From NCBI RefSeq assembly GCF_000192745.1, contig NC_015259.1, forward strand, positions 1,751,001 to 1,815,000: DNA of 64,000 nt. The letters are read 5' to 3'. A model generated the notes under the pieces. It saw nothing but the letters and a program-made list of their open reading frames with translations. It ran no database searches and had not been told where the DNA came from. The DNA comes from Polymorphum gilvum SL003B-26A1 (GTDB taxonomy: Bacteria > Pseudomonadota > Alphaproteobacteria > Rhizobiales > Stappiaceae). The position numbers and the translations under genes are program-made. This document shows positions 1-64,000 of the stretch, in pieces. Each line of letters begins with the position of its first letter. Position 1 is the first letter of the stretch.

Positions 1-158
1 TTGGGCGTGTCGAGCAGACCCTCGCGCTCGGGATCGTCGCCGATCCAGGCCAGAAGGGTGCGCACGGCGGCTTCCGCTTCCTCGCGACTCGGCCGCGCGA
101 CCTCGTGCGGGGCCTTGCGTACGGCCTTGTTCCCGACCGGCTTCAAGATGGCGTCCAT
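1..158 (-). CDS. folE: GTP cyclohydrolase I, N-terminal part (cut by window edge)
   Basis: The reverse strand encodes about 52 residues beginning [16 protein letters not shown] and continuing with [26 protein letters not shown], the typical N-terminal helix of FolE just before the core fold. FolE converts GTP to dihydroneopterin triphosphate, the first step of folate synthesis, in the cytosol. The catalytic core lies outside the window, so identity rests on this leader alone. The gene is divergent from the Fe-S scaffold gene at 426 and the 267 bp between them should hold both promoters. Confidence 0.85.
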
Positions 159-425
159 TGCAAATCCTCGCCTGATGGTCTCATCATGGGTCACTACGAA
201 GCCTGCCGCAATCCGGATCATCGCCACGGACCGCGCTGACGTGATCGCCATGCCGCGCCCCCTGGGATCGAGGCGGGGACCGGAGAGCGGCCGTCAGACT
301 CTTGGCCGCCGTCGCGGTGCAATCGCATATCGAACGCCAAAGCCTTGCGAAACCGTCCCCGCGCCTGATCTATATAGGAACCGACGTGCCGGTGAAAAGC
401 CGTCCGACGCGATCAAGAGGCGAGA

Positions 426-890
426 ATGCTCGACGACATCTACAACTCCAAGATCCTGGAATTCGCGGGAAACATCCCGCACCTCGGCCGGCTGGAGCAT
501 CCGCAGGCAAGCGCGAAGGCGCATTCCAAGCTGTGCGGATCGACGGTGACGGTGGATCTCGTGCTGGACGGCGATGTGGTGACGCAGTTCGCCCACGACG
601 TGAAGGCCTGTGCGCTGGGCCAGGCGAGCTCGTCGATCATGGCGCGCCACATCATCGGGGCGAGCGCGCAGGAATTGCGCGATCTGCGCCGGCAGATGAT
701 CGCCATGCTGAAGGAGGGCGGTCCTCCGCCGGAGGGGCGCTTCGCCGACCTGAAATTCCTGGAACCGGTGCGCGACTACAAGGCGCGTCACGCCTCGACC
801 CTGCTGACCTTCGATGCGGTCGTCGCCGCCCTCGACCAGATCGAGGCGCTGCGGGCGGAAACGATCAAGGCCGGCGGCGCGGCGGTCTGA
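426..890 (+). CDS. NifU/IscU-family iron-sulfur cluster scaffold protein
   Basis: This 154-residue protein has the IscU-like fold signature, with cysteines in KLCGST (Cys37) and KACALGQAS (Cys62), the usual first two cluster ligands. The third ligand position seems replaced in the segment YKARHASTLL, as in several alphaproteobacterial SufU/NifU-like proteins. It probably acts as a scaffold or carrier for Fe-S cluster assembly in the cytosol. ATG 426 follows a purine-rich stretch. The gene is closely followed by yidD at 923, so the two are probably cotranscribed. Confidence 0.85.
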   Translation: MLDDIYNSKILEFAGNIPHLGRLEHPQASAKAHSKLCGSTVTVDLVLDGDVVTQFAHDVKACALGQASSSIMARHIIGASAQELRDLRRQMIAMLKEGGPPPEGRFADLKFLEPVRDYKARHASTLLTFDAVVAALDQIEALRAETIKAGGAAV

Positions 891-922
891 CCGCGGCCCG
901 GCCGGGGCGCAAAGGACCTCTC

Positions 923-1273
923 ATGTGCACGAAGCCTCCGTCCGCGACGTCCGAGGGCAGGCCGATCTCGCTGCCCGCCCGCCTCGGACTGGCGCTGATC
1001 TGGATCTACCGGCATTCGCTGTCGCTGGTGATGGGGCGCGCTTGCCGCTATGCGCCGACCTGCTCGCACTACACGGAGGAGGCGATCCTCCGCTACGGGC
1101 TGTGGGCCGGCGGCTGGATGGGGCTGGCGCGCATCCTGCGCTGCAATCCGTTCGGCGCGTCCGGCTACGATCCGATCCCCGAGGCGCTGCCGCCGCAGGC
1201 GCGCTGGTACGCACCGTGGCGCTATGGCCGCTGGACCGGCCGCCACATCCGGCCCGAGCACAGGCTGGACTGA
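923..1273 (+). CDS. yidD: YidD membrane protein insertion efficiency factor
   Basis: The 116-residue product contains the YidD core: LALIWIYRHSLSLVMGRACR, then YAPTCSHYTEEAI, then RILRCNPFGASGYDPIP. The conserved cysteines of CRYAPTCSHY and RCNPF are present. YidD is a small inner-membrane-associated protein that helps YidC-dependent insertion. The reading frame is open upstream, but ATG 923 gives the usual length and sits 33 bp after the preceding stop. Some relatives have slightly shorter C-termini. Confidence 0.92.
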   Translation: MCTKPPSATSEGRPISLPARLGLALIWIYRHSLSLVMGRACRYAPTCSHYTEEAILRYGLWAGGWMGLARILRCNPFGASGYDPIPEALPPQARWYAPWRYGRWTGRHIRPEHRLD

Positions 1274-1396
1274 CGCAGAGGACGCGACGACGCCGGCGGG
1301 AAACACATGCCGCCGGTCCGGTCGTTGCGCCGTGTATCGCCCTGTTGACCTTGCAGCGGGCGGATGCAACCCTTGCGTCAAGGGAGAGCATCCGCC

Positions 1397-3181
1397 ATGG
1401 CAGACAACGATTTTCATTTCGTGATGATCAAGCCGACGCATTACGATGACGATGGCTACCCGATCCAGTGGCTGCGGTCCGCGATTCCGTCCAACACGCT
1501 GGCCTGCCTGAACGGCCTGGCGGAAGCTGCCCACGAGAGGCAGGCGCTGGGCGCGGACGTACGGATCCATCTGCACACCTTCGACGAGACCAACACGCGT
1601 GTGAAGCCGGAGAAGATCATCGGCATGATCAAGCGCTCCGGCGGCAAGGCGTTGATCGGCCTGGTCGGGGTGCAGTCGAACCAATTCCCGCGCGCCGTCG
1701 ACCTGGCGCGCCGGTTCCTTGCCGCGGACCTGCCGGTTGCCATCGGCGGTTTCCACGTCTCCGGCTGCATGTCGATGTTGAAGGAAATGCCGCCGGAGAT
1801 GGTCGATGCGCAGAAGCTCGGCATTTCCTTCTTCGCCGGCGAGGCGGAGGAGTTGCGGCTGGACGACGTCTTCCGCGATGCCTATGCGGGCGCGCTGAAG
1901 CCGATCTATAATTTCATGAAGGATCTGCCGTCGCTCGAGGGCGAGCCGACGCCGATCCTGCCGTCGAAGCACATCCAGTTCACCGCCGGTTCCCATTCCA
2001 GCTTCGATCTGGGCCGCGGCTGTCCGTTCCAGTGCTCGTTCTGCACCATTATCAACGTGCAGGGCCGCAAGAGCCGGTTCCGCTCGCCCGACGACCTGGA
2101 GCGGATCATCCGGGACAACTACGCCCAGAAGATCAACCGCTTCTTCATCACCGACGACAATTTCGCCCGCAACAGGCAGTGGGAGGAATTCTTCGACCGG
2201 TTGATCAAGCTGCGCGAGGACGACGGCTTCGACATCAAGTTCATCATCCAGGTCGACACGCTGTGCCACCGGATCGAGAACTTCATCGAGAAGGCGACAA
2301 GGGCCGGGGTCAACCGGGTGTTCATCGGGCTGGAGAACATCAACCCGGACAACCTGATGGCCGCCAAGAAGCGGCAGAACAAGATCACCGAATACCGCGA
2401 GATGCTGCAGGCCTGGCGCGCCCATGGCGCGACCACCTATGCCGGCTACATCATCGGCTTCCCGGGCGACACGAAGGAGTCGGTGCTGCGCGACGTGGAG
2501 ATCATCAAGCGCGAGCTGCCGCTCGACCTGCTGGAGTTCTTCTTCCTGACGCCGCTGCCGGGTTCGGAGGACCACAAGGTGCTGCTGGACAAGGGCATCT
2601 GGATGGATCCGGACCTGAACAAGTATGACCTCAACCACCGAGTCAGTCATCACCCGAAGATGTCGGATGAGGAATGGGAGGAGGCCTACCGGGCGGCCTG
2701 GGACAGCTACTACAGCGAGGAGCATGTCGCGACCGTGCTGCGCCGCGCGGCGGCGAGCCCGCGCGGCCGGCCGGGCAACAAGCTGTTCCTGATGATGTGG
2801 TTCTACCTGATGGTCCGCTACGAGGGCGTGCATCCGCTGGAAGGCGGCTATTTCCGCATCAAGACCCGCACCGACCGCCGGTCGGGGCTGCCGATCGAGA
2901 GCCCGTTCAGCTTCTATCCGCGCTACATCGCCGAGATCGTGAGGAAACACTGGGCGATCGTCAGCACGGTCGCGCGCTTCTACCTGATCTACCGCGGCAT
3001 AAAGCGGTCGCCTGACCGCAAGTCCTACACCGACCTGGCACTGACGCCGGTGGATCAGGACTCCGAGGCGCAGCTGTCGCTGGTGACCGAGACCCGCGGC
3101 GGGCAGGAGGCGGTGGAGAAGCAGAAGCGCGACGAGACGATCCGTGCGGCGGCCCGCGAGCGAGCGAAGGCCGCCGTCTGA
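1397..3181 (+). CDS. B12-binding-domain radical SAM protein
   Basis: The 594-residue protein has an N-terminal cobalamin-binding-like Rossmann part (about residues 1-150, including GGFHVSG) and a radical SAM core. The iron-sulfur motif is CPFQCSFC, with Cys209, Cys213 and Cys216. GYIIGFPGDT is a typical core segment near residue 355. Such enzymes cleave S-adenosylmethionine and often do methyl transfer or rearrangement on unactivated carbons; the substrate is unknown. ATG 1397 follows AGGGAGAGC. It lies upstream, on the same strand, of the acetyltransferase/peptidase and ATP-grasp genes and may belong to their pathway. The C-terminus is charged and probably disordered. Confidence 0.85.
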   Translation: MADNDFHFVMIKPTHYDDDGYPIQWLRSAIPSNTLACLNGLAEAAHERQALGADVRIHLHTFDETNTRVKPEKIIGMIKRSGGKALIGLVGVQSNQFPRAVDLARRFLAADLPVAIGGFHVSGCMSMLKEMPPEMVDAQKLGISFFAGEAEELRLDDVFRDAYAGALKPIYNFMKDLPSLEGEPTPILPSKHIQFTAGSHSSFDLGRGCPFQCSFCTIINVQGRKSRFRSPDDLERIIRDNYAQKINRFFITDDNFARNRQWEEFFDRLIKLREDDGFDIKFIIQVDTLCHRIENFIEKATRAGVNRVFIGLENINPDNLMAAKKRQNKITEYREMLQAWRAHGATTYAGYIIGFPGDTKESVLRDVEIIKRELPLDLLEFFFLTPLPGSEDHKVLLDKGIWMDPDLNKYDLNHRVSHHPKMSDEEWEEAYRAAWDSYYSEEHVATVLRRAAASPRGRPGNKLFLMMWFYLMVRYEGVHPLEGGYFRIKTRTDRRSGLPIESPFSFYPRYIAEIVRKHWAIVSTVARFYLIYRGIKRSPDRKSYTDLALTPVDQDSEAQLSLVTETRGGQEAVEKQKRDETIRAAARERAKAAV

Positions 3182-3381
3182 GCGGTACCGTCGCCAGGGC
3201 CGCCGCCTGGGGATCGCCGCGATTTGCACGCGACAGTTCGGCGCAGCGGATGTAATCGATAGGAAGCCGGGGAAGGTGGGCGACCCGCGGGGGGGCGAGG
3301 CGGCGCGTCCGGATCCGCCCTGCCGCTTCGTCCCGCCGACCCGCCCCGATGCCCTGATCCCAGTCCAGCCGGTTGCTTGCC

Positions 3382-4509
3382 GTGTCGTTCGTCCCTGACC
3401 TGATCCAAGACGTCACCGTCCGCACTGCCCGACCGCAGGATGTCGGCGCGCTGGTTCCGTTGGAAAACCGCTGCTTCACCACCGACCGGATGTCGCGGCG
3501 CAGCTTTCGCAGGTTCCTCGACAGCCCGACGGCGCGCCTGCTGGTGGCCGAGGCGGACGACCGGATCGCCGGCTATGCGCTGATCCTGCTGCGCCGGGGC
3601 ACTGCGCTGGCGCGGCTTTACTCGCTGGCGGTGGATCCGGAGGCCCGCGGCACCGGTATGGCGGCGCGTCTGCTGAAGGCGTGCGAGCAGGCGGCCTTCG
3701 ACGACGACCGGATCGTGCTGCGCCTGGAGGTGCGCGAGGACAACGCCGCCGCGCTGCGGCTCTATGCGCGGTCCGGCTATCGCCGCTGCGGCGTCGTGCC
3801 GGACTACTACGAGGACGGCTGCACGGCGATCCGGATGGAAAAACTGCTGCATGGCCCAAGTCTTGCCGCAGGTCAGGCGCCTTATTACGCGCAAACGACC
3901 GAATTCACCTGCGGACCCGCCTGCGCCATGATGGCCCTGAAGCATTTCGACACCAGCTTCGAGACCGATACCCTGACTGAACTGACGCTGTGGCGCGAGG
4001 CGACGACGATCTACCTCGCCTCCGGTCACGGCGGCTGCGGTCCGTTCGGGCTGGCGACGGCGGCGGCGCGGCGAGGTCTGCAGGCGGAGGTGCGGCTGTC
4101 GCCCGACGAACCGCTGTTCCTCAATTCGGTCCGCGATCCGGAAAAGCAGGAGGTCATGCGGGTGGTGCAGGAGGGCTATCGCCGGGACGCGCAGGTGCTC
4201 GGCGTGACGTCGGGGGCGCCGCCGTTGTCGGCGCGCGAACTGGCGGGGGAAATCGAGGACGGGGCCCTCGCTCTGGTGCTGGTTTCCGGCTATCGCATGT
4301 TTGGCCGGCGCGAGCCGCACTGGGTGCTCGTCCACGACAAGGACGACCGGCACCTGATCATTCACGACCCCTGGCTGGAGCACGAGCGGCACGAGAGCCC
4401 GGCGGACGCGGCGAACCTGCCGATTCCGGACGCGGAGTTCGACCGTATGGCGAAATGGGGCCGCACCGGCGTGCGCGCCCAGGTCCTGTTGAGAAAGGCG
4501 CAGCACTGA
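3382..4509 (+). CDS. GNAT acetyltransferase fused to C39-like cysteine peptidase domain
   Basis: This is a two-domain fusion of about 375 residues. Residues 1-155 are a RimI-like GNAT domain (acetyl-CoA loop in DPEARGTGMAARLL). Residues 165-375 are a papain-like C39-type domain with Gln and Cys in AQTTEFTCGPAC (Cys177), His313 in PHWVLVH and an Asp in IIHDPW. The catalytic set looks complete. It may acylate and cut or ligate a peptide. The start is GTG 3382 or TTG 3373. Its stop overlaps the start of the ATP-grasp gene in TGATG, so translation is coupled. The family architecture is known; its substrate is not. Confidence 0.85.
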   Translation: MSFVPDLIQDVTVRTARPQDVGALVPLENRCFTTDRMSRRSFRRFLDSPTARLLVAEADDRIAGYALILLRRGTALARLYSLAVDPEARGTGMAARLLKACEQAAFDDDRIVLRLEVREDNAAALRLYARSGYRRCGVVPDYYEDGCTAIRMEKLLHGPSLAAGQAPYYAQTTEFTCGPACAMMALKHFDTSFETDTLTELTLWREATTIYLASGHGGCGPFGLATAAARRGLQAEVRLSPDEPLFLNSVRDPEKQEVMRVVQEGYRRDAQVLGVTSGAPPLSARELAGEIEDGALALVLVSGYRMFGRREPHWVLVHDKDDRHLIIHDPWLEHERHESPADAANLPIPDAEFDRMAKWGRTGVRAQVLLRKAQH

Positions 4510-5972
4510 TGGCGACCTGGGTCCTGATCGTCGACAGCCTGAAGGACGTCTCCAACGCCGACACGCCGCACAAGGTGATGACGGTGCGCGACTACCTGAT
4601 GCGGCCGAAGCTGTTCACCGGCGTCAATCCGAACATCATCAACCTGTCGCGCTCCTACACCTACCAGGGCGCCGGCTACTATGCCTCGCTGCTGGCCGAG
4701 GCGCGCCAGCACCGGGTGCTGCCGAGCGTGGAGACGATGATCGAGCTGTCGCGCAAGGAGCTCTACCGGCATGCGCTGCCGGAACTCGACGACAGCCTGA
4801 ACCAGTGCCTGCGCCGGATGGGGACGACCGGCCTGCCGCTCAGCCGCATCCTGGTCTGTCTCGGCCAGACCGAGAGCCCGTTGCTGGAACCCTTCGGGCG
4901 GTTGCTGTTCGACTGGTATCGCGCGCCGATCCTGGAGGTTGCCGTCGAGCCGGGCGAGTGGTGGCGAATCCGCAAGATCAAGCCGGTGGCGATCTCCGAG
5001 CTGGAAGCGAAGGCGCGGGCCTTCCTCATGACCTCGCTGGAGCGCTACACGCACAGGCCGTGGCGAGCGCCCAAGCAGCGGGCGGTGATGAAATACTCGT
5101 TGGCGGTGCTGCAGGACCCGAAGGAGGAATTGCCGCCATCGAGCATCGCCTCGCTCAAGTACATGGCCAAGGTGGCGGCGCGCCACGGCATCGAGCTGGT
5201 GCCGATCGGCAAGGGCGACCTCGACCGGCTGGCGCAGTACGATGCACTGTTCATCCGCGAGACGACCAACATCGACAACCATACCTATCGCTTCGCACGC
5301 CGCGCCGTGCAGGAACGCATGCCGGTCATCGACGATCCGGTGTCGATGATCCGCTGCACCAACAAGGTCTATCTGGCCGAGCTGCTGGAGGCGAACGGCG
5401 TGCCGACGCCGAAGACCGTCATCCTGTCCTCGCTCAAGGAAGCGGAGGGGCTGGAGGAGCGGCTCGGATCGCCGGTGGTGCTGAAGATCCCCGACGGCTC
5501 GTTCAGCCGCGGCGTGTTCAAGGTCAGCGGCGACGAGCAAATCCGCGAGAAGCTCAAGGTCCTGTTCCAGGACAGCGACATCATCCTGGCGCAGGAATAC
5601 TGTCCGACCGAGTTCGACTGGCGCATCGGCGTGCTCGACGGCGAGCCCCTGTTCGCCGTCCAGTACCTGATGGCCAAGAAGCACTGGCAGATCGTCAAGC
5701 ACGAGGACGGCAAGAACTCGCAAGAGGGCAGCTTCCGCTCGGTGTCGCTGTCGGAGGCGCCGCCGGCGGTGGTCGAGATCGCCGTGCGCGCGGCGCGGCT
5801 GATCGGCAACGGCCTTTACGGCGTCGACCTCAAGTCGGTCGGCGACCGGGTCGTCGTCATCGAGGTCAACGACAATCCCAACCTCGACCACGGCGTCGAG
5901 GACTCGGCGGAAAAGGACGCGGTCTGGGACCAACTGATCCGCTGGTTCGTCAGGAGGCTGGAGAGCCGGTAG
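4509..5972 (+). CDS. RimK-like ATP-grasp ligase with RLAN N-terminal domain
   Basis: The 487-residue protein begins with a RimK-like ATP-grasp N-terminal (RLAN) domain (about residues 1-160). It ends with an ATP-grasp domain (about 285-475) that includes RCTNKVYLAELLEANGVPTP, SPVVLKIPDGSFSRGV and the metal-binding VIEVNDNPNLDHG. RimK relatives join glutamate or another amino acid to a carboxylate using ATP. Its start overlaps the GNAT/C39 gene by one base, so the two products very probably act together in making or trimming a peptide-like bond. The role in this organism is not visible from sequence. Confidence 0.88.
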   Translation: MATWVLIVDSLKDVSNADTPHKVMTVRDYLMRPKLFTGVNPNIINLSRSYTYQGAGYYASLLAEARQHRVLPSVETMIELSRKELYRHALPELDDSLNQCLRRMGTTGLPLSRILVCLGQTESPLLEPFGRLLFDWYRAPILEVAVEPGEWWRIRKIKPVAISELEAKARAFLMTSLERYTHRPWRAPKQRAVMKYSLAVLQDPKEELPPSSIASLKYMAKVAARHGIELVPIGKGDLDRLAQYDALFIRETTNIDNHTYRFARRAVQERMPVIDDPVSMIRCTNKVYLAELLEANGVPTPKTVILSSLKEAEGLEERLGSPVVLKIPDGSFSRGVFKVSGDEQIREKLKVLFQDSDIILAQEYCPTEFDWRIGVLDGEPLFAVQYLMAKKHWQIVKHEDGKNSQEGSFRSVSLSEAPPAVVEIAVRAARLIGNGLYGVDLKSVGDRVVVIEVNDNPNLDHGVEDSAEKDAVWDQLIRWFVRRLESR

Positions 5973-6040
5973 AAGAGCCGCAGGTCATGGGGATCCGGGC
6001 GGCGGCGCCTTTGCCATCCGGTTCGGCGCGTAGGCGACAA

Positions 6041-6126
6041 GGCCGGGATCCAGTAACCGTCGACGTCGGTGATTCAGTCTGAACGGTGCCCCGATGCCTG
6101 GATCCCAGCCCTCCCCGGCATGACAA
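6041..6126. repeat. Intergenic inverted repeat of the dispersed GGATCC type
   Basis: GGGATCCAG at 6045-6053 is answered by CTGGATCCC at 6098-6106, followed by GCATGACA. Similar gcgggatgaca text occurs at 8411-8421. This looks like one of the dispersed palindromic intergenic elements common in Rhizobiales. It fills most of the 277 bp between the ATP-grasp gene and thrS and could act as a transcript 3' structure. Confidence 0.4.
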
Positions 6127-6249
6127 GGTGCATAGAGGCGCTCCGCGCAGGAAGGTTGCCGCGGCGGTGCAAATCGCCTATGTCAGGCGCGGTTCAAACA
6201 CCCTAGACGCTTACCTGCCTCGTCTGCAGGAGTGAGCCGGAGAGACGCG

Positions 6250-8214
6250 ATGATCCATCTGACCTTTCCCGACAATTCCGTGCGCGAATACGCTCCCGGC
6301 ATCACCGGTGCCGAGATCGCCGAGGGCATTTCCAAGTCGCTGGCCAAGAAGGCCGTGGCGATGGCGCTCGACGGCGAACTGAAGGATCTCGCCGATCCGA
6401 TCGCGCGCGACGCCCGCATCGAGATCGTCACCCGTGACGACCCGCGCGCGCTCGAACTGATCCGCCACGACGCCGCCCATGTGATGGCGGAAGCCGTACA
6501 GGAACTGTGGCCGGGCACCCAGGTGACCATCGGCCCGGTGATCGAGAACGGCTTTTACTACGACTTCAAGCGCGACGAGCCGTTCACGCCCGAGGACCTG
6601 CCGGTCATCGAGAAGAAGATGCGCGAGATCATCGCCCGCGGCGCCGCCTTCACCAAGGAAGTGTGGTCGCGCGAGGAAGCGAAGAGGCATTTCCTGACCA
6701 AGGGCGAGACCTACAAGGTCGAGCTGGTCGACGCGATCCCCGAGGATCAGGAACTCAAGATCTACAAGCAGGGCACCTGGCTCGACCTGTGCCGCGGCCC
6801 GCACATGACGTCGACGCGCCAGATCGGCGACGCCTTCAAGCTGATGAAGGTGGCAGGCGCCTACTGGCGCGGCGACAGCAACAACGAGATGCTGACCCGC
6901 ATCTACGGCACCGCCTGGGCGAACGAGGCGGAACTGAAGGCCTATCTGCACATGCTGGAGGAGGCCGAGAAGCGCGACCACCGCAAGCTCGGCCGCGAGA
7001 TGGACCTGTTCCATTTCCAGGAGGAGGGCCCGGGCGTCGTGTTCTGGCATGCCAAGGGCTGGAGCCTGTTCCAGAGCCTGGTCGCCTACATGCGCCGGCG
7101 CCTGGCCGCCGACTACGACGAGGTCAACGCGCCGCAGATCCTCGACACCTCGCTGTGGGAGACCTCCGGCCACTGGGGCTGGTACAAGGAGAACATGTTC
7201 GCGGTCCAGTGCGCCGATACCGAGGCGGAGGACACGCGCCTGTTCGCGCTCAAGCCGATGAACTGCCCTGGGCACGTGCAGATCTTCAAGCACGGATTGA
7301 AGAGCTACCGCGACCTGCCGCTGCGCATGGCCGAATTCGGCGTCGTGCACCGCTACGAGCCATCGGGAGCCATGCACGGGCTGATGCGCGTGCGCGGCTT
7401 CACCCAGGACGACGCGCACATCTTCTGCACCGAGGAGCAGCTGGCGGCGGAGTGCCTGAAGATCAACGACCTGATCCTGTCGGTCTACCAGGATTTCGGC
7501 TTCGAGGAGATCGTGGTCAAGCTGTCGACCCGGCCGGAGAAGCGCGTCGGCTCCGACGCGCTATGGGATCACGCCGAAGAGGTGATGACCCGGGTTCTCA
7601 AGCAGATCGAGGACCAGTCGGGTGGGCGCATCAAGACCGGCATCCTGCCGGGCGAGGGCGCCTTCTACGGGCCGAAGTTCGAATACACCCTGCGCGACGC
7701 CATCGGCCGCGAATGGCAGTGCGGTACGACCCAGGTCGACTTCAACCTGCCGGAACGGTTCGGCGCCTTCTACGTCGACAAGGACGGCGAGAAGAAAACG
7801 CCGGTCATGGTCCACCGGGCGATCTGTGGCTCGATGGAGCGCTTCCTCGGCATCCTGATCGAGAACTTCGCCGGCCACTTCCCGCTGTGGCTGGCGCCGC
7901 GCCAGGTCGTCGTGGCGACCATCACCTCGGAGGCGGACGACTACGCCAAAGAGGTACATGCCGCGCTGACCAAGGCGGGCCTGAGGGCCGATCTCGACCT
8001 CCGGAACGAGAAGATCAACTACAAGGTCCGCGAGCACTCGCTGGCCAAGACCCCGGTGATCCTGGTCTGCGGCAAGCGCGAGGCGGAGGAACGGACTGTC
8101 AACGTCCGCCGGCTGGGCAAGGCCGACCAGGTGGCGATGGGTCTGGAGGAGGCGATCGCCGCCTTCGCCGAGGAAGCCGTGCCGCCGGACGTCAAGCGGG
8201 CGAGGGGTGCATAG
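6250..8214 (+). CDS. thrS: Threonyl-tRNA synthetase
   Basis: The 654-residue protein has the normal length and order. It has a TGS domain (residues 1-62), a second additional editing domain (about 65-235, with [12 protein letters not shown]), the class II catalytic core with the zinc-ligand segment [14 protein letters not shown], and an anticodon-binding C-terminus with LASRPQ-like [12 protein letters not shown]. It charges tRNA-Thr. ATG 6250 is preceded by CGGAGAG at proper spacing; a GTG at 6232 is in frame but less likely. A truncated tRNA-Thr(TGT) lies at 52074, though this is probably coincidence. Confidence 0.98.
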
Positions 8215-8529
8215 GCCGATCCCCTGCGGCTAACAGGACGAGGCGCGCCCTGGGCGCGCCTCCGGGTGGCGGCAGCGTCTGCCTTTTCTCCCGATGTCGT
8301 CCCGGGCGAGCAACGCGAGACCCGGATCGGGGAGCCCGAAGCTCATCCGTCTCGACATGATGACAATGGCGACGCTGCGTCTCAGAAATCCCGCATCGTC
8401 GCTTCGCTGCGTGCGGGATGACAAAGCTGGAGGGTTCCCATCAGCCTGAACGTGCGGGCGGTCGCGCTACGCTGCTGGCGGACCTAGTCGTGGAGCCGGG
8501 CGGCGCGCCGATGCTGTCAGGACCGCTGT
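8215..8529. other. Intergenic region with repeat-like sequence, no gene seen
   Basis: These 315 bp separate thrS from the convergent secreted-protein gene. The first part has GGACGAGGCGCGCCCTGGGC-type GC-rich inverted sequence near 8238-8262 that may terminate thrS. The middle has CCCGGGCGAG...GACCCGGATCGGGG and gcgggatgaca, resembling dispersed palindromic intergenic elements. No convincing coding sequence was found. Confidence 0.5.
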
Positions 8530-9570
8530 TCAGTTGGCGACGACGGAGGAGGTCAGCACCTCGACCTCGCGATCCTCGCCGGAGACGACCGTGAAGCTGC
8601 GGCTGTAGTTGACGCCGTTGTTGCGGGCGATCACCTCGTATTCTCCGGCGGCCAGAACGAAGTCGGGGAAGGCGCCGCTGGCCTCAACGACGATGTCGCC
8701 GCCGGGGGTGAGCACCGACCAGGAGGTGTTGGCGATGGCCTCGCCGCCGGGTTCGTTGACCAGCTTGAGAGTGATGTCGGCCGCCTGATGGTAGACGGTG
8801 GCGCCGGTCAACTTGCCGGGTTCGACGCGGATGTCGGCGCGGACCACGGCATTGACGTCGCCGTACCTGCTGACGACGTGATAGGTGCCGGCGTTCAGCC
8901 GCACGATCGTTTCCGGACCGACGTTGGTGGTGATCAGCTGGCGTTCGCCCTGCTCGTTGTAGTCCATGCCGAAGATGTCGAAGCGGGCCACTTCGGCGCC
9001 GAGGTGCCTGTTGTCGCCGAGTGCGGCATCGAGCCGGACGCCGCCGGCATTGAGAACCACGGTCTTGGAATAGACGCCGCGGCCGACGACCAGGCGGTTG
9101 GTCGCGCCGGCGTGGCCGTAGGCGGTGTGGATGAGATAGGCGCCCGGGTCGAGCCGGAACTCCGCGTCGCCGCCCATGGAGGTGGCGACCAGTTCCAGGT
9201 TTCCGTTGCTGTTGGGCGTCTCGCTGTAGATGCGCCAGATGACACCGTCCGACAGGGTCGGGCCGCCGTCGGACAGGCGGGCGACGAGATAGAGCGCGCC
9301 CTTGTCCATCTCGCCCGGCTGTCCGGTAAGGGACGTCGCGGAGGGAGCATAGGGGACCAATGTGTCGCTGAAACGGGAGACCGGTTCTCCGTCGAGCAGG
9401 TTCTCGATCGGCGTTTCAAGCGACGCCGGCGCGTTCGGATCCGGTTTGGTCTCGGGGACGGGTGGCGTTTCGGGAATGGTCTGGGCGGCCGGGGCAACGA
9501 CCAGCGCTATCAGCAGGACAAGACCGGACAGGCATGAGGCCGAAAGGCGGAACACTGCGGAGCATCTCAT
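8530..9570 (-). CDS. Conserved secreted protein of unknown function
   Basis: The 346-residue product starts MRCSAVFRLSASCLSGLVLL and has a hydrophobic h-region ending near VVAPAAQT, which predicts a Sec signal peptide. A proline-rich segment (PETPPVPETKPDPNAP) follows. The rest is beta-rich, with repeated segments such as LDPGAYLIHTAYG, LNAGTYHVVSRYG and LAAGEYEVIARNN. These look like three or four related beta-sandwich repeats resembling carboxypeptidase-regulatory-like or DUF folds. It is probably periplasmic or envelope associated. It is convergent with thrS. I do not recognise a named function. Confidence 0.8.
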   Translation of the reverse strand: MRCSAVFRLSASCLSGLVLLIALVVAPAAQTIPETPPVPETKPDPNAPASLETPIENLLDGEPVSRFSDTLVPYAPSATSLTGQPGEMDKGALYLVARLSDGGPTLSDGVIWRIYSETPNSNGNLELVATSMGGDAEFRLDPGAYLIHTAYGHAGATNRLVVGRGVYSKTVVLNAGGVRLDAALGDNRHLGAEVARFDIFGMDYNEQGERQLITTNVGPETIVRLNAGTYHVVSRYGDVNAVVRADIRVEPGKLTGATVYHQAADITLKLVNEPGGEAIANTSWSVLTPGGDIVVEASGAFPDFVLAAGEYEVIARNNGVNYSRSFTVVSGEDREVEVLTSSVVAN

Positions 9571-9791
9571 GGTCGAGTCGTCGTCCCCCGTCGATGGCTG
9601 TCACGCGCCAAACCCGGCCTCTTCGCGCAATCGATGTTGCGCGGTCGGTTGTCAAACCGTCTTGTGACCTTGAAAATCTGGCAATTTCAAGTCCTTTTGC
9701 AGAGCCGGTTGACAAGTGACGGGGGAGGCATACGTCATTGCGCACAGCCCGCCGCCGTTTCAAACGTTCTCATCCCATCCGAAGGCCCGCC

Positions 9792-10385
9792 ATGTCCCCA
9801 TTCTCGCCTGCCCGCCCGGACGTCGTCGACTTCCTGCTGACGCGCCGCTCGCATCCCTCGACCACGCTGTCGGACCCCGGACCGGACGAGGCGACGCTGC
9901 ACCGGATCCTGACAGCGGCGGCGCGGGTGCCCGATCATGGCAAGCTGGCGCCATGGCGCTTCGTCGTCTATCGCGGTGCGGCGCGCGAACGCATCGGCCA
10001 ACGGCTGCTGGAAATCGCCGAGGCGCGCGAGGGACCGCTGGACGAGATGCGGCGGACGCAGGAACTGACGCGCTTCACCCGCGCGCCGGTGGTCGTCGGC
10101 GTGCTCAGCCGCGCCGCCGCCCATCCGAAGATCCCGGTGTGGGAACAGGAGCTTTCGGCCGGCGCCGCGTGCATGACGCTGCTGACCGCGGCGAGCGCGA
10201 GCGGCTTCGGCGCGCAGTGGCTGAGCGAATGGTGCTGCTTCGACGAGACGGCGAGCGCCTTCCTCGGCCGCCGCGACGGCGAGCGCTTCGCCGGCTTCAT
10301 CCATATCGGGACGCCGACACAGGCGCCGTTCGAACGGTCGCGCCCGGATCTCGACTCGGTGGCGTCGGTCTGGGAAGAGGGCTGA
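9792..10385 (+). CDS. Nitroreductase family protein (YdjA-like)
   Basis: The 197-residue protein has the flavin-dependent nitroreductase layout. RRSHPSTTLSDPGPDEATL and AARVPDHGKLAPWRFVVYRG match the N-terminal FMN-binding region, and GAACMTLLTAASASGFGAQW matches the central helix. It probably reduces nitro or quinone compounds with NAD(P)H. ATG 9792 gives the family's usual start. The next gene, a flavin reductase-like protein, begins 5 bp after its stop, so the two form a small flavoenzyme operon. Confidence 0.9.
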   Translation: MSPFSPARPDVVDFLLTRRSHPSTTLSDPGPDEATLHRILTAAARVPDHGKLAPWRFVVYRGAARERIGQRLLEIAEAREGPLDEMRRTQELTRFTRAPVVVGVLSRAAAHPKIPVWEQELSAGAACMTLLTAASASGFGAQWLSEWCCFDETASAFLGRRDGERFAGFIHIGTPTQAPFERSRPDLDSVASVWEEG

Positions 10386-10389
10386 AACG

Positions 10390-10992
10390 GTGTTCTATCA
10401 GACGGCCAGGAACGACCACGGCCTGCGCCACGATCCGTTCAAGGCGCTGGTCGCGCCGCGGCCGATCGGCTGGATCTCGACGCTCGACCGCGAGGGGCGG
10501 GCCAATCTGGCGCCCTACAGCTTCTTCAACGCGGTCTGCGACGCGCCGCCGATGGTGATGTTCTCCTCGCTCGGCTGGAAGGACAGCGTGGCCAACATCG
10601 AGGCGACCGGCGAGTTCGTCTGCAACCTGGCGAGCCTGGACCTGAAGGACGAGATGAACGCCTCGTCCGCTGCCGTGGCGCCCGGGCAATCGGAGTTCGA
10701 GCTGGCGGGTCTGGCGCCGGCGCGGTCGGTCTGCGTGCGCGCGCCGCGGGTCGCTCGGGCCAAGGCGGCGCTCGAATGCCGGCACCTGCAGACGATCCGG
10801 CTGACGGACCTCGACGGGGCGCAGACCGGATCCTGGCTGGTCATCGGCCAGGTCCTCGGCATCCACATCGCCGACGAGGTGCTGTCCGGCGGGCGAGTCG
10901 ACATCGGTCGTCTGAAGCCGCTGGCCCGCCTCGGTTACAAGGACTACTGCGCCGTCACGGAGGGTTTCGCGATGGAGCGGCCGGTCGTCTGA
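10390..10992 (+). CDS. Flavin reductase-like FMN-binding protein
   Basis: The 200-residue product begins at GTG 10390. It shows the split-barrel flavin reductase family signature: LVAPRPIGWISTLDREGRAN, then LAPYSFFNAVCDAPPMVMFS, then STGEFVCNL-like TGEFVCNLASLD. It probably binds FMN and reduces flavin for a partner enzyme. It is directly downstream of the nitroreductase. The physiological substrate is not evident. Confidence 0.9.
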   Translation: MFYQTARNDHGLRHDPFKALVAPRPIGWISTLDREGRANLAPYSFFNAVCDAPPMVMFSSLGWKDSVANIEATGEFVCNLASLDLKDEMNASSAAVAPGQSEFELAGLAPARSVCVRAPRVARAKAALECRHLQTIRLTDLDGAQTGSWLVIGQVLGIHIADEVLSGGRVDIGRLKPLARLGYKDYCAVTEGFAMERPVV

Positions 10993-11073
10993 CCGATGGC
11001 ATCGGCACTTCTTGCGAGCCCAGGCGCGCCGCGACGGGAAAAGCGGTCGCCGCATGGCAAATGTTAACGGCTG

Positions 11074-11090
11074 TTAACCATTTGTTAACC
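11074..11090 (+). promoter_or_regulatory. Putative CtrA-binding box
   Basis: The sequence TTAACCATTTGTTAACC is an exact TTAA-N7-TTAA match with the extended CC. A further TTAA lies at 11064-11067. It is 54 bp before the ATG of the lytic transglycosylase-like gene. CtrA is the alphaproteobacterial cell-cycle and motility regulator that binds this motif. Confidence 0.6.
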
Positions 11091-11143
11091 GGCTCGGGAA
11101 GAAGTTAATGTGTCGGTAACCATTCCATCGAGGAGACGGACTC

Positions 11144-12133
11144 ATGCGCGTCGCTGATTCCACCTCGATCGCGTCACGGATCGAGCAGGCATTCCAGACG
11201 GCCAGTAGCACGACGGGAACGTCGTTCGACTACCTCATGAAGACGGCCGCCCGGGAATCCTCGTTCGACACGACGGCGAAAGCGCGCACGTCGAGCGCGA
11301 CCGGCCTGTTCCAGTTTATCGAATCGACCTGGCTCGAGACCCTCAAGGAAGCCGGTCCGCGGCACGGTCTATCCAAATATGCCGACCAGATCGAGAGAAC
11401 CCGCGGCGGCACGTACCGGGTGCGGGATCCGCAGATGCGCCAGGAGATCCTCGACCTGCGCAAGGATCCGGACATCGCGTCGCTGATGGCCGGTGCGCTG
11501 ACCCAGAAGAACGGCGCGTACCTATCTCAGAAACTTGGCCGGGACGCGTCGCAGGGCGAACTCTACATCGCCCATTTCCTCGGCGCCAACGGTGCGGGCC
11601 GGCTGATCGACGCGGCGCAGACGACGCCGGACGCGCGCGCCGACCGGCTGTTTCCGGCGCAGGCGAAGGCCAACAAGGCGATCTTCTACACCACCGCGGG
11701 GGCACCGCGCAGTCTTGCGGACGTCTACGACGTGCTGGTGCGCAAGCATGACGGCATCACCATGATCGCCTCGGCACGCGGCGAAGCGCCGGCGGCGCCG
11801 GCGGCGATCGGGAACGGCCAGGACGAAGCCGATCTGCCCGATCTCGACCCGGCGCTACAGCGGGTGCTCAGCGCTTGGCAGGCGACGGAAACGGCGGCGC
11901 CGTTCGAGGCGCTGTTTCGCACCGGGGCAGGCTCGGTGTCCGGCACCCTGGGGGCGAGTTTCCTGTCGTCCTACACGGCTGCGTCCGGCGCGCAACCGTT
12001 CACACGGGGGTCGGGAGCCTCCGTGGTCGCGGCGCAACTGGCGGCCGGCGCCGAGCAGGCGCCGCTCGACCTGACCCGCTTCCTGTCCTATCGAGATCGG
12101 GAAGAACCGCGGGAACTCATGCCGCCGGTCTAG
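11144..12133 (+). CDS. Lytic transglycosylase-like (SLT domain) protein
   Basis: The 329-residue protein has an SLT-like segment near its N-terminus (YLMKTAARESSFDTTAKA), with probable catalytic Glu38 followed by SSATGLFQFIESTW. No signal peptide is visible, which is typical of flagellar or secretion-linked transglycosylases exported by other routes. The C-terminal half (from about 200) is Ala-rich and of unknown structure. It probably opens peptidoglycan for an envelope machine. A CtrA-type box lies just upstream, which suggests cell-cycle or motility control. Confidence 0.82.
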   Translation: MRVADSTSIASRIEQAFQTASSTTGTSFDYLMKTAARESSFDTTAKARTSSATGLFQFIESTWLETLKEAGPRHGLSKYADQIERTRGGTYRVRDPQMRQEILDLRKDPDIASLMAGALTQKNGAYLSQKLGRDASQGELYIAHFLGANGAGRLIDAAQTTPDARADRLFPAQAKANKAIFYTTAGAPRSLADVYDVLVRKHDGITMIASARGEAPAAPAAIGNGQDEADLPDLDPALQRVLSAWQATETAAPFEALFRTGAGSVSGTLGASFLSSYTAASGAQPFTRGSGASVVAAQLAAGAEQAPLDLTRFLSYRDREEPRELMPPV

Positions 12134-12246
12134 GTCGGTCCGGTGTCCGGCACGAGCGCAGAAACATGGTGAACCGAACGTTAAGCCTTTGCATGGCAAG
12201 CTGATGTCCTCTTGTCAGTCGAAGGCTTTCTGGTTCGGTTCAGGCC

Positions 12247-13389
12247 ATGATCATTCGGGATTTCCTGCGTTGGATCGAGACGGCGCCCGCACAGTTACGG
12301 GCCGAGGCAACAAGCGCGCTGGCGCGTGCCTGGCTGTTTTCCCAGATGACGGGGGAGGACCGCGAGGCCGCCGAGGCGGCGCTCACTTTCCTGCTCGACG
12401 ATCCCGCCTCCGAGGTGCGGCTGGCGATCGCCCATGCCTTCGCGCGCCAGCCGAACGTTCCCGAACACATCATCGCCTCGCTCGCCCAGGACAGGTGCGA
12501 GATCGCCTGCGTGGTGCTCGAGCATTCGCCGCTGATCGGCGAGGCGGACCTCGTCGACCTGGCCGCCGAGGGCGACGAGGCGGTGCAATGCGCGATCGCG
12601 CGGCGGATCGACCTTGGTGCGGCAGCCGCCGCCGCGTTGGCCGAGGTGGCTCCGGCTCGGGCCTGCGAAGCGTTACTCGCCAACGAAACGGCCGAGATCG
12701 TGCCGTTCAGCCTGACGCGCATGGCCGAGCGCTTCGCGGAGGACGGGAAGATCCGCGCGCTGCTGCTCAGCCGCGAGCATCTGCCGCTGACGGTCCGGCA
12801 CATGCTGCTGAAGGCACTCGCCGACGGGCTGCGCAGCCGCGCGATGACCCTGTTCGAGGGACCGGAGCACCGCGCCGAGGCCTTCCTGGTCGACGCCGAG
12901 GAAAAGGTGACGCTGTCCCTGGTGCGCGACGTCGCGGAACGGCAGGTGCTGGACCTGGTCGAGCATTTGCGTGCCACCGGACAACTGACCACGCGCCTGC
13001 TGCTGCGCGCCGCAGGAACCGGCAACCTGAAGCTTTTCGTCGCGGCGATCGCGGTGCTTTCCGGGCTGCCGGCCGGGCGGGCGCGGACGCTGCTCGAGGC
13101 GGGGCGGCCGGCGGCTATCCGCGCGCTGCTGCGCAAGGCCGGCCTGCCGCCGCGCAGCCTCGCCGCCTTCGGAGCCTGCATCGACCTCTACCGCGTCGAG
13201 GATCCCGACTTCGACCGCAACCGGACGGCCGCCGAGGTGCGGGCGGCGATGGAGCAGGCGGTGCGACGGCTGCGGGGCGAGGCGGGCGAGGAGGCTGCAG
13301 ACATCGTCGGCCTGCTGCGCCAGTTTGCGCTGGAGGCGGCGCGCGAGGAGGCGCGGGTTTTCGTGTCGCGAGCGCTGGCCGCCGCCTGA
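12247..13389 (+). CDS. DUF2336 domain protein
   Basis: The 380-residue alpha-helical protein begins MIIRDFLRWIETAPAQLRAE. Its HEAT-like helical pairs (DDPASEVRLAIAHAFARQPN and similar) match DUF2336 proteins of Alphaproteobacteria. Some DUF2336 members are linked to cell-cycle, motility or stress signalling. It sits between the transglycosylase-like gene and a convergent phosphotransfer gene. No catalytic residues are evident, and the molecular role is unknown. Confidence 0.75.
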   Translation: MIIRDFLRWIETAPAQLRAEATSALARAWLFSQMTGEDREAAEAALTFLLDDPASEVRLAIAHAFARQPNVPEHIIASLAQDRCEIACVVLEHSPLIGEADLVDLAAEGDEAVQCAIARRIDLGAAAAAALAEVAPARACEALLANETAEIVPFSLTRMAERFAEDGKIRALLLSREHLPLTVRHMLLKALADGLRSRAMTLFEGPEHRAEAFLVDAEEKVTLSLVRDVAERQVLDLVEHLRATGQLTTRLLLRAAGTGNLKLFVAAIAVLSGLPAGRARTLLEAGRPAAIRALLRKAGLPPRSLAAFGACIDLYRVEDPDFDRNRTAAEVRAAMEQAVRRLRGEAGEEAADIVGLLRQFALEAAREEARVFVSRALAAA

Positions 13390-13421
13390 ACGCGGCGTGC
13401 GCCGCAGCGGCTCCGGACCGA

Positions 13422-13958
13422 TCAGGACTGCGTCGGGGCGGTCCGGGCGGCGTATTTCTCGAGATAGTCTTCGGTGACGTCCTTCAGGCGAGCGAGCAAC
13501 GCGACGCCGGTCCGGTTGGCATCGTCGCGGGCGTTCTCGGCGACCATCGCGCGGATGGCCTCGACGTGCTGGCCGACGAGCGGCAGGGGCAGGTCCTGCG
13601 AGTCGGCGATGCTTTCGATGAGGTGGCAGAAATTCGCCGCGACCGAGCCCACCAGCGGATAGCCGAGCGTCTGGGCCTGGCCCTTGATGTTGTGGGCGGC
13701 CTGATACAGCGTCTGCAGGTGGGCCTTGTCCATGCCGTCCGCCTGGATCGCGCTCCAGGCGGAGAACAGGTCGTCGACCTCCTTGCCCATCCAGGAGTCG
13801 AAATGCGAGGACAAGCACTCCAGCGCCGCCTCGGCCGCCTTCACCGGATCGAACTTCGCCGCCTCGCGGGGGCTGAGCACGCGGACCTTCTTGCGCAGGT
13901 CGGTCGGGGGCGTGACGATCTCATAGGCCTCGGTGTCGAAATCCTCGTTGGCGCTCAT
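13422..13958 (-). CDS. Hpt-domain phosphotransfer protein
   Basis: The 178-residue product contains the Hpt four-helix motif LYQAAHNIKGQAQTLGYPLV, with phospho-accepting His89 in AHNIKGQA. This domain relays phosphate between hybrid histidine kinases and response regulators, often in CckA/ChpT-like or chemotaxis pathways. The N-terminal 30 residues (MSANEDFDTEAYEIVTPP) look unstructured. It is convergent with DUF2336 and divergent from nothing close, so it is probably monocistronic. Confidence 0.85.
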   Translation of the reverse strand: MSANEDFDTEAYEIVTPPTDLRKKVRVLSPREAAKFDPVKAAEAALECLSSHFDSWMGKEVDDLFSAWSAIQADGMDKAHLQTLYQAAHNIKGQAQTLGYPLVGSVAANFCHLIESIADSQDLPLPLVGQHVEAIRAMVAENARDDANRTGVALLARLKDVTEDYLEKYAARTAPTQS

Positions 13959-14136
13959 CGCCGCTCACCCTCCATAACCCTCACGCGGACCGACGCTTGC
14001 CGGCCGGCGGGTCGGTCCCTTGCCGGCATCGTGCCGGCGGGCCTGTCCGTTGTCGGCATCGTGTCGGCACAGCCTTACCCCAGCCTGACGTCCAGTGTGA
14101 TCGCCGGGGTTTAATTTTGGGTTTCGCTCCGCCGGG

Positions 14137-14919
14137 TCAGTAGCGGAACATCTCGGTCAGGATGCGCTCGTCCCAGCCGTGCTCGGCGTCGAACATGATC
14201 AGGCATTCCGACCTCGTGTCCTCGCGCACCGTGACCGAGGCGATGTTTCGGATCTCTGTGTGGTCGGCCGCGGCGCTGACCGGGCGCTTGGCCGCCTCGA
14301 GCACCTCGATCTGCACGACCGCGCGGTTCGGCAGCAGGGCGCCGCGCCAGCGTCGAGGCCGGAAGGCGCTGATCGGCGTCAGCGCCAGCATCGGCGCAAA
14401 GATGGGCAGGATCGGGCCGTGGGCGGACAGGTTGTAGGCGGTGCTGCCGGCCGGGGTGGACACCAGACAGCCATCGCAAACGAGTTCCTCGAGCCGGACG
14501 CGGCCGTCGATGGAGATGCGCAGCTTGGCGGCCTGATAGGTCTGTCGCAGCAGCGAGACCTCGTTGACAGCGCGGGCGTTGTGGCGGTGTCCCGACTGGT
14601 CGACGGCCTCCATGAGCAGCGGGTGAATGGTGGTGACGTCGGCCGCGGACAGGCGGTCGAGCAGGTCGTCCTCGCGATATTCGTTCATCAGGAAGCCGAC
14701 CGAGCCTCGGTTCATGCCGTAGATCGGCGTGCCGGTGTTCATGAAGCGGTGCAGCGTCTGCAGCATCAGACCGTCGCCGCCGAGCGCGACGATGACGTCG
14801 GCATCCTCGGGCGGGCACATGCCATAGCGATCGACCAGGACCGTGAGCGAGTCCCGGGCCTCCTCGGTGTCGCTGGAGACGAAGGCGATGTGGTTCGAAC
14901 GGATGGTCTTGTTGATCAT
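14137..14919 (-). CDS. nadK: NAD kinase
   Basis: The 260-residue product has the NAD kinase motifs: [15 protein letters not shown] (GGDG at residues 47-50), [12 protein letters not shown] and [15 protein letters not shown]. It phosphorylates NAD to NADP in the cytosol. The frame continues upstream to 15123, but that part would cross the prophage end at 14998. ATG 14919 ([13 protein letters not shown]) gives the family's normal start. The prophage is inserted 78 bp upstream of this ATG, so the native promoter may be disrupted or replaced by phage sequence. Confidence 0.95.
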
Positions 14920-14992
14920 GCGAGGGCCGGGCGCGCGGTGCGACGAAGCAGGGCGACCAATAAACCGCATCAGGCCGGAGAAAGCCAACAGG

Positions 14993-14997
14993 CAATG
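14993..14997. repeat. Left target-site duplication CAATG of the Mu-like prophage
   Basis: CAATG immediately precedes the prophage left end TGTAACGCGC and recurs right after the prophage right end at 51983-51987. Mu-type transposition makes exactly 5-bp duplications. Confidence 0.92.
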
Positions 14998-15003
14998 TGT
15001 AAC

Positions 15004-15219
15004 GCGCAAGTACGGATGGCAGGGGTGGGGAGAGGCGGGGAGATCCGTGATCTCGGGGAATTTGGCGGAATTCGGCCGTTTGCCGGTGGGGCGCGGTGGG
15101 GAGTGCTGGAAAGTGGCGCGCAAGTTCGGATGGCAGAAACGGCCGGAGCGGCGATGCGCCGCTCTTATGCCATCTGAAAAAGCGTAGAGAAATCAACAGG
15201 CGCGCAAGTTCAAGGTGGG
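15004..15219. promoter_or_regulatory. Left-end transposase-binding sites (L1-L3 and a half site)
   Basis: The motif GCGCAAGTTCGGATGGCA occurs as L1 at 15004-15021 (one mismatch) and L2 at 15118-15135 (exact). A weaker inverted copy lies at 15168-15185 (TGCCATCTGAAAAAGCGT), and a half copy GCGCAAGTTC lies at 15202-15211. The same motif appears twice at the right end. Multiple sites per end are the rule for MuA-type transposases. Confidence 0.8.
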
Positions 15220-15326
15220 AACTGAAAAGGTCAGTCATGTTGACCAGTTCCCACCTTGCAAAAACGGCGGAATTGCGGGCTTTCCGGTGAGACGCGATCG
15301 AGAGTAACGGCCGCAAGGTGGGAACT
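15211..15326. repeat. Three copies of GCAAGGTGGGAACT motif at the phage left end
   Basis: CAAGGTGGGAACTG at 15211-15224 (+) is followed by its inverted copy CAGTTCCCACCTTG at 15245-15258 and by GCAAGGTGGGAACT at 15313-15326 (+). The first two form a 14-bp inverted repeat with a 20-bp spacer. No gene starts here. The stretch between 14998 and 15353 is otherwise noncoding. Confidence 0.75.
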
Positions 15327-15353
15327 CGCCAACCGGCCGATCAGCGATGGCGA

Positions 15354-15977
15354 TCAGCGCAACTGAGACGCGTTGCCGAGCGCCTCGGCGACGGCGCGGA
15401 GATTGTCGCGCATGGCCTGACCGGCGGCCTCGGCCAGCGCCCTGGAGCCGCCCTCGCAGGCAAAGCCCGCCTCGCCATCGGCTTCCGCGTCGCCGTCGAC
15501 GGTGACGCCGAGCAGGCGGCCCCTGCGGCCGTCGACCGTGACGGCGGTGGCCAGCTCGACGCGGGTGCGCATGGCAGAGGTGAAGAAGCCGGGGATGACA
15601 TCGAGCCGGCCGCGAATGTCCTCACCGCGAATGGAGATCATGCCGCGCGCACCACGCGCGGCCAGCTGGTCGGCGGGCACGGGCTTCTCGACGACCTCCA
15701 GATCCTGGAAGACGTTTTCCAGCGTCTGGCGCACCGAGGTCTCAAAGCTGCCCTTGAGGTCGAGCGGGTAGTTATGGGCGGCGCACTGCATGCCCGAGGA
15801 GCGGACCACGGTCGAGAAGCGGTCCGTGTCGACGGCCAGAAGCCACTTGCCGCCGATCTTGGCGGTGTAGGACAAGGGCACGTTATAGGCGGGTGTGGAT
15901 ATGGTCTCCGCCTTGTAGGCACAGGCGGCGAGCGCCAGGCAGGCGGCGGCGGTGGCCGCAATGGATATGGAACGCAA
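15354..15977 (-). CDS. Prophage-borne lipoprotein (lysogenic cargo candidate)
   Basis: The 207-residue product has a signal peptide and lipobox LALAAC with Cys19, so it should be lipidated and membrane anchored. The rest has no family I recognise; a charged central part with QTLENVFQDLEVVEKP suggests a soluble periplasmic domain. The start is TTG 15977 with a strong AAGGGGGGG ribosome-binding site. It lies between the phage left end and the repressor gene and is read leftward like the repressor, so it may be expressed in the lysogen. Surface exclusion is one possibility, but this is inference. Confidence 0.75.
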   Translation of the reverse strand: MRSISIAATAAACLALAACAYKAETISTPAYNVPLSYTAKIGGKWLLAVDTDRFSTVVRSSGMQCAAHNYPLDLKGSFETSVRQTLENVFQDLEVVEKPVPADQLAARGARGMISIRGEDIRGRLDVIPGFFTSAMRTRVELATAVTVDGRRGRLLGVTVDGDAEADGEAGFACEGGSRALAEAAGQAMRDNLRAVAEALGNASQLR

Positions 15978-16091
15978 TTTTACCCCCCCTTAAAACAATC
16001 GAACAACGGCCGTTTAAATGGACCGGCGCCTTATCAATGCACAGATTGCGGCCGGATGGAATACAACCTGTCGTCGCCTGGAGAACGTGCT

Positions 16092-16763
16092 TCAGGCGTC
16101 TCGGCAGGCGGACCGTATTGATCTCAGCAGATCGCCGAGGTCTTGCTCGGAAAGGCCGTAGCCAAAAGACAGAGCCTTAAGCGTTTCCGTGAGGCCGAGC
16201 GGTGGCTCCCACTCAACCTTATGCAGCGCGGTTTGAAGACGAGCGTTGGCCGCCTCCCACCGCTTGATAAAGGAATTCTGGCGGAATTTCTGCCGTTCCG
16301 CCGCCGCGGCGTCACCAAAGGCCAGGCGCAGATGGAGATCGGCCCGTGCCCTGGCGCGGTCATCGTCCGTTTCCGTGACGATTTTCTGGAGCGCTTGATA
16401 CAGAGCCTCCGCCTCCGGCGGCATTGCGGCGGGATTGATGGGAAAGGTGTCAAAGGCGTTCAGTCCCGCCTCGATCCGGGCCAGTTCATCCTCATAGCCG
16501 GTCGGTTGGCCGGCGGCGTGCATGCCGGCGAACATCTCGCCCTCTCCGGCGATCAGCCAGTTTAGATTTACAGAAAACCTCTGTTTATACATCGCCAGAA
16601 AATCGAGATCCGGCGATGTATCGCCGCGTTCATAGCCGCCGAGTGTTTCTGAGTTCATGTTTAGATGTTCGGCGAATGCTGAGCGCGCCGAATAACCAAG
16701 CTCCATTCGGACGGCCGTGAGCCTTTCCGCAAACGGCGTTTTTGTCACTGATTTTCTTGCCAT
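16092..16763 (-). CDS. Phage repressor with XRE-type helix-turn-helix
   Basis: The 223-residue protein has an N-terminal helix-turn-helix (residues about 12-65: LGYSARSAFAEHLNMNSETL, then GYERGDTSPD). Its helical C-terminal part has no S24/LexA protease motif, so it is not an autocleaving CI. It is divergent from the Ner gene, as the Mu c repressor is. It should bind the CAGA-N5-TCTG operators, two of which overlap the early promoter and one of which lies inside its own coding region. Confidence 0.85.
   Translation of the reverse strand: MARKSVTKTPFAERLTAVRMELGYSARSAFAEHLNMNSETLGGYERGDTSPDLDFLAMYKQRFSVNLNWLIAGEGEMFAGMHAAGQPTGYEDELARIEAGLNAFDTFPINPAAMPPEAEALYQALQKIVTETDDDRARARADLHLRLAFGDAAAAERQKFRQNSFIKRWEAANARLQTALHKVEWEPPLGLTETLKALSFGYGLSEQDLGDLLRSIRSACRDA
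16571..16586. promoter_or_regulatory. Operator copy inside the repressor gene
   Basis: CAGAAAACCTCTGTTT has the form CAGA-N5-TCTG-TTT, like the two operators upstream. It lies about 180 bp inside the repressor gene and may give repression by looping or autoregulation. Confidence 0.6.
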
Positions 16764-16772
16764 TTTTGATCG

Positions 16773-16807
16773 CAGAAAAACTCTGTTTACAAAACAGAGA
16801 AATTCTG
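16773..16807. promoter_or_regulatory. Paired phage operators at the early promoter
   Basis: CAGAAAAACTCTGTTT at 16773-16788 and AAACAGAGAAATTCTG at 16792-16807 are two copies of CAGA-N5-TCTG in inverted arrangement around 16790. They cover the -35 and spacer of the predicted early promoter. Binding by the repressor or by Ner is expected. Confidence 0.75.
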
Positions 16808-16813
16808 CATACT
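16786..16813 (+). promoter_or_regulatory. Predicted early promoter
   Basis: TTTACA (16786-16791) and CATACT (16808-16813) are 16 bp apart, pointing toward ner. The overlap with the operator pair supports this assignment. Confidence 0.55.
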
Positions 16814-16870
16814 CCTACCTATTCCGCCTGATTTGCAGCGCGGACATTGCACACACAAAGCCAACAAAAA

Positions 16871-16890
16871 GCGGATGTTGCAGCATCCGC
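16871..16890. promoter_or_regulatory. Hairpin in the ner leader
   Basis: GCGGATG and CATCCGC form a 7-bp stem with a 6-base loop. It lies 18 bp before the ner start, just before the GAAGGAGAAG ribosome-binding site. It may be a translational control or attenuation structure. Confidence 0.45.
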
Positions 16891-16908
16891 TTCCTGAAGG
16901 AGAAGCCG

Positions 16909-17202
16909 ATGACCAAGCCCCAGTGGGACCGTCATACCATCCTCGCCGAGCTGCGCCGCCGGGGCATGACCCTTTCGGGCCTTGCCGAGATCTACGGACT
17001 GTCGCGCGGCGGAACCGGAAACATCTGGACCCGCGCGAACGAACCGACCGAACGGGCGATCGCTGATTTCCTGGGCGAGCCTGTCGAGGCTCTGTTTCCC
17101 GACCGCTATCCGAAGCGGCGCAACAAGATCCTTTCTAGCAAATACGAAGGCAGGAAGGCCAGTCAGAAAGACACGGCCGCGCCGGACAGGAGGGCCGCGT
17201 GA
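16909..17202 (+). CDS. Ner-like (Nlp/SfsB family) early regulator
   Basis: The 97-residue product begins MTKPQWDRHTILAELRRRGM and continues TLSGLAEIYGLSRGGTGNIW, the classic Ner helix-turn-helix. Ner binds the early operator region of Mu-like phages and tunes early transcription after induction. The frame is open upstream, but ATG 16909 has a good ribosome-binding site. The next gene starts in a TGATG overlap. The C-terminal 25 residues are basic. Confidence 0.9.
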   Translation: MTKPQWDRHTILAELRRRGMTLSGLAEIYGLSRGGTGNIWTRANEPTERAIADFLGEPVEALFPDRYPKRRNKILSSKYEGRKASQKDTAAPDRRAA

Positions 17203-17513
17203 TGAGGCTCGCCTGTCAGACCGCCGAGACCGCGCGGATGTTTGGCGCGGCGGAGCCTGTCGGCTACGTGCTGACCAAGGTCAGCGCCTCGGGCCGGCGG
17301 TACTGGTTCACCGGCGTGCTGGAGGCGGTCGACGTCGCCGGCGGCCCCAGCCGGCTCATCGGCAAGAGCGGGCTGCTGGCGGGCGACGCCCATGTGTTCG
17401 CGTTCGAGGGGCTGCCGTCGTCGCTGGCGAGGTTCCTGAACAGCTGGGGCATCGGCGGCGCGAGCTGGCAGGTCGAGCCGCTGATCGCCGATGTCCCCGA
17501 AGGCGCCGCGTGA
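17202..17513 (+). CDS. Small early phage protein of unknown function
   Basis: The product is 103 residues from ATG 17202 (GTG 17199 is possible). It has a Trp/Tyr-containing beta-rich stretch (SGRRYWFTGVLEAVDVA) and no recognised domain. The stops and starts of its two neighbours overlap its ends, which supports expression as part of the early operon. Confidence 0.6.
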   Translation: MRLACQTAETARMFGAAEPVGYVLTKVSASGRRYWFTGVLEAVDVAGGPSRLIGKSGLLAGDAHVFAFEGLPSSLARFLNSWGIGGASWQVEPLIADVPEGAA

Positions 17514-17722
17514 TGTGCCCGCTCGTTGCCCTGAGCGGGATCATCGGCGGACTGGCCGCCCTGATCGTGCTCGGCCTCGGCCTGTACATCTTCCTCTATC
17601 CACGCGCGGCCGAACAGGCAGAGGAGGACGCGCTGTGCGATCCGTATCTCGCCGCCCAGGCCAAGGCCGCCCGGCGCGGCCAATCCCCCTCCAGTCACCC
17701 GGGAAAGGGACCTTCGGAGTGA
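17513..17722 (+). CDS. Small single-pass membrane protein
   Basis: The 69-residue product starts at ATG 17513, overlapping the previous stop. Residues 8-27 (SGIIGGLAALIVLGLGLYIF) form a transmembrane helix, followed by an acidic and then basic hydrophilic tail. It could be an early phage membrane protein acting on the host or on superinfection; no family is recognised. Confidence 0.6.
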   Translation: MCPLVALSGIIGGLAALIVLGLGLYIFLYPRAAEQAEEDALCDPYLAAQAKAARRGQSPSSHPGKGPSE

Positions 17723-17847
17723 CCGGAGCAAGGCGCCCCATCGGCCCTTCCTCCCAGCCTTAGCCGGGCGGCAGCAGGTGCCGCAGAGCATCGCCGCCCG
17801 GTTCCTTTCACCCGGTTTCATTCGACAGGGCAAGAGTTCAAGAGATC

Positions 17848-18687
17848 ATGCAGGTTCAATCGATCAAGATCGCCGACATCACGGTCCCGGAGGGACGGCT
17901 CAGGGACATCGATCCGGAGTGGGCGCAGGCGCTCGCCGGCATGTTCGCCGAGGTTGGGCACAAGACGCCGATCGACGTAGCGGCCACGGAGACGGGCTTC
18001 GAGCTGGTCGCGGGCGGGCACCGGCTGGCGGCGGCCAGGCTGTGCAAGTGGAAGACGATCGAGGCGCGGGTGCTGGAGCCCACGGGCGCGCACCGGGCCG
18101 AGGAGCTTCGGCTGCACGAGGTTCTGGAGAACCTGGCGCGCAAGGACTTCACCGCGCTGGAGCGGTGCGAGGCGCTGGCCGAGCTGAAGCGTATCTACGA
18201 GGCGCTGCACCCGGAAACGAAGCACGGCGGCGACCGCAAGAGTCAAGCCACGAAAAACAAAGCAGAAAATCAAGAGCCAATTTTTGGCTTTTGCCAGAAT
18301 GCAGCACAGAGCACTGGCCTATCACTCAGCGCCGTAAAGCTCGCCGTGCAGATCTTCGAGGGCCTGTCGCGCGAGAGCCGCGAGCGGCTGAAGGGCACGG
18401 CGTTGGCGCAGAAGCAGAGCGAGCTGAAGGCGCTGGCCGCGCTGGACGCGGGGCTGCAGAAGACGGTCCTGGACCTGATTTTCGTCGAGCCGCCGCAGGC
18501 GGGCTCGACCGCCGAGGCGCTGATGCTGATCGACGGCAAGCGCCCGCCATCACCCACCGACCGGCTGTTCCGGACCGTGTCCGACAGCCTGATCAAACTG
18601 CCCAGGGCGTCCCGGTCGGCGGTGTTCCGCCAGCACAAGGCGGAGATCCTCGCCCTGGCCAAGAGGGAGAACTGGTTCGATGCGTAA
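17848..18687 (+). CDS. ParB/Spo0J-like protein of the early phage operon
   Basis: The 279-residue protein has a ParB N-terminal domain (GGHRLAAARLCKWKTIEARVL near residue 56, with HEVLENLARKDFTALERCEAL after it). A DNA-binding helix-turn-helix region follows around residues 150-190. The PNTP-type GGHRR motif reads GGHRL here. ParB-like genes recur in the early regions of alphaproteobacterial Mu-like phages. A role in DNA binding before transposition, or in gene control, is plausible. It starts 126 bp after the membrane protein and overlaps the next gene by 8 bp. Confidence 0.85.
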   Translation: MQVQSIKIADITVPEGRLRDIDPEWAQALAGMFAEVGHKTPIDVAATETGFELVAGGHRLAAARLCKWKTIEARVLEPTGAHRAEELRLHEVLENLARKDFTALERCEALAELKRIYEALHPETKHGGDRKSQATKNKAENQEPIFGFCQNAAQSTGLSLSAVKLAVQIFEGLSRESRERLKGTALAQKQSELKALAALDAGLQKTVLDLIFVEPPQAGSTAEALMLIDGKRPPSPTDRLFRTVSDSLIKLPRASRSAVFRQHKAEILALAKRENWFDA

Positions 18688-19138
18688 CCCTCGCGACCCA
18701 TACACCTACGATCTGTTCAAGGACTATCAGCCGCCGCGCGTCAGCGTCGGCTACGAGCCCGGCGCCATCAAGGGCACGCGGCTTGCGTCGCGGATCAGCC
18801 GCGCCGTGGCCAGGGCGATGAAGGAAAGCGGCAAGGACCGCACCACGATCGCCGGGCTGATGAGCGAGAAGCTCGGCCGTCGCGTCACGGTGACGACGCT
18901 GGAGGCGGACGCCTCGGAAGCCAAGACGGGCAACCAAATCACCCTGGAGCGCTTCATCGCGCTGATCCAGGCGACCGGCCGGACGGAGCTGCTCGGCTTC
19001 GTCGCCGAGCCGTTCGACCTGGTGGTGATCCCCAAGCGCTACGAGAACGTGATCGAGCTGGCCCTGATCGAGGACCAGCAGAAGATGATCGAGAGCCGGC
19101 GCCGGCTGCTGCAGGCGCAACTGAGGAGGGGGGCATGA
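18680..19138 (+). CDS. Conserved early phage protein, DNA-binding-like
   Basis: The 152-residue protein starts MRNPRDPYTYDLFKDYQPPR. It contains SRISRAVARAMKESGKDRTT followed by IAGLMSEKLGRRVTVTTLEA, which looks like a helix-turn-helix. It lies in a chain of overlapping genes just before the transposase and resembles conserved hypothetical proteins at this position in related prophages. Function is unknown. Confidence 0.7.
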   Translation: MRNPRDPYTYDLFKDYQPPRVSVGYEPGAIKGTRLASRISRAVARAMKESGKDRTTIAGLMSEKLGRRVTVTTLEADASEAKTGNQITLERFIALIQATGRTELLGFVAEPFDLVVIPKRYENVIELALIEDQQKMIESRRRLLQAQLRRGA

Positions 19139-19353
19139 AACACGTCGATATTCACCCGTGCTTTTCCTGCAAGCTGCCGGATTGCGATGACCAGTCATCG
19201 GATTGCGGACTGCGCCGGGCCTGCAACGCCTACCGCAGGTGCATCAAGAAAGGCGAAGAGATCTCCCAGGAAATGAGGGCAAAGTACAACATTGCCTACA
19301 AGGAGATCTATGCCGATCGCCGGAACGCAACGCGGCGGGGGGAACCGGCATGA
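19135..19353 (+). CDS. Small cysteine-rich early phage protein
   Basis: The 72-residue product has six cysteines in CFSCKLPDCDDQSSDCGLRR plus AC, in the pattern CxxC, C, C and C. This suggests a small zinc-binding fold. ATGA overlaps link it to the genes on both sides. A DNA- or protein-binding accessory role is likely but not shown. Confidence 0.7.
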   Translation: MKHVDIHPCFSCKLPDCDDQSSDCGLRRACNAYRRCIKKGEEISQEMRAKYNIAYKEIYADRRNATRRGEPA

Positions 19354-21515
19354 GGCTCTGGATGACGGCCCAGGAACTGGCGGACCTCCGGCTCGACGGC
19401 TTTCCCTCGACCAAGCGCGGGGTGCAGAAGCTGATCGACCGGGACGGCTGGGCCGCGTCCGGCCTGGCGCGCCGGCGCGAGGGCCGGGAGGGCGGCGGCG
19501 GGCTCGAATACCATATCGACCTGCTGCCGCTCGCCCAGCGGCTCGCCTATGCCGGCACGTTCGTGCGGATCGAGCGCGAGGACTTCGTTACGGAAACGGA
19601 CGTCAGCCTGTCGCCGGTCGAGCGCAGCGCCCGCGACGCGCGGCTGATCGTGCTCAAGGTGGCCGAACGGTTCCGCGCGCAAAGCGGCATGGGTGCGACC
19701 TCGGCCGATCACCTGTTTTCGCAACTCTACGAGGCCGGCCAGGTGCCCGTGCCGGAGTGGGTCAAGGAGCAGGTGAAGCGGGTGTCGCTGCGCACGCTGG
19801 CGCGCTGGCGCCAGGAGATGCGCAGAGACATCAACCGGCTCGCCTTCGATCCGTCGAACGCGCGCAAGGGCACCGGCGTGCTCGACCGGGCGGAGGGCGG
19901 GCGGCTGCGGTCCTACTGCCTGGCGCTCTACGCGTCCAACCAGTTCCTCAGCGCCAAGCATATCAGGAACGCCGCGCTCGCCGAGTTCGGGCAGAGTGTC
20001 CTGGTCGACGGCGCCAGGGGACAGGCACGGGTGCCGATGCCGCCTTTAAGGACGTTTCAAAACGCCCTTAAAGGCTGGAAGGACAGCCACCGCAACGAGC
20101 TGATGCGGCTGACCGATCCGGACGCCTACAAGTCGAAGGTCCGCTTCTCGGCAACGGGGGCGACCCGCGCCGAGCGGTTCAACGAGCTATGGCAGATCGA
20201 CGCCTCGCCCTCCGACGTGATGACCAAGGAAGGCCGGCGCAATCTCTACATGCTGACCGAAATCTATTCGCGCAGCGTGCTGCTGTTCTTCACCGAGACG
20301 CCGCGCGCGGCGGCGGTCGGGATGATGGTGCGCAAGGGGATCCTGACCTGGGGCGTGCCGGAGACGATCAAGACGGACAACGGCTCGGACTTCAAGGCGA
20401 CCGCCACCCGGAGGCTGATGGACGCGCTCGGGATCGTCCAGGACTTTTCCGCCGCCTATTCGCCCGAACAGAAGGGCGCGGTGGAACGGGTGATCGGCAC
20501 GTTCCAGCGCGACTGCGCGGCGACCCTGCCGGGCTTCATCGGCCACTCCGTCGCCGACCGCAAGGTGATCGAGGCACGCAAGGCGTTCTCGGCGCGGCTC
20601 GGCACCGACGACGACGTGCTGTTCCAGGTCGATCTGACCGGCGCCGAGCTGCAGGCCGAGGCCGACCGCTGGGCGGCGCTGCAATACGCGCACACGCCTC
20701 ACGAGGCGCTGAAGCGCAAGACGCCGTTCCAGGTCGCGAGCGCCTGGCAGGGCAGCATCCGGGCGATCAGCGATCCGGCGAGCCTGGACGTGCTGCTGGC
20801 GCCGGTGGCCGGCAAGGACGGTCTGCGCCGGGTGACCAAGCAGGGCGTGAAGGTGGACCGCGATTACTACGTGCCGTTCGGCGTGCTGCCGGGCCGCGAG
20901 GTGTTCTGCCGCCGCGACCCGGAGGATCTCGGCCGGTTGTGGCTGTTCGAGCCGGACGGGGAAACCTACCTGGGCGAGGCCATCTGCCCGTCGCTGTCCG
21001 GTGCCGATCCGGTCGAGACCATCGCCAGGGCCCGCGCCATGCAGAAGGCGCTGGAGGAAGCGGCGCTCGCCGACATTCGCCGCGAGAAGCGCAAGATCAC
21101 GCCGCGCACCGTCATGGACGCGCAGCGCGCCGCCTACCAGCACAACGCCAGCGTGCTCGCCTTCCCGCAGACGCGGGAAAGCCACGCCACTGCGAAGATC
21201 GAAGCCGCCGCCGCCGTCCGCAAGAAGGCCACCGGTCCCAAGCCGCTCTCCGACCGGGAGGCGGCGGTGATGGAAAGCCTGAAGGCCGCGCCGGCGCCGC
21301 AGCCGGCGCAGGTGCACCAGATCTCCGACCTGGAAACCCCGGACGCGCGCTATCGCCGCGCGCTGCAGTTCGAACAGCGGATCGCCTCCGGCGTCGCCTT
21401 GCCGGAGCGCGACGCGCTGTGGCTGACGAGCTACCAGGCCGGACCGGAATACCGGGCCCACAAGCTGCTGTCGCAGCACGGGGCCTCCAGGAAACGCGTG
21501 CCGCCCGCGTCGTGA
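19350..21515 (+). CDS. Mu-type DDE transposase (MuA homologue)
   Basis: The 721-residue protein has an N-terminal Mu winged-helix DNA-binding domain (MTAQELADLRLDGFPSTKRG), further DNA-binding regions and a DDE catalytic core. Catalytic residues are Asp284 (ELWQIDASPSD), Asp343 (IKTDNGSDF) and Glu379 (KGAVERVIG). A Mu-type C-terminal beta-barrel and a helical tail follow, the latter probably contacting the B ATPase. It cuts and joins the prophage ends at the GCGCAAGTTCGGATGGCA sites. ATG 19350 overlaps the preceding stop. The catalytic triad is intact. Confidence 0.97.
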   Translation: MRLWMTAQELADLRLDGFPSTKRGVQKLIDRDGWAASGLARRREGREGGGGLEYHIDLLPLAQRLAYAGTFVRIEREDFVTETDVSLSPVERSARDARLIVLKVAERFRAQSGMGATSADHLFSQLYEAGQVPVPEWVKEQVKRVSLRTLARWRQEMRRDINRLAFDPSNARKGTGVLDRAEGGRLRSYCLALYASNQFLSAKHIRNAALAEFGQSVLVDGARGQARVPMPPLRTFQNALKGWKDSHRNELMRLTDPDAYKSKVRFSATGATRAERFNELWQIDASPSDVMTKEGRRNLYMLTEIYSRSVLLFFTETPRAAAVGMMVRKGILTWGVPETIKTDNGSDFKATATRRLMDALGIVQDFSAAYSPEQKGAVERVIGTFQRDCAATLPGFIGHSVADRKVIEARKAFSARLGTDDDVLFQVDLTGAELQAEADRWAALQYAHTPHEALKRKTPFQVASAWQGSIRAISDPASLDVLLAPVAGKDGLRRVTKQGVKVDRDYYVPFGVLPGREVFCRRDPEDLGRLWLFEPDGETYLGEAICPSLSGADPVETIARARAMQKALEEAALADIRREKRKITPRTVMDAQRAAYQHNASVLAFPQTRESHATAKIEAAAAVRKKATGPKPLSDREAAVMESLKAAPAPQPAQVHQISDLETPDARYRRALQFEQRIASGVALPERDALWLTSYQAGPEYRAHKLLSQHGASRKRVPPAS

Positions 21516-21586
21516 TGGGCAAGAAAACGGCCCCGAAGGAGGCAACCTCCGGGGCCGGCAATCGACAACTCCAAGAGGATGGAAGC

Positions 21587-22351
21587 ATGACCAAGCTTGA
21601 CACGCCTGTCAAGAACGCCGCCGGCGGACTGGCCGCCCTGAAGAACGTCGCCCGGTTCATGACGCTGGTGGAGACGCTGCGCGGCCGCAGCGCGCACCTG
21701 CCCGGCATCGGCGTCTTCAACGGCCCGTCCGGCTACGGCAAGAGCTATTCGGCGATCTACGCGCAGAACCTGACCGGGGCGCTCCGCGTCGAGGTGGGCG
21801 ACAGCTGGACGCGCAAGAAGTTCCTGCAGTCGATCGTGCGGGAAGCCGGCCACGAGCCGGGGCGGGCGACCATCGCCGACCTGACGGAACAGGCGATCCT
21901 GGTGCTCGGCGACGACTGGGACCGGCCGCTGATCATCGACGAGGCCGACAAGCTCGCGGACAAGGGCATGCTGGAGCTGGTGCGCGAGATCCAGGAGCAC
22001 TCCCAGGTGCCGATGCTGCTGATCGGCGAGGAGCTGCTGCCGGCCAAGCTGCAGCAGGTCGAGCGGGTGCACAACCGGGTGCTGGAGTGGGTGCCGGCCG
22101 AGCCGTGCGACATCGACGACACCCATGCGCTGGCCGATCTGTTCTGCCCGGAGCTGACCCTGTCCGACAGCCTGCTGGAACGGCTGCTGGAGCGCTCCGG
22201 CGGCCGGGCGCGGCGGATCGTGGTCAACCTCAACAAGCTCAAGGAACACGCGCGCAACCGGCAGCTTTCGAAACTGTCGGCGGAGGCCTTCGCCGACGAC
22301 TGGTTCTACACCGGCGAGCCGCCGCGCCGCCTGTCGAGGAGGGTCGCCTGA
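21587..22351 (+). CDS. Mu B-type ATPase (target DNA activator)
   Basis: The 254-residue AAA+ protein has Walker A GPSGYGKS (residues 46-53) and Walker B PLIIDEADK. It lies directly after the transposase gene, as MuB does. MuB binds target DNA with ATP, recruits the transposase and gives target immunity. It lacks the long N-terminal DNA-binding region of Mu's own B and is closer to the shorter TniB-like form. Its stop overlaps the next start in TGATG. Confidence 0.93.
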   Translation: MTKLDTPVKNAAGGLAALKNVARFMTLVETLRGRSAHLPGIGVFNGPSGYGKSYSAIYAQNLTGALRVEVGDSWTRKKFLQSIVREAGHEPGRATIADLTEQAILVLGDDWDRPLIIDEADKLADKGMLELVREIQEHSQVPMLLIGEELLPAKLQQVERVHNRVLEWVPAEPCDIDDTHALADLFCPELTLSDSLLERLLERSGGRARRIVVNLNKLKEHARNRQLSKLSAEAFADDWFYTGEPPRRLSRRVA

Positions 22352-22992
22352 TGCCGATCCAGCTTGAACTGAAGGTGACCGCCGGCACGCCGGTCTATCG
22401 CGGCCACGACCATTACTGGAGCGTGATCCGGGACCTCGGCGCAGGCGGCGGCCTGTTCACCCGCGACGAGGTGTGCAAGCGCTGCAACGATCCGACCGAC
22501 AGGTGCATCGACGACTTCCTCGGCCGCCTGAAGAAGGCCGGCTACCTGAAGGTGGTGCGCAGCGAGTTTGGGCCGACGGCGCGCGGCGGCAAGGCGCGCG
22601 CCGACGTCTACGAGCTGCTGAAGCGGCCGGCGCAGACCCCGATCGTCAACCGCGACGGCTCGATCGGCACGCAGGGGCTCGGCCAGGCGCAAATGTGGAC
22701 GGCGATGCGGTCGTTGCCGCATTTCACCAAGCACGAGCTGGCGATCGTCGCCTCGACCGAACTGGTGCGGGTCGCGGTCGAGGCGGCCTCGCGCTACGCC
22801 CGGCTGCTGGAAAAGGCGGGCTACCTGCAGGTGGTGCGCGGCGGCAGGCCGGGCACGCCGCGCGTCTGGCGGCTGAAGCCGTCGATGAACACGGGGCCGC
22901 AAGCGCCGAAGATCCTGACCGGCAAGGTCGTGTGGGACGCCAACCGACAGCAGGTGATGGGCACCATGGACGCGGTCGAGGTGGCTGCATGA
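22351..22992 (+). CDS. Early phage protein with repeated winged-helix-like segments
   Basis: The 213-residue protein has two similar segments: DDFLGRLKKAGYLKVVRSEF, and later YARLLEKAGYLQVVRGGRPG. Both look like the recognition part of winged helices, suggesting a tandem DNA-binding protein. It follows B with a one-base overlap and ends in an ATGA overlap with the next gene. Similar proteins occur at this place in other Mu-like phages. The target is unknown. Confidence 0.7.
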   Translation: MPIQLELKVTAGTPVYRGHDHYWSVIRDLGAGGGLFTRDEVCKRCNDPTDRCIDDFLGRLKKAGYLKVVRSEFGPTARGGKARADVYELLKRPAQTPIVNRDGSIGTQGLGQAQMWTAMRSLPHFTKHELAIVASTELVRVAVEAASRYARLLEKAGYLQVVRGGRPGTPRVWRLKPSMNTGPQAPKILTGKVVWDANRQQVMGTMDAVEVAA

Positions 22993-23369
22993 TCACCATG
23001 ACCGAAAAGGCCAGGGCCGCCTGGGGACCGGCGCTGCCGGACTGGGTGCGCGAGCTCGCGGAGCTGGCGACCCGCAGCGGCCTCAACGCCTGCGCCCGCC
23101 GCCTCGGCTACTCGTCGACCACGATCAGCCAGGTGATCTCGGCGAAGTATCCGGGCGATCTCGAAAGACTTGAGGAGACCGTGCGCGGCGCGCTGATGGG
23201 CAAGACCGTCGGCTGTCCGGTGCTCGGCGAGATCGGCCTGGACGCGTGCCTGGCCTGGCAGGCCAAGCCGCGCGCCGTCACCAACGCCATCCGCAGCCGC
23301 GTCTATCGCGCCTGCCGTTCCAACTGCCCGCACTCGCGCCTGAAAGGACACTCGCATGTTGAGCGATGA
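22989..23369 (+). CDS. Early phage protein with helix-turn-helix
   Basis: The 126-residue product contains LATRSGLNACARRLGYSSTT, then ISQVISAKYPGDLERLEETV, a clear helix-turn-helix. It has four Cys residues, including Cys78 and two near RACRSNC. It resembles small conserved Mu-like phage regulators. The upstream reading frame is only a shadow of the preceding gene. It overlaps the preceding gene by 4 bp and the next by 14 bp. Confidence 0.75.
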   Translation: MITMTEKARAAWGPALPDWVRELAELATRSGLNACARRLGYSSTTISQVISAKYPGDLERLEETVRGALMGKTVGCPVLGEIGLDACLAWQAKPRAVTNAIRSRVYRACRSNCPHSRLKGHSHVER

Positions 23370-23628
23370 CATCACAAATCTGTGCCGCAACCTGTTCGTC
23401 AAGTCGGCCGAGCTCGGCCGCGACGATCCGATGCACGGCTACCTGATGAAGGTGGCCGGCCGGCTGCAGGCGCTGCGCGACCAGGCGTTCGAGCTGGAGC
23501 GCGCGCGGATCGCGCCGCAGTTTCGCGGTCCCGTGCTGATCGACCTCAGCAACGACAAGGTGATCCCGCTCGCCCGCTTCAAGCGTCCCGTGAGGCCGCA
23601 GGCCGGCGACGGGGGAGGTGCGGCATGA
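23356..23628 (+). CDS. Small early phage protein
   Basis: The 90-residue product (MLSDDITNLCRNLFVKSAEL...) is mostly helical, with a possible coiled-coil stretch around residues 28-52. No family is recognised. Overlaps with both neighbours support it as a real gene. Confidence 0.6.
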   Translation: MLSDDITNLCRNLFVKSAELGRDDPMHGYLMKVAGRLQALRDQAFELERARIAPQFRGPVLIDLSNDKVIPLARFKRPVRPQAGDGGGAA

Positions 23629-24017
23629 GCGAGGCCCTGCACGATTTGGTCGACGAGATACTGGCCGCGGTCTTCGACGGCCGCGGCCCGGACACGCCCG
23701 CCTCGATCGCGGCCGCCGAGGTGGCCGCCCGGCTGCTCAGCGGCGGCACGAGCCGCGCCGACCTCGTCCAGTCCATCAGCCGACTGATCGTCGCCGTCGA
23801 TCAGGAGTTGCGCCAGCGCGAGATGCTGCGTCGGGAAGCGGCCGAGCGGCGGCTCGTGCCGGCCCCGACCGGCCGGCGCTGGCGGGTCAACCCGCTGCTC
23901 GACACGATGCTCCCCGACCTGAGGCGCGACGGCCAAGCCGATCCGACCCCGACCCTCATGGGCGACCCGGCGCCGGGCCGCTCCGCCCTCGACCAACGCA
24001 ATGGAGGTATTCAGTGA
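23625..24017 (+). CDS. Small early phage protein
   Basis: The 130-residue product starts at ATG 23625, in an ATGA overlap with the gene before it. Residues 1-80 look helical (LHDLVDEILAAVFDGRG...); the C-terminal part is basic and Pro/Arg rich. No family is recognised. Confidence 0.6.
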   Translation: MSEALHDLVDEILAAVFDGRGPDTPASIAAAEVAARLLSGGTSRADLVQSISRLIVAVDQELRQREMLRREAAERRLVPAPTGRRWRVNPLLDTMLPDLRRDGQADPTPTLMGDPAPGRSALDQRNGGIQ

Positions 24018-24673
24018 CCGACATCCCCGCAACCGACCCCGCAACCGACGACGGCGTCATCGACATCGCCGGCAAACCCTACATGGCCGACGCGAAAGGC
24101 TCCCTCGTGCCGCTCGAAATGGTCAAGCCGATGGACAAGCTGCAGGACGAGCTGGTCCGCAAGGTGTTGGGCTTTGCCCGCGACCTGAGCGCCCAGATCG
24201 GCCGGTTTCGCGGGCACACATTCGAGGACATCGGATCTCTCGAAGCGCTGCTCGCCCAGGAGTACGACGCCACGATCGGCGGGCGGAAAGGCAACAAGAC
24301 GCTGCTCAGCTTCGACAGCCGGATGAAAATCGAGGTGAAGGTCTCGGATTTCATCGACTTCGGCCCGGAGCTCCAGATCGCCAAGACGCTCATTGACGAG
24401 TGCCTCAACGAGTGGTCGGCCGAAAGCCGGCCGGAGATCCGCGCCATCGTGACCCGCGCCTTCAACACGGACAAGGCCGGCTGCATCAACAAATCGGAAA
24501 TCTTCATGCTGCTCCGGCTCGATATCGAGGACGAGCGGTGGCGTCGCGCCATGGACGCGATCCGCGAGGCGATGCGCGTCGTCGGGTCCAAGACCTACCT
24601 GCGCTTCTACGAGCGCGCCTCGGCCGACGCGGCCTGGGAACCCGTCACCATCGATCTGGCGAGGGCGTCGTGA
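24014..24673 (+). CDS. DUF3164 family phage protein
   Basis: The 219-residue protein starts at GTG 24014 after the ribosome-binding site TGGAGG. The sequence IAGKPYMADAKGSLVPLEMV, then MLGFAR-like VRKVLGFARDL and KTLLSFDSRMKIEV, matches DUF3164, a family found almost only in Mu-like phages. It probably acts early, in DNA transactions. It overlaps both neighbours by a few bases. Its molecular function is not known. Confidence 0.85.
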   Translation: MTDIPATDPATDDGVIDIAGKPYMADAKGSLVPLEMVKPMDKLQDELVRKVLGFARDLSAQIGRFRGHTFEDIGSLEALLAQEYDATIGGRKGNKTLLSFDSRMKIEVKVSDFIDFGPELQIAKTLIDECLNEWSAESRPEIRAIVTRAFNTDKAGCINKSEIFMLLRLDIEDERWRRAMDAIREAMRVVGSKTYLRFYERASADAAWEPVTIDLARAS

Positions 24674-24975
24674 TGGCGAACGAGAAGTCCGCCGACGAAC
24701 GCAAGCTGCGCCGGCTGACCGATTTGCTCGATCGCGCGCTTTTCGAGCTGCGCGGCGAGCTCGTGTCGATGGTCGAAACCGCGTGCGAGCTCGCCTGGGA
24801 CGGCATGGATCATGTCCCGGTGCCTGGCACGGCCTGCCCGGTATCGGTGCCCGGCATCGCCGCGCGCGCGCTGCTCATCATCGAGATCGAGGCGGAGATC
24901 GGCAGGCCGGCCGAGCATCCGGAGCCGCAGTGGCTGGACGATCTGCTCGATGGCAAGTGGGGGCTGATAACATGA
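24673..24975 (+). CDS. Small early phage protein
   Basis: The 100-residue acidic protein starts at ATG 24673 (TGATG overlap). It has LLDRALFELRGELVSMVETA and no recognised domain. Position in the overlapping chain supports it as real. Confidence 0.55.
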   Translation: MANEKSADERKLRRLTDLLDRALFELRGELVSMVETACELAWDGMDHVPVPGTACPVSVPGIAARALLIIEIEAEIGRPAEHPEPQWLDDLLDGKWGLIT

Positions 24976-25262
24976 TCTACGCCGTAGGACACCGTGACAC
25001 CTATGAGACGGCGCTTGACCGGTCCCAGGTGATGAAGATGGGCAAGCGCGAGGTCTTTAAAGGTGTGCCCTACGCCGGCTGCGCCGTCTGGAGGACCGCG
25101 GCAGAGGCGCGTGAGTATCTGCTTCGGACCGGGTACGACACCTATGAGGTCTACGGCGTCGTTGCATCGTGGGAGCTCCACACCGAGCAGATTGATGGCG
25201 AGCCATTCCGCCGACTGCTCCATGACTGCCTCCTCCTGCGGATCGGGAGCGAGCGGTCATGA
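24972..25262 (+). CDS. Small early phage protein
   Basis: The 96-residue protein starts at ATG 24972, overlapping the previous stop. It has many aromatic residues (VYGVVASWELHTEQIDGEPF) and looks like a small alpha/beta protein. It has a single conserved-looking motif YAGCAVWRTAAEAREYLLRT. Function is unknown. Confidence 0.6.
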   Translation: MIYAVGHRDTYETALDRSQVMKMGKREVFKGVPYAGCAVWRTAAEAREYLLRTGYDTYEVYGVVASWELHTEQIDGEPFRRLLHDCLLLRIGSERS

Positions 25263-25534
25263 AACCCGCCGCTGTCCTGCGAGTTTCCTTTGAAGATTGC
25301 GGCCAGGATTTCCTGTGGTGGGAGATCGACACCGCGACCGGCCGCATCGTCGGGTGCAGTCCCCTTCAAGGTGGTCTGTGGGCGAGCGGCGACTATCGTG
25401 TCGATCTTGACACGATCTCGGTCGCGCGGCGCCCGCGCGTTTATCACCGACATCGGGCTAGGTCCCGCACATTAAATCATTTGATCGTCGCCATCGGCCC
25501 GGCGCCTCAGGGGGGGGGTATTCGATGCCTTTGA
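25259..25534 (+). CDS. Small phage protein of unknown function
   Basis: The 91-residue product (MKPAAVLRVSFEDCGQDFLW...) overlaps the preceding stop by 4 bp. It is beta-rich at its N-terminus and basic in its second half. No family is recognised; the C-terminus may be out-of-frame sequence, so the gene is uncertain. Confidence 0.45.
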   Translation: MKPAAVLRVSFEDCGQDFLWWEIDTATGRIVGCSPLQGGLWASGDYRVDLDTISVARRPRVYHRHRARSRTLNHLIVAIGPAPQGGGIRCL

Positions 25535-25582
25535 TCCACGAGTTGATCCGCGAGGCGCCCTGTAAGGAGGGAGGACTTTGAC

Positions 25583-25822
25583 ATGTCCATCCGCGGCCAC
25601 GATCCCGGCCACGATCCCGGTGCCCGCCGCCAGGAGCTGCTCGGCGAAGCCCGGCGCCACCGCTACAGGCTGCACCGATTGCCAGGGCTGACCGCCGAGC
25701 TCCGGGCGGTCACCAACGAGCTCTTGCGACAGGAGCTCTCGACGGCCGCTCGCGCGGCCACGGCGTCAACCGAGGGTCCGGACGAGGAGCGTCCGGACCG
25801 ATTGAGATGGTGGGACAGATGA
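25583..25822 (+). CDS. Small basic phage protein
   Basis: The 79-residue product begins MSIRGHDPGHDPGARRQELL after GGAGGGAGGACTT, a strong ribosome-binding site. It is Arg-rich and probably helical. It ends in an ATGA overlap with gemA, which favours a real gene. Function is unknown. Confidence 0.55.
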   Translation: MSIRGHDPGHDPGARRQELLGEARRHRYRLHRLPGLTAELRAVTNELLRQELSTAARAATASTEGPDEERPDRLRWWDR

Positions 25823-26451
25823 CAGCACACGCACTCATCCACGTGGGGCTCAAGCAGCTCGGCATCGCCGGCGACGACGCCCGCGACCTCTACGAGCGGG
25901 TGACAGGCGCGCGCAGCCTGCGCGCCATGACGCCGCCGCAGCACCAGGCGGTGGTGGACGAGCTGCATCGCCTCGGCTTCAAACGGTCTTCGAGGTCCGG
26001 GTCGGCCAAGCGCGCCACCGGACCCTACGCCGGCAAGCTGCAGGCTCTGTGGATCGCGGGCTACAATCTGGGCGTCGTGCGGGACAAGACCGACGCGGCG
26101 ATGATCGCCTTCTTGAAGCGCCAGACCGACCTCGACCATCACCGCTTCCTGCGCGAGGCTGCCGACGCCAACAGGGCGATCGACGCGCTCAAGCTCTGGA
26201 TCCGGCGCGCCACGGGCAACGACGGACTGTTCCGCAAGGATCGCAGTCTGCCGGATCTCTACAACGACTTCCGCTTTCAGATCGTGCTGCACATCTGGTC
26301 GGAGCTGATCAAGAGAAACGCCGCGCCGGCCGGCACGCTGACTGCCTGGCTGATCCAGACCATCGGCAACATGCCAACGGAGCTGACGGCCAAACAATGG
26401 ATCGCCGCGCAGAACCGGCTCGGCAAGCTGCTGCGGGAGGTGAAAAAGTGA
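25819..26451 (+). CDS. gemA: GemA-like phage regulator (gp16 family, DUF1018)
   Basis: The 210-residue protein shows the GemA signature: HVGLKQLGIAGDDARDLYER followed by GARSLRAMTPPQHQAVVDEL. It has the pattern YAGKLQALWIAGYNLGVV. GemA of Mu affects host gene expression and DNA topology and lies just upstream of mor, as here. ATG 25819 overlaps the gene before it; an in-frame ATG at 25807 is less likely. It ends in a GTGA overlap with mor. Confidence 0.88.
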   Translation: MTAHALIHVGLKQLGIAGDDARDLYERVTGARSLRAMTPPQHQAVVDELHRLGFKRSSRSGSAKRATGPYAGKLQALWIAGYNLGVVRDKTDAAMIAFLKRQTDLDHHRFLREAADANRAIDALKLWIRRATGNDGLFRKDRSLPDLYNDFRFQIVLHIWSELIKRNAAPAGTLTAWLIQTIGNMPTELTAKQWIAAQNRLGKLLREVKK

Positions 26452-26822
26452 CGGCCAAGCTGCCCGAACCGCCCGCCAACGTCGCGCCCTTCGTCGAGGC
26501 GCTCGGGGTCGACGACGCGGTCGCGCTGTTCCTGAACCTGGGCGGGACCGAGGTCTACCTGCCGGCCCAGTCGTCCAGGCGGTCCATGGCCGCGCGCACC
26601 ATCGGCGCCGACAAGGTCGACGCCCTTGCGCGCGTGCTCGGTCACGGCTATTACAGGGTGCCGGTGGCGAACACCTGGATCGCCCAGGTGATGCGCGCCC
26701 GTGGCGCGACCAACGCGGAAATCGCCCGCACGCTGCGGGTGGACGTTTCGACCGTGCGCAAGTGGCTGCCCGCCCAGGACGGCCCGTCGCGGCAACTGGA
26801 TTTCTTCTCCAGGACCGGCTGA
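26448..26822 (+). CDS. Mor-like transcription activator of middle/late genes
   Basis: The 124-residue protein starts at GTG 26448. It has the Mor/C family layout: a dimerisation N-terminus (GGTEVYLPAQSSRRSMAART) and a C-terminal helix-turn-helix (RGATNAEIARTLRVDVSTVR). In Mu, Mor switches on the middle promoter. It is the last gene of the early operon. A hairpin follows at 26878, and the lysis genes start at 26987, so the promoter it activates probably lies in between. Confidence 0.87.
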   Translation: MTAKLPEPPANVAPFVEALGVDDAVALFLNLGGTEVYLPAQSSRRSMAARTIGADKVDALARVLGHGYYRVPVANTWIAQVMRARGATNAEIARTLRVDVSTVRKWLPAQDGPSRQLDFFSRTG

Positions 26823-26877
26823 CGGCCGGTCCTGTGGCCCTCAGGCACACTCCCGGATTTAGACCCGCATGAGCGCC

Positions 26878-26899
26878 ACCCGCGCCGCCGCGCGGGTGA
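26878..26899. terminator. Early-operon hairpin, copy 1 of 3
   Basis: CACCCGCG and CGCGGGTG form a perfect 8-bp stem with a CCGCCG loop. It lies 56 bp after mor and is followed by a weak T-rich stretch. Identical hairpins occur at 34285 and 41536. Confidence 0.65.
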
Positions 26900-26986
26900 T
26901 AGTCCTTTCCCGATCATGACAGATTGACCGTGAAGCGTTCTTGAGGCGCGCCATCACGGTGCGCCTTGCGCGATGCGAGGCCCGTC

Positions 26987-27742
26987 ATGACCGACCCCTT
27001 CTACATTTACCGCCCCCTGCTCGACCTGATCGGCCGGTCCGAGGGCACCGACCGTGGGCGCGGCTACAACGAGACGCTCGGCTACGGCGCCTTCAGCGGC
27101 GGCGACCACGACCTGGTCGCCATGACGCTCGACCAGATCGACGAGCTGCAGACGGCGATGCTGGCCCATCCGAAAAACTCCCTCAATTCCTCCGCGCTCG
27201 GCCGCTACCAGATCGTGCGCACCACGCTGCGCAAGATCCGCAAGCAGCTGAAGCTGTCCGGCCTGGAGCTCTATTCGGCGGAGATGCAGGACCGGCTGGG
27301 CTGCTACCTGCTCGGCGTGCGCGGGATCGACCGCTGGCTTGGCGGCGTGATCAGCCGCGACGCGCTGATGGACGCGCTCGCCAAGGAGTGGGCCTCGCTG
27401 CCCACCTCCAAGGGGGTCGGCCATTACTCGGGCCAGCGCGCCAGCGTCAGCACGGCGGCGGTTTTCCTGGCGCTGGAAGAGGTGCAGCGGCGGCGCGGCC
27501 TGCATACCGGCGCGCCCGTGACGGCAAAGCCGCCTCAATCCGCCTCCGGCAAGGATGCGGCGGCGGCGGGAGCGGCCGCAGCGGCGGGCACCTGCGCGGC
27601 CGCCGTCACCGAGACCGACAACACCCTGGTGCTGCTGCTCGCCGGAACGCTCGCCATGGCCGGCGTGCTTGCCGTCTATCTGGCCTGGCGCCATCGCACC
27701 GTCATCCGCGCCTTCCTCAAATCCATGGGAGACAAGCTATGA
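26987..27742 (+). CDS. Phage endolysin, lambda R-like (GH104-type), with C-terminal membrane anchor
   Basis: The 251-residue protein has LLDLIGRSEGTDRGRGYNET, with probable catalytic Glu19, then LGYGAFSGGDHDL and SSALGRYQIV, as in lambda R-type muralytic enzymes. An Ala-rich linker (residues 185-205) leads to a transmembrane helix TLVLLLAGTLAMAGVLAVYL and a basic tail. It should cut the glycan strands of peptidoglycan at lysis. The C-terminal rather than N-terminal anchor is unusual for a phage endolysin and may keep it membrane bound. ATG 26987 was chosen from alignment with the family start. Confidence 0.85.
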   Translation: MTDPFYIYRPLLDLIGRSEGTDRGRGYNETLGYGAFSGGDHDLVAMTLDQIDELQTAMLAHPKNSLNSSALGRYQIVRTTLRKIRKQLKLSGLELYSAEMQDRLGCYLLGVRGIDRWLGGVISRDALMDALAKEWASLPTSKGVGHYSGQRASVSTAAVFLALEEVQRRRGLHTGAPVTAKPPQSASGKDAAAAGAAAAAGTCAAAVTETDNTLVLLLAGTLAMAGVLAVYLAWRHRTVIRAFLKSMGDKL

Positions 27743-28272
27743 GCCCGCTTCTGGCCATCGCGCTCGACATCGGCGCGAACGTGCTCGCCAAGGTCCTGCG
27801 CCAGCACGGCGGCGCGCCCGGCGGGATCGCCGCCGACGTCGCCGAGACGGCGGTGCGCTCGATCGCCAATCAGCTGGGCGTCGAGCCGAGCGAGCAGGCG
27901 ATCGCGGAGCGCTACGCGCAAGACCCGCAAGCGGTCCGCCAGGCGGTGACGGCGGTGGACGCGGACCTGGGCGCGGTGGCTCAGGCGGCCAGCGAGGCGG
28001 TGCGCTCCTATCACGGTGTGCTGCTCGCGGACGCCAAATCCGACAGGCTGCTGAACCGGATCTGGCGGCCGCTGAACGGCATCCTGTTCGCGCTGGCGTG
28101 TTTCGCCCTGGTCGGCTCGTTCTGCCGGCTGATGTACATCGGCGACACGGCGACCATCGCCAATGCCTCGGTCGCCTACGGCTTCCTGGGCACGGTGCTG
28201 GGCACCTGGGCGGGCGTCGTCGGGGTCTATGTCTGGCGGCGCTCGGACGAAAAGTGCCGGGGCCACGCGTGA
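27739..28272 (+). CDS. Phage holin of the GTA 3TM type
   Basis: The 177-residue protein starts in an ATGA overlap with the endolysin gene. A long soluble N-terminus is followed by LLNRIWRPLNGILFALACFA and two further hydrophobic stretches near the C-terminus (VAYGFLGTVLGTWAGVVGVY). RIWRPLNG is typical of the three-TM holin family shared with gene transfer agents. It should make the inner-membrane holes that start lysis. Confidence 0.85.
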   Translation: MSPLLAIALDIGANVLAKVLRQHGGAPGGIAADVAETAVRSIANQLGVEPSEQAIAERYAQDPQAVRQAVTAVDADLGAVAQAASEAVRSYHGVLLADAKSDRLLNRIWRPLNGILFALACFALVGSFCRLMYIGDTATIANASVAYGFLGTVLGTWAGVVGVYVWRRSDEKCRGHA

Positions 28273-28487
28273 GCCAGGCGAGCAACTTCGACGTCGAGCT
28301 GGCCGAGGCGCGGGTCGAGAGGGAGCGGGAGGCCGGGGTCAACGCGGTGCGCGCCCGGCTTCAGGGGGCGGGCGCGGCCGACTGCGTCGATTGCGGCGAG
28401 GAGATCCCGCCGGCGCGCCGCCGGGCGATGCCCTCGGCGCGGCGCTGCGCGGGGTGCCAGACCAGGATCGAGGGGAGGCACCGGTGA
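28269..28487 (+). CDS. DksA/TraR-type zinc finger protein
   Basis: The 72-residue product starts at GTG 28269. Four cysteines, Cys39, Cys42, Cys60 and Cys63, form the DksA C4 zinc finger in CVDCGEEIPPARRRAMPSAR plus RCAGC. Short TraR-like proteins bind the RNA polymerase secondary channel and alter transcription. They are common in Mu-like phages near the lysis genes. Confidence 0.9.
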   Translation: MSQASNFDVELAEARVEREREAGVNAVRARLQGAGAADCVDCGEEIPPARRRAMPSARRCAGCQTRIEGRHR

Positions 28488-28813
28488 TGCAGGAGATCAA
28501 GGAGTGGCTGGGCGCGGTGGCGACGGCGTTGTCGATCGGAGCGATCGTCTACACCTGGCTGACGGCGCGCTCGCGCGCCAACAGCGACACGATCAACAGC
28601 CACGAGCGCAAGCTGCGCGAACACGACCGGCGGCTCCAGAAGGTGGAGAACGAGGTGGACCACCTGCCGACCAAGGACGACTTCAACGAGTTGTCCCTGA
28701 AGCTTGAGCGCTCCAACGGGCTGCTGGGCAAGATCGAGGCCGAATACAAGGGCCTGCACGAGGCGGTGAGAAGGATCGAAAAGTATCTGCTAAGCGGGAA
28801 GGGACAGACATGA
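28487..28813 (+). CDS. DUF2730-like membrane/coiled-coil phage protein
   Basis: The 108-residue product has an N-terminal transmembrane helix (VATALSIGAIVYTWLTAR) and then a coiled coil with SHERKLREHDRRLQKVENEV. This matches DUF2730 proteins found between lysis and packaging genes in Mu-like phages. It may be a spanin-like or anchoring protein. It overlaps both neighbouring genes by a few bases. Confidence 0.8.
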   Translation: MQEIKEWLGAVATALSIGAIVYTWLTARSRANSDTINSHERKLREHDRRLQKVENEVDHLPTKDDFNELSLKLERSNGLLGKIEAEYKGLHEAVRRIEKYLLSGKGQT

Positions 28814-29115
28814 CCGGCGGCAAATACGACGATTACCTGGAACAGCGGGGCCGGCTGATCATCCTCCAGCAGCTGGCCTGCGAGTTCAACGGACACATGC
28901 ACGAGGAGCGGATCCAGGGGATCCTGGATCGCTACCTGATCTCGCGCTCGATCGAGTGGGTGCGCACCCAGCTGCGCAAGCTGTCCGAGCTCGGCGCGGT
29001 CAAGCTGCAGCAGGACGGCGGCAAGCTGATCGCCGGCCTGACCCGCGTCGGGCGCGACCACATCGAGCGCCGCTCGCCGCTCGACGGCGTCGCCTGGCCG
29101 GACGACGAGGCGTGA
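28810..29115 (+). CDS. Winged-helix phage protein (VpaChn25_0724-like)
   Basis: The 101-residue protein has RLIILQQLACEFNGHMHEER, then a recognition-like helix SIEWVRTQLRKLSELGAVKL and LTRVGRDHIERR at the end, an ArsR-like winged helix. Members of this family sit just before gp27/gp28 genes in Mu-like prophages. It may regulate late genes or help packaging. Confidence 0.8.
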   Translation: MTGGKYDDYLEQRGRLIILQQLACEFNGHMHEERIQGILDRYLISRSIEWVRTQLRKLSELGAVKLQQDGGKLIAGLTRVGRDHIERRSPLDGVAWPDDEA

Positions 29116-29125
29116 GGGGGCGGCG

Positions 29126-29689
29126 ATGAACACCGAGGGCCGGGGCCGGCTGTCGAGCCTGGAGATGCTTCCCGAGGAAGCGGACGCGGATCTGCTGTGG
29201 CTCAACGACGAACTGCGCGCCGCCAAGCGGCCGCAGACGGCGATCCTCGCCGACTTCAACGCGCGGCTCGCCGATCGCGGCATCGCGCCGATCTCCAAGG
29301 GCGCGTTTTCGCGCTATTCGGTGAAGAAGGCCCGCCAGTGGCGCGACTACGACGAGCGGCTGCGCCTGTCGCGGGATCTTGTTGAAAGCATGGGCGCGGA
29401 CGGCGCCGACAAGATGACGGTGGCCGTGGCCGAGCGGCTCAAGATGGCGGTGGACGGACTGCTGGCCGAGGGCAACCTGTCGCCAAAGGAGGTCGCCCAG
29501 CTCGCCAACGCCAACCGGGCGGCGGTGACGGCGCAGCGCCACGCCATGGAGATCCGCCGCTCTCTGGAGGAGGAACAGCGCCAGAAGCTCGCCGAGGTCG
29601 CCCGCGAGGTCGCCGAGGTCGGCAGGCAGGCCGGGATCTCGGCCGAGACCATGGCGGAGATCAACCGCCGGATCACCGGAGGGGTGTGA
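29126..29689 (+). CDS. Small terminase subunit, Mu gp27/DUF3486 type
   Basis: The 187-residue protein has LPEEADADLLWLNDELRAAK, then ILADFNARLADRGIAPISKG, which is DUF3486. The C-terminal half forms a long coiled coil (RRSLEEEQRQKLAEVAREVA). It should recognise phage DNA, near the left end, for headful packaging and contact the large subunit encoded next, which starts directly after its stop. Confidence 0.9.
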   Translation: MNTEGRGRLSSLEMLPEEADADLLWLNDELRAAKRPQTAILADFNARLADRGIAPISKGAFSRYSVKKARQWRDYDERLRLSRDLVESMGADGADKMTVAVAERLKMAVDGLLAEGNLSPKEVAQLANANRAAVTAQRHAMEIRRSLEEEQRQKLAEVAREVAEVGRQAGISAETMAEINRRITGGV

Positions 29690-31102
29690 ATGGGCCGCGC
29701 GCTTGTCATCCCGACGAACCAGGAGGCGATCTTCCTTCCCTACCAGGCGCGCTGGGTCTACGACATGTCGCGGCTGAAGCTGATGGAAAAGGGCCGGCAG
29801 ATCGGCCTGTCCTGGTCGACCGCCTATGCCTGCGTGTCGCGGACCGCGCTCGCCGGCGCGCGCCATGACCAGTGGGTGTCGTCGCGCGACGACATCCAGG
29901 CGCGGCTGTTCCTGGAGGACTGCAAGCTGTGGGCGTCCGGCATCGATCTCGCCGCGCGCGACCTCGGCGAACAGGCGATCGACGAGGACGGCAAGCACAG
30001 CGCCTATGTGCTGCGGTTTTCCAACGGCCGCCGCATCCATTCGATGAGCTCCAACCCGGACGCCCAGGCGGGCAAGCGCGGCGGGCGCGTGCTCGACGAG
30101 TTCGCGCTGCATCCCGATCCGCGCAAGCTCTGGTCGATCGCCTATCCCGGCATCACCTGGGGCGGCAACATGGAGGTGATCTCCACCCACCGCGGCTCGG
30201 GGAACTTCTTCAACCAGCTGGTGCGCGAGGCGCGCGAGAGCGGCAATCCGAAGAAGATCAGCCTGCACCGGGTGACGCTGCAGGACGCGCTCGACGACGG
30301 CTTCCTGTGGAAGCTGCAGCAGTCGCTGCCCGAGGACGACGAGCGGCAGGAGATGACGGAGGCCGATTACTATGACTGGGTCAAGGCCGGCTGCGCCGAC
30401 GAGGAAAGCTTCCTGCAGGAGTACATGTGCCAGCCGGCCGACGACGACGCGGCGTTCCTGGAATACGACCTGATCGCGGCGTGTGAGTATCCCGGCGACA
30501 GTCCCTGGCGCACCATGGAGGGCGGCCGGCTGTTCGCCGGCATCGATATCGGCCGCAAGAGGGACCTGACCGTCCTTTGGGTGGTCGAGCAGCTCGGCGA
30601 CGTGTTCTACACGCGCCACATCGAGGCGCTGCAGGCCATGACCAAGTCGGAGCAGGAAAAGATCCTGTGGCCCTGGCTGGCGCGCTGCGAGCGGGTGGCG
30701 ATCGACAGCACCGGCCTCGGCATCGGCTGGGCGGACGACGCCCAGGACAAGTTCGGCAAGTACCGGGTCGAGGCGGTCAATTTTTCAGGAGCCATCAAGG
30801 AGGCGCTCGCCTATCCGGTGCGCGGCCGCATGGAGGACCGGCGGCTACGCATCCCCTACGACCCGACGATCCGGGCGGACCTGCGCTCGGTGACCAAGCA
30901 GGTAACGGCGGCGGGCAACATCCGCTTCACCGCCGAGCGCACGCCCGACGGCCACGCCGACCGCTTCTGGGCGCTGGCGCTGGCGCTGCACGCCGCCGAC
31001 GGCCAGCCGGCCGGAAGCTGGCGGCCGATGTCGGCCGCGCCGACCCACGGCGCGCACCAGGCACAGACCCCGGACGAGAACTGGATCCCAGCCGATGCTT
31101 AA
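29690..31102 (+). CDS. Large terminase subunit, Mu gp28 type
   Basis: The 470-residue protein has PYQARWVYDMSRLKLMEKGR, then QIGLSWSTAY (the ATPase loop region), and SPDAQAGKRGG-like SSNPDAQAGKRGGRVLDEFA around Walker B. A RNase H-like nuclease domain follows with Asp residues in FAGIDIGRKRDLTVLWVVEQ and RVAIDSTGLGIGW. It powers DNA packaging and cuts the concatemer or host DNA. The C-terminal 40 residues are low complexity. It overlaps the portal gene by 8 bp. Confidence 0.92.
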   Translation: MGRALVIPTNQEAIFLPYQARWVYDMSRLKLMEKGRQIGLSWSTAYACVSRTALAGARHDQWVSSRDDIQARLFLEDCKLWASGIDLAARDLGEQAIDEDGKHSAYVLRFSNGRRIHSMSSNPDAQAGKRGGRVLDEFALHPDPRKLWSIAYPGITWGGNMEVISTHRGSGNFFNQLVREARESGNPKKISLHRVTLQDALDDGFLWKLQQSLPEDDERQEMTEADYYDWVKAGCADEESFLQEYMCQPADDDAAFLEYDLIAACEYPGDSPWRTMEGGRLFAGIDIGRKRDLTVLWVVEQLGDVFYTRHIEALQAMTKSEQEKILWPWLARCERVAIDSTGLGIGWADDAQDKFGKYRVEAVNFSGAIKEALAYPVRGRMEDRRLRIPYDPTIRADLRSVTKQVTAAGNIRFTAERTPDGHADRFWALALALHAADGQPAGSWRPMSAAPTHGAHQAQTPDENWIPADA

Positions 31103-33179
31103 AACCGTTTCAAAGGCCGTTTCAAAGGCCCTTACGGCCATGCGCCACGGCACCGGCCTGCCGTTCTGGGCCGGCCTGCTGAAGCGCACCAGCTACAACT
31201 ACGCCCGGGAGGTCGGCGACGGGCTGGACAGCTCTGTGGTGACCGCGCCAATCCAGTGGATCCAGCGCGCCATGCCGGAGGCCACCTTGACGGTGCGCCG
31301 GCGCAAGGCGGACGGCAGCCACGAGGAACTGCCGGGGCACAAGATGCTGGAGCTGATCGACCGGCCCAATGCCTACTATGGCGACCTGACGCTGTGGGCC
31401 GGCACGCTGCTTTCCTATCTTTTCGACGGCAACGGCTACTGGGTGAAGGTGCGCAACGGCGTCGGCCGGCCGGTCGAGCTGTGGTACGTGCCGCACTGGA
31501 CAATGGAGCCCAAGCCGTCGCGCGACGGCTCGGTGTTCCTGTCGCACTACACCTATTCGCCCGGCGGCGGCGTGCCGCCGATCGACCTGTCGCCCGACGA
31601 CGTGGTGCACTTCCGCCACGGGATCGACCCGCGCAACCCGCGCAAGGGCCTCAGCCCGCTCGCCGGCACGCTGCGCGAGATCTTCATGGACCTGGAGAGC
31701 TCGAATTTCGTGGCGTCGCTGTTGCGCAACATGGGCGTGCCGGGCGTGGTGATCAGCCCCAAGGCGGGCGGCACGGTGGCGCCGGAGGACGTGGCGGCCA
31801 CCAAGGCGTGGTTCAACCAGGCGTTCACCGGCGACCGGCGCGGCGGCGCCCTGGTGATGGGCGCGCCGACCGACGTGTCGCCCTACGGCTTCAACCCGCA
31901 ACAGATGAACATGTCGGAAAGCCGGGACGTCGCCGAGGAACGGATCTGCGCGTGTCTCGGCATTCCGGCCGCCGTGGTCGGCTTCGGCGCCGGCCTGCAG
32001 ACCTCCAAGGTCGGGGCGACCATGGGCGAGCTGGTCAAGCTCGCCTGGCGCAACGGCATGCTGCCGGTGCTGCGCGTGCTCGCCGACGAGCTCGACCGCT
32101 CGCTGCTGCCCGACTTCGGCGAAGCCACCGGGCTGAAGTGCCACTTCGACACGTCGGAGGTGCTGGCGCTGCAGGACGAACTGGACAAGGCGGCGACCCG
32201 CTGGAACACGATGGTGCAGGGCGGCTGGGTCGAGATCGCGGAGGCGCGCGAGGCCATGGGGCTCGACGTCGACGACAGCCACCGGATCTACCTGCGGCCG
32301 GCGATGGCGCTGGAGACGCCGGCGGGCGGCGCGCCGCAGCCGCAGCCGGCACCGAAGGAGCCGGAGCCGAAGGAACAGAAGGCCCGGGCGAGCAGGAGCG
32401 CGATCAGAACCGGTGCCGCCTACCTGGACACGCTGCGCCGCCAGGAAGGGCCGCTGCAAAAGACACTCGAACGCCGCCTGAAGGGGTTCTTCGGCGATCT
32501 TGGCAAGGCCGCGAAGGACGCGGCCTTGCCGCTACTGGAAATACAGGATCTCTCGCCGAAATCAGGCAAGGAAGAAGAACAGAAATCCGACGACCTTCTG
32601 GTCGCGCAGATCCTGGATCAGCTCGGCATCGAGGCGCACCGCACCACCTTCGCCAAGATCTACGAGGCGCAGTACCTGGAGACGGCCAGGAAGGTCAGCG
32701 AGGCCGCCGAGCTGGCCGGGATCTCCGGCAGCCTGCCCGATCCGGTGGCGCGCGCCGTCGCCGGCGCCGGCGGCCGCCGCTCGGGCCTGGTCGACCTATC
32801 CGCGCAGACGCGCAAGGCGCTGTTCGACGCGATCGCCGAAGGCCGCGCAGAGGGTGAGGGCGCGCCGCAGCTTGCCGCCCGGATCGCGGATTACGTGGAG
32901 GGTGGCCCCTACAAGGAAGTGTCGACGCGGGCGCGCATCATCGCGCGCACCGAGACCAAGTACGCGCAAAACATCTCGACGATCGAGCGGGCCCGCGCCG
33001 CCAATGTGGAACAGTTCATCGTGTTCGACGGACGGCTCGGGCCGGACCGGTCCGACCCCGACCACATCGCGCGCAACGGCTCGATCGTCTCGGCCGCCGA
33101 GGCGAGCCAGATGGCGGCGGACGAACATCCCAACGGGACGCTGTCCTTCGCGCCCTATTTCGCAGACGAGGAGGACTGA
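31095..33179 (+). CDS. HK97-type portal protein fused to a MuF-like minor head domain
   Basis: This 694-residue protein starts with an HK97 (PF04860-type) portal of about 410 residues (TAPIQWIQRAMPEATLTVRR; DVVHFRHGIDPRNPRKGLSP). After a Pro/Glu/Lys-rich linker comes a MuF-like domain with RIIARTETKYAQNISTIERA and VFDGRLGPDRSDPDHIARNG near the C-terminus. The portal is the DNA channel of the head; MuF proteins are injected or help head assembly. They are usually separate genes. The frame is intact across the joint, so the fusion looks natural. Confidence 0.88.
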   Translation: MLKTVSKAVSKALTAMRHGTGLPFWAGLLKRTSYNYAREVGDGLDSSVVTAPIQWIQRAMPEATLTVRRRKADGSHEELPGHKMLELIDRPNAYYGDLTLWAGTLLSYLFDGNGYWVKVRNGVGRPVELWYVPHWTMEPKPSRDGSVFLSHYTYSPGGGVPPIDLSPDDVVHFRHGIDPRNPRKGLSPLAGTLREIFMDLESSNFVASLLRNMGVPGVVISPKAGGTVAPEDVAATKAWFNQAFTGDRRGGALVMGAPTDVSPYGFNPQQMNMSESRDVAEERICACLGIPAAVVGFGAGLQTSKVGATMGELVKLAWRNGMLPVLRVLADELDRSLLPDFGEATGLKCHFDTSEVLALQDELDKAATRWNTMVQGGWVEIAEAREAMGLDVDDSHRIYLRPAMALETPAGGAPQPQPAPKEPEPKEQKARASRSAIRTGAAYLDTLRRQEGPLQKTLERRLKGFFGDLGKAAKDAALPLLEIQDLSPKSGKEEEQKSDDLLVAQILDQLGIEAHRTTFAKIYEAQYLETARKVSEAAELAGISGSLPDPVARAVAGAGGRRSGLVDLSAQTRKALFDAIAEGRAEGEGAPQLAARIADYVEGGPYKEVSTRARIIARTETKYAQNISTIERARAANVEQFIVFDGRLGPDRSDPDHIARNGSIVSAAEASQMAADEHPNGTLSFAPYFADEED

Positions 33180-33180
33180 C

Positions 33181-34062
33181 ATGAGCTGTCCGCATTGCAA
33201 CGACACCGGATCCGTCGAGGCCAACGGCCAGAAGCGGCCCTGCGCGGCCTGCCGGCCGGTTGAGACCGACGCCACGCCACCCACCGGAAAGGGACGGACG
33301 ATGAAGAACGAGACCAAGGCCATCACGGTCGAAAAGATGGACGGCGCGGGCAAGGGCCTGGCGCGCATCGCCACCCTGTCGGCGATCGACAGCGACGGCG
33401 ACACCTATGTCCCGGGCGCCTTTTCGTGGAAGGAGGGCGGCGAGCAGTGGGTGCCGATCCTGCCGGCGCACCAGCGCACCGCCATGCCGCTCGGCAAGGC
33501 CCGCATCTACGAGGACGGCGACGCGGCCCTGGCCGAGCTGCACCTGAACCTCGACACGCAGGTGGGCCGCGACTGGCACAAGACGCTGAAGTTCGACCTG
33601 GAGCACGGCGCGAGCGTCCAGGAGTACTCCTACGGCTTCGGCACGCTCGACCATGTGATCGAGAACCGCGACGGCGAGCGGGTGCGCGTCCTGAAGCGGC
33701 TCGACGTGCACGAGATCTCGCCGGTGGTGCGCGGCGCGGGCGTCGGCACGGGGACGCTGGCGCTGAAGTCGCACGGCAGTTTCGCCGACCAGATCGAGGC
33801 GGTGATCCTGGAGATCGGCGACATCGTGGCGCGCGCCGGATCGGTCAAGGCGCTGCGCGAGGCGCAGGGCCGGGAGATGAGCGCAGAGCGGATGGAGCAG
33901 CTCGACCGGCTGAAGCAGCGCCTGGACGCGCTGCTCAAGGGCGCACCGGACCCGGACGCTGAAGCGGCCCCGGCCGGCGACGAGGCCAAGGCGCGCGCGG
34001 AGGCCGAGCGGCTGGCGGCCGACTGGCTCACCCGCGACGCCCGCCGGCGCACCGGCCGGTAG
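33181..34062 (+). CDS. HK97-type prohead protease with N-terminal zinc-ribbon extension
   Basis: From ATG 33181 (ribosome-binding site GAGGAGG) the 293-residue product begins with CPHCNDTGSVEANGQKRPCA plus AC, a CxxC...CxxC ribbon like those of DnaJ. The protease proper begins at MKNETKAITVEKMDGAGKG (an alternative ATG lies at 33301). It shows SAIDSDGDTYVPGAFSW, then LPAHQRTAMPLGKAR with the catalytic His region, and SYGFGTLD. It cleaves the capsid delta domain during maturation. The ribbon could also be a separate leader peptide. Confidence 0.8.
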   Translation: MSCPHCNDTGSVEANGQKRPCAACRPVETDATPPTGKGRTMKNETKAITVEKMDGAGKGLARIATLSAIDSDGDTYVPGAFSWKEGGEQWVPILPAHQRTAMPLGKARIYEDGDAALAELHLNLDTQVGRDWHKTLKFDLEHGASVQEYSYGFGTLDHVIENRDGERVRVLKRLDVHEISPVVRGAGVGTGTLALKSHGSFADQIEAVILEIGDIVARAGSVKALREAQGREMSAERMEQLDRLKQRLDALLKGAPDPDAEAAPAGDEAKARAEAERLAADWLTRDARRRTGR

Positions 34063-34284
34063 ACGACCGGATCCAAATAAACGGCCGCTGAGCGCGTTCG
34101 TCCCCTCGGCGGTCCCTCGGGTCGTTTTCGACCCGCGCCCTGTTTAAATTCCGGTTTAATCGGGGTTGCAGGCGATCTTCAGCCGCCTCGGGGCGATTTG
34201 ACAGGTCATGACCGGTGCCGTCTTGCCAAAAGGCGGGGCGGCACATTAAAAGAGCCTGTCTCCCCATTCCCGTCTTCCCGCCGC

Positions 34285-34310
34285 CACCCGCGCCGCCGCG
34301 CGGGTGTTTT
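34285..34310. terminator. Hairpin copy 2 of 3, between protease and capsid genes
   Basis: CACCCGCG, loop CCGCCG and CGCGGGTG are followed directly by TTTT, so this copy is a good intrinsic terminator. It lies in the 363-bp gap 34063-34425, which otherwise holds only a TTGACA at 34198 without a clear -10 and the capsid ribosome-binding site. Confidence 0.75.
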
Positions 34311-34425
34311 CGTTCGCGCCCGCTTTTTAGTTTCGATCCATGCCGGCGCCGGACGCCGGCCGAACCCTTGAGGTCAGCGCGCGGACGTGAGGACCGGTTG
34401 AAAATTCAGATCATGGAGATGTGGG

Positions 34426-35721
34426 ATGACCACCGCAAAGCAGGTCCGCGAGAAGCTCGCGGCAAGGCAGGATGAGCTCGGCAAGGTGTTCGCCGAGGCC
34501 AAGACCGACGACGGGTCTTACGACTTCAACCGGGTGAAGTGCCTGGGCGAGGACGTCAAGGGCTCGATCGCGGTCGCCGAGAAGGTCAAGGCGATGAACG
34601 CCGAGCTCGACGAGCTGGCGCAGCAGGCCGAGGCGCTGGAAGCGGCCGAGAAGGCCGCCGACGATCACGCCCGGCGCGAGAAGGCCGTGGGCTTCCGGCC
34701 GGGGTTCCCAGAGGGCGGCAGCGCCCGGGCGCAAGCGGCCATGAAATCGCTGGGCGAGCTGCTCGCCGAGGCAAAGACCTACAACGCCTGGATCGAGCGC
34801 GGCTGTCCGGCCGGGATCGACCTCACGTTCGACATCCTGCCGACCGACATGCTGGCCATGGGCATGAAGGCCATGACCCTGCAGGAAAAGGCGCTGATGG
34901 CGACCACGGCCGGCTACGCGCCGGAAAGCGTGCGGATGCCCGGCTTCGTCGAGGCGGTCACCCGGCCGCTGCAGCTGATCGACATCATTCCGTTTTCGCC
35001 GACCGGCCAGGCCTCCATCAAGTACATGGAGGAAACCACGCGCACCCACGCGGCGGCGGAAACGGCCGAAGGCGGCAGCTACGCCGAAAGCACCTTCGTC
35101 TTCACCGAAAAGAGCTCGGACGTGCGCAAGATCACCGACAGCCTGCCGGTGACCGACGAGCAGCTCGACGACGTGCCGATGATGCAGGGCTACGTGAACG
35201 GCCGGCTCGCCTTCGGCATCCGCCAGCGCCTGGACACTCAGGTCTATGTCGGCAACGGCACCGCGCCGAACCTGCGCGGCATCGTCAACGTCTCGGGCAT
35301 CCAGACCCAGGCACGCGGCACGGACCCGGTGCCGGACGTCTTCTTCAAGGCGATGACCAAGGTGCGCACGGTCGGCCGGGCAATCCCGACGCATCACGTG
35401 ATGCACCCGACCGACTGGCAGTCGATCCGCCTGCTGCGCACCGCCGACGGCGTCTACATCTGGGGCAGCCCGTCGGAGGCCGGTCCGGAGCGCCTGTGGG
35501 GCCTGCCCGTCGTCCAGAACGAGGCACGCGCCTCGGGCAGCGGCCTGACGGGCTCGTTCCAGCCGGCGTGGATCTCCGGCTTCGAACGCCGGGGCGTCGA
35601 CATCCAGATCGGTTACGTCGGCACTCAGTTCACCGAGGGCAAGCGCACGGTGCGCGGCGACATGCGCGCCGGCCTGGTGGTGTTCCGTCCGGCCGCCTTC
35701 TGCGACGTGACGGGGTTGTAA
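34426..35721 (+). CDS. HK97-type major capsid protein
   Basis: The 431-residue protein starts with a coiled-coil delta domain of about 100 residues (KVKAMNAELDELAQQAEALE). The HK97 fold follows, with LGELLAEAKTYNAWIERGCP, then RMPGFVEAVTRPLQLIDIIP and HHVMHPTDWQSIRLLRTADG. The delta domain should be cut by the preceding protease. The gene has the ribosome-binding site GGAGATGTGGG and is followed by a strong terminator. Confidence 0.93.
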   Translation: MTTAKQVREKLAARQDELGKVFAEAKTDDGSYDFNRVKCLGEDVKGSIAVAEKVKAMNAELDELAQQAEALEAAEKAADDHARREKAVGFRPGFPEGGSARAQAAMKSLGELLAEAKTYNAWIERGCPAGIDLTFDILPTDMLAMGMKAMTLQEKALMATTAGYAPESVRMPGFVEAVTRPLQLIDIIPFSPTGQASIKYMEETTRTHAAAETAEGGSYAESTFVFTEKSSDVRKITDSLPVTDEQLDDVPMMQGYVNGRLAFGIRQRLDTQVYVGNGTAPNLRGIVNVSGIQTQARGTDPVPDVFFKAMTKVRTVGRAIPTHHVMHPTDWQSIRLLRTADGVYIWGSPSEAGPERLWGLPVVQNEARASGSGLTGSFQPAWISGFERRGVDIQIGYVGTQFTEGKRTVRGDMRAGLVVFRPAAFCDVTGL

Positions 35722-35727
35722 GAATAT

Positions 35728-35750
35728 CCCGCCCGGCAATGCCGGGCGGG
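35728..35750. terminator. Terminator after the capsid gene
   Basis: CCCGCCCGGC, loop AAT and GCCGGGCGGG form a perfect 10-bp stem, followed by CTCTTCTAACT. It lies 6 bp after the capsid stop. Confidence 0.85.
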
Positions 35751-35767
35751 CTCTTCTAACTATCCTT

Positions 35768-35924
35768 GCGCTACCGGGCTTTGCCCTACTTGAGCGCGGA
35801 TACTTGCGCTACCGGAAGTTTTTAAGTGCGCTACCGGCCTTCGGCCTGCTTGAGCGGGTTTGGCCTACTTGTGCGGGTTGGAGGCTTGCGGCCAGCGCTC
35901 AAGTAGGCCGAAGGCCGGTAGCGC
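35768..35924. repeat. Repetitive palindromic region upstream of a head gene
   Basis: The motif GCGCTACCGG occurs at 35768, 35806 and 35828 on the + strand and once inverted near 35915-35924. The third copy and the inverted copy form arms of about 29 bp (35828-35856 and 35895-35924, one or two mismatches) around a 38-base loop. Short internal hairpins (GGCCTTCGGCC) lie inside each arm. It fills the leader of the gene at 35945. Confidence 0.8.
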
Positions 35925-35944
35925 CAACATGAAAGGAAAATCTC

Positions 35945-36493
35945 ATGTCAAAGATTGCGGGAAGCGAGGTGCGGGTGCGGTCGTGTGCGCTTGGCGCGCC
36001 GGCGCTCGGCGCCGACAACGACGTGCTGGCGGACACCGCGCTGGACGCCAGCGAGACCACCGTCGTCACGGCCTTCGACGGCCAGCCGGACGTGGCGCGC
36101 AACGTCACCGTCAAGGGCAACGACGCCAATGTCAGCGGCGACGTGGTGGTCGCCGGCACCAATATCGAGGGCCAGGCGATCAGCGAGACGATCGCGCTGA
36201 ACGGCTCGACGCTGGTCGCCGGCACCAAGGCGTTTCTCACGGTGACCCAGGTCACCCTGCCGCCCTACGACACGGCCGACACCGAGCGGGTGCGCGTCGG
36301 TCTCGGCGCCAAGCTCGGCCTGCCGCTGGCTCTGTCGCGCAACACGGTGCTGGCCGCCTACCTGGACGGGGTGCGCGAGGGCACCGCCCCGACGGTCGCC
36401 GTCAGCGCCAGCGCGCTGGAGGCCAACACCGCCACGCTCAATTCGGCGCTCGACGGATCGGCGGTGATCATCGACCTCTACGAAACGCTGTGA
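35945..36493 (+). CDS. Probable head decoration or fibre protein
   Basis: The 182-residue protein has repeated beta-type segments (ARNVTVKGNDANVSGDVVVA; GQAISETIALNGSTLVAGTK), like decoration or head-fibre domains. It follows the capsid gene, the usual position for such proteins. The start has the ribosome-binding site GAAAGGAAAA. No family is named with confidence. Confidence 0.65.
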   Translation: MSKIAGSEVRVRSCALGAPALGADNDVLADTALDASETTVVTAFDGQPDVARNVTVKGNDANVSGDVVVAGTNIEGQAISETIALNGSTLVAGTKAFLTVTQVTLPPYDTADTERVRVGLGAKLGLPLALSRNTVLAAYLDGVREGTAPTVAVSASALEANTATLNSALDGSAVIIDLYETL

Positions 36494-36504
36494 AGGGAAA
36501 AGCC

Positions 36505-37008
36505 ATGATCGCGAGACAGAGATTGTACCTGACGGCCGACAAGGCGGCCGTGGTCGCCGCCGGCGACAAGCGCGCCGCCTTTCTCTACTGCGTGCCGGGC
36601 GACGAGATCCCGGCGAGTGCCGCGCAAATCTTCGGCCTGGTCGACGGCGCCTTGCCGGTGAAGGGCAAGGGAACGCCGCCGGGCGGGAACAAGGAGAAGA
36701 AGGGCGGCGAGGACAAGGAAAAGAAGAGCGACGACGACAAAGGGGGCGAGGAAAAGCGCGGCGAGGAAAAGGGCGGCAAGGACAAGGGCGGCGAGGAAAA
36801 GGCCCCCGGCGACGACCTGACCCGGATCAAGGGCATCGGCAATGCGACCGCCAAGGCGCTGGCCGATGCCGGGATCGCGAGCCTCGCGGCGCTGGCCGCG
36901 CTCGACCCGCAGCAGCCGCCGCTGATGATCCCCGGCAAGGGCGAGGCCGACTGGCTCAAGTGGGTCGCCGCCGCCAGGGAGCTGGCGCCGGCCGACGCCG
37001 GGGCCTGA
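36505..37008 (+). CDS. Head-module protein with charged linker and helix-hairpin-helix domain
   Basis: The 167-residue protein has three parts: an N-terminal domain (about residues 1-50, LYLTADKAAVVAAGDKRAAF), a low-complexity Lys/Glu/Gly linker (about 53-105) and a helix-hairpin-helix-like domain LTRIKGIGNATAKALADAGI near residues 107-135. Such domains bind DNA nonspecifically. The combination of a structural position and a DNA-binding end suggests a protein that reaches packaged DNA, but that is inference. Confidence 0.7.
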   Translation: MIARQRLYLTADKAAVVAAGDKRAAFLYCVPGDEIPASAAQIFGLVDGALPVKGKGTPPGGNKEKKGGEDKEKKSDDDKGGEEKRGEEKGGKDKGGEEKAPGDDLTRIKGIGNATAKALADAGIASLAALAALDPQQPPLMIPGKGEADWLKWVAAARELAPADAGA

Positions 37009-37124
37009 GCGATTACCCAGGGGCGGTCTGGCGCGGCTCGCGAGGCCCCCAGCACCTTTGAGGGACGGCACGACCGTAGGGGCACAGCCCGCCGCCCGCC
37101 ACATTTGAACAGGAACACAGGCCG

Positions 37125-37382
37125 ATGTTTAAGACGTTAAAAGTCATGGCCCGCGACGTAATCGGTGATCCGTCCGACTGGATCCTGATTGGTGGGCTTA
37201 TCGGTATGTACTTCGCATTGATGGTCTTTTTGGCAGCCTTGATCGAGGCAGTTGCCTACGTAACCGGTCTCGACCGGGACGTCGTTATGGCGATCGCCTT
37301 CTGGCTGCCCGTGATTACCACAGGCACTCTCTTGATCGCCATTTGGATCAGGAGTGCCAAAAAAAGAGCGCTGACCTCCTAG
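37125..37382 (+). CDS. Small two-helix membrane protein (cargo candidate)
   Basis: The 85-residue protein has two hydrophobic stretches (WILIGGLIGMYFALMVFLAA; AIAFWLPVITTGTLLIAIWI) and a basic C-terminus. Its DNA is clearly poorer in GC than its neighbours. It sits between head genes but has no structural role I can name, so it may be a moron acting on the host membrane. Confidence 0.65.
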   Translation: MFKTLKVMARDVIGDPSDWILIGGLIGMYFALMVFLAALIEAVAYVTGLDRDVVMAIAFWLPVITTGTLLIAIWIRSAKKRALTS

Positions 37383-37391
37383 GAGCAGACC

Positions 37392-37958
37392 ATGGCTCTG
37401 ATCGACCGGGTGAAGGAAAGGACGGGGACGGACCTGTCCGACGACGAACTGACCACGATGATCGGCGCGATCACGGCGGAGCTGGACGCGCGCCTCGGGC
37501 CGGTCGGAGAGATCACCGTGGAGCTCGGCGAGCCGGGCGAGCCCGACGCGGCCTGGCAGCGCACCCTGCGCCTGGCGCGGCCGCTGGACACGGGCCAGGC
37601 GGTGACGGTCGTCGAGCGCGACCCGGGCGACACGGGCACGGCGGTGACGCTGAGCGCGGACGATTACCGGGTGCTGCACGGCGGGCGCACCTTGCAGCGG
37701 CTGTCCAACGGCAGCCATCCGCGCGCCACCTGGGCGCCGCTGGTGACGATCACCTACACGCCGGCCGGCAACGCCGGCGCGGTCGCGGCGCGCGAGGAGG
37801 CGACGATCAAGCTGATGGCGCTGGATCTCAGCTATCGCGGCGGCCTGAAGTCGGAGCGCGCCGGAGACTACCAGTTCACGCTGGGCGGCGACCCGGCGGC
37901 CGAGCGCGAGGCGATCATCGCCGCGCTGGCGGTGCGCCACGGCATGGTGATGGCCTGA
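37392..37958 (+). CDS. Head-tail connector protein (gp6-like)
   Basis: The 188-residue protein starts MALIDRVKERTGTDLSDDEL and has EEATIKLMALDLSYRGGLKS in the middle. Helical ends with a beta-rich insertion, together with its place after the capsid genes, match HK97 gp6-like connectors that sit below the portal. Sequence support for the family is moderate. Confidence 0.6.
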   Translation: MALIDRVKERTGTDLSDDELTTMIGAITAELDARLGPVGEITVELGEPGEPDAAWQRTLRLARPLDTGQAVTVVERDPGDTGTAVTLSADDYRVLHGGRTLQRLSNGSHPRATWAPLVTITYTPAGNAGAVAAREEATIKLMALDLSYRGGLKSERAGDYQFTLGGDPAAEREAIIAALAVRHGMVMA

Positions 37959-37968
37959 GGAGGCGGCA

Positions 37969-38088
37969 ATGGCACGGGACGGCGGGAATGGCGACGAGAC
38001 GGGCTTCGTGATCGAGCTGGGGCCGGCGTGCGGGCCGATGTACCTGACGGCGTGGCTGCTGCGACGGGTGCGGAGGCGAGTCAGATGA
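37969..38088 (+). CDS. Short phage ORF (39 aa)
   Basis: ATG 37969 has the ribosome-binding site GAGGAGG and the frame runs 39 codons (MARDGGNGDETGFVIELGPA...) to a stop that overlaps the next start in ATGATG. A small protein is plausible on spacing grounds; no domain is recognised. Confidence 0.45.
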   Translation: MARDGGNGDETGFVIELGPACGPMYLTAWLLRRVRRRVR

Positions 38089-38429
38089 TCTCCGGCCGTC
38101 TGACGATGCGCGCGGCGGTGGAGCGCAACCAGGCGAGCGGCACGGATGCCTGGGGCAATCCGGTCGCGCCCGACTTCCAGGCGATCGGCACGCTCAACTG
38201 CTTCGTCTGGTCGACCAGCTCGCGCGAGATCACGGACGGCGAGAAGACGGCGATGATCGAGGACATCCGGGCGCTGTTTCCGCTGGGCGCCGACATCGCC
38301 GAGGACGACGAGATCGCGGCGGTGACCGACCGGCGGGGGACGGTGATCGTTCCGGGCCGGCTCAAGGTGGAGGGGCCGGTGCAGCACAAGCACAGCCACC
38401 TGGAGGCGGCGCTGAAGAGGATCGGGTGA
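38085..38429 (+). CDS. Head-tail adaptor (head closure) protein
   Basis: The 114-residue product begins MISGRLTMRAAVERNQASGT and contains a beta-barrel-like region (AIGTLNCFVWSTSSREITDG), as in SPP1 gp16/HK97 gp7-like stoppers. It lies between the connector and later tail genes, the expected position. It starts in an overlap with the 39-codon ORF. Confidence 0.65.
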   Translation: MISGRLTMRAAVERNQASGTDAWGNPVAPDFQAIGTLNCFVWSTSSREITDGEKTAMIEDIRALFPLGADIAEDDEIAAVTDRRGTVIVPGRLKVEGPVQHKHSHLEAALKRIG

Positions 38430-38459
38430 TTGCCCGGGTAACAAAGGAAGGAGACCATC

Positions 38460-38726
38460 ATGGCCGCAGATCCCTATGCCACCGTTGCCGGCGGGCCCGA
38501 CAGCTTCGGCCGCAAGGCGCGGATCGTGACGCCGGCGGCGAGCGACATCGACCCGATCCCGAAGGCCGTGGTGCTGTGCGGGCCGGGCGACATCACCGTG
38601 GTGCCGGCCGACAACGCCGACGGCGACACGGTGGCATTCACCGACGTGGGCGCCGGCTTCGTGCCGCCGTTCCGGGTGCGGCGGGTGACGGCGGCGACCG
38701 CCGTGGTCGCCACGATCGAGGACTAG
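38460..38726 (+). CDS. Small phage structural protein
   Basis: The 88-residue product is beta-rich (AVVLCGPGDITVVPADNADG; PFRVRRVTAATAVVATIED). This matches a small conserved structural protein family found before fibre or spike genes in alphaproteobacterial phages. ATG 38460 has the ribosome-binding site AAGGAAGGAG. Confidence 0.65.
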   Translation: MAADPYATVAGGPDSFGRKARIVTPAASDIDPIPKAVVLCGPGDITVVPADNADGDTVAFTDVGAGFVPPFRVRRVTAATAVVATIED

Positions 38727-38730
38727 GCCC

Positions 38731-39864
38731 GTGCCGCTGACGCTGAGGGGGATCCAGGGGCGCGGGCTGACGCTCGGGCGCGACCTGGACGCCAATCCGC
38801 TGGATCGCCTGCTGGCCCTGCCGCAGCTGGCGGCGGCCGGCCCCGCCTATGTGATCGACTTCAACCGGGCGCTGGCGCTTGAGACGAGAGTGCCTTTGGC
38901 CGGCGTCGGCGCGGCAACGGCGGGCGAGCTGGCGCAGCTGCGGGCCGTTGCGATGACGGCGGCGCTCGCCAATCATTCAGGCCCGGCCAAGCTGCTGCTC
39001 GGCCGCGACGGCAACTTTGCCGCCACGGTCACCGACGAGGCGCCGATCGACTGGAGCAACGGCAAGCGGCAGCTGCTGCTTGAGGAGGCGCGGACAAATC
39101 AGGTCACCTCGTCCACGAGTACGACGTCAGGCGCGTGGAGCGGCTCTGGCCTTGTATCGATCGGTCAGTCACGGGAGCGCGGAGGGCTCCTGCTGCAGGC
39201 GTTTGCCACCACAGGGGTGCAATTTCCGAGCATCAACACCCTCGCAAGCGTGGCGATGGCAAACGGAGAAAGGGTGGCCGTATCGCAGTACGTCATGGCG
39301 GGTACCGCCGGCAATTGCCGGGTGCATTGCAACACGCCGTCCGGAAACATCTTTGTACTGTTCCAAATCTCTGGCGGCGTCGTCTCCCTTGGCTCGCCCG
39401 GCAATAACACCGGGGGCGCCTGGGCGCACGGCAGCAATGGCGTGGTCGACCTCGGCGGCGGGCTCTATCGCCTGTGGATGGTGATCCGTAACAACTCGGG
39501 CTCGGCCGCTGTGATTACTGTCCGACCGCATGCGGGCATCGGAGACTTTATTGCCCACGATCTGGCCATCTGGCTCGGCGGGGTGCAGGCGGAGATCGTC
39601 GCGGGTGATGACGTGCCTCCGTCGAGCTTGATCGTGACGACAGGCGCGGCGGCGACGCGACCGGCGGACAGCTGCCAGCTCTCCAACCTGCTGCAGGCCG
39701 TCCGGGCAGCCGGGCACACGGTGTTTGCCTGGCGCCACGGCAGCACGCCAGTCACTTTGTCGTCGGACACGCTGGACAACGGCTACTGGTACGACGGGCT
39801 TGCCGCATTCCACTCTTCGGTCGACACGAGTGCGATCGAGGCCCTGACCTGGGACGAGCTGTGA
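38731..39864 (+). CDS. Phage head spike/fibre-like protein
   Basis: The 377-residue protein starts at GTG 38731. It contains WSNGKRQLLLEEARTNQVTS, the start of a spike/fibre domain seen in many phages (usually LLIEGARTNLL). A beta-sandwich region follows that probably binds carbohydrate (GSGLVSIGQSRERGGLLLQA). It ends in an overlap with the next gene. It could decorate the head or connector and aid adsorption. Confidence 0.7.
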   Translation: MPLTLRGIQGRGLTLGRDLDANPLDRLLALPQLAAAGPAYVIDFNRALALETRVPLAGVGAATAGELAQLRAVAMTAALANHSGPAKLLLGRDGNFAATVTDEAPIDWSNGKRQLLLEEARTNQVTSSTSTTSGAWSGSGLVSIGQSRERGGLLLQAFATTGVQFPSINTLASVAMANGERVAVSQYVMAGTAGNCRVHCNTPSGNIFVLFQISGGVVSLGSPGNNTGGAWAHGSNGVVDLGGGLYRLWMVIRNNSGSAAVITVRPHAGIGDFIAHDLAIWLGGVQAEIVAGDDVPPSSLIVTTGAAATRPADSCQLSNLLQAVRAAGHTVFAWRHGSTPVTLSSDTLDNGYWYDGLAAFHSSVDTSAIEALTWDEL

Positions 39865-40301
39865 GCGGCAAGACCAAATCTCTCAAATGGTTTGGCAAGG
39901 CGGTGAAGGAGGACATGCGGACCGCACAGGTGGACGGCGTCAACCGCACCATGGCGGCCTGCGTCGCCCACGCCAAGGCGAACCACGACTGGCAGAACCG
40001 GACGGCGACCCTGGAGGGCTCGATCGACATCGCCGACTATGCCGCGCCCGTCAGCGACGGGGTCAAGGGCACCTGGGGCTCGCGCGACGTGGTCTACGCG
40101 CTGATCCACGAGACCGGCGGGGTGATCCGGGCGAAGAAGGCAAAGGCGCTGACCGTGCCGATGCCCGACGGCACGCTGCGCCTGGTCAAGTCGGTGACGA
40201 TCCCGGCCCGGCCGTATCTCAGGCCGGCGGCCGACATCGAATACCCCAAGCTCGCCGGCCGGATCCGAAAGGCCTACGGAAGGCGGAAGAAAAAGATGTG
40301 A
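39861..40301 (+). CDS. HK97 gp10-like tail completion protein
   Basis: The 146-residue protein has the layout of gp10/virion morphogenesis proteins: a helical N-terminus, then a small barrel with VVYALIHETGGVIRAKKAKA, and ending PARPYLRPAADIEYPKLAGR. The motif ARPYLRPA is typical. It completes the head-tail joint in siphoviruses. GTG 39861 overlaps the fibre gene. Confidence 0.8.
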   Translation: MSGKTKSLKWFGKAVKEDMRTAQVDGVNRTMAACVAHAKANHDWQNRTATLEGSIDIADYAAPVSDGVKGTWGSRDVVYALIHETGGVIRAKKAKALTVPMPDGTLRLVKSVTIPARPYLRPAADIEYPKLAGRIRKAYGRRKKKM

Positions 40302-40308
40302 GGGGTGG

Positions 40309-40337
40309 TTGACTTGTGCGGAAAAGGCGCACATATT
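40309..40337 (+). promoter_or_regulatory. Sigma70-type promoter of an internal gene pair
   Basis: TTGACT (40309-40314) and CATATT (40332-40337) are 17 bp apart. They lie in the gap after the gp10-like gene, 55 bp before ATG 40392. Such a promoter inside a late operon would allow expression in the lysogen. Confidence 0.6.
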
Positions 40338-40391
40338 GAGGACGTCAACACGCGACGGGACGGCCCGACGCGAGAGGTAAGGAGACCTGAG

Positions 40392-40700
40392 ATGTTCTAC
40401 GCAGCTATCGCCCACCAGAACGGCACCGTCGATTTTTTCGAAGCCGAGGACATGCGTGAATTGGCACGCAAGTTCGCTCAGAACGATGGCGGCAACCACC
40501 ATGTTTTCGAGACCGGCATCGAAGTGATTTCAGTTTACAGCGGCAAGGCACACATCACTTCCGCAGACGGTGACCGCTTTTGGCTCCAGGTCATGAGCGA
40601 CGTGATGGCTGGTCGCGACAATGACGAGTGGTTCTTAGGAGAAGACAAGGCCCAAGTGCTTTCCGAAGCCAATGAGTGGTTGAACCCCGAAGATGCCTAA
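40392..40700 (+). CDS. Acidic accessory protein of prophage cargo pair
   Basis: The 102-residue acidic product starts MFYAAIAHQNGTVDFFEAED after the ribosome-binding site AGGAGACC. It may be a small alpha/beta protein; no family is recognised. Base composition is less GC-rich than the phage genes around it. It overlaps the next gene by 8 bp and shares the promoter at 40309. Confidence 0.65.
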   Translation: MFYAAIAHQNGTVDFFEAEDMRELARKFAQNDGGNHHVFETGIEVISVYSGKAHITSADGDRFWLQVMSDVMAGRDNDEWFLGEDKAQVLSEANEWLNPEDA

Positions 40701-41070
40701 AAACGATTCACTTACACCGCAAAAGGGCGAGCCGTGGGACGACCTGTATGCCAGCAAACTAGGCATTCGCCTAACAACAAATGCGCTGGGTTGGGCACTC
40801 CTACGACCCGCCCCAGGAGCTAAACTGCTCAAGGAAGGCCGAGACAAAATCCGCAAAAGCGCACACGTCGAAGCTGTTCTGTCTAAGTGGGAATCCGAAG
40901 GTTGCCCGCCCGTTGAGCTGTACAAGTACTCCAACTGGGGCGCCTTCTTGTCCTCTACGGACAAAGCCGGAATGTCACTAGATGAGCACACCCGGCTCGT
41001 AGATCTGGTTGCCGCGAAGCTCAGGCGGCGCGGCGCGACTGTTACGATCAAGGTAATCGACTTCCTATGA
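40693..41070 (+). CDS. Basic accessory protein of prophage cargo pair
   Basis: The 125-residue protein begins MPKNDSLTPQKGEPWDDLYA and ends RRRGATVTIKVIDFL. It has no recognised domain. It is translationally coupled to the acidic gene before it and to the helix-turn-helix gene after it. Location and composition suggest cargo with a host-directed role, such as superinfection immunity; this is unproven. Confidence 0.6.
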   Translation: MPKNDSLTPQKGEPWDDLYASKLGIRLTTNALGWALLRPAPGAKLLKEGRDKIRKSAHVEAVLSKWESEGCPPVELYKYSNWGAFLSSTDKAGMSLDEHTRLVDLVAAKLRRRGATVTIKVIDFL

Positions 41071-41474
41071 CCCCCTTCACCCTTCTTCTGCAACTGTCCG
41101 GCCTCTCTCAACGGGAGGCCGCCGACTTTCTCGGCGCGTCGCCTTCCTCCGTCGACAAGTGGGCGCGCGGGGCACGGACGGCGCCGGATGGCGTGCTTGA
41201 CGAGTTGCGCGACCTGATCGACCGGCAGGTTGAGGCGGCCGGTCAAGCCCTCGACCTGATCGAGGAAAAAAAGATGGATCGCGTGGAGATCGGATTTCCG
41301 GCCGGCGACGACGAGGCGCGAGCCCTCGGATGGCCCTGCGTCGGGGCCTGGAAAGGCATGGCGGCGCGTGTGGTCGCGGAGAGCGGCCTGCCGACCGATC
41401 TCGTGCCGCGCGGCTCGACCGTCGCGACGGCGGCTGCTGCCCGCCAGTTTGAAGGCCGTTTAAAGCACCCTTGA
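41067..41474 (+). CDS. Helix-turn-helix protein following the cargo pair
   Basis: The 135-residue protein has an N-terminal XRE/YdaS-like helix-turn-helix (LLLQLSGLSQREAADFLGAS followed by PSSVDKWARG). The second half (KKMDRVEIGFPAGDDEARAL...) is unlike known regulators. It may control the cargo genes or be a phage regulator. It is followed by the third hairpin copy. Confidence 0.7.
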   Translation: MTPFTLLLQLSGLSQREAADFLGASPSSVDKWARGARTAPDGVLDELRDLIDRQVEAAGQALDLIEEKKMDRVEIGFPAGDDEARALGWPCVGAWKGMAARVVAESGLPTDLVPRGSTVATAAAARQFEGRLKHP

Positions 41475-41535
41475 CAAGCCTTCTGCGGCCCCGGATGCTG
41501 GCCGCGCAGTCCTGTCCGATCCGTCCCTTGCCCCG

Positions 41536-41560
41536 CACCCGCGCCGCCGCGCGGGTGTTT
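41536..41560. terminator. Hairpin copy 3 of 3, after the cargo cassette
   Basis: CACCCGCG, CCGCCG and CGCGGGTG are repeated as at 26878 and 34285, then followed by TTT. It lies 62 bp after the helix-turn-helix gene and closes the cassette. Confidence 0.7.
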
Positions 41561-41635
41561 CCGTTTCGGGGTCGCGACTAGCCTTTGCTCGATGGCCCCG
41601 GCATCCCGCCGGGGCGTGTTCGATGTGAGGCGGCG

Positions 41636-42061
41636 GTGGCGGACGCGGATCTGATCGGGGCGCTGGTGGCGGCACTGAAGGCGGACGGCGACATTGCCGC
41701 GCTGGCCGGCACGCGCGTCTTCGGCGGCGAGCTGCCGGCGGACGAAACCGCCTTCATGCCGCGCGCAGCCATCGTGCTCGCCCTGTCGGGCGGGCCGTCG
41801 CTCGCCGCCGGCAGTTACCTCCCTCACGACACCCAGCGCGTCGACGCGCTGTCCTTCGCAGCCACGCCGCGGGCGGCGAACGCGCTGGCACAGGCCTGCC
41901 GGCGCGTGCTTGCCGGGCTGCGCCGCCAGGTGGTGGCCGGCTGCCTGATCCACTGGGCCGAGCCCGCCGGCGGCCTGTCGGCGCGCCGCGACAGCGACAC
42001 CCGCTGGCCCGTCGCCTTCCAGTCCTTCCAGGTCTTCCACGCGCTGGAGGCGGTCGAATGA
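41636..42061 (+). CDS. Tail terminator-like protein (DUF3168-like)
   Basis: The 141-residue protein starts at GTG 41636. VADADLIGALVAALKADGDI, then VFGGELPADETAFMPRAAIV and an ending QSFQVFHALEAVE, resemble DUF3168 tail terminators. These cap the tail and stop tube growth. The position before the tail tube gene fits. Confidence 0.75.
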   Translation: MADADLIGALVAALKADGDIAALAGTRVFGGELPADETAFMPRAAIVLALSGGPSLAAGSYLPHDTQRVDALSFAATPRAANALAQACRRVLAGLRRQVVAGCLIHWAEPAGGLSARRDSDTRWPVAFQSFQVFHALEAVE

Positions 42062-42107
42062 CCGGCCGTGCCCCAGTCCGCCGCGCTTTTTAAAGAGGAG
42101 CTATGAG

Positions 42108-42713
42108 ATGCCCGAACCGTTCGAAATCATCGCGGCCCCGTTCACGGCCTGGTACGCGCCGCTCGGCGAGGACTTCCCCGAGATCAACGCCGCGGTCGCC
42201 GGCAACTGGGTGAAGATCGGCGCCAACGGCGACGAGAGCATGAACGAGGACGGGGTGACCATCCAGCACTCCCAGGAGGTCAACAAGATCCGCCCGCTCG
42301 GCTCGACCGTGCCGATCAAGGCCTTCCGCACCGCGGAGGACCTTTTGATCTCCTTCACCCTTTGGGACGTCACCGAGGAAGCCTACCGGCTGGCGGTCAA
42401 CAGCAACGCGGTGACCACGGTCGCCGCCGGCAGCGGCACGCCGGGCAAGAAGACGCTGCAGTTCTACCAGGGCGAACAGGTGGCCACCATGGCGCTGCTG
42501 CTGCGCGCCGAGGTGTCGCCCTACGGTGACGGCATGAACATGCAGTACGAGGTGCCCTATTGCTTCATGTCCGGCAACCCGGAACCGGTGTTCGCCAAGG
42601 GCGAGCCGGCGGGGCTGGCCTTCGAGTTCACCGCGCTGCGCGATCCGGACGCCGGCAGCAAGGCGGCCAGCTTCGGCCGCCTGGTCACCCAGCACCAGCT
42701 GCCGCTGGCCTGA
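42108..42713 (+). CDS. Major tail tube protein
   Basis: The 201-residue protein has the tail-tube style (NWVKIGANGDESMNEDGVTI; QHSQEVNKIRPLGSTVPIKA) and beta-rich content, and lies directly before the tail chaperone genes. It should polymerise into the tube of a long tail. The ribosome-binding site is GAGGAG. Confidence 0.8.
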   Translation: MPEPFEIIAAPFTAWYAPLGEDFPEINAAVAGNWVKIGANGDESMNEDGVTIQHSQEVNKIRPLGSTVPIKAFRTAEDLLISFTLWDVTEEAYRLAVNSNAVTTVAAGSGTPGKKTLQFYQGEQVATMALLLRAEVSPYGDGMNMQYEVPYCFMSGNPEPVFAKGEPAGLAFEFTALRDPDAGSKAASFGRLVTQHQLPLA

Positions 42714-42722
42714 GGCGCGGCG

Positions 42723-42953
42723 ATGGCGCGCAGCGCAACCGCCGAGACCAAGGCGCGGGCGAACGAGCTGGACGCGGCCGCGCGCCACCACAAGCGCGAG
42801 GAGCGCCGCCACCGGCAGGCGGCGCGCGATGCCCGGCAAAAGCTGGCCGCGCTCGCCGCCGACTGCGCCCGGCTCGGCATTTCCCTGACAGTTCACCCCG
42901 GCGAAGAAGGAGAGACTTCATGGCCACCCCGATCCTCGACCTCGAAACGCTGA
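42723..42953 (+). CDS. Small basic protein before the tail chaperone
   Basis: The 76-residue product is a helical Ala/Arg-rich stretch (KARANELDAAARHHKREERR), whose last codons overlap the chaperone start. It could be a real small tail protein or noncoding. No family is recognised. Confidence 0.45.
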   Translation: MARSATAETKARANELDAAARHHKREERRHRQAARDARQKLAALAADCARLGISLTVHPGEEGETSWPPRSSTSKR

Positions 42954-43396
42954 TCACCCGGCCGGTGATCCGCATCGACGGCCGGACCTTCGAGCTCCTT
43001 TCGGCCGACGAGCTGTCGATCCTGGACAGCGCCTGGTTCACGGCCAGGGGCCGGGAGATCGAGCAGCTTGCGGGCAGCGACGACCAGGAGGGCGCGGAAG
43101 CACTGGTCGGCGAGGTCGCCAGGCGCTGCCTGGTCGACGTGCCCGACGATGTGTTCGCCCGGCTGTCCGGCTCGCAGAAGATGGCGATCGCCGAGGTTTT
43201 TACGCGGCTCCTGCTGCGGCGCAAGATGCGCGTGGCGGGAGCGATCGCGACGGCAATGCTGGCAAGCGGCGAGACCGGCAAGGAGACGGCGAAACCGGAA
43301 CCGAAACGGACTGGGGCGACGTCCTCCCGCGCCTCCAGCGGTACTACGGCGGAGACCCGGACTGGTGGCTCCGCAAGGCGCCGGCGGTCCTCGTGA
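42920..43396 (+). CDS. Tail assembly chaperone, short form
   Basis: The 158-residue frame starts at ATG 42920 after GAAGGAGAG. Residues 1-115 (MATPILDLETLITRPVIRID...) look like a gpG-type chaperone. The last 30 residues (RTGATSSRASSGTTAETRTG...) read like out-of-frame sequence, while the -1 frame here gives a sensible continuation. Production of a longer fusion by frameshift is therefore likely. Chaperones of this type coat the tape measure protein during tail assembly. Confidence 0.75.
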   Translation: MATPILDLETLITRPVIRIDGRTFELLSADELSILDSAWFTARGREIEQLAGSDDQEGAEALVGEVARRCLVDVPDDVFARLSGSQKMAIAEVFTRLLLRRKMRVAGAIATAMLASGETGKETAKPEPKRTGATSSRASSGTTAETRTGGSARRRRSS

Positions 43397-43695
43397 GGGC
43401 CTATGTCACCATGCTGCCGCGCCTGCAGGCCGAGGAAGCGCTGAGCGCGCTGAGCGTCGGATCGCTGTCGTCGAGCTTCGCCAGCGCCAAGGACGTGAGC
43501 GCGGCCGTGCGGCGGCTGCAGGCGGTGGCGGGCGGCGGGCGCAAGCCGCGCCGCAAGGCAACGCCGCAGATGCTGGCGGCGATGGGCATCGCAACGGTGA
43601 GCGTGCCGGCGGAGCCGGACGCGAAGGAAGCTAACACGGTGAGCGTGCCGGCCGGACCGGCCGCACCCGCGAGCGGAGAGGCCGGCAATGGCTGA
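43303..43695 (+). CDS. Tail assembly chaperone extension reached by -1 frameshift
   Basis: In the -1 frame the sequence reads ETDWGDVLPRLQRYYGGDPD, then WWLRKAPAVLVRAYVTMLPR, and continues to a stop at 43695. No good start of its own exists (only GTG 43393, inside the conserved block). Fusion with the upstream frame would give a protein of about 257 residues. The slippage point lies within about 43280-43305; no canonical X-XXY-YYZ heptamer is seen, though CGAAAC occurs twice (43290 and 43303). Confidence 0.7.
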   Translation, partial: ETDWGDVLPRLQRYYGGDPDWWLRKAPAVLVRAYVTMLPRLQAEEALSALSVGSLSSSFASAKDVSAAVRRLQAVAGGGRKPRRKATPQMLAAMGIATVSVPAEPDAKEANTVSVPAGPAAPASGEAGNG

Positions 43696-45610
43696 ACGGC
43701 TCGGCGAGGCGCTGCTCGACCTGGACACGCGCGACACCAGGTTCAACGCCGGGATCGACCGGGCGGAGAAGAAGGCGCGCGGCCTCGGGATCCAGTTCGA
43801 CCTGACGGCGGCCAAGGCCGCCAAGATGGGCCGCAACCTGGCGCTGGCCGCGGCGGCCGGGACGGCGGCGCTCGGCGTGCTGGTCAAGAAGCAGATCGAC
43901 CACGCCGACGCCATGAGCAAGGCGGCGGCAAGCGCGGGGGTGACGACGGAAAGCCTGTCGCGGCTGGCCTGGGCGGGCGACCTGTCGGACGTCGCGCTGG
44001 AGGAATTGACGTCGAGCATCTTCCGCCTGTCCAACGCGATGGCGCAGGCGGCGAGCGGCAAGGACAAGGACCTGGCGGCGATCTTCACCGGCCTCGGCGT
44101 GGCGCTGACCGACGCGCAAGGCCGGCTGCGGGCGGCCGACGCGGTGATGATGGACCTGGCCGACGTGTTCGCGGCGCTGGAAAACGGCGCCGACAAGACC
44201 GCGCTGGCGGTCAAGATCTTCGGCCGCTCGGGCGCGCAGCTGATCCCGCTGCTGAACAACGGCCGCAAGGGCCTCGCCGACATGGGCGCTGAGGCCGACC
44301 GGCTGGGGCTGACCATCTCGACCAAGCTCGGCCAGGACGCGGAGCTGTTCAACGACACGCTGACGCGGATCCAGGCGATGATGCGCGGGATCGTGATCCA
44401 GATCGCCGGCGACATGCTGCCCGTGCTGCAGAGCTTCGCCGACAAGCTGGCCGACCCGGCCTTCCGCGAGGAGGCGCGCGCGATGGCCCAGGACGTCGCC
44501 GGCGCCTTCGGCACGATCGCCGACGCGATCCGCACCGTGGTCGACCTGATCGACCAGGTGGGCGCCGGCTGGTCGAAGCTCAAGGGCTGGGTGGACTGGG
44601 CCAACACCCACGACATGTTCGGCAACAAGATCGCGCCCGCCTTCAAGGGACCGCTGGACCTCGACCCCGGCAAGGGCGATCGAGGCGCGCTGCCGGCCAA
44701 CCCGATGGCCGGCCGGTTCGCCGACACGTTCGGCGCGGCCGGGATCAACGCCGGGCGCGAGCCGCGGCCGACCGCGCCGGCCGCTGTTCCTCCTTCAATC
44801 ACCAGGCTGCTCGGTGGGGCCGGCGGGGGCGCCGCGGCCGGCGAGCTGGAGAGGCAAAGGCAGGCGGTCACCGACCTGATCGCCGCGCTTGAGGACGAGC
44901 TCGACGTGTTGCGCGAGACCGATCCGGTGCAGCGCGAGATGATCCGCCTGCGCGGCGCGCTGGCGGCGGCGACGCCGGAACAGACCGACCAGGTGCGCGC
45001 GCTGGTGGAGGCGACCATGAGCGAGCGCGAGCAGCTCTACGCCCTGCAGGACGCCTTCCAGGCATTCGGCGACATGGCGGTCGACGCCTTCGACCGGCTG
45101 CTCGACGGCAGCGAGGATCTCGACGACGTGCTCGGCGACCTGGCGAAGTCGCTGAGGCGCATGGTGCTGCAGGCGGCGCTGCTCGGACAGGGGCCGCTCG
45201 GCAACATGTTCGGGGCAGGTGCCAAGGACGGCGGCATCGGCGGGATCCTTGGATCAGTGTTCAGTTCCGTCTTCGCTGGCTTCCGGGCCAAGGGCGGACT
45301 TATCCCGAACGGCACCTTCGGCATCGTCGGCGAGAAGGGCCCCGAGCCGGTGATCGGCACCTCGCGGGGCGCGATGGTGCTGCCCAACTCGGCGCTGAAG
45401 GCGATGGACGCGCGCGCCGGCGGCGGCAGCTTCAACTTCTCGCAGACGATCACGCCGCCGGACGGCTTCGAGGCGCGCACCCGCGAGAGCGACGCGCCCG
45501 GCGGCAAGCGCCAGGAGGTGTGGTTCGAGGAGGCGGTCGGCAGCGCGATCAGCCGCCGGGGCAGCGCCCAGTCGGCGGTGCGCAACGTGGGGAGGCTGAC
45601 GAAACGATGA
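43688..45610 (+). CDS. Tail length tape measure protein
   Basis: The 640-residue protein starts MAERLGEALLDLDTRDTRFN, with a hydrophobic stretch near residue 55 (LALAAAAGTAALGVLVKKQI) and a helical, repeat-poor middle. At about 1.5 angstrom per residue it predicts a tail of roughly 95 nm, moderate for a siphovirus. The C-terminal part (GGLIPNGTFGIVGEKGPEPV) is a common motif at the end of tape measure proteins. Confidence 0.88.
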   Translation: MAERLGEALLDLDTRDTRFNAGIDRAEKKARGLGIQFDLTAAKAAKMGRNLALAAAAGTAALGVLVKKQIDHADAMSKAAASAGVTTESLSRLAWAGDLSDVALEELTSSIFRLSNAMAQAASGKDKDLAAIFTGLGVALTDAQGRLRAADAVMMDLADVFAALENGADKTALAVKIFGRSGAQLIPLLNNGRKGLADMGAEADRLGLTISTKLGQDAELFNDTLTRIQAMMRGIVIQIAGDMLPVLQSFADKLADPAFREEARAMAQDVAGAFGTIADAIRTVVDLIDQVGAGWSKLKGWVDWANTHDMFGNKIAPAFKGPLDLDPGKGDRGALPANPMAGRFADTFGAAGINAGREPRPTAPAAVPPSITRLLGGAGGGAAAGELERQRQAVTDLIAALEDELDVLRETDPVQREMIRLRGALAAATPEQTDQVRALVEATMSEREQLYALQDAFQAFGDMAVDAFDRLLDGSEDLDDVLGDLAKSLRRMVLQAALLGQGPLGNMFGAGAKDGGIGGILGSVFSSVFAGFRAKGGLIPNGTFGIVGEKGPEPVIGTSRGAMVLPNSALKAMDARAGGGSFNFSQTITPPDGFEARTRESDAPGGKRQEVWFEEAVGSAISRRGSAQSAVRNVGRLTKR

Positions 45611-46029
45611 CACTGCCCGTTTGGCCATCCGATCTGCCGGACCCGATCGGCGAGGGTTTCAAGCTGGTGCGCGGCGAGAGCCGGCGCCGCTCCCAGGGCG
45701 ACCAGGGACCGCCGCGCATGCGGCGCGGGATCTCGAAGGCCGTCGACCAGGTGCAGCTGACGCTGGTGGTCGACCACAACGAGCGGGCCCGCTTCGAGCG
45801 CTTCTACGTCGAGGAGACGGCCGAGGGCGCGCTGCCGTTCCTGATGCCGGACTGGTCGCGCAATGGCGACTATCTGACGACGGCGGACGGCACCTTCCTC
45901 ACCGACGCTTCAGGCAATCGCTTGACGATCGCCGCGACGTGGGCGTGCCTTTTCGGGGATCAGCTGCCGAGCTACGCCGCGATCGGCGCGCACTGGCAGC
46001 TCGGCTTCATCGTCACGGTCCTGCCATGA
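45607..46029 (+). CDS. Tail protein following the tape measure
   Basis: The 140-residue protein starts MTLPVWPSDLPDPIGEGFKL and has RGISKAVDQVQLTLVVDHNE in the middle. It resembles minor tail proteins found after the tape measure in GTA-like tails (distal tail region). It starts in an ATGA overlap with the tape measure gene. Confidence 0.7.
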   Translation: MTLPVWPSDLPDPIGEGFKLVRGESRRRSQGDQGPPRMRRGISKAVDQVQLTLVVDHNERARFERFYVEETAEGALPFLMPDWSRNGDYLTTADGTFLTDASGNRLTIAATWACLFGDQLPSYAAIGAHWQLGFIVTVLP

Positions 46030-46056
46030 GGGGGCTGCCATGAGGGGGCTGAAGAG

Positions 46057-46590
46057 ATGAGCCGCAAGATCTCGCTCAATGCGCATCTGGCCCATGACGC
46101 CGTCGGCTCGGCCGAGACGGAGGTGGTGCTGCTGCAGTTCACGCACCCCGAGACCGAACAGATCGTCCGACTGTCCACGGATCCGACCGAACGGCTCAGC
46201 CTGCAGCCGCTGCGCTATGGCACGCGCTCCAGCTGGCTCGGCGCCGATCCGGCGCGCGACGAGGACGCCTTCCTGTTCGTGCTGGTCTCGGTGCTGATCC
46301 CGGACGACCAGGAACAGGCGCCGCCTGCGGCGCGGCTGGTGGTGGAGGGCGTCGACAACGAGCTGGCCGAGCTGCTGCGCTCGACGCTGATGAGGGCCGA
46401 CGTGTCGATGGCCGTGGTGCTCGCCTCCAGCCCAGACCTGCCCGAGCAGGAGTGGCACAATTTCAAGCTGGTCGGCGCGGAGGGCGCCGGCGAGGGCATC
46501 ACGCTGACCATCTCGCGCGACCCGATCACCGAGGAGCCCTGGCCGGCGGGGCGGATGACGCGCGAGCGCTTTCCGGGGCTGCATCCATGA
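46057..46590 (+). CDS. DUF1833-type minor tail protein
   Basis: The 177-residue protein has QFTHPETEQIVRLSTDPTER followed by VVEGVDNELAELLRSTLMRA, a DUF1833-like pattern. It lies between the distal tail and NlpC/P60 genes. It is likely part of the tail tip. Just before its start, GGGGGCTGCCATGA is duplicated in tandem. It ends in an ATGA overlap with the peptidase gene. Confidence 0.75.
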   Translation: MSRKISLNAHLAHDAVGSAETEVVLLQFTHPETEQIVRLSTDPTERLSLQPLRYGTRSSWLGADPARDEDAFLFVLVSVLIPDDQEQAPPAARLVVEGVDNELAELLRSTLMRADVSMAVVLASSPDLPEQEWHNFKLVGAEGAGEGITLTISRDPITEEPWPAGRMTRERFPGLHP

Positions 46591-47021
46591 CGGCGCCGCA
46601 CAGCCACTGGAGCACGGATTTCGTCGGCCTGGACTACCTGGACCTCGGGCGGACCGCCAAGGGCGTCGACTGCTGGGGGCTGGTGCGCCTCGCGCTCGCC
46701 GCCCACGGGATCGAGGTGCCGAGCTACGCCGGGGCCTATGGCTCCACGGCGGAGCGCGCCGAGATCGCCGCGCTGATCGACGGCGCCAAGCCGGACTGGC
46801 ACCGGGTGGCGAGCGCGCGCGAGCTCGACGTGGTGACCTTCCGGCGCGGGCGGCTGGAAAGCCACTGCGGGCTGGTGGTGCGCCCGGGGCTGATGCTGCA
46901 CGTGAGCGAGGGCAAGGCCTCGTGCATCGAGAGCTATCTGGACGACCACTGGACCAGGCGGCTGACCGGCTTCTGGCGGCACGCCCGGCTGGCCGCCCAG
47001 GACGGGGAGGCCGGATCATGA
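46587..47021 (+). CDS. NlpC/P60 family tail-tip peptidase
   Basis: The 144-residue protein has Cys29 in AKGVDCWGLVRLAL and His93 in LESHCGLVVRP, matching the NlpC/P60 catalytic pair. Such tail-tip peptidases open host peptidoglycan at DNA entry. The same gene order (minor tail, NlpC/P60, TipJ) occurs in GTAs and lambda-type phages. It overlaps the TipJ gene by 4 bp. Confidence 0.87.
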   Translation: MTAPHSHWSTDFVGLDYLDLGRTAKGVDCWGLVRLALAAHGIEVPSYAGAYGSTAERAEIAALIDGAKPDWHRVASARELDVVTFRRGRLESHCGLVVRPGLMLHVSEGKASCIESYLDDHWTRRLTGFWRHARLAAQDGEAGS

Positions 47022-49996
47022 CCCTGGCTGCGCCCGCATTGCCCGATAGCTCGGCACGCGTCGCCGTCATCCCGGTGCTCGGGCCGGATGCGGGCCGGCG
47101 CGAGCTGGTCTGTCCGCAGGGCCTGAGCGTGGCGGAGATCGTCGCCTTCGCGCTGCCGGAGTTGGCCGACGTGCAGCGCCGGCGCCTCAGGGTGTGGCTG
47201 GTGGACGGGCGCGGCGAGCTGCTGCTGGCCGATCCGGATCTCTGGCCCCGGATCCGGCCGCGCGCGGGTGTGCGGGTGATGATCCGGATCGTGCCGGGCA
47301 ACGACACCTTGCGCAACGTGCTGCTGATCGCGGTCGCGGTGGCGGCGACGGCGATCGGCCAGGTCTGGGTCGGGCCGGCGCTGGCCACCGCCACCGGGTC
47401 GGCGCTGTTCGGCCAGATCGCCGGGGCGGTCGCCGCCGCCGGGCTGGCGGTCGCCGGCAGCATGCTGGTCAACGCGCTGATCCCGCCCAAGGTGGCGGCC
47501 GGCCAGACGCAACAGAGCGAGAAGCCGCTGTTTCAGATCTCGTCCTGGCAGAACAGCCTGACGCTCGACGGCGTGGTGCCCTCCGTGCTCGGCAAGGTGC
47601 GGATCGCGCCGGTGTTCGCGGCGCCCTCCTATTCGGAAATCGTCGGCGATGACCAGTATGTGCGCGCGCTGTTCACCTTCGGCTACGGCCGCGTGCAGCT
47701 GTCGGAGCTGAAGATCAAGGACACGCCGCTGTCGGCCTTCGACGAGGTGGAGACGGAAATCCGCGAGGGGCTGGCGAGCGACGATCCGGTGACGCTGTAC
47801 CCGTCCCAGGTGATCGAGGACGGGCTGGGCGCGGAGCTGCGGCGCGACCGCGAGCGCGACGACGCCGGCACGATCACCGGCACCGGCCCGGTGACGCCGG
47901 TGGCGCGCTTCACCGCCGGCGACTGCACCGAGGCCAATGTGATCCTGCATTTCCCCGGCGGGCTGATCCATTACGACGGCGGCGGCACCGCTCGCACGGC
48001 AAGCGTGGAGATCCGCATCCGCCAGCGGCCGGCGGCGGGCGGCGACTGGGAGGAGGTCGAAACGATTACCTTCTCGGCGAAGAAGCGCGAGGGCTTCTTT
48101 CGTCAGTACCGCTGGACCCTGCCGGAGCGCGGCCGCTACGAGATCGAGATGGCGCGGATCACCGACGAGGCGATCGACGCCAACACCTCCGACCGGGTGG
48201 TCTGGCTGGCGCTGCAGAGCTTCCGCCCCGAGTATCCGCTGAACTTCGGCCCGCCGCTGTCGCTGGTGGCGGTGCGCGTCAAGGCAACCTATCAGCTCAA
48301 CTCCTCGCTGGAGAGCTTCAACGCGGTGGCCGAGCGGCTGATCCCGGACTGGGACCACGAGACGCAAAGCTGGGTGACGCGGGCGACGCGCAACCCGGCC
48401 AGCCATTTCCGCCACGTGCTGCAGGGGCCGGAGAACACCTGGGCCGAGCCGGACAGCGCGATCGATCTGCAGGCGCTGACGGACTGGCACGACTTCTGCC
48501 GGATCAAGGGCCTGAAATACGACCGCGACCGCAACTTCGAGGCCTCGACCTTCGACGCCCTGGCCGAGATCGCCGCCGCCGGCCGGGCGAGCCCGCGCTA
48601 CGACGGCACCAGGTGGAGCGTGGTGGTCGACCGGCCGTCGGAGCTGGTGATCGCCCACGTCAACTCGCGCAACAGCCGCGACTTCGCCTGGCGGCGCTCC
48701 TACATCGAGCCGCCGGACGCCTTCCGCGTGCGCTTTCTGGACGAGACGGCGGACTATCAGCAGCGCGAGCGGATCGTGCGCTGGCCGGGCCATGCCGGCG
48801 ACATCACCGTCACCGAGGAGCTGGAGCTGCCGGGCAAGACCGATCCGGACGAGATCTGGATCGAGGCGCGCCGGCGCCAGTACGAGGCGATCCACCGGCC
48901 GGACATCTTCACCGCCGTGCAGGACGGGGCGGTGCGCACCGCGACGCGCGGCGACCTGGTCAAGGCGAGCTACGAGGTGCTCAAGCGCACCTTTGCCGCA
49001 CTTCGGGTGACCGCCGTGCGCGGCCAGACGATCAGCCTGGACGGCTGGGTGGAGATGGAGGCCGGCGGGGCCTACGCCGTCCGCTTCATGAAACAGGTCG
49101 GCAGCGGCGACGCGGCGACCTTCCAGAGCGTTCTGCGGACCGTGCGCACGGATGCCGGCACCAGGGACAGCCTGACGCTGTCGGGCGCGGGCGACATGCC
49201 GGAGGCCGGCGTCATCGTGCAGTTCGGCGAGGCCGGCGCGGAGAGCCTGGACCTGGTGATCGCCGGGGTGCAGGCGGGCGAGCAGATGAGCAACGTGCTG
49301 ACCATGCTGGCCGCCGCGCCGATCATCGACACATTGACCGACGCGGAGGTGCCGCCGGCCTGGAACGGCCGCGCCGGCGGGGATGCGGCGGCGAGCGTCG
49401 CCGTGCCGGCCGTGCCGGTGGTGTCCTCGATCGAGACGCATTTCACCGGGGCCACGGCGGACGGGCTGACGGTGCTGCTGGTGCCGGGCACGGGCGGCGC
49501 GACGCCGGCGACATACACCCTGCGCCACCGGATCTCGGGCGGGGTCACCTGGAGCGAGGCCAGCGTGCCGGCGGGCGGCGCCATCGTCGTCACCGGCTAC
49601 GCCGACGGCGACACGGTCGAGATCCAGCGGCGCGCCACCAGCAAGGAAGGCTACGTCAGCGCCTGGTCGGCGACCGTCTCGGCCGATGTGGCCGCGGAGC
49701 CCGTCGTGCCTCCGCTGCCGATTACGACCGGCACGGTGACCGGTGGGGTTGAAGAGGCCGCGTTCGGGCTGTCGACGCCCAACGATCCGTCGATCGCCAA
49801 GATCGCGCTGAGCTATTCAGCATACGAGGACGGCGCCTCGAGCGTGGCCATCGTCACCTTCGAGGCAGCCGCCAACAGCAACTACACCCGTACCGAGGCC
49901 GTGCCCTCCGGTGCGTGGTTCTTCTTTGCGCGCACGCTGACCGCAGACGACGTTGTGTCGCCTGTCTTCGCGCTCGGTGGCGCGACGGTCGATTGA
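47018..49996 (+). CDS. TipJ-like host specificity/tail tip protein
   Basis: The 992-residue protein has a hydrophobic stretch near residues 105-155 (VLLIAVAVAATAIGQVWVGP; AGLAVAGSMLVNALIPPKVA), as in lambda J and TipJ relatives. The core barrel regions follow (QNSLTLDGVVPSVLGKVRIA; TFGYGRVQLSELKIKDTPLS). The last quarter has fibronectin III-like repeats (RHRISGGVTWSEASVPAGGA). It forms the tail tip and binds the host receptor or carries the fibre. Confidence 0.88.
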   Translation: MTLAAPALPDSSARVAVIPVLGPDAGRRELVCPQGLSVAEIVAFALPELADVQRRRLRVWLVDGRGELLLADPDLWPRIRPRAGVRVMIRIVPGNDTLRNVLLIAVAVAATAIGQVWVGPALATATGSALFGQIAGAVAAAGLAVAGSMLVNALIPPKVAAGQTQQSEKPLFQISSWQNSLTLDGVVPSVLGKVRIAPVFAAPSYSEIVGDDQYVRALFTFGYGRVQLSELKIKDTPLSAFDEVETEIREGLASDDPVTLYPSQVIEDGLGAELRRDRERDDAGTITGTGPVTPVARFTAGDCTEANVILHFPGGLIHYDGGGTARTASVEIRIRQRPAAGGDWEEVETITFSAKKREGFFRQYRWTLPERGRYEIEMARITDEAIDANTSDRVVWLALQSFRPEYPLNFGPPLSLVAVRVKATYQLNSSLESFNAVAERLIPDWDHETQSWVTRATRNPASHFRHVLQGPENTWAEPDSAIDLQALTDWHDFCRIKGLKYDRDRNFEASTFDALAEIAAAGRASPRYDGTRWSVVVDRPSELVIAHVNSRNSRDFAWRRSYIEPPDAFRVRFLDETADYQQRERIVRWPGHAGDITVTEELELPGKTDPDEIWIEARRRQYEAIHRPDIFTAVQDGAVRTATRGDLVKASYEVLKRTFAALRVTAVRGQTISLDGWVEMEAGGAYAVRFMKQVGSGDAATFQSVLRTVRTDAGTRDSLTLSGAGDMPEAGVIVQFGEAGAESLDLVIAGVQAGEQMSNVLTMLAAAPIIDTLTDAEVPPAWNGRAGGDAAASVAVPAVPVVSSIETHFTGATADGLTVLLVPGTGGATPATYTLRHRISGGVTWSEASVPAGGAIVVTGYADGDTVEIQRRATSKEGYVSAWSATVSADVAAEPVVPPLPITTGTVTGGVEEAAFGLSTPNDPSIAKIALSYSAYEDGASSVAIVTFEAAANSNYTRTEAVPSGAWFFFARTLTADDVVSPVFALGGATVD

Positions 49997-50006
49997 GGAG
50001 GCTTAG

Positions 50007-51806
50007 ATGACTGCACCTGTCGCCACGATCAACCTGCCGCAAGCGTCGAGTGTCGACGAGCTGGTCGCAAATCGGACGCAAGACAGTGTCAACGATGTCG
50101 TGCGGGTCAGCGTATCCGATCTCGCAGAGCAGCTGCGGCCGCTGATCATCCCCGCGGGATCTATCGATCCGGTCGCTCTCGAAGACGTGCCGACGACGAA
50201 GGTCGTTCATCAGATCGCCGGCGGCGTACCGTTCATTATGGCGGATCGCCTCAAGGACGACAGGCACCTGTGGGACTACATCACCGCGGCAAATCGCACC
50301 GCGTCCTACGATGCACACGACGAGCTTCAGGCGGCGCTCGACACTGGCGAGCCGTTCAGGCTTCCCGCCGCCACGGTCAGTTTCTCGGGCACGCTGACGA
50401 TCAGTCACGACGACTGCATCATCGAGGGCCGCGGCCAGAGGACGATCCTGCGTCACCTGGACGCGGCGGGCGACTTCTTCAGCGCGCCTGCCAACGTAAA
50501 GGGTCTGACGTGGCGCGATATCAGCTTCTGGGCGCTCGCGCCCAAGACGTCCGGCGTCGTCCTGCGCGCGTACCAGCTTCAGTATGCTTATTTCTATGAC
50601 ATCCGCTTTGGGTCCAAACGGCTCTACAGCGCCGCCGGTTACAACACGCACTACCTCGTCGGCGCGCTCGACCTCGACGGATTTGCGGACGTATATGTCA
50701 TTGGCGGGGAAAATGTCGTCGCCGGCGAGGCTTTTTACATCAACGGGCAGGTCATCGGCGCCGGTGGCAACTTGCTCGGTGCGACGGCCGAGGACGTCGA
50801 CGTCGAAGGATACGAGGACGCGCAGGCTTATGGCGCGGAATTTACAATACAGGGCAACCACCGCAGTTTCAGGACGAAACATTTGATCCGCGCCGGGGGC
50901 GCCGCCGGGGGGGTCAACGTCTTTGACGCGGAGTGCAGCGAGCCGACCGGTGCAGCGGCCGTCTACGACATGTCACGCATCAAGGCCTACAATCGGGAGG
51001 CGAAGTTTGTCGGATCTAGGCTCGACAACGGCAGGTCTTGGGCAGTCGACGTAAAGGGTGGGTGTCTGACTGACCTTGATGCGGACGCGCTCTGGGTGTC
51101 AGGGTTCGGTCAGTCCAACGACGGGTCGGGTGGCTGGCGGTTCGGACCGCTGTCGGAAACGACAGCACCTGTAACGGCAAAGCGTAAGATCGAAGTCCGC
51201 ATAGCCGGCGGAACGACCCAAAAGTGCTACGGCAGCGGCTTCGAATTCGTCGAGGGCAAGTGTCGCGTCGGAAACCACAACATCAGCAACAACGGCCTGG
51301 GCTCGGCCGGCGGACACGGGTTCCACGCCGCGGGTGGATCCTTAATCTCCAGCCTGGTGCTGGACGGCAACACGGTCGACAACAATGGGTCTGCATCCGC
51401 AGTCATCGGTGGCACGCCGCAGGGGTACGGCTACCGGCTGGACGGCGCCATCAATAAGTACACCGTGTCTGATACGGTTCTCTTCTCTAACGAGAGCGGC
51501 CCGATTTATTCGGATATGGGCTTACAGGAAGGCACTCATGAAATCAGCGGCCTCACCGGGTTTCAGACAACTAAGAAGGGGACAGTCGAGTGGGCCACTG
51601 GGTCCTCGACGCTTGTCGTCAACCACAATCTCGGCGTGACGCCGCGTTATGACGCGGTACCGATCGTGGTCCTCGCCGGCACCCCGCCAAGCACAACTTA
51701 CGAGCCGCGCATCATTGACAAGACGGCGACCACGACCGTTTGGGATATGGGCGGATTAAACACCTCCGGGGGTCCGATCACCTGCCAATGGGAGGTAAAC
51801 CTGTGA
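50007..51806 (+). CDS. Tail spike with right-handed beta-helix
   Basis: The 599-residue protein starts with a short adapter (residues 1-90) and then a pectate-lyase-like beta-helix (AATVSFSGTLTISHDDCIIE; NISNNGLGSAGGHGFHAAGG, VLDGNTVDNNGSASAVIGGT). The last 100 residues look like a trimeric tail domain. It could cut or bind host polysaccharide. It is the last phage gene; the right end follows within 176 bp. Its mixed base composition, lower in GC than the tail genes, suggests exchange. Confidence 0.8.
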   Translation: MTAPVATINLPQASSVDELVANRTQDSVNDVVRVSVSDLAEQLRPLIIPAGSIDPVALEDVPTTKVVHQIAGGVPFIMADRLKDDRHLWDYITAANRTASYDAHDELQAALDTGEPFRLPAATVSFSGTLTISHDDCIIEGRGQRTILRHLDAAGDFFSAPANVKGLTWRDISFWALAPKTSGVVLRAYQLQYAYFYDIRFGSKRLYSAAGYNTHYLVGALDLDGFADVYVIGGENVVAGEAFYINGQVIGAGGNLLGATAEDVDVEGYEDAQAYGAEFTIQGNHRSFRTKHLIRAGGAAGGVNVFDAECSEPTGAAAVYDMSRIKAYNREAKFVGSRLDNGRSWAVDVKGGCLTDLDADALWVSGFGQSNDGSGGWRFGPLSETTAPVTAKRKIEVRIAGGTTQKCYGSGFEFVEGKCRVGNHNISNNGLGSAGGHGFHAAGGSLISSLVLDGNTVDNNGSASAVIGGTPQGYGYRLDGAINKYTVSDTVLFSNESGPIYSDMGLQEGTHEISGLTGFQTTKKGTVEWATGSSTLVVNHNLGVTPRYDAVPIVVLAGTPPSTTYEPRIIDKTATTTVWDMGGLNTSGGPITCQWEVNL

Positions 51807-51936
51807 CTGCTGTCAGTCGTGTCGGTGGCAGCCGCCGACCGAGGCGGACGTATTACCGTCCGTCAAGTGGGATGGCTACTCGGTGCTGCCCTTCGATAAA
51901 AGGGGTTTCAAATGGCCTTCGAGAGCCATAACTCTG

Positions 51937-51982
51937 TGCCATCCGAAATTGCGCTTTTTGCCATACGAACTTGCGCGCTACA
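51937..51982. promoter_or_regulatory. Right-end transposase-binding sites R2 and R1
   Basis: TGCCATCCGAAATTGCGC at 51937-51954 (R2) and TGCCATACGAACTTGCGC at 51959-51976 (R1, then GCTACA at the terminus) are inverted copies of the left-end motif. They are exactly 22 bp apart, like the spacing in Mu. The right-end noncoding stretch is 51807-51982. Confidence 0.85.
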
Positions 51983-51987
51983 CAATG
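51983..51987. repeat. Right target-site duplication CAATG
   Basis: CAATG follows the right end GCGCGCTACA directly, matching 14993-14997. Host sequence continues with AAAAAGAATGCC. Confidence 0.92.
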
Positions 51988-52073
51988 AAAAAGAATGCCG
52001 CGGGCCGAATGCGACCGCCGCACGGGCGGGCGTGGCACGAGCATTGGCGTACCCGCCGCGGGACAGGGGAAAA

Positions 52074-52119
52074 TGGTGCCGGCAACAGGATTCGAACCCG
52101 TGACCCCCTGATTACAAAT
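52074..52119 (-). other. Attachment site: displaced 3' part of tRNA-Thr(TGT)
   Basis: Read on the reverse strand, the sequence runs ATTTGTAATCAGGGGGTC, then ACGGGTTCGAATCCTGTTGC, then CGGCACCA. This is the anticodon loop TTTGTAA, variable loop, T-arm GGTTCGAATCC and acceptor end with CCA of a threonine tRNA. The 5' half is missing: the match ends at the anticodon stem (the next bases are CCTA rather than CTGA). This is the usual scar of a tyrosine-integrase element; the integrase gene starts 147 bp away. Confidence 0.85.
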
Positions 52120-52265
52120 AGGATTATTTTCCTAGGTTTTATTGCCTATCATCGCAAATAACGGTTCGCGAACAATAGCTTGCGCGACAATGTAGATCAA
52201 CGTGCGTCGACCGAAAACGATCGCCGCACGGTGCTCCACCCGGTGTTTGCGAAAGAGAAAAGCGA

Positions 52266-53435
52266 ATGGCTGTCCTATCCCTCACTGAGTCCCGCATCAG
52301 GGACTTACCCCTCGGCTCGGGCATCTGGCGCGACGAGCAGGTAAAGGGCCTTCTCGTCGTCTGTCATGCTGCCACCAAGACCTACGCGGTGCAAGGCGAC
52401 GTCCGCAGGAATGGCCGCCACATCCGCACCGTGCGGGTCAAGATCGACCGTGTCGACCGGATCGGCCTGCGCGAGGCCCGCAACCGGGCCAAGGCGATCA
52501 TGTCGCAGATACAATCCGGCGTGGACCCGACCGCGGGACCGAAGGAAACCGGCATCACGCTCCTGCAAGCCCTCGACGAGCACCTTCAGGAGAAACCGTT
52601 CAGGAACGCCACGATCGACAGCTACCGCTACAACGTCGAGCACTACCTTTCCCGCTACAAGAACCGGGCCGTGGCCGATCTCAGCCGCGCCGAGGTGCGG
52701 GACATCTACCAGCACCTGCGAAGCTCGAAGGGCCAGCCGACCGCGACCGGCGTGATGCGCACCCTGCGGGCTGTCATCAACACGGCCTTGCGGCTGGACG
52801 AGACGCTGACCTCCAACCCCGTGACGTTCCTGCGGCTTCCGACGCCGGCGAGCAGACACGTCGACGAGCTCGATCTCGCCGAGTGGTGGGAGAAGACGGA
52901 GGTGCTGTCGCCGATCCGTAGAGACCTGCACCGGGCCATGCTGCTGACCGGCGCCCGGCGGGCCTCGATCCTCGGCGTCAAGCGCAAGGACGTGGACCTC
53001 GCGCGCGGCGTGCTGATCTTCAACCACATGAAGACCGGCGGGCGCATGCTGTTTCCGATGGGCACGTTCCTGCGGGATATGATCGCGCAGCGGCTCAAGG
53101 ACGATCTGCCCTTCAACAATCCCTGGCTCTGGCCCTCGCCGGCAAGCGGCAAGGGCTGCACGACCGAGCCGAAAGAGCGGAAGCGCGGCCTGCCGAGCCC
53201 GCACGAGTATCGCCACCACGCCCGCACCATGTTCATCGCGGCCGGCGTGCCCTATGCCGAGAGCGCGCTCCTTCTCGGCCAGCGGCTTCCGGGCGCCTCG
53301 GGCGGCTACGTCCATGCCGAACATCTTGTCGAACACCTGCGCCCGCACGCTCAGGCGCTGGAGAACAGGATCGTCGCGGCGCGGGCTTCGACGATGCAGC
53401 TTCCCGACATGACCGAGGCCCGCGATGCCGCGTAA
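52266..53435 (+). CDS. Tyrosine recombinase / integrase
   Basis: The 389-residue protein has an N-terminal arm-binding domain (DUF4102-like: MAVLSLTESRIRDLPLGSG...), a SAM-like core-binding domain, and the catalytic domain with Arg231 in TGARRASILGVKRKD, the HxxR segment EYRHHARTMF and nucleophile Tyr348 in GGYVHAEHL. It should catalyse insertion at the tRNA-Thr site at 52074. It overlaps the first AlpA/MerR-like gene by 11 bp. Confidence 0.94.
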   Translation: MAVLSLTESRIRDLPLGSGIWRDEQVKGLLVVCHAATKTYAVQGDVRRNGRHIRTVRVKIDRVDRIGLREARNRAKAIMSQIQSGVDPTAGPKETGITLLQALDEHLQEKPFRNATIDSYRYNVEHYLSRYKNRAVADLSRAEVRDIYQHLRSSKGQPTATGVMRTLRAVINTALRLDETLTSNPVTFLRLPTPASRHVDELDLAEWWEKTEVLSPIRRDLHRAMLLTGARRASILGVKRKDVDLARGVLIFNHMKTGGRMLFPMGTFLRDMIAQRLKDDLPFNNPWLWPSPASGKGCTTEPKERKRGLPSPHEYRHHARTMFIAAGVPYAESALLLGQRLPGASGGYVHAEHLVEHLRPHAQALENRIVAARASTMQLPDMTEARDAA

Positions 53436-53841
53436 CGGGAAAGGTCCCCGCGCAAGGCCGCATTCGCCAACCCCTGTGCAACGGCAGAGGCCGGAACGAA
53501 AGAAGGGGCGCGTCACGATCGAGGATGTCGAGATGATCGTGAAGTGGTGTCTCGACACGTTCTGCTACACGCCCTGGTTCGATACCGAGGCCGCGGCTGC
53601 ATACCTCAGGCGCGAGCCCGGTACGCTGAAGGGCTGGCGGTCCAGGGGCGAAGGCCCGCGCTTCTATGTCGTGAATGGCCAGTTTATCCGCTATCACATC
53701 GACGACCTCGACGCTTTCGTGCGGGGCCGGAAGCATTGCAAGCGCATTCCCAGATGGCTGCGGGATCGCGCCGGCCTGTCCGCTGCCGAACGGCTTCCGT
53801 CTCCGTCAAGCCCCCGCCCGGAGGGCGACGACAAATGTTGA
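53425..53841 (+). CDS. AlpA/MerR-like DNA-binding protein, probable directionality factor
   Basis: The 138-residue protein has a helix-turn-helix domain FDTEAAAAYLRREPGTLKGW, then RFYVVNGQFIRYHIDDLDAF, as in excisionase-like HTH_17 proteins. It is coupled to the integrase by overlap and could act as its excision factor. The basic N-terminal 25 residues and Pro-rich tail are disordered. A shorter start is possible. Confidence 0.75.
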   Translation: MPRNGKGPRARPHSPTPVQRQRPERKKGRVTIEDVEMIVKWCLDTFCYTPWFDTEAAAAYLRREPGTLKGWRSRGEGPRFYVVNGQFIRYHIDDLDAFVRGRKHCKRIPRWLRDRAGLSAAERLPSPSSPRPEGDDKC

Positions 53842-54001
53842 TGTCGCTCTGCGCCAATCGGTGATTGTTAGACGACGCGCGCCGCGAGGAGCCGGCTTTC
53901 CGGCAGGCGCGTGACCGGGCGATCCGGTCCTCCTCAGACAGAAACCTGATGTCTGAAACCGGCCCGGCGGCGCTGCCGTCCGGCCATCGGAGGTCCATGC
54001 C

Positions 54002-54244
54002 ATGTCGGCAGTTCTTACCAAGGAAGATGTCGAGGACGCGCTGCGCCGCGTGCTCGACGCCCATCACCGCAGTCCCTGGCTCGACAGCGAAGCGGCGGCG
54101 GTCTATCTCTCATCGACCCCTGCAACCCTGCGCACCTGGCGCTCGAATGGCGCGGGACCGCGCTATCATGTCGTCCAGGGCAAGGTCGTTCGCTATCACG
54201 TCGACGACCTCGACGCCTTCGTGCGCGGGGAGGACGGTCGATGA
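54002..54244 (+). CDS. Second AlpA/MerR-like DNA-binding protein (paralogue)
   Basis: The 80-residue product has LDSEAAAVYLSSTPATLRTW and RYHVVQGKVVRYHVDDLDAF, clearly related to the protein at 53425. ATG 54002 follows a purine-poor leader. It overlaps the primase gene by 4 bp, so it may regulate that operon. One of the two paralogues may be the excisionase and the other the transcription activator. Confidence 0.8.
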   Translation: MSAVLTKEDVEDALRRVLDAHHRSPWLDSEAAAVYLSSTPATLRTWRSNGAGPRYHVVQGKVVRYHVDDLDAFVRGEDGR

Positions 54245-56580
54245 GCGCGCATCACGAAAACGGAAACAGGCGCGCCAAGGGGATCGGCGCGCCTGCCGGA
54301 GCTTTGGAGAAGACCGTCGAGTTCGAGTCCGACGCTGTCGAGGATATGGCGCCGAATGCTCTGATTGTGCCGTCGAAGCACGATCCTGAAGCGTTGGACG
54401 CTCACGTCGAGGCGGGGCATGAGCTGATTGCGGTCGATGGCAAGAAGCCTGTCGCTTCGGGCTGGCGCACTGCGCTGCCTTTGGCTCGCGAACAGGCAGA
54501 GCGGCGATTGCTGGCGGGCCGAAACGTCGGGGTTCGCCTGCGCGACGTCGATCTGGTCTTGGATGTGGATCCGAGGAACTTCGCCGAGAACGACGATCCG
54601 TTGACGCGCCTTGTGCGCGACTTCGATTTGCGGGACGCGCCTTTCGTGGTGACGGGCGGCGGCGGAAAGCACCTATATTTCAGGAAGCCTGCCGAGGTCG
54701 CCGTGGTCAATGAGCTGGATGCCTATCGCGGGGTCGAGTTCAAGTCGCTCGGGCGGCAGGTCGTGGCTGCGGGATCGGTTCATCCCGAAACCGGCCGGCT
54801 CTACGCGCTCGATGACGACGTGCTGCGGATGGAGCTTTCCGAGGCTCCCGAAGCGTCGGAGAAGCTTCTGCGTGCGATCGAGAAGCTGTCCGTAGGCGCG
54901 TCAGAGAATCGGTCGGGAGAGATCACGGCCGAACAGTTGGCGCGGCTGCTCTCGAAGCTCGACGTCATGGCTTACAACGGCCGTCATGACGAATGGCTCA
55001 AGGTCATGATGGCGAGCCATCATGGAACCGCGGGCGAAGGCGTCGACGAGTTCGTGGCGTGGTCGACTTCCGATCCAGACTATGCGGGCGACGAGGCGCG
55101 TATTCGCGAGCGCTGGAACTCGCTCGATACCAGGCGCGGCGGCGTGACGCTGAAGACGTTGCTGCGGGCGCTGGTCGATGCGGGTAATGGCGCCTGGATC
55201 GAGGAGGTCTTGCGCAGCGCACCCGAGGACGACTTCGACGACGTGCCCGAGATGCCTCGCTCGATGGGCGACTTGGCGCTCGCGCGCATGAACCGAAATC
55301 ACTTCACGGTCCTGCATGGCGGCAAGTATCTGGTCGGGCGCGAGAGCAAGCATCCGACGCTCGGTCACGTCGCCGTCGACTGGTTCTCTGCGGGCGCGAT
55401 CAGCGCGCATTTCGACAGCAGGACGGTGGAGGTCGAGGACGGCAAGCAGAAGGCGCTCGGCTCGTGGTGGGTCAAGCATCCGAGGCGGCGTCAGTATGAG
55501 GGCGTCGTGTTCGATCCTTCGCCGAAGAGGACGCACACGTCGCTCTACAATCTCTGGCGCGGGTGGGCGGTCGAGCCGAAGGCTGGCGACTGGTCGCTGC
55601 TGAAGCGGTTGCTCAAGGACGTTCTGTGTCGGGGCGACGCCGAATCCTTCGATTACGTCCTGCGCTGGGCGGCGTTCATGGTGCAGAAGCCTGACATGCC
55701 TGCGGAGGTGGCGCTCGTCTTCAAGGGTTCGAAGGGCGCGGGCAAGGGAACGTTTGCGCGGGCGCTGAAGTCGCTGGCGGGGATGCACGGCAAGCAGGTG
55801 GCGCAGGCGGAGCACTTCGTCGGACGCTTCAACGAGCACCTGATGGACTGCGTTCTCCTGTTCGTCGACGAAGGCTATTGGGCGGGCGATCCGAAGGCGG
55901 CGGGCGCGCTCAAGAACCTCATCACCGAGCCTGTCCTGAGCTTCGAGCCGAAGGGGCGTCCTATCGTCTCGGGGCCGAATATGCTGCATGTCGTGATCGC
56001 GTCGAACGAGGACTGGATCGTGCCGGCTTCGGCGGACGAGAGGCGCTTCGCGGTGTTCGAGGCGGATACCGAGGCGCGCAAGCGGCTTCCCTCGGGCTTC
56101 TTCGATACCTTGAACGCACAGATGGCGAATGGCGGACTGGCGGCGATGCTGCACGATCTCCAGAACCTGGATCTTGGCGATTGGCATCCGCGCATGGCGA
56201 TCCCGAATACGCAGGCGCTGATCGAACAGAAGGTGCAGGCGTTTCGTCGGGAGCCTTTGTCGTTCTGGTGGTTCCGGACCCTTGAGGCTGGTGGCGATGG
56301 GTTGACGCTCGATGAGGACGTTTGGGCGGTTCGACAGGTTGATGTCGGGCCGAACGGCAAGGAAGAGCTGGTCGCGGAAGTGTGCGCGGTCGCGAAGGGA
56401 ATGAACCGCACGGCGCAGTTCTCGAAGAAGGCTGTGGCGCAGTTCCTGAAGTCGGTGGGCGTGGACGTGAATGCGAAGGACAGTCGTGGCGTGAGGGTGT
56501 GGCGCATGCCTGTGCTTGCCGAGGCGCGGGTCGCGTTCGAGCGCCACGTCGGCGGCGCGCTGGACTGGGACGGCGTCTGA
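54241..56580 (+). CDS. PrimPol-type primase fused to DUF5906-like helicase
   Basis: The 779-residue protein has an N-terminal PrimPol domain (about residues 50-230) with catalytic Asp108 and Asp110 in LVLDVDPRNF, GGGGKHLYFR and a GSVHPETG His. The C-terminal AAA+ part has Walker A GSKGAGKGT (496-504) and DEGYWAGDPKAAGALKNLIT, as in DUF5906 replication proteins of phages and satellites. It can replicate an excised element autonomously. It is the main replication gene here. Confidence 0.88.
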   Translation: MSAHHENGNRRAKGIGAPAGALEKTVEFESDAVEDMAPNALIVPSKHDPEALDAHVEAGHELIAVDGKKPVASGWRTALPLAREQAERRLLAGRNVGVRLRDVDLVLDVDPRNFAENDDPLTRLVRDFDLRDAPFVVTGGGGKHLYFRKPAEVAVVNELDAYRGVEFKSLGRQVVAAGSVHPETGRLYALDDDVLRMELSEAPEASEKLLRAIEKLSVGASENRSGEITAEQLARLLSKLDVMAYNGRHDEWLKVMMASHHGTAGEGVDEFVAWSTSDPDYAGDEARIRERWNSLDTRRGGVTLKTLLRALVDAGNGAWIEEVLRSAPEDDFDDVPEMPRSMGDLALARMNRNHFTVLHGGKYLVGRESKHPTLGHVAVDWFSAGAISAHFDSRTVEVEDGKQKALGSWWVKHPRRRQYEGVVFDPSPKRTHTSLYNLWRGWAVEPKAGDWSLLKRLLKDVLCRGDAESFDYVLRWAAFMVQKPDMPAEVALVFKGSKGAGKGTFARALKSLAGMHGKQVAQAEHFVGRFNEHLMDCVLLFVDEGYWAGDPKAAGALKNLITEPVLSFEPKGRPIVSGPNMLHVVIASNEDWIVPASADERRFAVFEADTEARKRLPSGFFDTLNAQMANGGLAAMLHDLQNLDLGDWHPRMAIPNTQALIEQKVQAFRREPLSFWWFRTLEAGGDGLTLDEDVWAVRQVDVGPNGKEELVAEVCAVAKGMNRTAQFSKKAVAQFLKSVGVDVNAKDSRGVRVWRMPVLAEARVAFERHVGGALDWDGV

Positions 56581-57309
56581 CGCTTCGGTCGGATCGGACA
56601 CGTCCGTGGCGCGAACGGCTGCGGACGTGTCTGTGCGCTCCTTTTCCAGCGCGCACCGGGCCTTCCTGCTGCTGTTTCTATATCTTCGTATTTCTATCTG
56701 ACAGAAGCGACAGAACTGACAAATAGTAAGAAAAACAGCGCTTTGCTCCTGTCGATTCATGGACAGATCGGACGCTTGCACATGGTTGACGGCGGCTGGC
56801 GGCGTTCGCGCGTCCGCACGCTGGAACGGCATTCGGACAGATCGGCCGCTTTCACGGCGTTTTTCGCGCAGACCCCGTGGTCCTCGCGCGCGAAGCCAAG
56901 CAGTCAATCAGGCAACATTGCGGCGCCGTGGTGCCGCCGCAAAGGTGCGAAACGGCGGTGAGGCCACGAAGGGGAACGGCAGGCACCGGCCACCGCCGCC
57001 GGAGCAAGGCGCCAGACCTTCCTATGCTTGATCAGAGGGTCTGAGTCCAAAAGTGGAGTCGGATCAAGGGCGTGATGGAAGCGGCGGCCGAAAGCACCGG
57101 ACCGGGCACCGGAATGCTTTGGAATTCATCGAGCCCCGCCCAGACAACAACCCACTTCCCGATGGAAACGGGCCGGCGTTCTGGGATGGCCGCGTGCCGC
57201 GAGATCGCCGCGATTCGGAACTCGATGCTGGAAAAAATTGAGAAGAAATTCGATGGCGTCCCGCGCGCTCCGCGCACTGCATTGTCGCGGACGAACGCGG
57301 AGATGTGTC
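56581..57309. other. Long noncoding stretch, possible replication origin
   Basis: These 729 bp have no convincing gene. GGACAGATCGG occurs twice (56761-56771 and 56835-56845), and a short AT-rich run lies at 56722-56735. Weak open frames exist (for example 57072-57310, and 57053-57241), but codon quality is doubtful. A location just after the primase gene would suit an origin; this is inference. Confidence 0.35.
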
Positions 57310-57816
57310 ATGGCCGACAGGTCGAACGAGAAAAGGCTGGTGCGGCGCCCGGCGATGGACCGCAGGTGGACGCCCTCGATAGAGGCGCGCGTGCTGGACA
57401 TCGTATCACGCACCGGATCGCCAAAAATGGCCTCGGAGGCGACCGGCGTCTCGGTCGCCACGATTCACGACCACCGCAGGCGAGATGCCGAGTTCGGTTC
57501 GCGCTACGGGGCGGCGATGGACACCGCCTTTCACCAGGTGCTCGGCAAGGCCTTCGAGCGGTCGCTGGCGGACGAGGAACCCTCCGACCGGCTGATCGAG
57601 GTGCTGCTAAAGTTCCGTTGGCCCGAACGTCTGAACGGCTTCCTGGCGTTCACCGCCGATGGCGGCGCGGCCGCCGCGGCTCCTGCCGGGCTCGATCCGA
57701 GGATCATCGCCAGGATGGAGCCAACCGACCGGAACGTTCTGATCGATCTGCTCGGCAAGTATCTGACCGTCGAGGCGGAGGCCAGAGCCGATGGCGCGCT
57801 CGTCCCCGTCAACTAA
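57310..57816 (+). CDS. Small terminase subunit-like protein
   Basis: The 168-residue product begins MADRSNEKRLVRRPAMDRRW. It has a helix-turn-helix SRTGSPKMASEATGVSVATI followed by HDHRRRDAEFGSRYGAAMDT and a segment SDRLIEVLLKFRWPERLNGF that is typical of phage small terminase proteins. No large terminase or head gene accompanies it. GGAG precedes ATG 57310 at proper spacing. Small terminase genes without partners occur in phage satellites, where they redirect helper-phage packaging. A regulator role cannot be excluded. Confidence 0.65.
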   Translation: MADRSNEKRLVRRPAMDRRWTPSIEARVLDIVSRTGSPKMASEATGVSVATIHDHRRRDAEFGSRYGAAMDTAFHQVLGKAFERSLADEEPSDRLIEVLLKFRWPERLNGFLAFTADGGAAAAAPAGLDPRIIARMEPTDRNVLIDLLGKYLTVEAEARADGALVPVN

Positions 57817-58054
57817 CATCGCTTCCACTATGCTCCGTGACCTGATGGCGGTCGAGACGCTGGCGGAATCGCTCACCGCCACGGCGCCACAAGCAATCGC
57901 ATGGGCAGGTGGTGCTCAAGTGCTGATCGCCGCGCACGGTCGCCGCTCAGGTGCATGGTTCTGGACCATCGCACCGATGCCGGACGGTCTTTGGGAGAGG
58001 ATGGCTGAGGAGCATCAGGCGAAGCACCGTGCGAATGTCGGCGGCGACGACTGA
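57791..58054 (+). CDS. Small island protein of unknown function
   Basis: The 87-residue product overlaps the terminase-like gene by 26 bp. It has LIAAHGRRSGAWFWTIAPMP in the middle and no recognised domain. It may be real through coupling, though a long overlap lowers confidence. Confidence 0.45.
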   Translation: MARSSPSTNIASTMLRDLMAVETLAESLTATAPQAIAWAGGAQVLIAAHGRRSGAWFWTIAPMPDGLWERMAEEHQAKHRANVGGDD

Positions 58055-58070
58055 ACTATCAGCGGAAGAA

Positions 58071-58092
58071 ATGTTTGGTCATGACCAAACAT
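58071..58092. promoter_or_regulatory. Perfect 22-bp palindrome (operator candidate)
   Basis: ATGTTTGGTC at 58071-58080 is followed at once by ATGACCAAACAT, and the whole 22-bp sequence equals its own reverse complement. It lies in the noncoding space before the gene at 58247. Confidence 0.65.
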
Positions 58093-58246
58093 CTATCGGC
58101 TTTATGAGAGTGTTGTGGGAGAGCAACTTACTTATTTGAATGTGCCGAAAAGGTGCGGCAAGTGAGCAATCCCTTTTAGACAGGAGCATCGGCTGGATCA
58201 TTCAAAGCACGAAGGGCGATACCTGCAATTCGAGAGGGGGCATTCA

Positions 58247-58591
58247 ATGGTAAGGCGGATAGGCGGGCCCGGACGGCGGCCCAACCACATAGACCCCACC
58301 AGACCGGGAGCGCTGGAATATTTTGAAGAAACGGTCGGGCAGTTCCTGGGTCGAAGAGAGGATTATTACGAGAGAGCGGAATTCCTGGCAAAATCAGGGA
58401 TGCGCGAAGATCGAAACAAAGCTGATTATGCAAACAGCTTGAACGCAAACATCGGATTGGCAGTCAATTACTTTCTGGATAGCGACGGAAATATTGACGA
58501 TGTCTACGAGATTCTGGCTTCGCACATCAGCGAGCGTGCGTTCCTGAAGATCGCCAAGAACAGGTACGGGATGCTCGACCCTCTTGAATGA
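58247..58591 (+). CDS. Hypothetical island protein
   Basis: The 114-residue product starts MVRRIGGPGRRPNHIDPTRP after GAGAGGGGG. The rest is helical and acidic (EEFL-like TVGQFLGRREDYYERAEFLA). No family is recognised. Its base composition is lower in GC than the chromosome. Confidence 0.6.
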   Translation: MVRRIGGPGRRPNHIDPTRPGALEYFEETVGQFLGRREDYYERAEFLAKSGMREDRNKADYANSLNANIGLAVNYFLDSDGNIDDVYEILASHISERAFLKIAKNRYGMLDPLE

Positions 58592-58745
58592 CGTGATGGC
58601 GTTCGATCGTCGCTGATAGTCGCATCGTGATCTTGTCCGGTCGGTCGATGGGCCCTCCGTACCGCGATGGCGGTGACGACATGCGGCTGCGCCGCGCCTG
58701 TCTGCTCCCGAGCCTTCGCGTGATGTGATGGCAAAGGAGAATGAC

Positions 58746-59489
58746 ATGGCGGTCAAGAAATTGGCCCTTGCGAACCGGTGGGTGTCCGTGACGGATGTTC
58801 TCGATCGGCTGCGCCGGGCCAGAGAAAATCGCGAGCAGCAGGCAAGGCTGCTCGAAGGACTCGAAGGGCGGGTGAAGCAGCGCCGCGATGAAGTGGAGCG
58901 TTCGCTCGCCGATCTTTCCGTCGCCGAGCGCAGCCAGATCGTTTCCCGCGCCGTTAACGGCCACCGCGCCGAGTTGAAGCGCCACTCGCTCGACAGCCGG
59001 GTCGCCTACCTCAAAACTGTCGGTGCCTTGCGCGAGGAACTGGGCTCAGCACGCGCCCACTACCAGAGCCCCGTCCAGATGCTTGCGCGCGAGGGTCTCG
59101 GATCAGAGCGCCGCAGCCGGATCATGCATCAAATCGAAAAATCGGGGACGGTTGAACTCGCTTCGCTCGCGGCGCTTGCCGCATCGACCGGCGACAAGGA
59201 GCTTGGTGCGGCCCTGCTAACGCGCAATTCCGGCGTACCGCACAACGAGCGAGCTTTCTCCTCGCAGGAGCTGGCCGAAGCTCTCGTCGGCGACGATTGG
59301 CGCAAGGTCACGCAGGCGATTCTGGAGGTCGAGCGGATCGCGCTTGAAGCCGTCCAGGCCGACAGCGCATTCGAGACTGGCCGGATGAACGCGACCCGCT
59401 CAGTGCAGCTCGCGCTGCGCAAGCGGGAGGAAGCTGCCATAGGCGCCGACCTCTCCAACCTCGATACCGATCCCGAACAGGAGGACTGA
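58746..59489 (+). CDS. Helical island protein of unknown function
   Basis: ATG 58746 has the ribosome-binding site AAAGGAGA; an ATG at 58728 is less likely. The 247-residue protein has a predicted coiled coil (residues 20-60, RLRRARENREQQARLLEGLE) and a helical C-terminus that is rich in Arg and Ala. It could be structural or a replication accessory protein. No family is recognised. The next gene starts 3 bp after its stop. Confidence 0.7.
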   Translation: MAVKKLALANRWVSVTDVLDRLRRARENREQQARLLEGLEGRVKQRRDEVERSLADLSVAERSQIVSRAVNGHRAELKRHSLDSRVAYLKTVGALREELGSARAHYQSPVQMLAREGLGSERRSRIMHQIEKSGTVELASLAALAASTGDKELGAALLTRNSGVPHNERAFSSQELAEALVGDDWRKVTQAILEVERIALEAVQADSAFETGRMNATRSVQLALRKREEAAIGADLSNLDTDPEQED

Positions 59490-59492
59490 CCC

Positions 59493-59759
59493 ATGCCGAC
59501 CTACGCCTTCTATGCCGCTCGCGAGGAACAGCGCCGCGCGGATGGCCTCAACTTTGCCGTCGCCAGTGGGACCACGCCGGCTGCCGCGCGCGTCACAGCC
59601 GAAACCCTGCTCGGCGAGCCGAACGCACTGGCCAACTGGGTCAGTGTCGATCTTGCCGCCGCGCCCGCCGCGTTCGTCGCCGGCAGGCCGGTCGGCGCAC
59701 GCGGTCAATCGATCTGGCCGGACATCGATCGCGGCGGTTCATATCTGCGGGGTGGATGA
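59493..59759 (+). CDS. Small hypothetical island protein
   Basis: The 88-residue protein starts MPTYAFYAAREEQRRADGLN and has a beta-alpha look. It is coupled to the helical protein gene. No family is recognised. Confidence 0.65.
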   Translation: MPTYAFYAAREEQRRADGLNFAVASGTTPAAARVTAETLLGEPNALANWVSVDLAAAPAAFVAGRPVGARGQSIWPDIDRGGSYLRGG

Positions 59760-59781
59760 CGTGGATGCGTGCCCGCGGCGC

Positions 59782-60000
59782 TCAGTCCTTCTGCGGGTTT
59801 AGCAGCGCTGCAGGCGTCGTCTTCAGGGCCGTGGCCAGCTTGACGATGAGCGTGAGCGATGGATTGCGTAGGCCGCGCTCGATGCCGGAGATGTACGTCC
59901 GGTCAATCTCCGTCTCCAGCGCAAGCGCCTCCTGGGACAGATCGAGTTCCTTCCTCGCTGCCTTCACGTTCTGAGCCAAGACTCTCCTGTAGTCCACCAT
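59782..60000 (-). CDS. XRE-family transcription regulator
   Basis: The 72-residue product (from ATG 60000, MVDYRRVLAQNVKAARKEL) has a complete XRE helix-turn-helix: LSQEALALETEIDRTYISGI followed by ERGLRNPSLTLIVKLATALK. A longer start at 60036 is in frame. With ATG 60000 the inverted repeat at 60020-60036 lies just upstream and could be its autoregulatory operator. It probably controls the rightward gene at 60091. Confidence 0.85.
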   Translation of the reverse strand: MVDYRRVLAQNVKAARKELDLSQEALALETEIDRTYISGIERGLRNPSLTLIVKLATALKTTPAALLNPQKD

Positions 60001-60019
60001 GACCGCATGGCGGCCAGAT

Positions 60020-60036
60020 GTGGACTGATCGTCCAC
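60020..60036. promoter_or_regulatory. Operator-like inverted repeat upstream of the XRE gene
   Basis: GTGGAC and GTCCAC are 5 bp apart (spacer TGATC). A second short inverted repeat, GTAGA...TCTAC, lies at 60073-60088 in the same divergent region. Confidence 0.5.
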
Positions 60037-60090
60037 GGACTCATCGTCACATTTCTATTCGCAAGTGATGATGTAGACGATAATCTACGG

Positions 60091-60438
60091 GTGGAAACCC
60101 GACCGGTGGACGCCTTGGACGCTATCTCGACTATCGCGAACTGGATCTATGCGGGCATCGCCACCTGGTACGGGGCGGCGATTGTCGGCGGCGTCCTCAT
60201 CCTGCTCTTTGAGCGGCTCCACGGCAGGCGGGAGCCGTCCGACGCCGACGTGAGGCAAGCAGCCGCGCGGTATCGCCAACGGTACGGCGAGGACGCCTTC
60301 CGAGCGATAGGCGACCACATGCTGGCGGCGTCCTTCGCGCCAGACAGCCGACACAGACGCTTCCTCAAGCGGGTGTCGGCCGAGCTACTGGCCACGGCGG
60401 TCACGGCCGAGGACCGATCCCGCGCCATCGAGCATTGA
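60091..60438 (+). CDS. Small membrane protein
   Basis: From GTG 60091 the 115-residue product has a membrane helix YAGIATWYGAAIVGGVLILL followed by a cytoplasmic helical part (DVRQAAARYRQRYGEDAFRA). An in-frame ATG at 60007 would add 28 residues but would overlap the regulator's operator. It may be an effector or a spacer gene; function is unknown. Confidence 0.55.
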   Translation: METRPVDALDAISTIANWIYAGIATWYGAAIVGGVLILLFERLHGRREPSDADVRQAAARYRQRYGEDAFRAIGDHMLAASFAPDSRHRRFLKRVSAELLATAVTAEDRSRAIEH

Positions 60439-60524
60439 AGATTTTCCCCTCCGGCCCGGCTCGCGGATGAGGGCCACCGCGACAGCATGGTCCCCGCGGC
60501 ATCCGGCCGCCGGGAGACAGGACC

Positions 60525-60971
60525 ATGACCAAGAAGCCGAGTGCGAGGGAACTGCCGCTGGTCAGGCGGCGCATCGCGGCGCTGCTAGAGAAGACCGAGG
60601 CCAATGGCTGCACGCCGGGCGAGGCCGCAGCCGCATTCGAGAAGGCCGAGGAGCTCGTCGCCAAGTACGAACTCGATCCGGGCTCGTTCCGGTGGCCGCC
60701 GAGGCCTTCGATGCTCTTCGGCTCGGCCTCATCAGGGCCGAAGCCTCCGAAGCAACCACAGGCCGCCGTATCGAGCCGTGGCAAGGGCATCGGCAAGCTC
60801 GCCGAGCGCCTGATCGTCGAGCATCCGGACTGGACTTACCGGCGCATTGCCGAGGAGGTCAACGGACGGATCGAGGGCGCGAAGGCCAGCGAGAAGTCCG
60901 TCCGGTGGTATGCGAGCCGGATGCGGAAGGATGGGAACGATGCGCCCGACCGAAGACGGAAGCGCGCGTAG
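60525..60971 (+). CDS. DUF2786-like protein
   Basis: The 148-residue protein has an N-terminal DUF2786-type segment LLEKTEANGCTPGEAAAAFE, then KAEELVAKYELD. Its C-terminal 60 residues form a helix-turn-helix-like part (IGKLAERLIVEHPDWTYRRI). It may bind DNA. It ends 10 bp before the stop of the convergent methyltransferase gene. Confidence 0.7.
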   Translation: MTKKPSARELPLVRRRIAALLEKTEANGCTPGEAAAAFEKAEELVAKYELDPGSFRWPPRPSMLFGSASSGPKPPKQPQAAVSSRGKGIGKLAERLIVEHPDWTYRRIAEEVNGRIEGAKASEKSVRWYASRMRKDGNDAPDRRRKRA

Positions 60972-60980
60972 TGGCAGAGG

Positions 60981-62237
60981 TCATGCCGCTCGTTTGAGCG
61001 ACCGCGCTTTGGCCACCTTAACGTCATGCTGCCTGACGTGGGCGAGAACGGCCGACCCAATGGCTTGGGCCACTTGGATCGGCACGGCATTTCCGACTTG
61101 GGTATAGTGTTTGCTGAGATTGTCTCCGGCAAATCGAAATGAATCCGGGAATCCTTGGAGGCGGGCCGCCTCCCTGACGGAAATAGTCCTGTCTTGAGTG
61201 GGGTGTACGTAGGCGCCCCAGTGAGGATCGCACTTCGTCAGGATCGTGGAGGCGAAGCCGCCGCGCGAGAGCCTTCCATAGCGCTTCGTATGGTCCTGTA
61301 GCCGCGCCCTCTTCATGCCCGCCGGAAGAAGATCGCGTGGCACGTTCCGCCAATTGCCGCCCTCGGGCACATGGACAATGCGATCGAGGTTTACAGACGC
61401 CAGCGCGTGACAAACGTGATTGTACAACTGCGGCGCGGCGCGGCGCATCTCCCTTTGATACGTCGTCGTCGGATGACTCGACGCCCAAGGCGCGATTTGA
61501 ACACCCCCACCGTTCTCGATCTCGGGAAGGTCACCGATTGCCTGCCAGACGGTTACCGGACGTTTCGTCGCGCCCGCAGGACGCTCCTTTGGACCGCCCC
61601 ACTTGGCCAGTGCCGGCGACCAGTGCGTGGGGTTGGGCAGGAGCTCGGAGGCAGCACCAATGCGGCTCGCAACTATAAAGACCCTTCTGCGCAGTTGTGG
61701 CGTTCCAAACTCCTCCGCAGACAGGCGGCCGACGACTGCATCAAAACCCAGCTCTTTGAGGCTTGCCAGTATTTCGTCTACGACCCGACCGCCGTCGATC
61801 GACAGAATGCCGGGGACGTTTTCCATCACCAGTGTCTTGGGATTCAGGGCTCCAACCAGCGTCAGATAGTGCTCGAAAAGTCGCGCGCGCTCGTCGACTG
61901 CCGATCTGTGGTGGTTGTTGTGGCTGAAAGACTGGCAAGGCGGCCCGCCAACGAGACAGTCGAGGTCGCCTCTCTCTATGCCGCAATCCGCAAGGAGCTC
62001 ATCCGCGGCGAGCTTAGATACGGGCCCTTCGAAGAAGGAGGCCTCCGGAAAATTGAGCCTGAAAGTCTGTGCTGCATCCGGGTCGACGTCGTTCCCTGCG
62101 ACGATGCCCCACCCAGCCGACCTAAATCCGACCGCAAGGCCGCCAGCACCGGCGAATAGGTCTACGCAGCGGTGGGAGGCGGCGACGGTTGTTCTCCGTT
62201 CTGTGTACCTGATTTCGCTCAAGCTTTCTGCCCTCAT
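60981..62237 (-). CDS. C5-cytosine DNA methyltransferase
   Basis: The 418-residue enzyme has all main motifs: DLFAGAGGLAVGF (I), GGPPCQSFS with Cys101 (IV), VMENVPGIL (VI), GTPQLRRRVFIVASR (VIII), a target-recognition region (about residues 200-330), and VGNAVPIQVAQAIGSAV (X). It methylates cytosine at an unknown sequence. A divergent ParB-like gene lies 172 bp away. No restriction nuclease gene is recognised within the window. Confidence 0.95.
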   Translation of the reverse strand: MRAESLSEIRYTERRTTVAASHRCVDLFAGAGGLAVGFRSAGWGIVAGNDVDPDAAQTFRLNFPEASFFEGPVSKLAADELLADCGIERGDLDCLVGGPPCQSFSHNNHHRSAVDERARLFEHYLTLVGALNPKTLVMENVPGILSIDGGRVVDEILASLKELGFDAVVGRLSAEEFGTPQLRRRVFIVASRIGAASELLPNPTHWSPALAKWGGPKERPAGATKRPVTVWQAIGDLPEIENGGGVQIAPWASSHPTTTYQREMRRAAPQLYNHVCHALASVNLDRIVHVPEGGNWRNVPRDLLPAGMKRARLQDHTKRYGRLSRGGFASTILTKCDPHWGAYVHPTQDRTISVREAARLQGFPDSFRFAGDNLSKHYTQVGNAVPIQVAQAIGSAVLAHVRQHDVKVAKARSLKRAA

Positions 62238-62345
62238 ATGCCCCCAAAGCTCGGAGAATCAAGAACTTTTAGAGTTTACCATGATCTCAACAAAAGGTGA
62301 ACATCTGGTTAACGAGCCCGGCTCCCGCTGCGTCCACGTCAGCCC

Positions 62346-62374
62346 TTGACAACTTGATGGGCTGCCATCATCTT
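62346..62374 (+). promoter_or_regulatory. Putative promoter for the ParB-like/SNF2 genes
   Basis: TTGACA at 62346-62351 and CATCTT at 62369-62374 are 17 bp apart, 35 bp before ATG 62410. The -35 is perfect and the -10 is weak, so activation or repression is possible. Confidence 0.5.
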
Positions 62375-62409
62375 GCGTGAAGTTGCCTGAGCAAGAAAGG
62401 AAAGATCAG

Positions 62410-63657
62410 ATGGCTAATGGTGAAGCGCCCACGCTGGAGGCTCTTCCGCACAAAGCGGAGCGGGCCCTCTTTGAGAAGATCGGTAACACGGAGTGGGAAC
62501 TCCGAGAGCTCAGGCTCGATGTTCACAACGACGTAGCCCTTTGGGCCGACAATCCGCGCCTTCAGACTTCCCTGATGGAGGGGTTCTCGTCCGAGGCGGA
62601 CCTTGAGGAGGCGCTCCGCCTGTCTCCGGGGTATGACGGGCTGCGCAAGTCGATCCAGGAGATCGGCCAGATGCAGTCGATCTACGTTCAGCGCACGGCG
62701 ACTGGGAAGTATCTGGTGCTTGAGGGTGCCACCCGCGTCACCATCCTCCGGGAGTTGGATCGCAAGTTCACTAGCGGCAAGAACCAGGATGTCTTTCGCT
62801 ACGTGCAGGCCAAGGTACTTCCGCAGAATTTCGGCGAAAAGGATGTCGCGATCTTGCTCGCGGGCATTCACGTGCGCGGCTCCGGCGTCCGTGACTGGGG
62901 CCGCTACATCGAGGCCAAGTTCATCTACGAGACCGTGGTCGGGCGTCCCGGACATCCGCCACTGATGAACCAGGCCACGCTGGCCGAGAATATGGGCAAA
63001 TCGGAGTCGTGGGTGGCGCGGCTGAAGAGCGCCTATGAGTTCGCGCTCAAGTTCGTCGAGTACGTGGATGACGACCCGAATCCGCGGAAGCTCGCGGCCG
63101 AGAAGTTCAGCACCCTGGAGGAGATCAGCAAGGCGCGTGTCATCGGACCGCAGCTCCGGGATTTTGACAATAAGGCCTACGACGACCTCCGGCGGGACGT
63201 CTTCGACATGGTCCGTAATGACGTCTTCAAGGAGTATCGGGACGCCCGTTTCCTGAAGGAGTTCTACGACGACCCGGATGCGTGGGCCCAGCTCATGTCC
63301 GGGGAGAAACACATCGCCAACAAACTTGCCCAGCAGACTCAAGACAAGAGCAGCCATCCGAAGGCGAAGATCGCCGCCATGCCTCAACTCGTCAGGCGAG
63401 CGCTCGACCGCGGCGAGGATGGCTTCGACGACGAGGACGTCACGAGCCTCCAACAGACGATCGACCTCATTGAGGACAAGGTGCACGATGGGGTTCACCC
63501 CTACCGGCTCGCACTCAAGAAGGCGACCCGGACGTTGAACAAGGCGAGCAGGGCCGATGTAGTGGATCTCCAGCCCTCTGACATCGAGGAGTTCCGCGAG
63601 GCGTACGCTTACTTTGACGGTCTGGTGGGGCAGCACTTCCAGGCCCGGGGGGCGTGA
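62410..63657 (+). CDS. ParB/Srx-fold protein linked to SNF2 helicase
   Basis: The 415-residue protein has a ParB-like N-terminal domain. Its IGQMQSIYVQRTATGKYLVL and EGATRVTILRELDRKF segments (about residues 85-120) match the ParB/Srx nucleotide-binding fold, with EGATR in place of EGHRR. A helix-turn-helix near residue 190 (QATLAENMGKSESWVARLKS) follows. The C-terminal half is helical. ATG 62410 follows GAAAGGAAAG. Its stop is 2 bp before the SNF2 start, so the two products are probably partners. Confidence 0.8.
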   Translation: MANGEAPTLEALPHKAERALFEKIGNTEWELRELRLDVHNDVALWADNPRLQTSLMEGFSSEADLEEALRLSPGYDGLRKSIQEIGQMQSIYVQRTATGKYLVLEGATRVTILRELDRKFTSGKNQDVFRYVQAKVLPQNFGEKDVAILLAGIHVRGSGVRDWGRYIEAKFIYETVVGRPGHPPLMNQATLAENMGKSESWVARLKSAYEFALKFVEYVDDDPNPRKLAAEKFSTLEEISKARVIGPQLRDFDNKAYDDLRRDVFDMVRNDVFKEYRDARFLKEFYDDPDAWAQLMSGEKHIANKLAQQTQDKSSHPKAKIAAMPQLVRRALDRGEDGFDDEDVTSLQQTIDLIEDKVHDGVHPYRLALKKATRTLNKASRADVVDLQPSDIEEFREAYAYFDGLVGQHFQARGA

Positions 63658-63658
63658 C

Positions 63659-64000
63659 TTGGGCTTCGAGCTTCTCCAGCATCAGCATGAGGGCGTAGCG
63701 TTTCTCACTGGGCGCGGCGTCGGTCTCCTGGCGTTCGAGCAGGGCCTCGGCAAGACCTTCGTCGCAATCGAAGCATTTCGTAGACTACTCGACGCGGGGC
63801 AGGCCGACAGGTTGCTGGTGATCTGCCCCAATTCCCTGAAGCGCAATTGGGTGGCTGAGTTCACCAAGTTCGCGCCTTCAGTGTCGGTGGACGTTGCGGA
63901 GGGGGTGCCGAAAAAGAGACGCGCTACGTTCAGGGAATCGCGCGCAAGGGTGATCATCACCAGCTACGAGACCGCCCGCTCCGAAACAACCGCGCTGCTC
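63659..64000 (+). CDS. SNF2-family helicase/translocase, N-terminal part (cut by window edge)
   Basis: The 114 visible residues read LGFELLQHQHEGVAFLTGRG, then VGLLAFEQGLGKTFVAIEAF (motif I, GLGKT) and LLVICPNSLKRNWVAEFTKF (motif Ia region), followed by RVIITSYETARS. These are SNF2-type ATPase signatures. The start is probably TTG 63659, after the run GGGGGG. The rest of the protein, including the second RecA-like domain, lies beyond the window. Confidence 0.85.
   Translation, partial: MGFELLQHQHEGVAFLTGRGVGLLAFEQGLGKTFVAIEAFRRLLDAGQADRLLVICPNSLKRNWVAEFTKFAPSVSVDVAEGVPKKRRATFRESRARVIITSYETARSETTALL

Follow-up and report, generated by a model that had tools for sequence, protein, structure and literature searches.

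A possible restriction-modification variant of integrative elements, combining a C5-cytosine methyltransferase with a ParB-fold protein, an SNF2 motor and changing nucleases

Restriction-modification normally couples site recognition to one nuclease, Vsr is known as a companion of C5 methyltransferases, and the ParB fold is familiar from DNA partition. In NotI-family type II systems, a C5 methyltransferase is paired with a PF12183 nuclease, and sometimes with a Vsr protein as well. The ATP-dependent CglI/NgoAVII systems keep methyltransferase, nuclease and ATPase as separate proteins; in the portion of the account drawn on here, their cleavage needs ATP hydrolysis, the nuclease belongs to the PLD family and the ATPase to the DEAD family, and no ParB protein is named among their parts (PMC4267653). 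SNF2-type motors occur in DISARM (DrmD), Dpd (DpdE) and Zorya (ZorD), and DndB, the ParB-superfamily protein of the modification-linked Dnd systems, is described as a transcriptional regulator in that part of the literature considered here. Within the open-licence literature we recognised no description of a cassette that joins a methyltransferase to a ParB-like protein and an SNF2 motor.

Such a gene group ends the stretch of DNA analysed here (the window; 64,000 nucleotides of Polymorphum gilvum SL003B-26A1, contig NC_015259.1). A preliminary description had placed the three genes there, and both their existence and their positions are confirmed by profile matches and a predicted ParB fold (Table 1). 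The longest frame of the ParB-like gene is 62377-63657 (+); the start is likely the ATG at 62410, because the conserved promoter palindrome occupies 62382-62395, and counted from this ATG the divergent gap to the methyltransferase is 172 bp, as described. The SNF2 gene does follow immediately, but probably from a TTG at 63659, one base past the ParB stop rather than the two first given. That no restriction nuclease was visible is explained by where the window stops: beyond its edge the operon runs on from SNF2 through a Vsr-type, a small membrane-type and a GIY-YIG-like gene to tRNA-Thr, so that looking to the right of the helicase yields a Vsr-type gene and a GIY-YIG-like one, the latter just under the Pfam cut-off.

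Table 1. Features of the cassette and their coordinates (window numbering, or locus coordinates where L002 is given)
Feature	Coordinates	Strand	Remarks
C5-cytosine DNA methyltransferase, 418 aa	60981..62237	-	PF00145, TIGR00675
Putative promoter, ParB operon	62346..62376	+	TTGACA 62346-62351, CATCTT 62369-62374, extra CTTGC half-site 62372-62376; by eye
Palindrome CTTGC-N4-GCAAG, putative operator	62382..62395	.	window copy GTTGCCTGAGCAAG, one mismatch
ParB/KorB-like protein (Srx/CTPase-type N domain and helix-turn-helix)	62410..63657	+	fold from AlphaFold2 model
Short SNF2 translocase, first part	63659..64000	+	whole gene L002:3659-5059 = G000:C2:1814659-1816059; reaches 65059, outside the window
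Vsr-type endonuclease	L002:5062-5496 (65062-65496, window numbering continued)	+	TIGR00632
Membrane-type protein, 208 aa	L002:5493-6119	+	PADLOC '1TM' effector
GIY-YIG-like protein, 283 aa	L002:6121-6972 (66121-66972, window numbering continued)	+	PF13455, PF10544, both under Pfam cut-off
tRNA-Thr(TGT)	L002:7000-7074	-	next after the GIY-YIG-like gene

With the ParB-like protein as bait we collected 16 genome loci (17 with the window), counting once each the contigs that G061, G587 and G471 share with L031, L038 and L040; L012, whose SNF2 gene is cut by a phage-tail frame and whose Vsr equals that of L034 by eye, is not among them. SNF2 stands directly after ParB in 15 of the 16, in the same order and orientation across ParB identities of 44-86%, and a related methyltransferase adjoins ParB in 12 and lies one or two genes away (0.6-2.6 kb) in three more; L040 has ParB alone. 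Because this order is kept in other genomes, the gene group is beyond a chance neighbourhood. Three ways in which a common function might have failed had been envisaged beforehand: neighbours that differ in most genomes, an SNF2 gene belonging to an ordinary replication operon, and a methyltransferase that is always solitary. The triad proves instead to be a conserved unit, with the same neighbours in 15/16 loci, a related methyltransferase near ParB in as many, and no ordinary replication operon around SNF2 in the loci examined. In the reverse direction, SNF2 relatives at E<=1e-70 occur in two of 385 genomes of the class (the window's own and G587), both with ParB and methyltransferase. A ParB profile matched 10 of 398 genomes of the phylum, only the window's own protein over its full length, and 50,697 phage records held no match to this protein (P0002) at E<=1e-5.

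The methyltransferase itself is clear (PF00145, E 4.1e-62; TIGR00675, 186.6 bits against a cut-off of 100.65). It is 42-50% identical to six plasmid relatives that we opened out of 782 matched records, and a NotI-family gene adjoins the methyltransferase in all six regions, two of which had been picked as NotI matches; in one (L046) a Vsr gene adjoins it as well. Judged by identity alone, it is thus a relative of NotI-type type II enzymes, and the gene group, first presented as a possible undescribed defence system, is better read as a restriction-modification variant. The conserved unit, the integrative setting and the nuclease-type genes bear out part of the first interpretation, and the cassette looks like an undescribed variant: two of its loci (L036, L042) carry a NotI-family gene, whereas PF12183 is matched by none of the six window cassette proteins, other loci bear other nuclease types, and ParB and SNF2 are added. 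The NotI-family protein of L036 found no match among solved structures at E<=0.001 in a single-sequence search. On plasmids, NotI-type pairs occur without annotated ParB-SNF2 genes, so the module is dispensable for restriction as such. In C5 enzymes the target-recognition region sits between motifs VIII and IX. In the methyltransferase, conservation is high over residues 272-344 (71-89% relative to the window at 12 loci, 55-67% for five plasmid enzymes of NotI type) and lowest over residues 193-271 (30-67%), which also fall between these motifs. Stretch 193-344 exceeds the catalytic part in conservation in only four of 14 complete loci, window excluded, and then slightly; the alignments thus provide a partial argument for a conserved target.

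The SNF2 protein (PF00176, E 5e-35; PF00271, E 6.8e-13) has all four motifs that we searched for in 15 of 16 copies, and three of four in the truncated L041. Its best PADLOC matches are DpdE and ZorD, yet it scores far below the NCBIfam cut-offs for DrmD (74.4 of 610), DpdE (48.6 of 500) and ZorD (94.3 of 1500). The likeness to DISARM, Dpd and Zorya ends with the motor: DrmMII aside, which the methyltransferase matches (E 3.5e-65) more weakly than generic type II models (1.3e-112), the best 25 PADLOC matches of each of the six cassette proteins include no partner proteins of these systems, neither DrmA/B/C nor DpdA. Nor do the six proteins match a PLD-family nuclease, so that CglI/NgoAVII is resembled in its separate parts and not in their kind, the motor here being a PF00176 SNF2 protein and the nuclease varying. 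Between the window and L032, identity jumps within SNF2, so SNF2 and the later genes can be exchanged without ParB.

Sequence gives the ParB-like protein a weak assignment (Pfam KorB, E 0.013, below cut-off), whereas its AlphaFold2 model (pLDDT 80) resembles the solved structures 7bnr (Z 11.8) and 5k5d (Z 11.4, over 211 residues) and the KorB structure 8qa9 (Foldseek E 7.7e-5). A ParB/KorB/Noc fold, across N domain and helix-turn-helix, is therefore firmly predicted, and going by this fold only, the protein may bind a nucleotide. Typical ParB CTPase motifs are GERR and ENxQR; at their places the window protein reads EGATR and HVRGSG, and its relatives conserve EG(A/N)xR and HVRGxGVRxW. Unlike the KorB/ParB/Noc CTPases, it is paired with SNF2, and the six cassette proteins include none of ParA type. 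They also lack a match to DndB; a PF14072 match does occur in L009, a distant locus, and a 57% identical gene in L010. PADLOC PDC-M38A matches the ParB-like protein weakly, and we found no mention of this family in the literature searched. Of the role first proposed for the protein, the ParB fold stands and nothing points to a nuclease: it appears to be a DNA-binding protein of ParB/KorB type whose promoter bears an operator-like palindrome.

Allowing one mismatch, this palindrome, CTTGC-N4-GCAAG, recurs at the ParB promoter of 13 of the 14 loci that were tested (13/15 counting L041, which is divergent, has no palindrome at this place, and was kept out of the test as its contig stops inside SNF2). 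L040 and L042 were outside the test because they have no divergent methyltransferase. It is the most frequent of all 9216 five-base-arm palindromes, and other orders of its arm letters reach at most one locus; by eye, a promoter layout resembling that of the window recurs in several of the 14 aligned loci. The ParB-like protein may thus regulate its own operon through a putative operator. The host genome shows no enrichment, its 98 sites (<=1 mismatch) comparing with 192 of the reversed pattern, and we consequently rejected the simple reading in which ParB clamps load at many such places in the host. A window XRE regulator (59782-60036) was likewise rejected as a conserved controller, its only other matches lying in L029 and L031, ~10 kb off the methyltransferase.

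Could regulation be all that the ParB-fold protein does? It would then be a transcriptional regulator in the manner of KorB or DndB, SNF2 would have an accessory part, for instance in remodelling RNA polymerase or DNA, and restriction, where present, would be the work of methyltransferase and nuclease alone. The promoter palindrome that is not enriched elsewhere in the host, KorB among the nearest folds, and NotI-type pairs that manage without annotated ParB-SNF2 all fit. A pure regulator, however, leaves unexplained why SNF2 is retained in 15/16 loci, and why L009 and L010, both distant loci, have two to three ParB-like genes alongside SNF2; we consider this explanation unlikely.

The nucleases present a more changeable picture. 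The Vsr-type protein is well supported (TIGR00632, 148.9 bits against a cut-off of 97.85) and aligns to 1cw0; at the position of the E. coli active-site H64, all nine SNF2-operon copies have arginine, and L036 and L046 keep histidine. As functional Vsr proteins with D at this position are described in the part of the literature drawn on (PMC12907096), arginine there does not exclude activity. The GIY-YIG-like protein is borderline (PF13455, 6.4e-4; PF10544, 0.0075), its structure model was too poor for use (pLDDT 49), and solved structures searched by profile yielded nothing beyond weak matches to unrelated proteins; relatives occur in L028, L029, L032 and L039. The membrane-type protein matches the PADLOC '1TM' effector (E 1.6e-4) and has a 94% identical copy in L032. 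From locus to locus the nuclease is of NotI, Mrr, HNH or, below cut-off, GIY-YIG-like type, or none is recognised. Besides Vsr, nuclease-type genes are found in 11 of the 17 loci, four above the Pfam cut-off (HNH_2 in L031, Mrr in L038, NotI in L036 and L042), six GIY-YIG-like, below cut-off but in place (the window, the four relatives and L041), and one HNH-like by eye only (L034). Vsr is the only cassette nuclease in L027 and L035, and the genes scanned around the triad of L030, L033 and L037 include no Vsr and no recognised nuclease; a Pfam scan of ten further flanking genes found no nuclease near L027, L030, L033 or L037. In L035, a GmrSD_N gene (1.3e-27) lies one gene from the methyltransferase.

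The placement of the triad in integrative elements, proposed at the outset, is borne out: the cassette occupies that end of its elements where a tRNA gene or an integrase lies, with different tRNA genes at different loci, and four of these elements have primase genes. For the window, we infer integration at tRNA-Thr from where the cassette lies and from the tRNA genes that neighbour it at other loci, since no duplicated attachment site was found for the tRNA-Thr 3' end, either in the window (<=3 mismatches) or as a second copy in the genome (<=2 mismatches). Four candidate partners were dropped as a tRNA stands between them and the cassette: in L038 the DUF4365 gene, in L033 a gene of 210 aa, in L037 one of 298 aa and in L036 a metabolic gene (12946-14985). 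In L031, the cassette is adjoined by PD-T7-1 (PADLOC E 5.6e-142), listed as an anti-phage gene in the portion of Vassallo 2022 drawn on.

This setting could also suit a protective role, in which the methyltransferase, with Vsr repairing deaminated 5mC, shields the element against restriction in a new host, and ParB and SNF2 serve its replication, stability or excision. The end position, the primase genes, the known companionship of Vsr and the three loci with a bare triad would be in keeping with it. Yet nuclease-type genes in 11/17 loci (4 above Pfam cut-off) speak against shielding, as do the four loci (L036, L038, L041, L042) where such a gene neighbours the methyltransferase as an R gene would, and no partition ATPase was found among the six window cassette proteins; we consider this explanation quite unlikely. 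Very improbable is a loose cargo of functionally unconnected neighbours co-inherited at an integration hotspot, for although nucleases vary, Vsr is missing from some loci, L040 has ParB alone and blocks recombine, the ParB-SNF2 arrangement persists at 44-86% ParB identity beside different tRNA genes, the palindrome is conserved, and distances are correlated (ParB-SNF2, r 0.87, 0/2000 permutations as high; methyltransferase-SNF2, r 0.59, 10/2000; methyltransferase-ParB, r 0.51, 23/2000; L041 left out, its SNF2 being cut by the contig end).

We thus tentatively favour, with a little less than even confidence, a restriction-modification-type defence cassette of integrative elements, made of an autoregulated ParB-SNF2 module and interchangeable nucleases. 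The methyltransferase would mark the DNA of host and element at a site that is perhaps NotI-like; the divergent operon would supply the ParB/KorB-fold protein and the short SNF2 motor, often together with a Vsr-type endonuclease and, at many loci, with a nuclease of the exchangeable kind. Bound to the palindrome of its own promoter, the ParB-fold protein may hold the operon low, such that restriction begins only once methylation is done, and together with the SNF2 motor, which it might contact, could form DNA-bound partners that let the associated nuclease cleave unmarked DNA, presumably of phages or plasmids. A bolder version, rather unlikely at present, would combine a nucleotide-gated ParB-type clamp with the SNF2 motor in an invariant core, which reads the methylation state and gives a plug-in nuclease (GIY-YIG, HNH, Mrr, NotI or the diverged Vsr alone) licence to cut, the same core serving a second modification-linked system (radical SAM, DndB-like, HSP90-like ATPase) in L009 and L010.

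A constant methyltransferase and ParB-SNF2 core with a changing nuclease suggests that recognition and cutting are separable, and the ParB fold gains a possible place in immunity. This compact unit of three to six genes, with its predicted operator, is open to testing.

The window covers G000:C2:1751001-1815000 of the host genome. When the sequence is read past its right edge (in the stretch L002, whose coordinate is the window position minus 60000), the cassette begins with the methyltransferase (-) and continues with five plus-strand genes: ParB-like, SNF2, Vsr, one for a 208-aa protein bearing a membrane-type segment and one for a GIY-YIG-like protein of 283 aa. A tRNA-Thr gene on the opposite strand follows. 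Beyond the tRNA lie chromosomal genes, which by eye include those for ribosomal proteins and elongation factor Tu, and the cassette therefore stands at the end of an island. The preliminary description had seen no type II restriction nuclease here and advised looking to the right of SNF2; the extended sequence does carry a Vsr-type gene directly after SNF2, with the GIY-YIG-like gene, below cut-off, further on. Family matches are firm for the methyltransferase (PF00145, 4.1e-62), SNF2 (PF00176, 5e-35; PF00271, 6.8e-13; phrog_62, 2.6e-120) and Vsr (TIGR00632, 148.9 bits against a cut-off of 97.85), and under cut-off for the GIY-YIG-like protein (PF13455, 6.4e-4; PF10544, 0.0075).

Scanned once with the ParB-like protein as bait, 84,980 genome species yielded 16 loci (L027-L042), a lower bound because candidates are first picked by two short peptide patterns. 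The proposed grouping of the three genes holds across genomes: SNF2 immediately follows ParB in 15 of the 16, and the methyltransferase is the adjoining gene on the other side in 12. In L036, L041 and L042 one or two genes intervene (NotI; a GIY-YIG-like frame; NotI and another, respectively) and the distance is 0.6 to 2.6 kb; L040 has ParB without the rest of the cassette. This solitary homologue (49%) sits among housekeeping genes, 235 bases from tRNA-Leu, and is possibly a remnant. By record names, the hosts belong mostly to what we take to be Rhodobacterales and Hyphomicrobiales; L041 and L042 are metagenome bins whose labels (Thermoanaerobaculia and Bacillota) we would not trust on the strength of a single contig. 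The system is rare, as few genomes match the ParB-like protein at E<=0.001: 3/297 in the order (one weak), 7/385 in the class (three strong) and 10/398 in the phylum (one strong, the window's own). The reverse search found SNF2 at E<=1e-70 in two of the 385 class genomes, the host genome (the window itself) and G587, both with ParB. Over 15 loci, window included, ParB and SNF2 distances correlate at 0.87 (0/2000 permutations as high), methyltransferase and SNF2 at 0.59 (10/2000) and methyltransferase and ParB at 0.51 (23/2000), all owing part to shared descent. On the IMG/VR contig L012, a phage-tail frame replaces the SNF2 N-terminus, through either an assembly chimera or an insertion.

The nuclease complement varies. 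Among 17 loci (these 16 and the window), Vsr immediately follows SNF2 in nine (window, L027, L028, L029, L031, L032, L034, L035, L039) and adjoins the methyltransferase in L036. Other nuclease-type genes pass the Pfam cut-off in 4/17: HNH_2 in L031 (6.4e-11), Mrr_cat in L038 (6.9e-15) and NotI in L036 (5.7e-97) and L042 (1.2e-12). The count reaches 11/17 at all grades, below-cut-off and by-eye cases included, with the 283-aa GIY-YIG-like family in the window, L028, L029, L032 and L039 (below cut-off, Pfam scan of the window copy only), a 190-aa GIY-YIG-like frame in L041 (PF01541, 0.0015, below cut-off) and a 234-254-aa family in L028, L029 and L034, HNH-like by eye, whose L029 and L034 copies matched no Pfam family. 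In L035, a GmrSD_N gene (PF03235, 1.3e-27) lies one gene from the methyltransferase. The strongest counterpoint to a plain restriction reading is that L030, L033 and L037 have neither Vsr nor a recognised nuclease among the genes scanned; the L030 contig stops 0.9 kb past the methyltransferase, and in L033 a DUF3800 gene stands tail to tail with it.

All nine SNF2-operon Vsr copies carry arginine at the E. coli Vsr H64 position, and both NotI-linked copies examined (L036 and the plasmid region L046) carry histidine. The active site of Caulobacter VsrA is given as E25, D51, H64, H69 and D97, and Vsr enzymes with aspartate at the H64 position still work, according to PMC12907096; an altered role is thus possible, and the arginine need not mean that activity is lost. 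The Vsr frame of L027, a metagenome bin, lacks the usual VWECE ending, as if frameshifted, and a further Vsr-like gene, 51% identical, lies elsewhere on the host genome.

Sequence comparison places the ParB-like protein only weakly (Pfam KorB, 0.013; PADLOC PDC-M38A, 4.2e-7). Its AlphaFold2 model, from 17 sequences (mean pLDDT 80), best matches ParB, KorB and Noc structures: 7bnr (Z 11.8, 96 residues, 2.1 A), 5k5d (Z 11.4, 211 residues, 4.1 A) and 8qa9 KorB (Foldseek E 7.7e-5). The longer matches cover the N domain and helix-turn-helix, and hardly the part after residue 308. The usual CTP motifs are GERR and ENxQR; residues at these positions deviate here. Within 110 bases upstream of the ParB domain, 13 of 14 loci with a divergent methyltransferase contain CTTGC-N4-GCAAG with no more than one mismatch (L031 has two), or 13/15 if L041 is counted, a divergent locus left out of the test whose nearest copy is 436 bases off; the loci being related, this speaks for conservation, not 13 independent events. 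It is the most frequent of 9216 palindromes (five-base arms, spacers 0-8), and the other 29 orders of its arm letters, drawn 2000 times, reached at most one locus each. The arms average 1.72 bits against about 0.5 on the flanks, a figure favouring the arms, as rows were anchored on the palindrome. The palindrome is absent at this position in L040 and L042, and not enriched in the host genome. Of the six proteins of the window cassette, the ParB-like one alone has a recognisable DNA-binding helix-turn-helix, which makes it the candidate binder. DndB, described as a ParB-superfamily regulator, offers a precedent for such a protein in a modification system (PMC10853773). The ParB-fold protein may be solely a transcriptional regulator and SNF2 an accessory, a reading that the position of the palindrome favours; set beside the constancy of the ParB–SNF2 pair, we regard it as rather unlikely.

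What the methyltransferase marks may be common to a wider family. Six plasmid relatives, opened from 782 matching records, are 42-50% identical to the window enzyme, and a NotI-family gene adjoins all six, two of which were picked as NotI hits and four as methyltransferase hits. No ParB or SNF2 gene is annotated in these regions in PLSDB, whose annotation is incomplete; the window ParB-like protein matches two plasmids only, neither among the six. C5 methyltransferases have their target-recognition region between motifs VIII and IX. Within that stretch, residues 272-344 keep 71-89% identity to the window in 12 complete cassette loci (58 and 64% in the other two, L036 and L042) and 55-67% in five plasmid enzymes linked to NotI, equalling or exceeding the catalytic part in every such comparison; but residues 193-271, of the same stretch, are the least conserved (30-67% across 14 complete loci), and in most loci residues 193-344 as a whole are less conserved than the catalytic part. 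A shared target, candidate GCGGCCGC, is therefore plausible rather than established.

Positions of cassette features and related genes
Feature	Sequence	Position	Strand
Primase-helicase of island (Prim-Pol/PriCT_2/DUF5906)	window	54241-56580	
C5-cytosine methyltransferase	window	60981-62237	-
Putative operator	window	62382-62395	
ParB-like gene	window	62410 (likely start)-63657	+
SNF2 gene	window	from 63659 (probable start)	+
High-identity stretch shared with L032	L002	3981-6980	
Second Vsr-like gene	G000:C2	2768080-2768481	
Solitary ParB homologue	L040	9935-11221	
SNF2 frame with phage-tail N-terminus	L012	5608-7146	
Vsr frame without VWECE ending	L027	12656-13084	
GmrSD_N gene	L035	5629-7296	
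PD-T7-1 gene	L031	5615-7141	
PD-T7-1-type gene	L010	3486-4955	
SNF2 and ParB-like group	L009	6743-16189	
SNF2 and ParB-like group	L010	3486-13455	

The cassette has the marks of a mobile passenger. In 9/17 loci (window, L027, L030, L033, L034, L036, L037, L038, L040) the operon points to a tRNA gene 5 to 557 bases past the last cassette gene; six anticodons are represented, Leu-TAA four times. L028, L029, L031 and L032 have an integrase or integrase-domain gene instead. The window, L034, L036 and L038 have primase genes of the Prim-Pol/DUF5906/VapE kinds on the side of the methyltransferase. A predicted 49,771-base IMG/VR provirus, UViG_2512047034 (L008), is identical across the ParB gene and ends exactly at the GIY-YIG-like gene (L002:6972), starting near window 17202 if collinear. 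Identity between window and L032 DNA, 51-71% up to L002 position 3980, rises sharply inside SNF2 to 85-96%, which points to recombination of the right half, the later SNF2 part, Vsr, 208-aa and GIY-YIG-like genes having moved together as a block. That the methyltransferase merely shields the element, with ParB and SNF2 serving its replication, stability or excision, would suit these surroundings and the three loci where neither Vsr nor a nuclease is recognised among the genes scanned, and is rather improbable beside the nuclease-type genes other than Vsr elsewhere.

In L031, a PD-T7-1 anti-phage gene (PADLOC) adjoins the methyltransferase, and a gene of this type (38.7% identity) stands beside a different ParB-SNF2 locus, L010; PD-T7-1 comes from the selection described in PMC9519451. 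On two Rhizobiales plasmids (L009, L010), SNF2 is accompanied by ParB-like genes (two or three) and by genes for a radical SAM protein, an HSP90-like ATPase and a DndB-like (DGQHR) protein, a distinct modification-like gene group with the ParB-SNF2 pair in common. Conflict systems in general are said to include ParB-like domains and SNF2 helicases in papers among PMC3710099, PMC9519451, PMC12458937, PMC10853773, PMC12839542, PMC5512222, PMC12907096 and PMC4267653, and we recognised no description of this gene set in open-licence PubMed Central texts. A motor separate from the nuclease has a precedent in CglI and NgoAVII, where a separate ATPase is required for cutting (PMC4267653). We posit, with slightly less than even confidence, a restriction–modification cassette in which the ParB-like protein would hold its own operon in check, and the ParB–SNF2 pair, with an exchangeable nuclease, would act on DNA that lacks the methylation mark.
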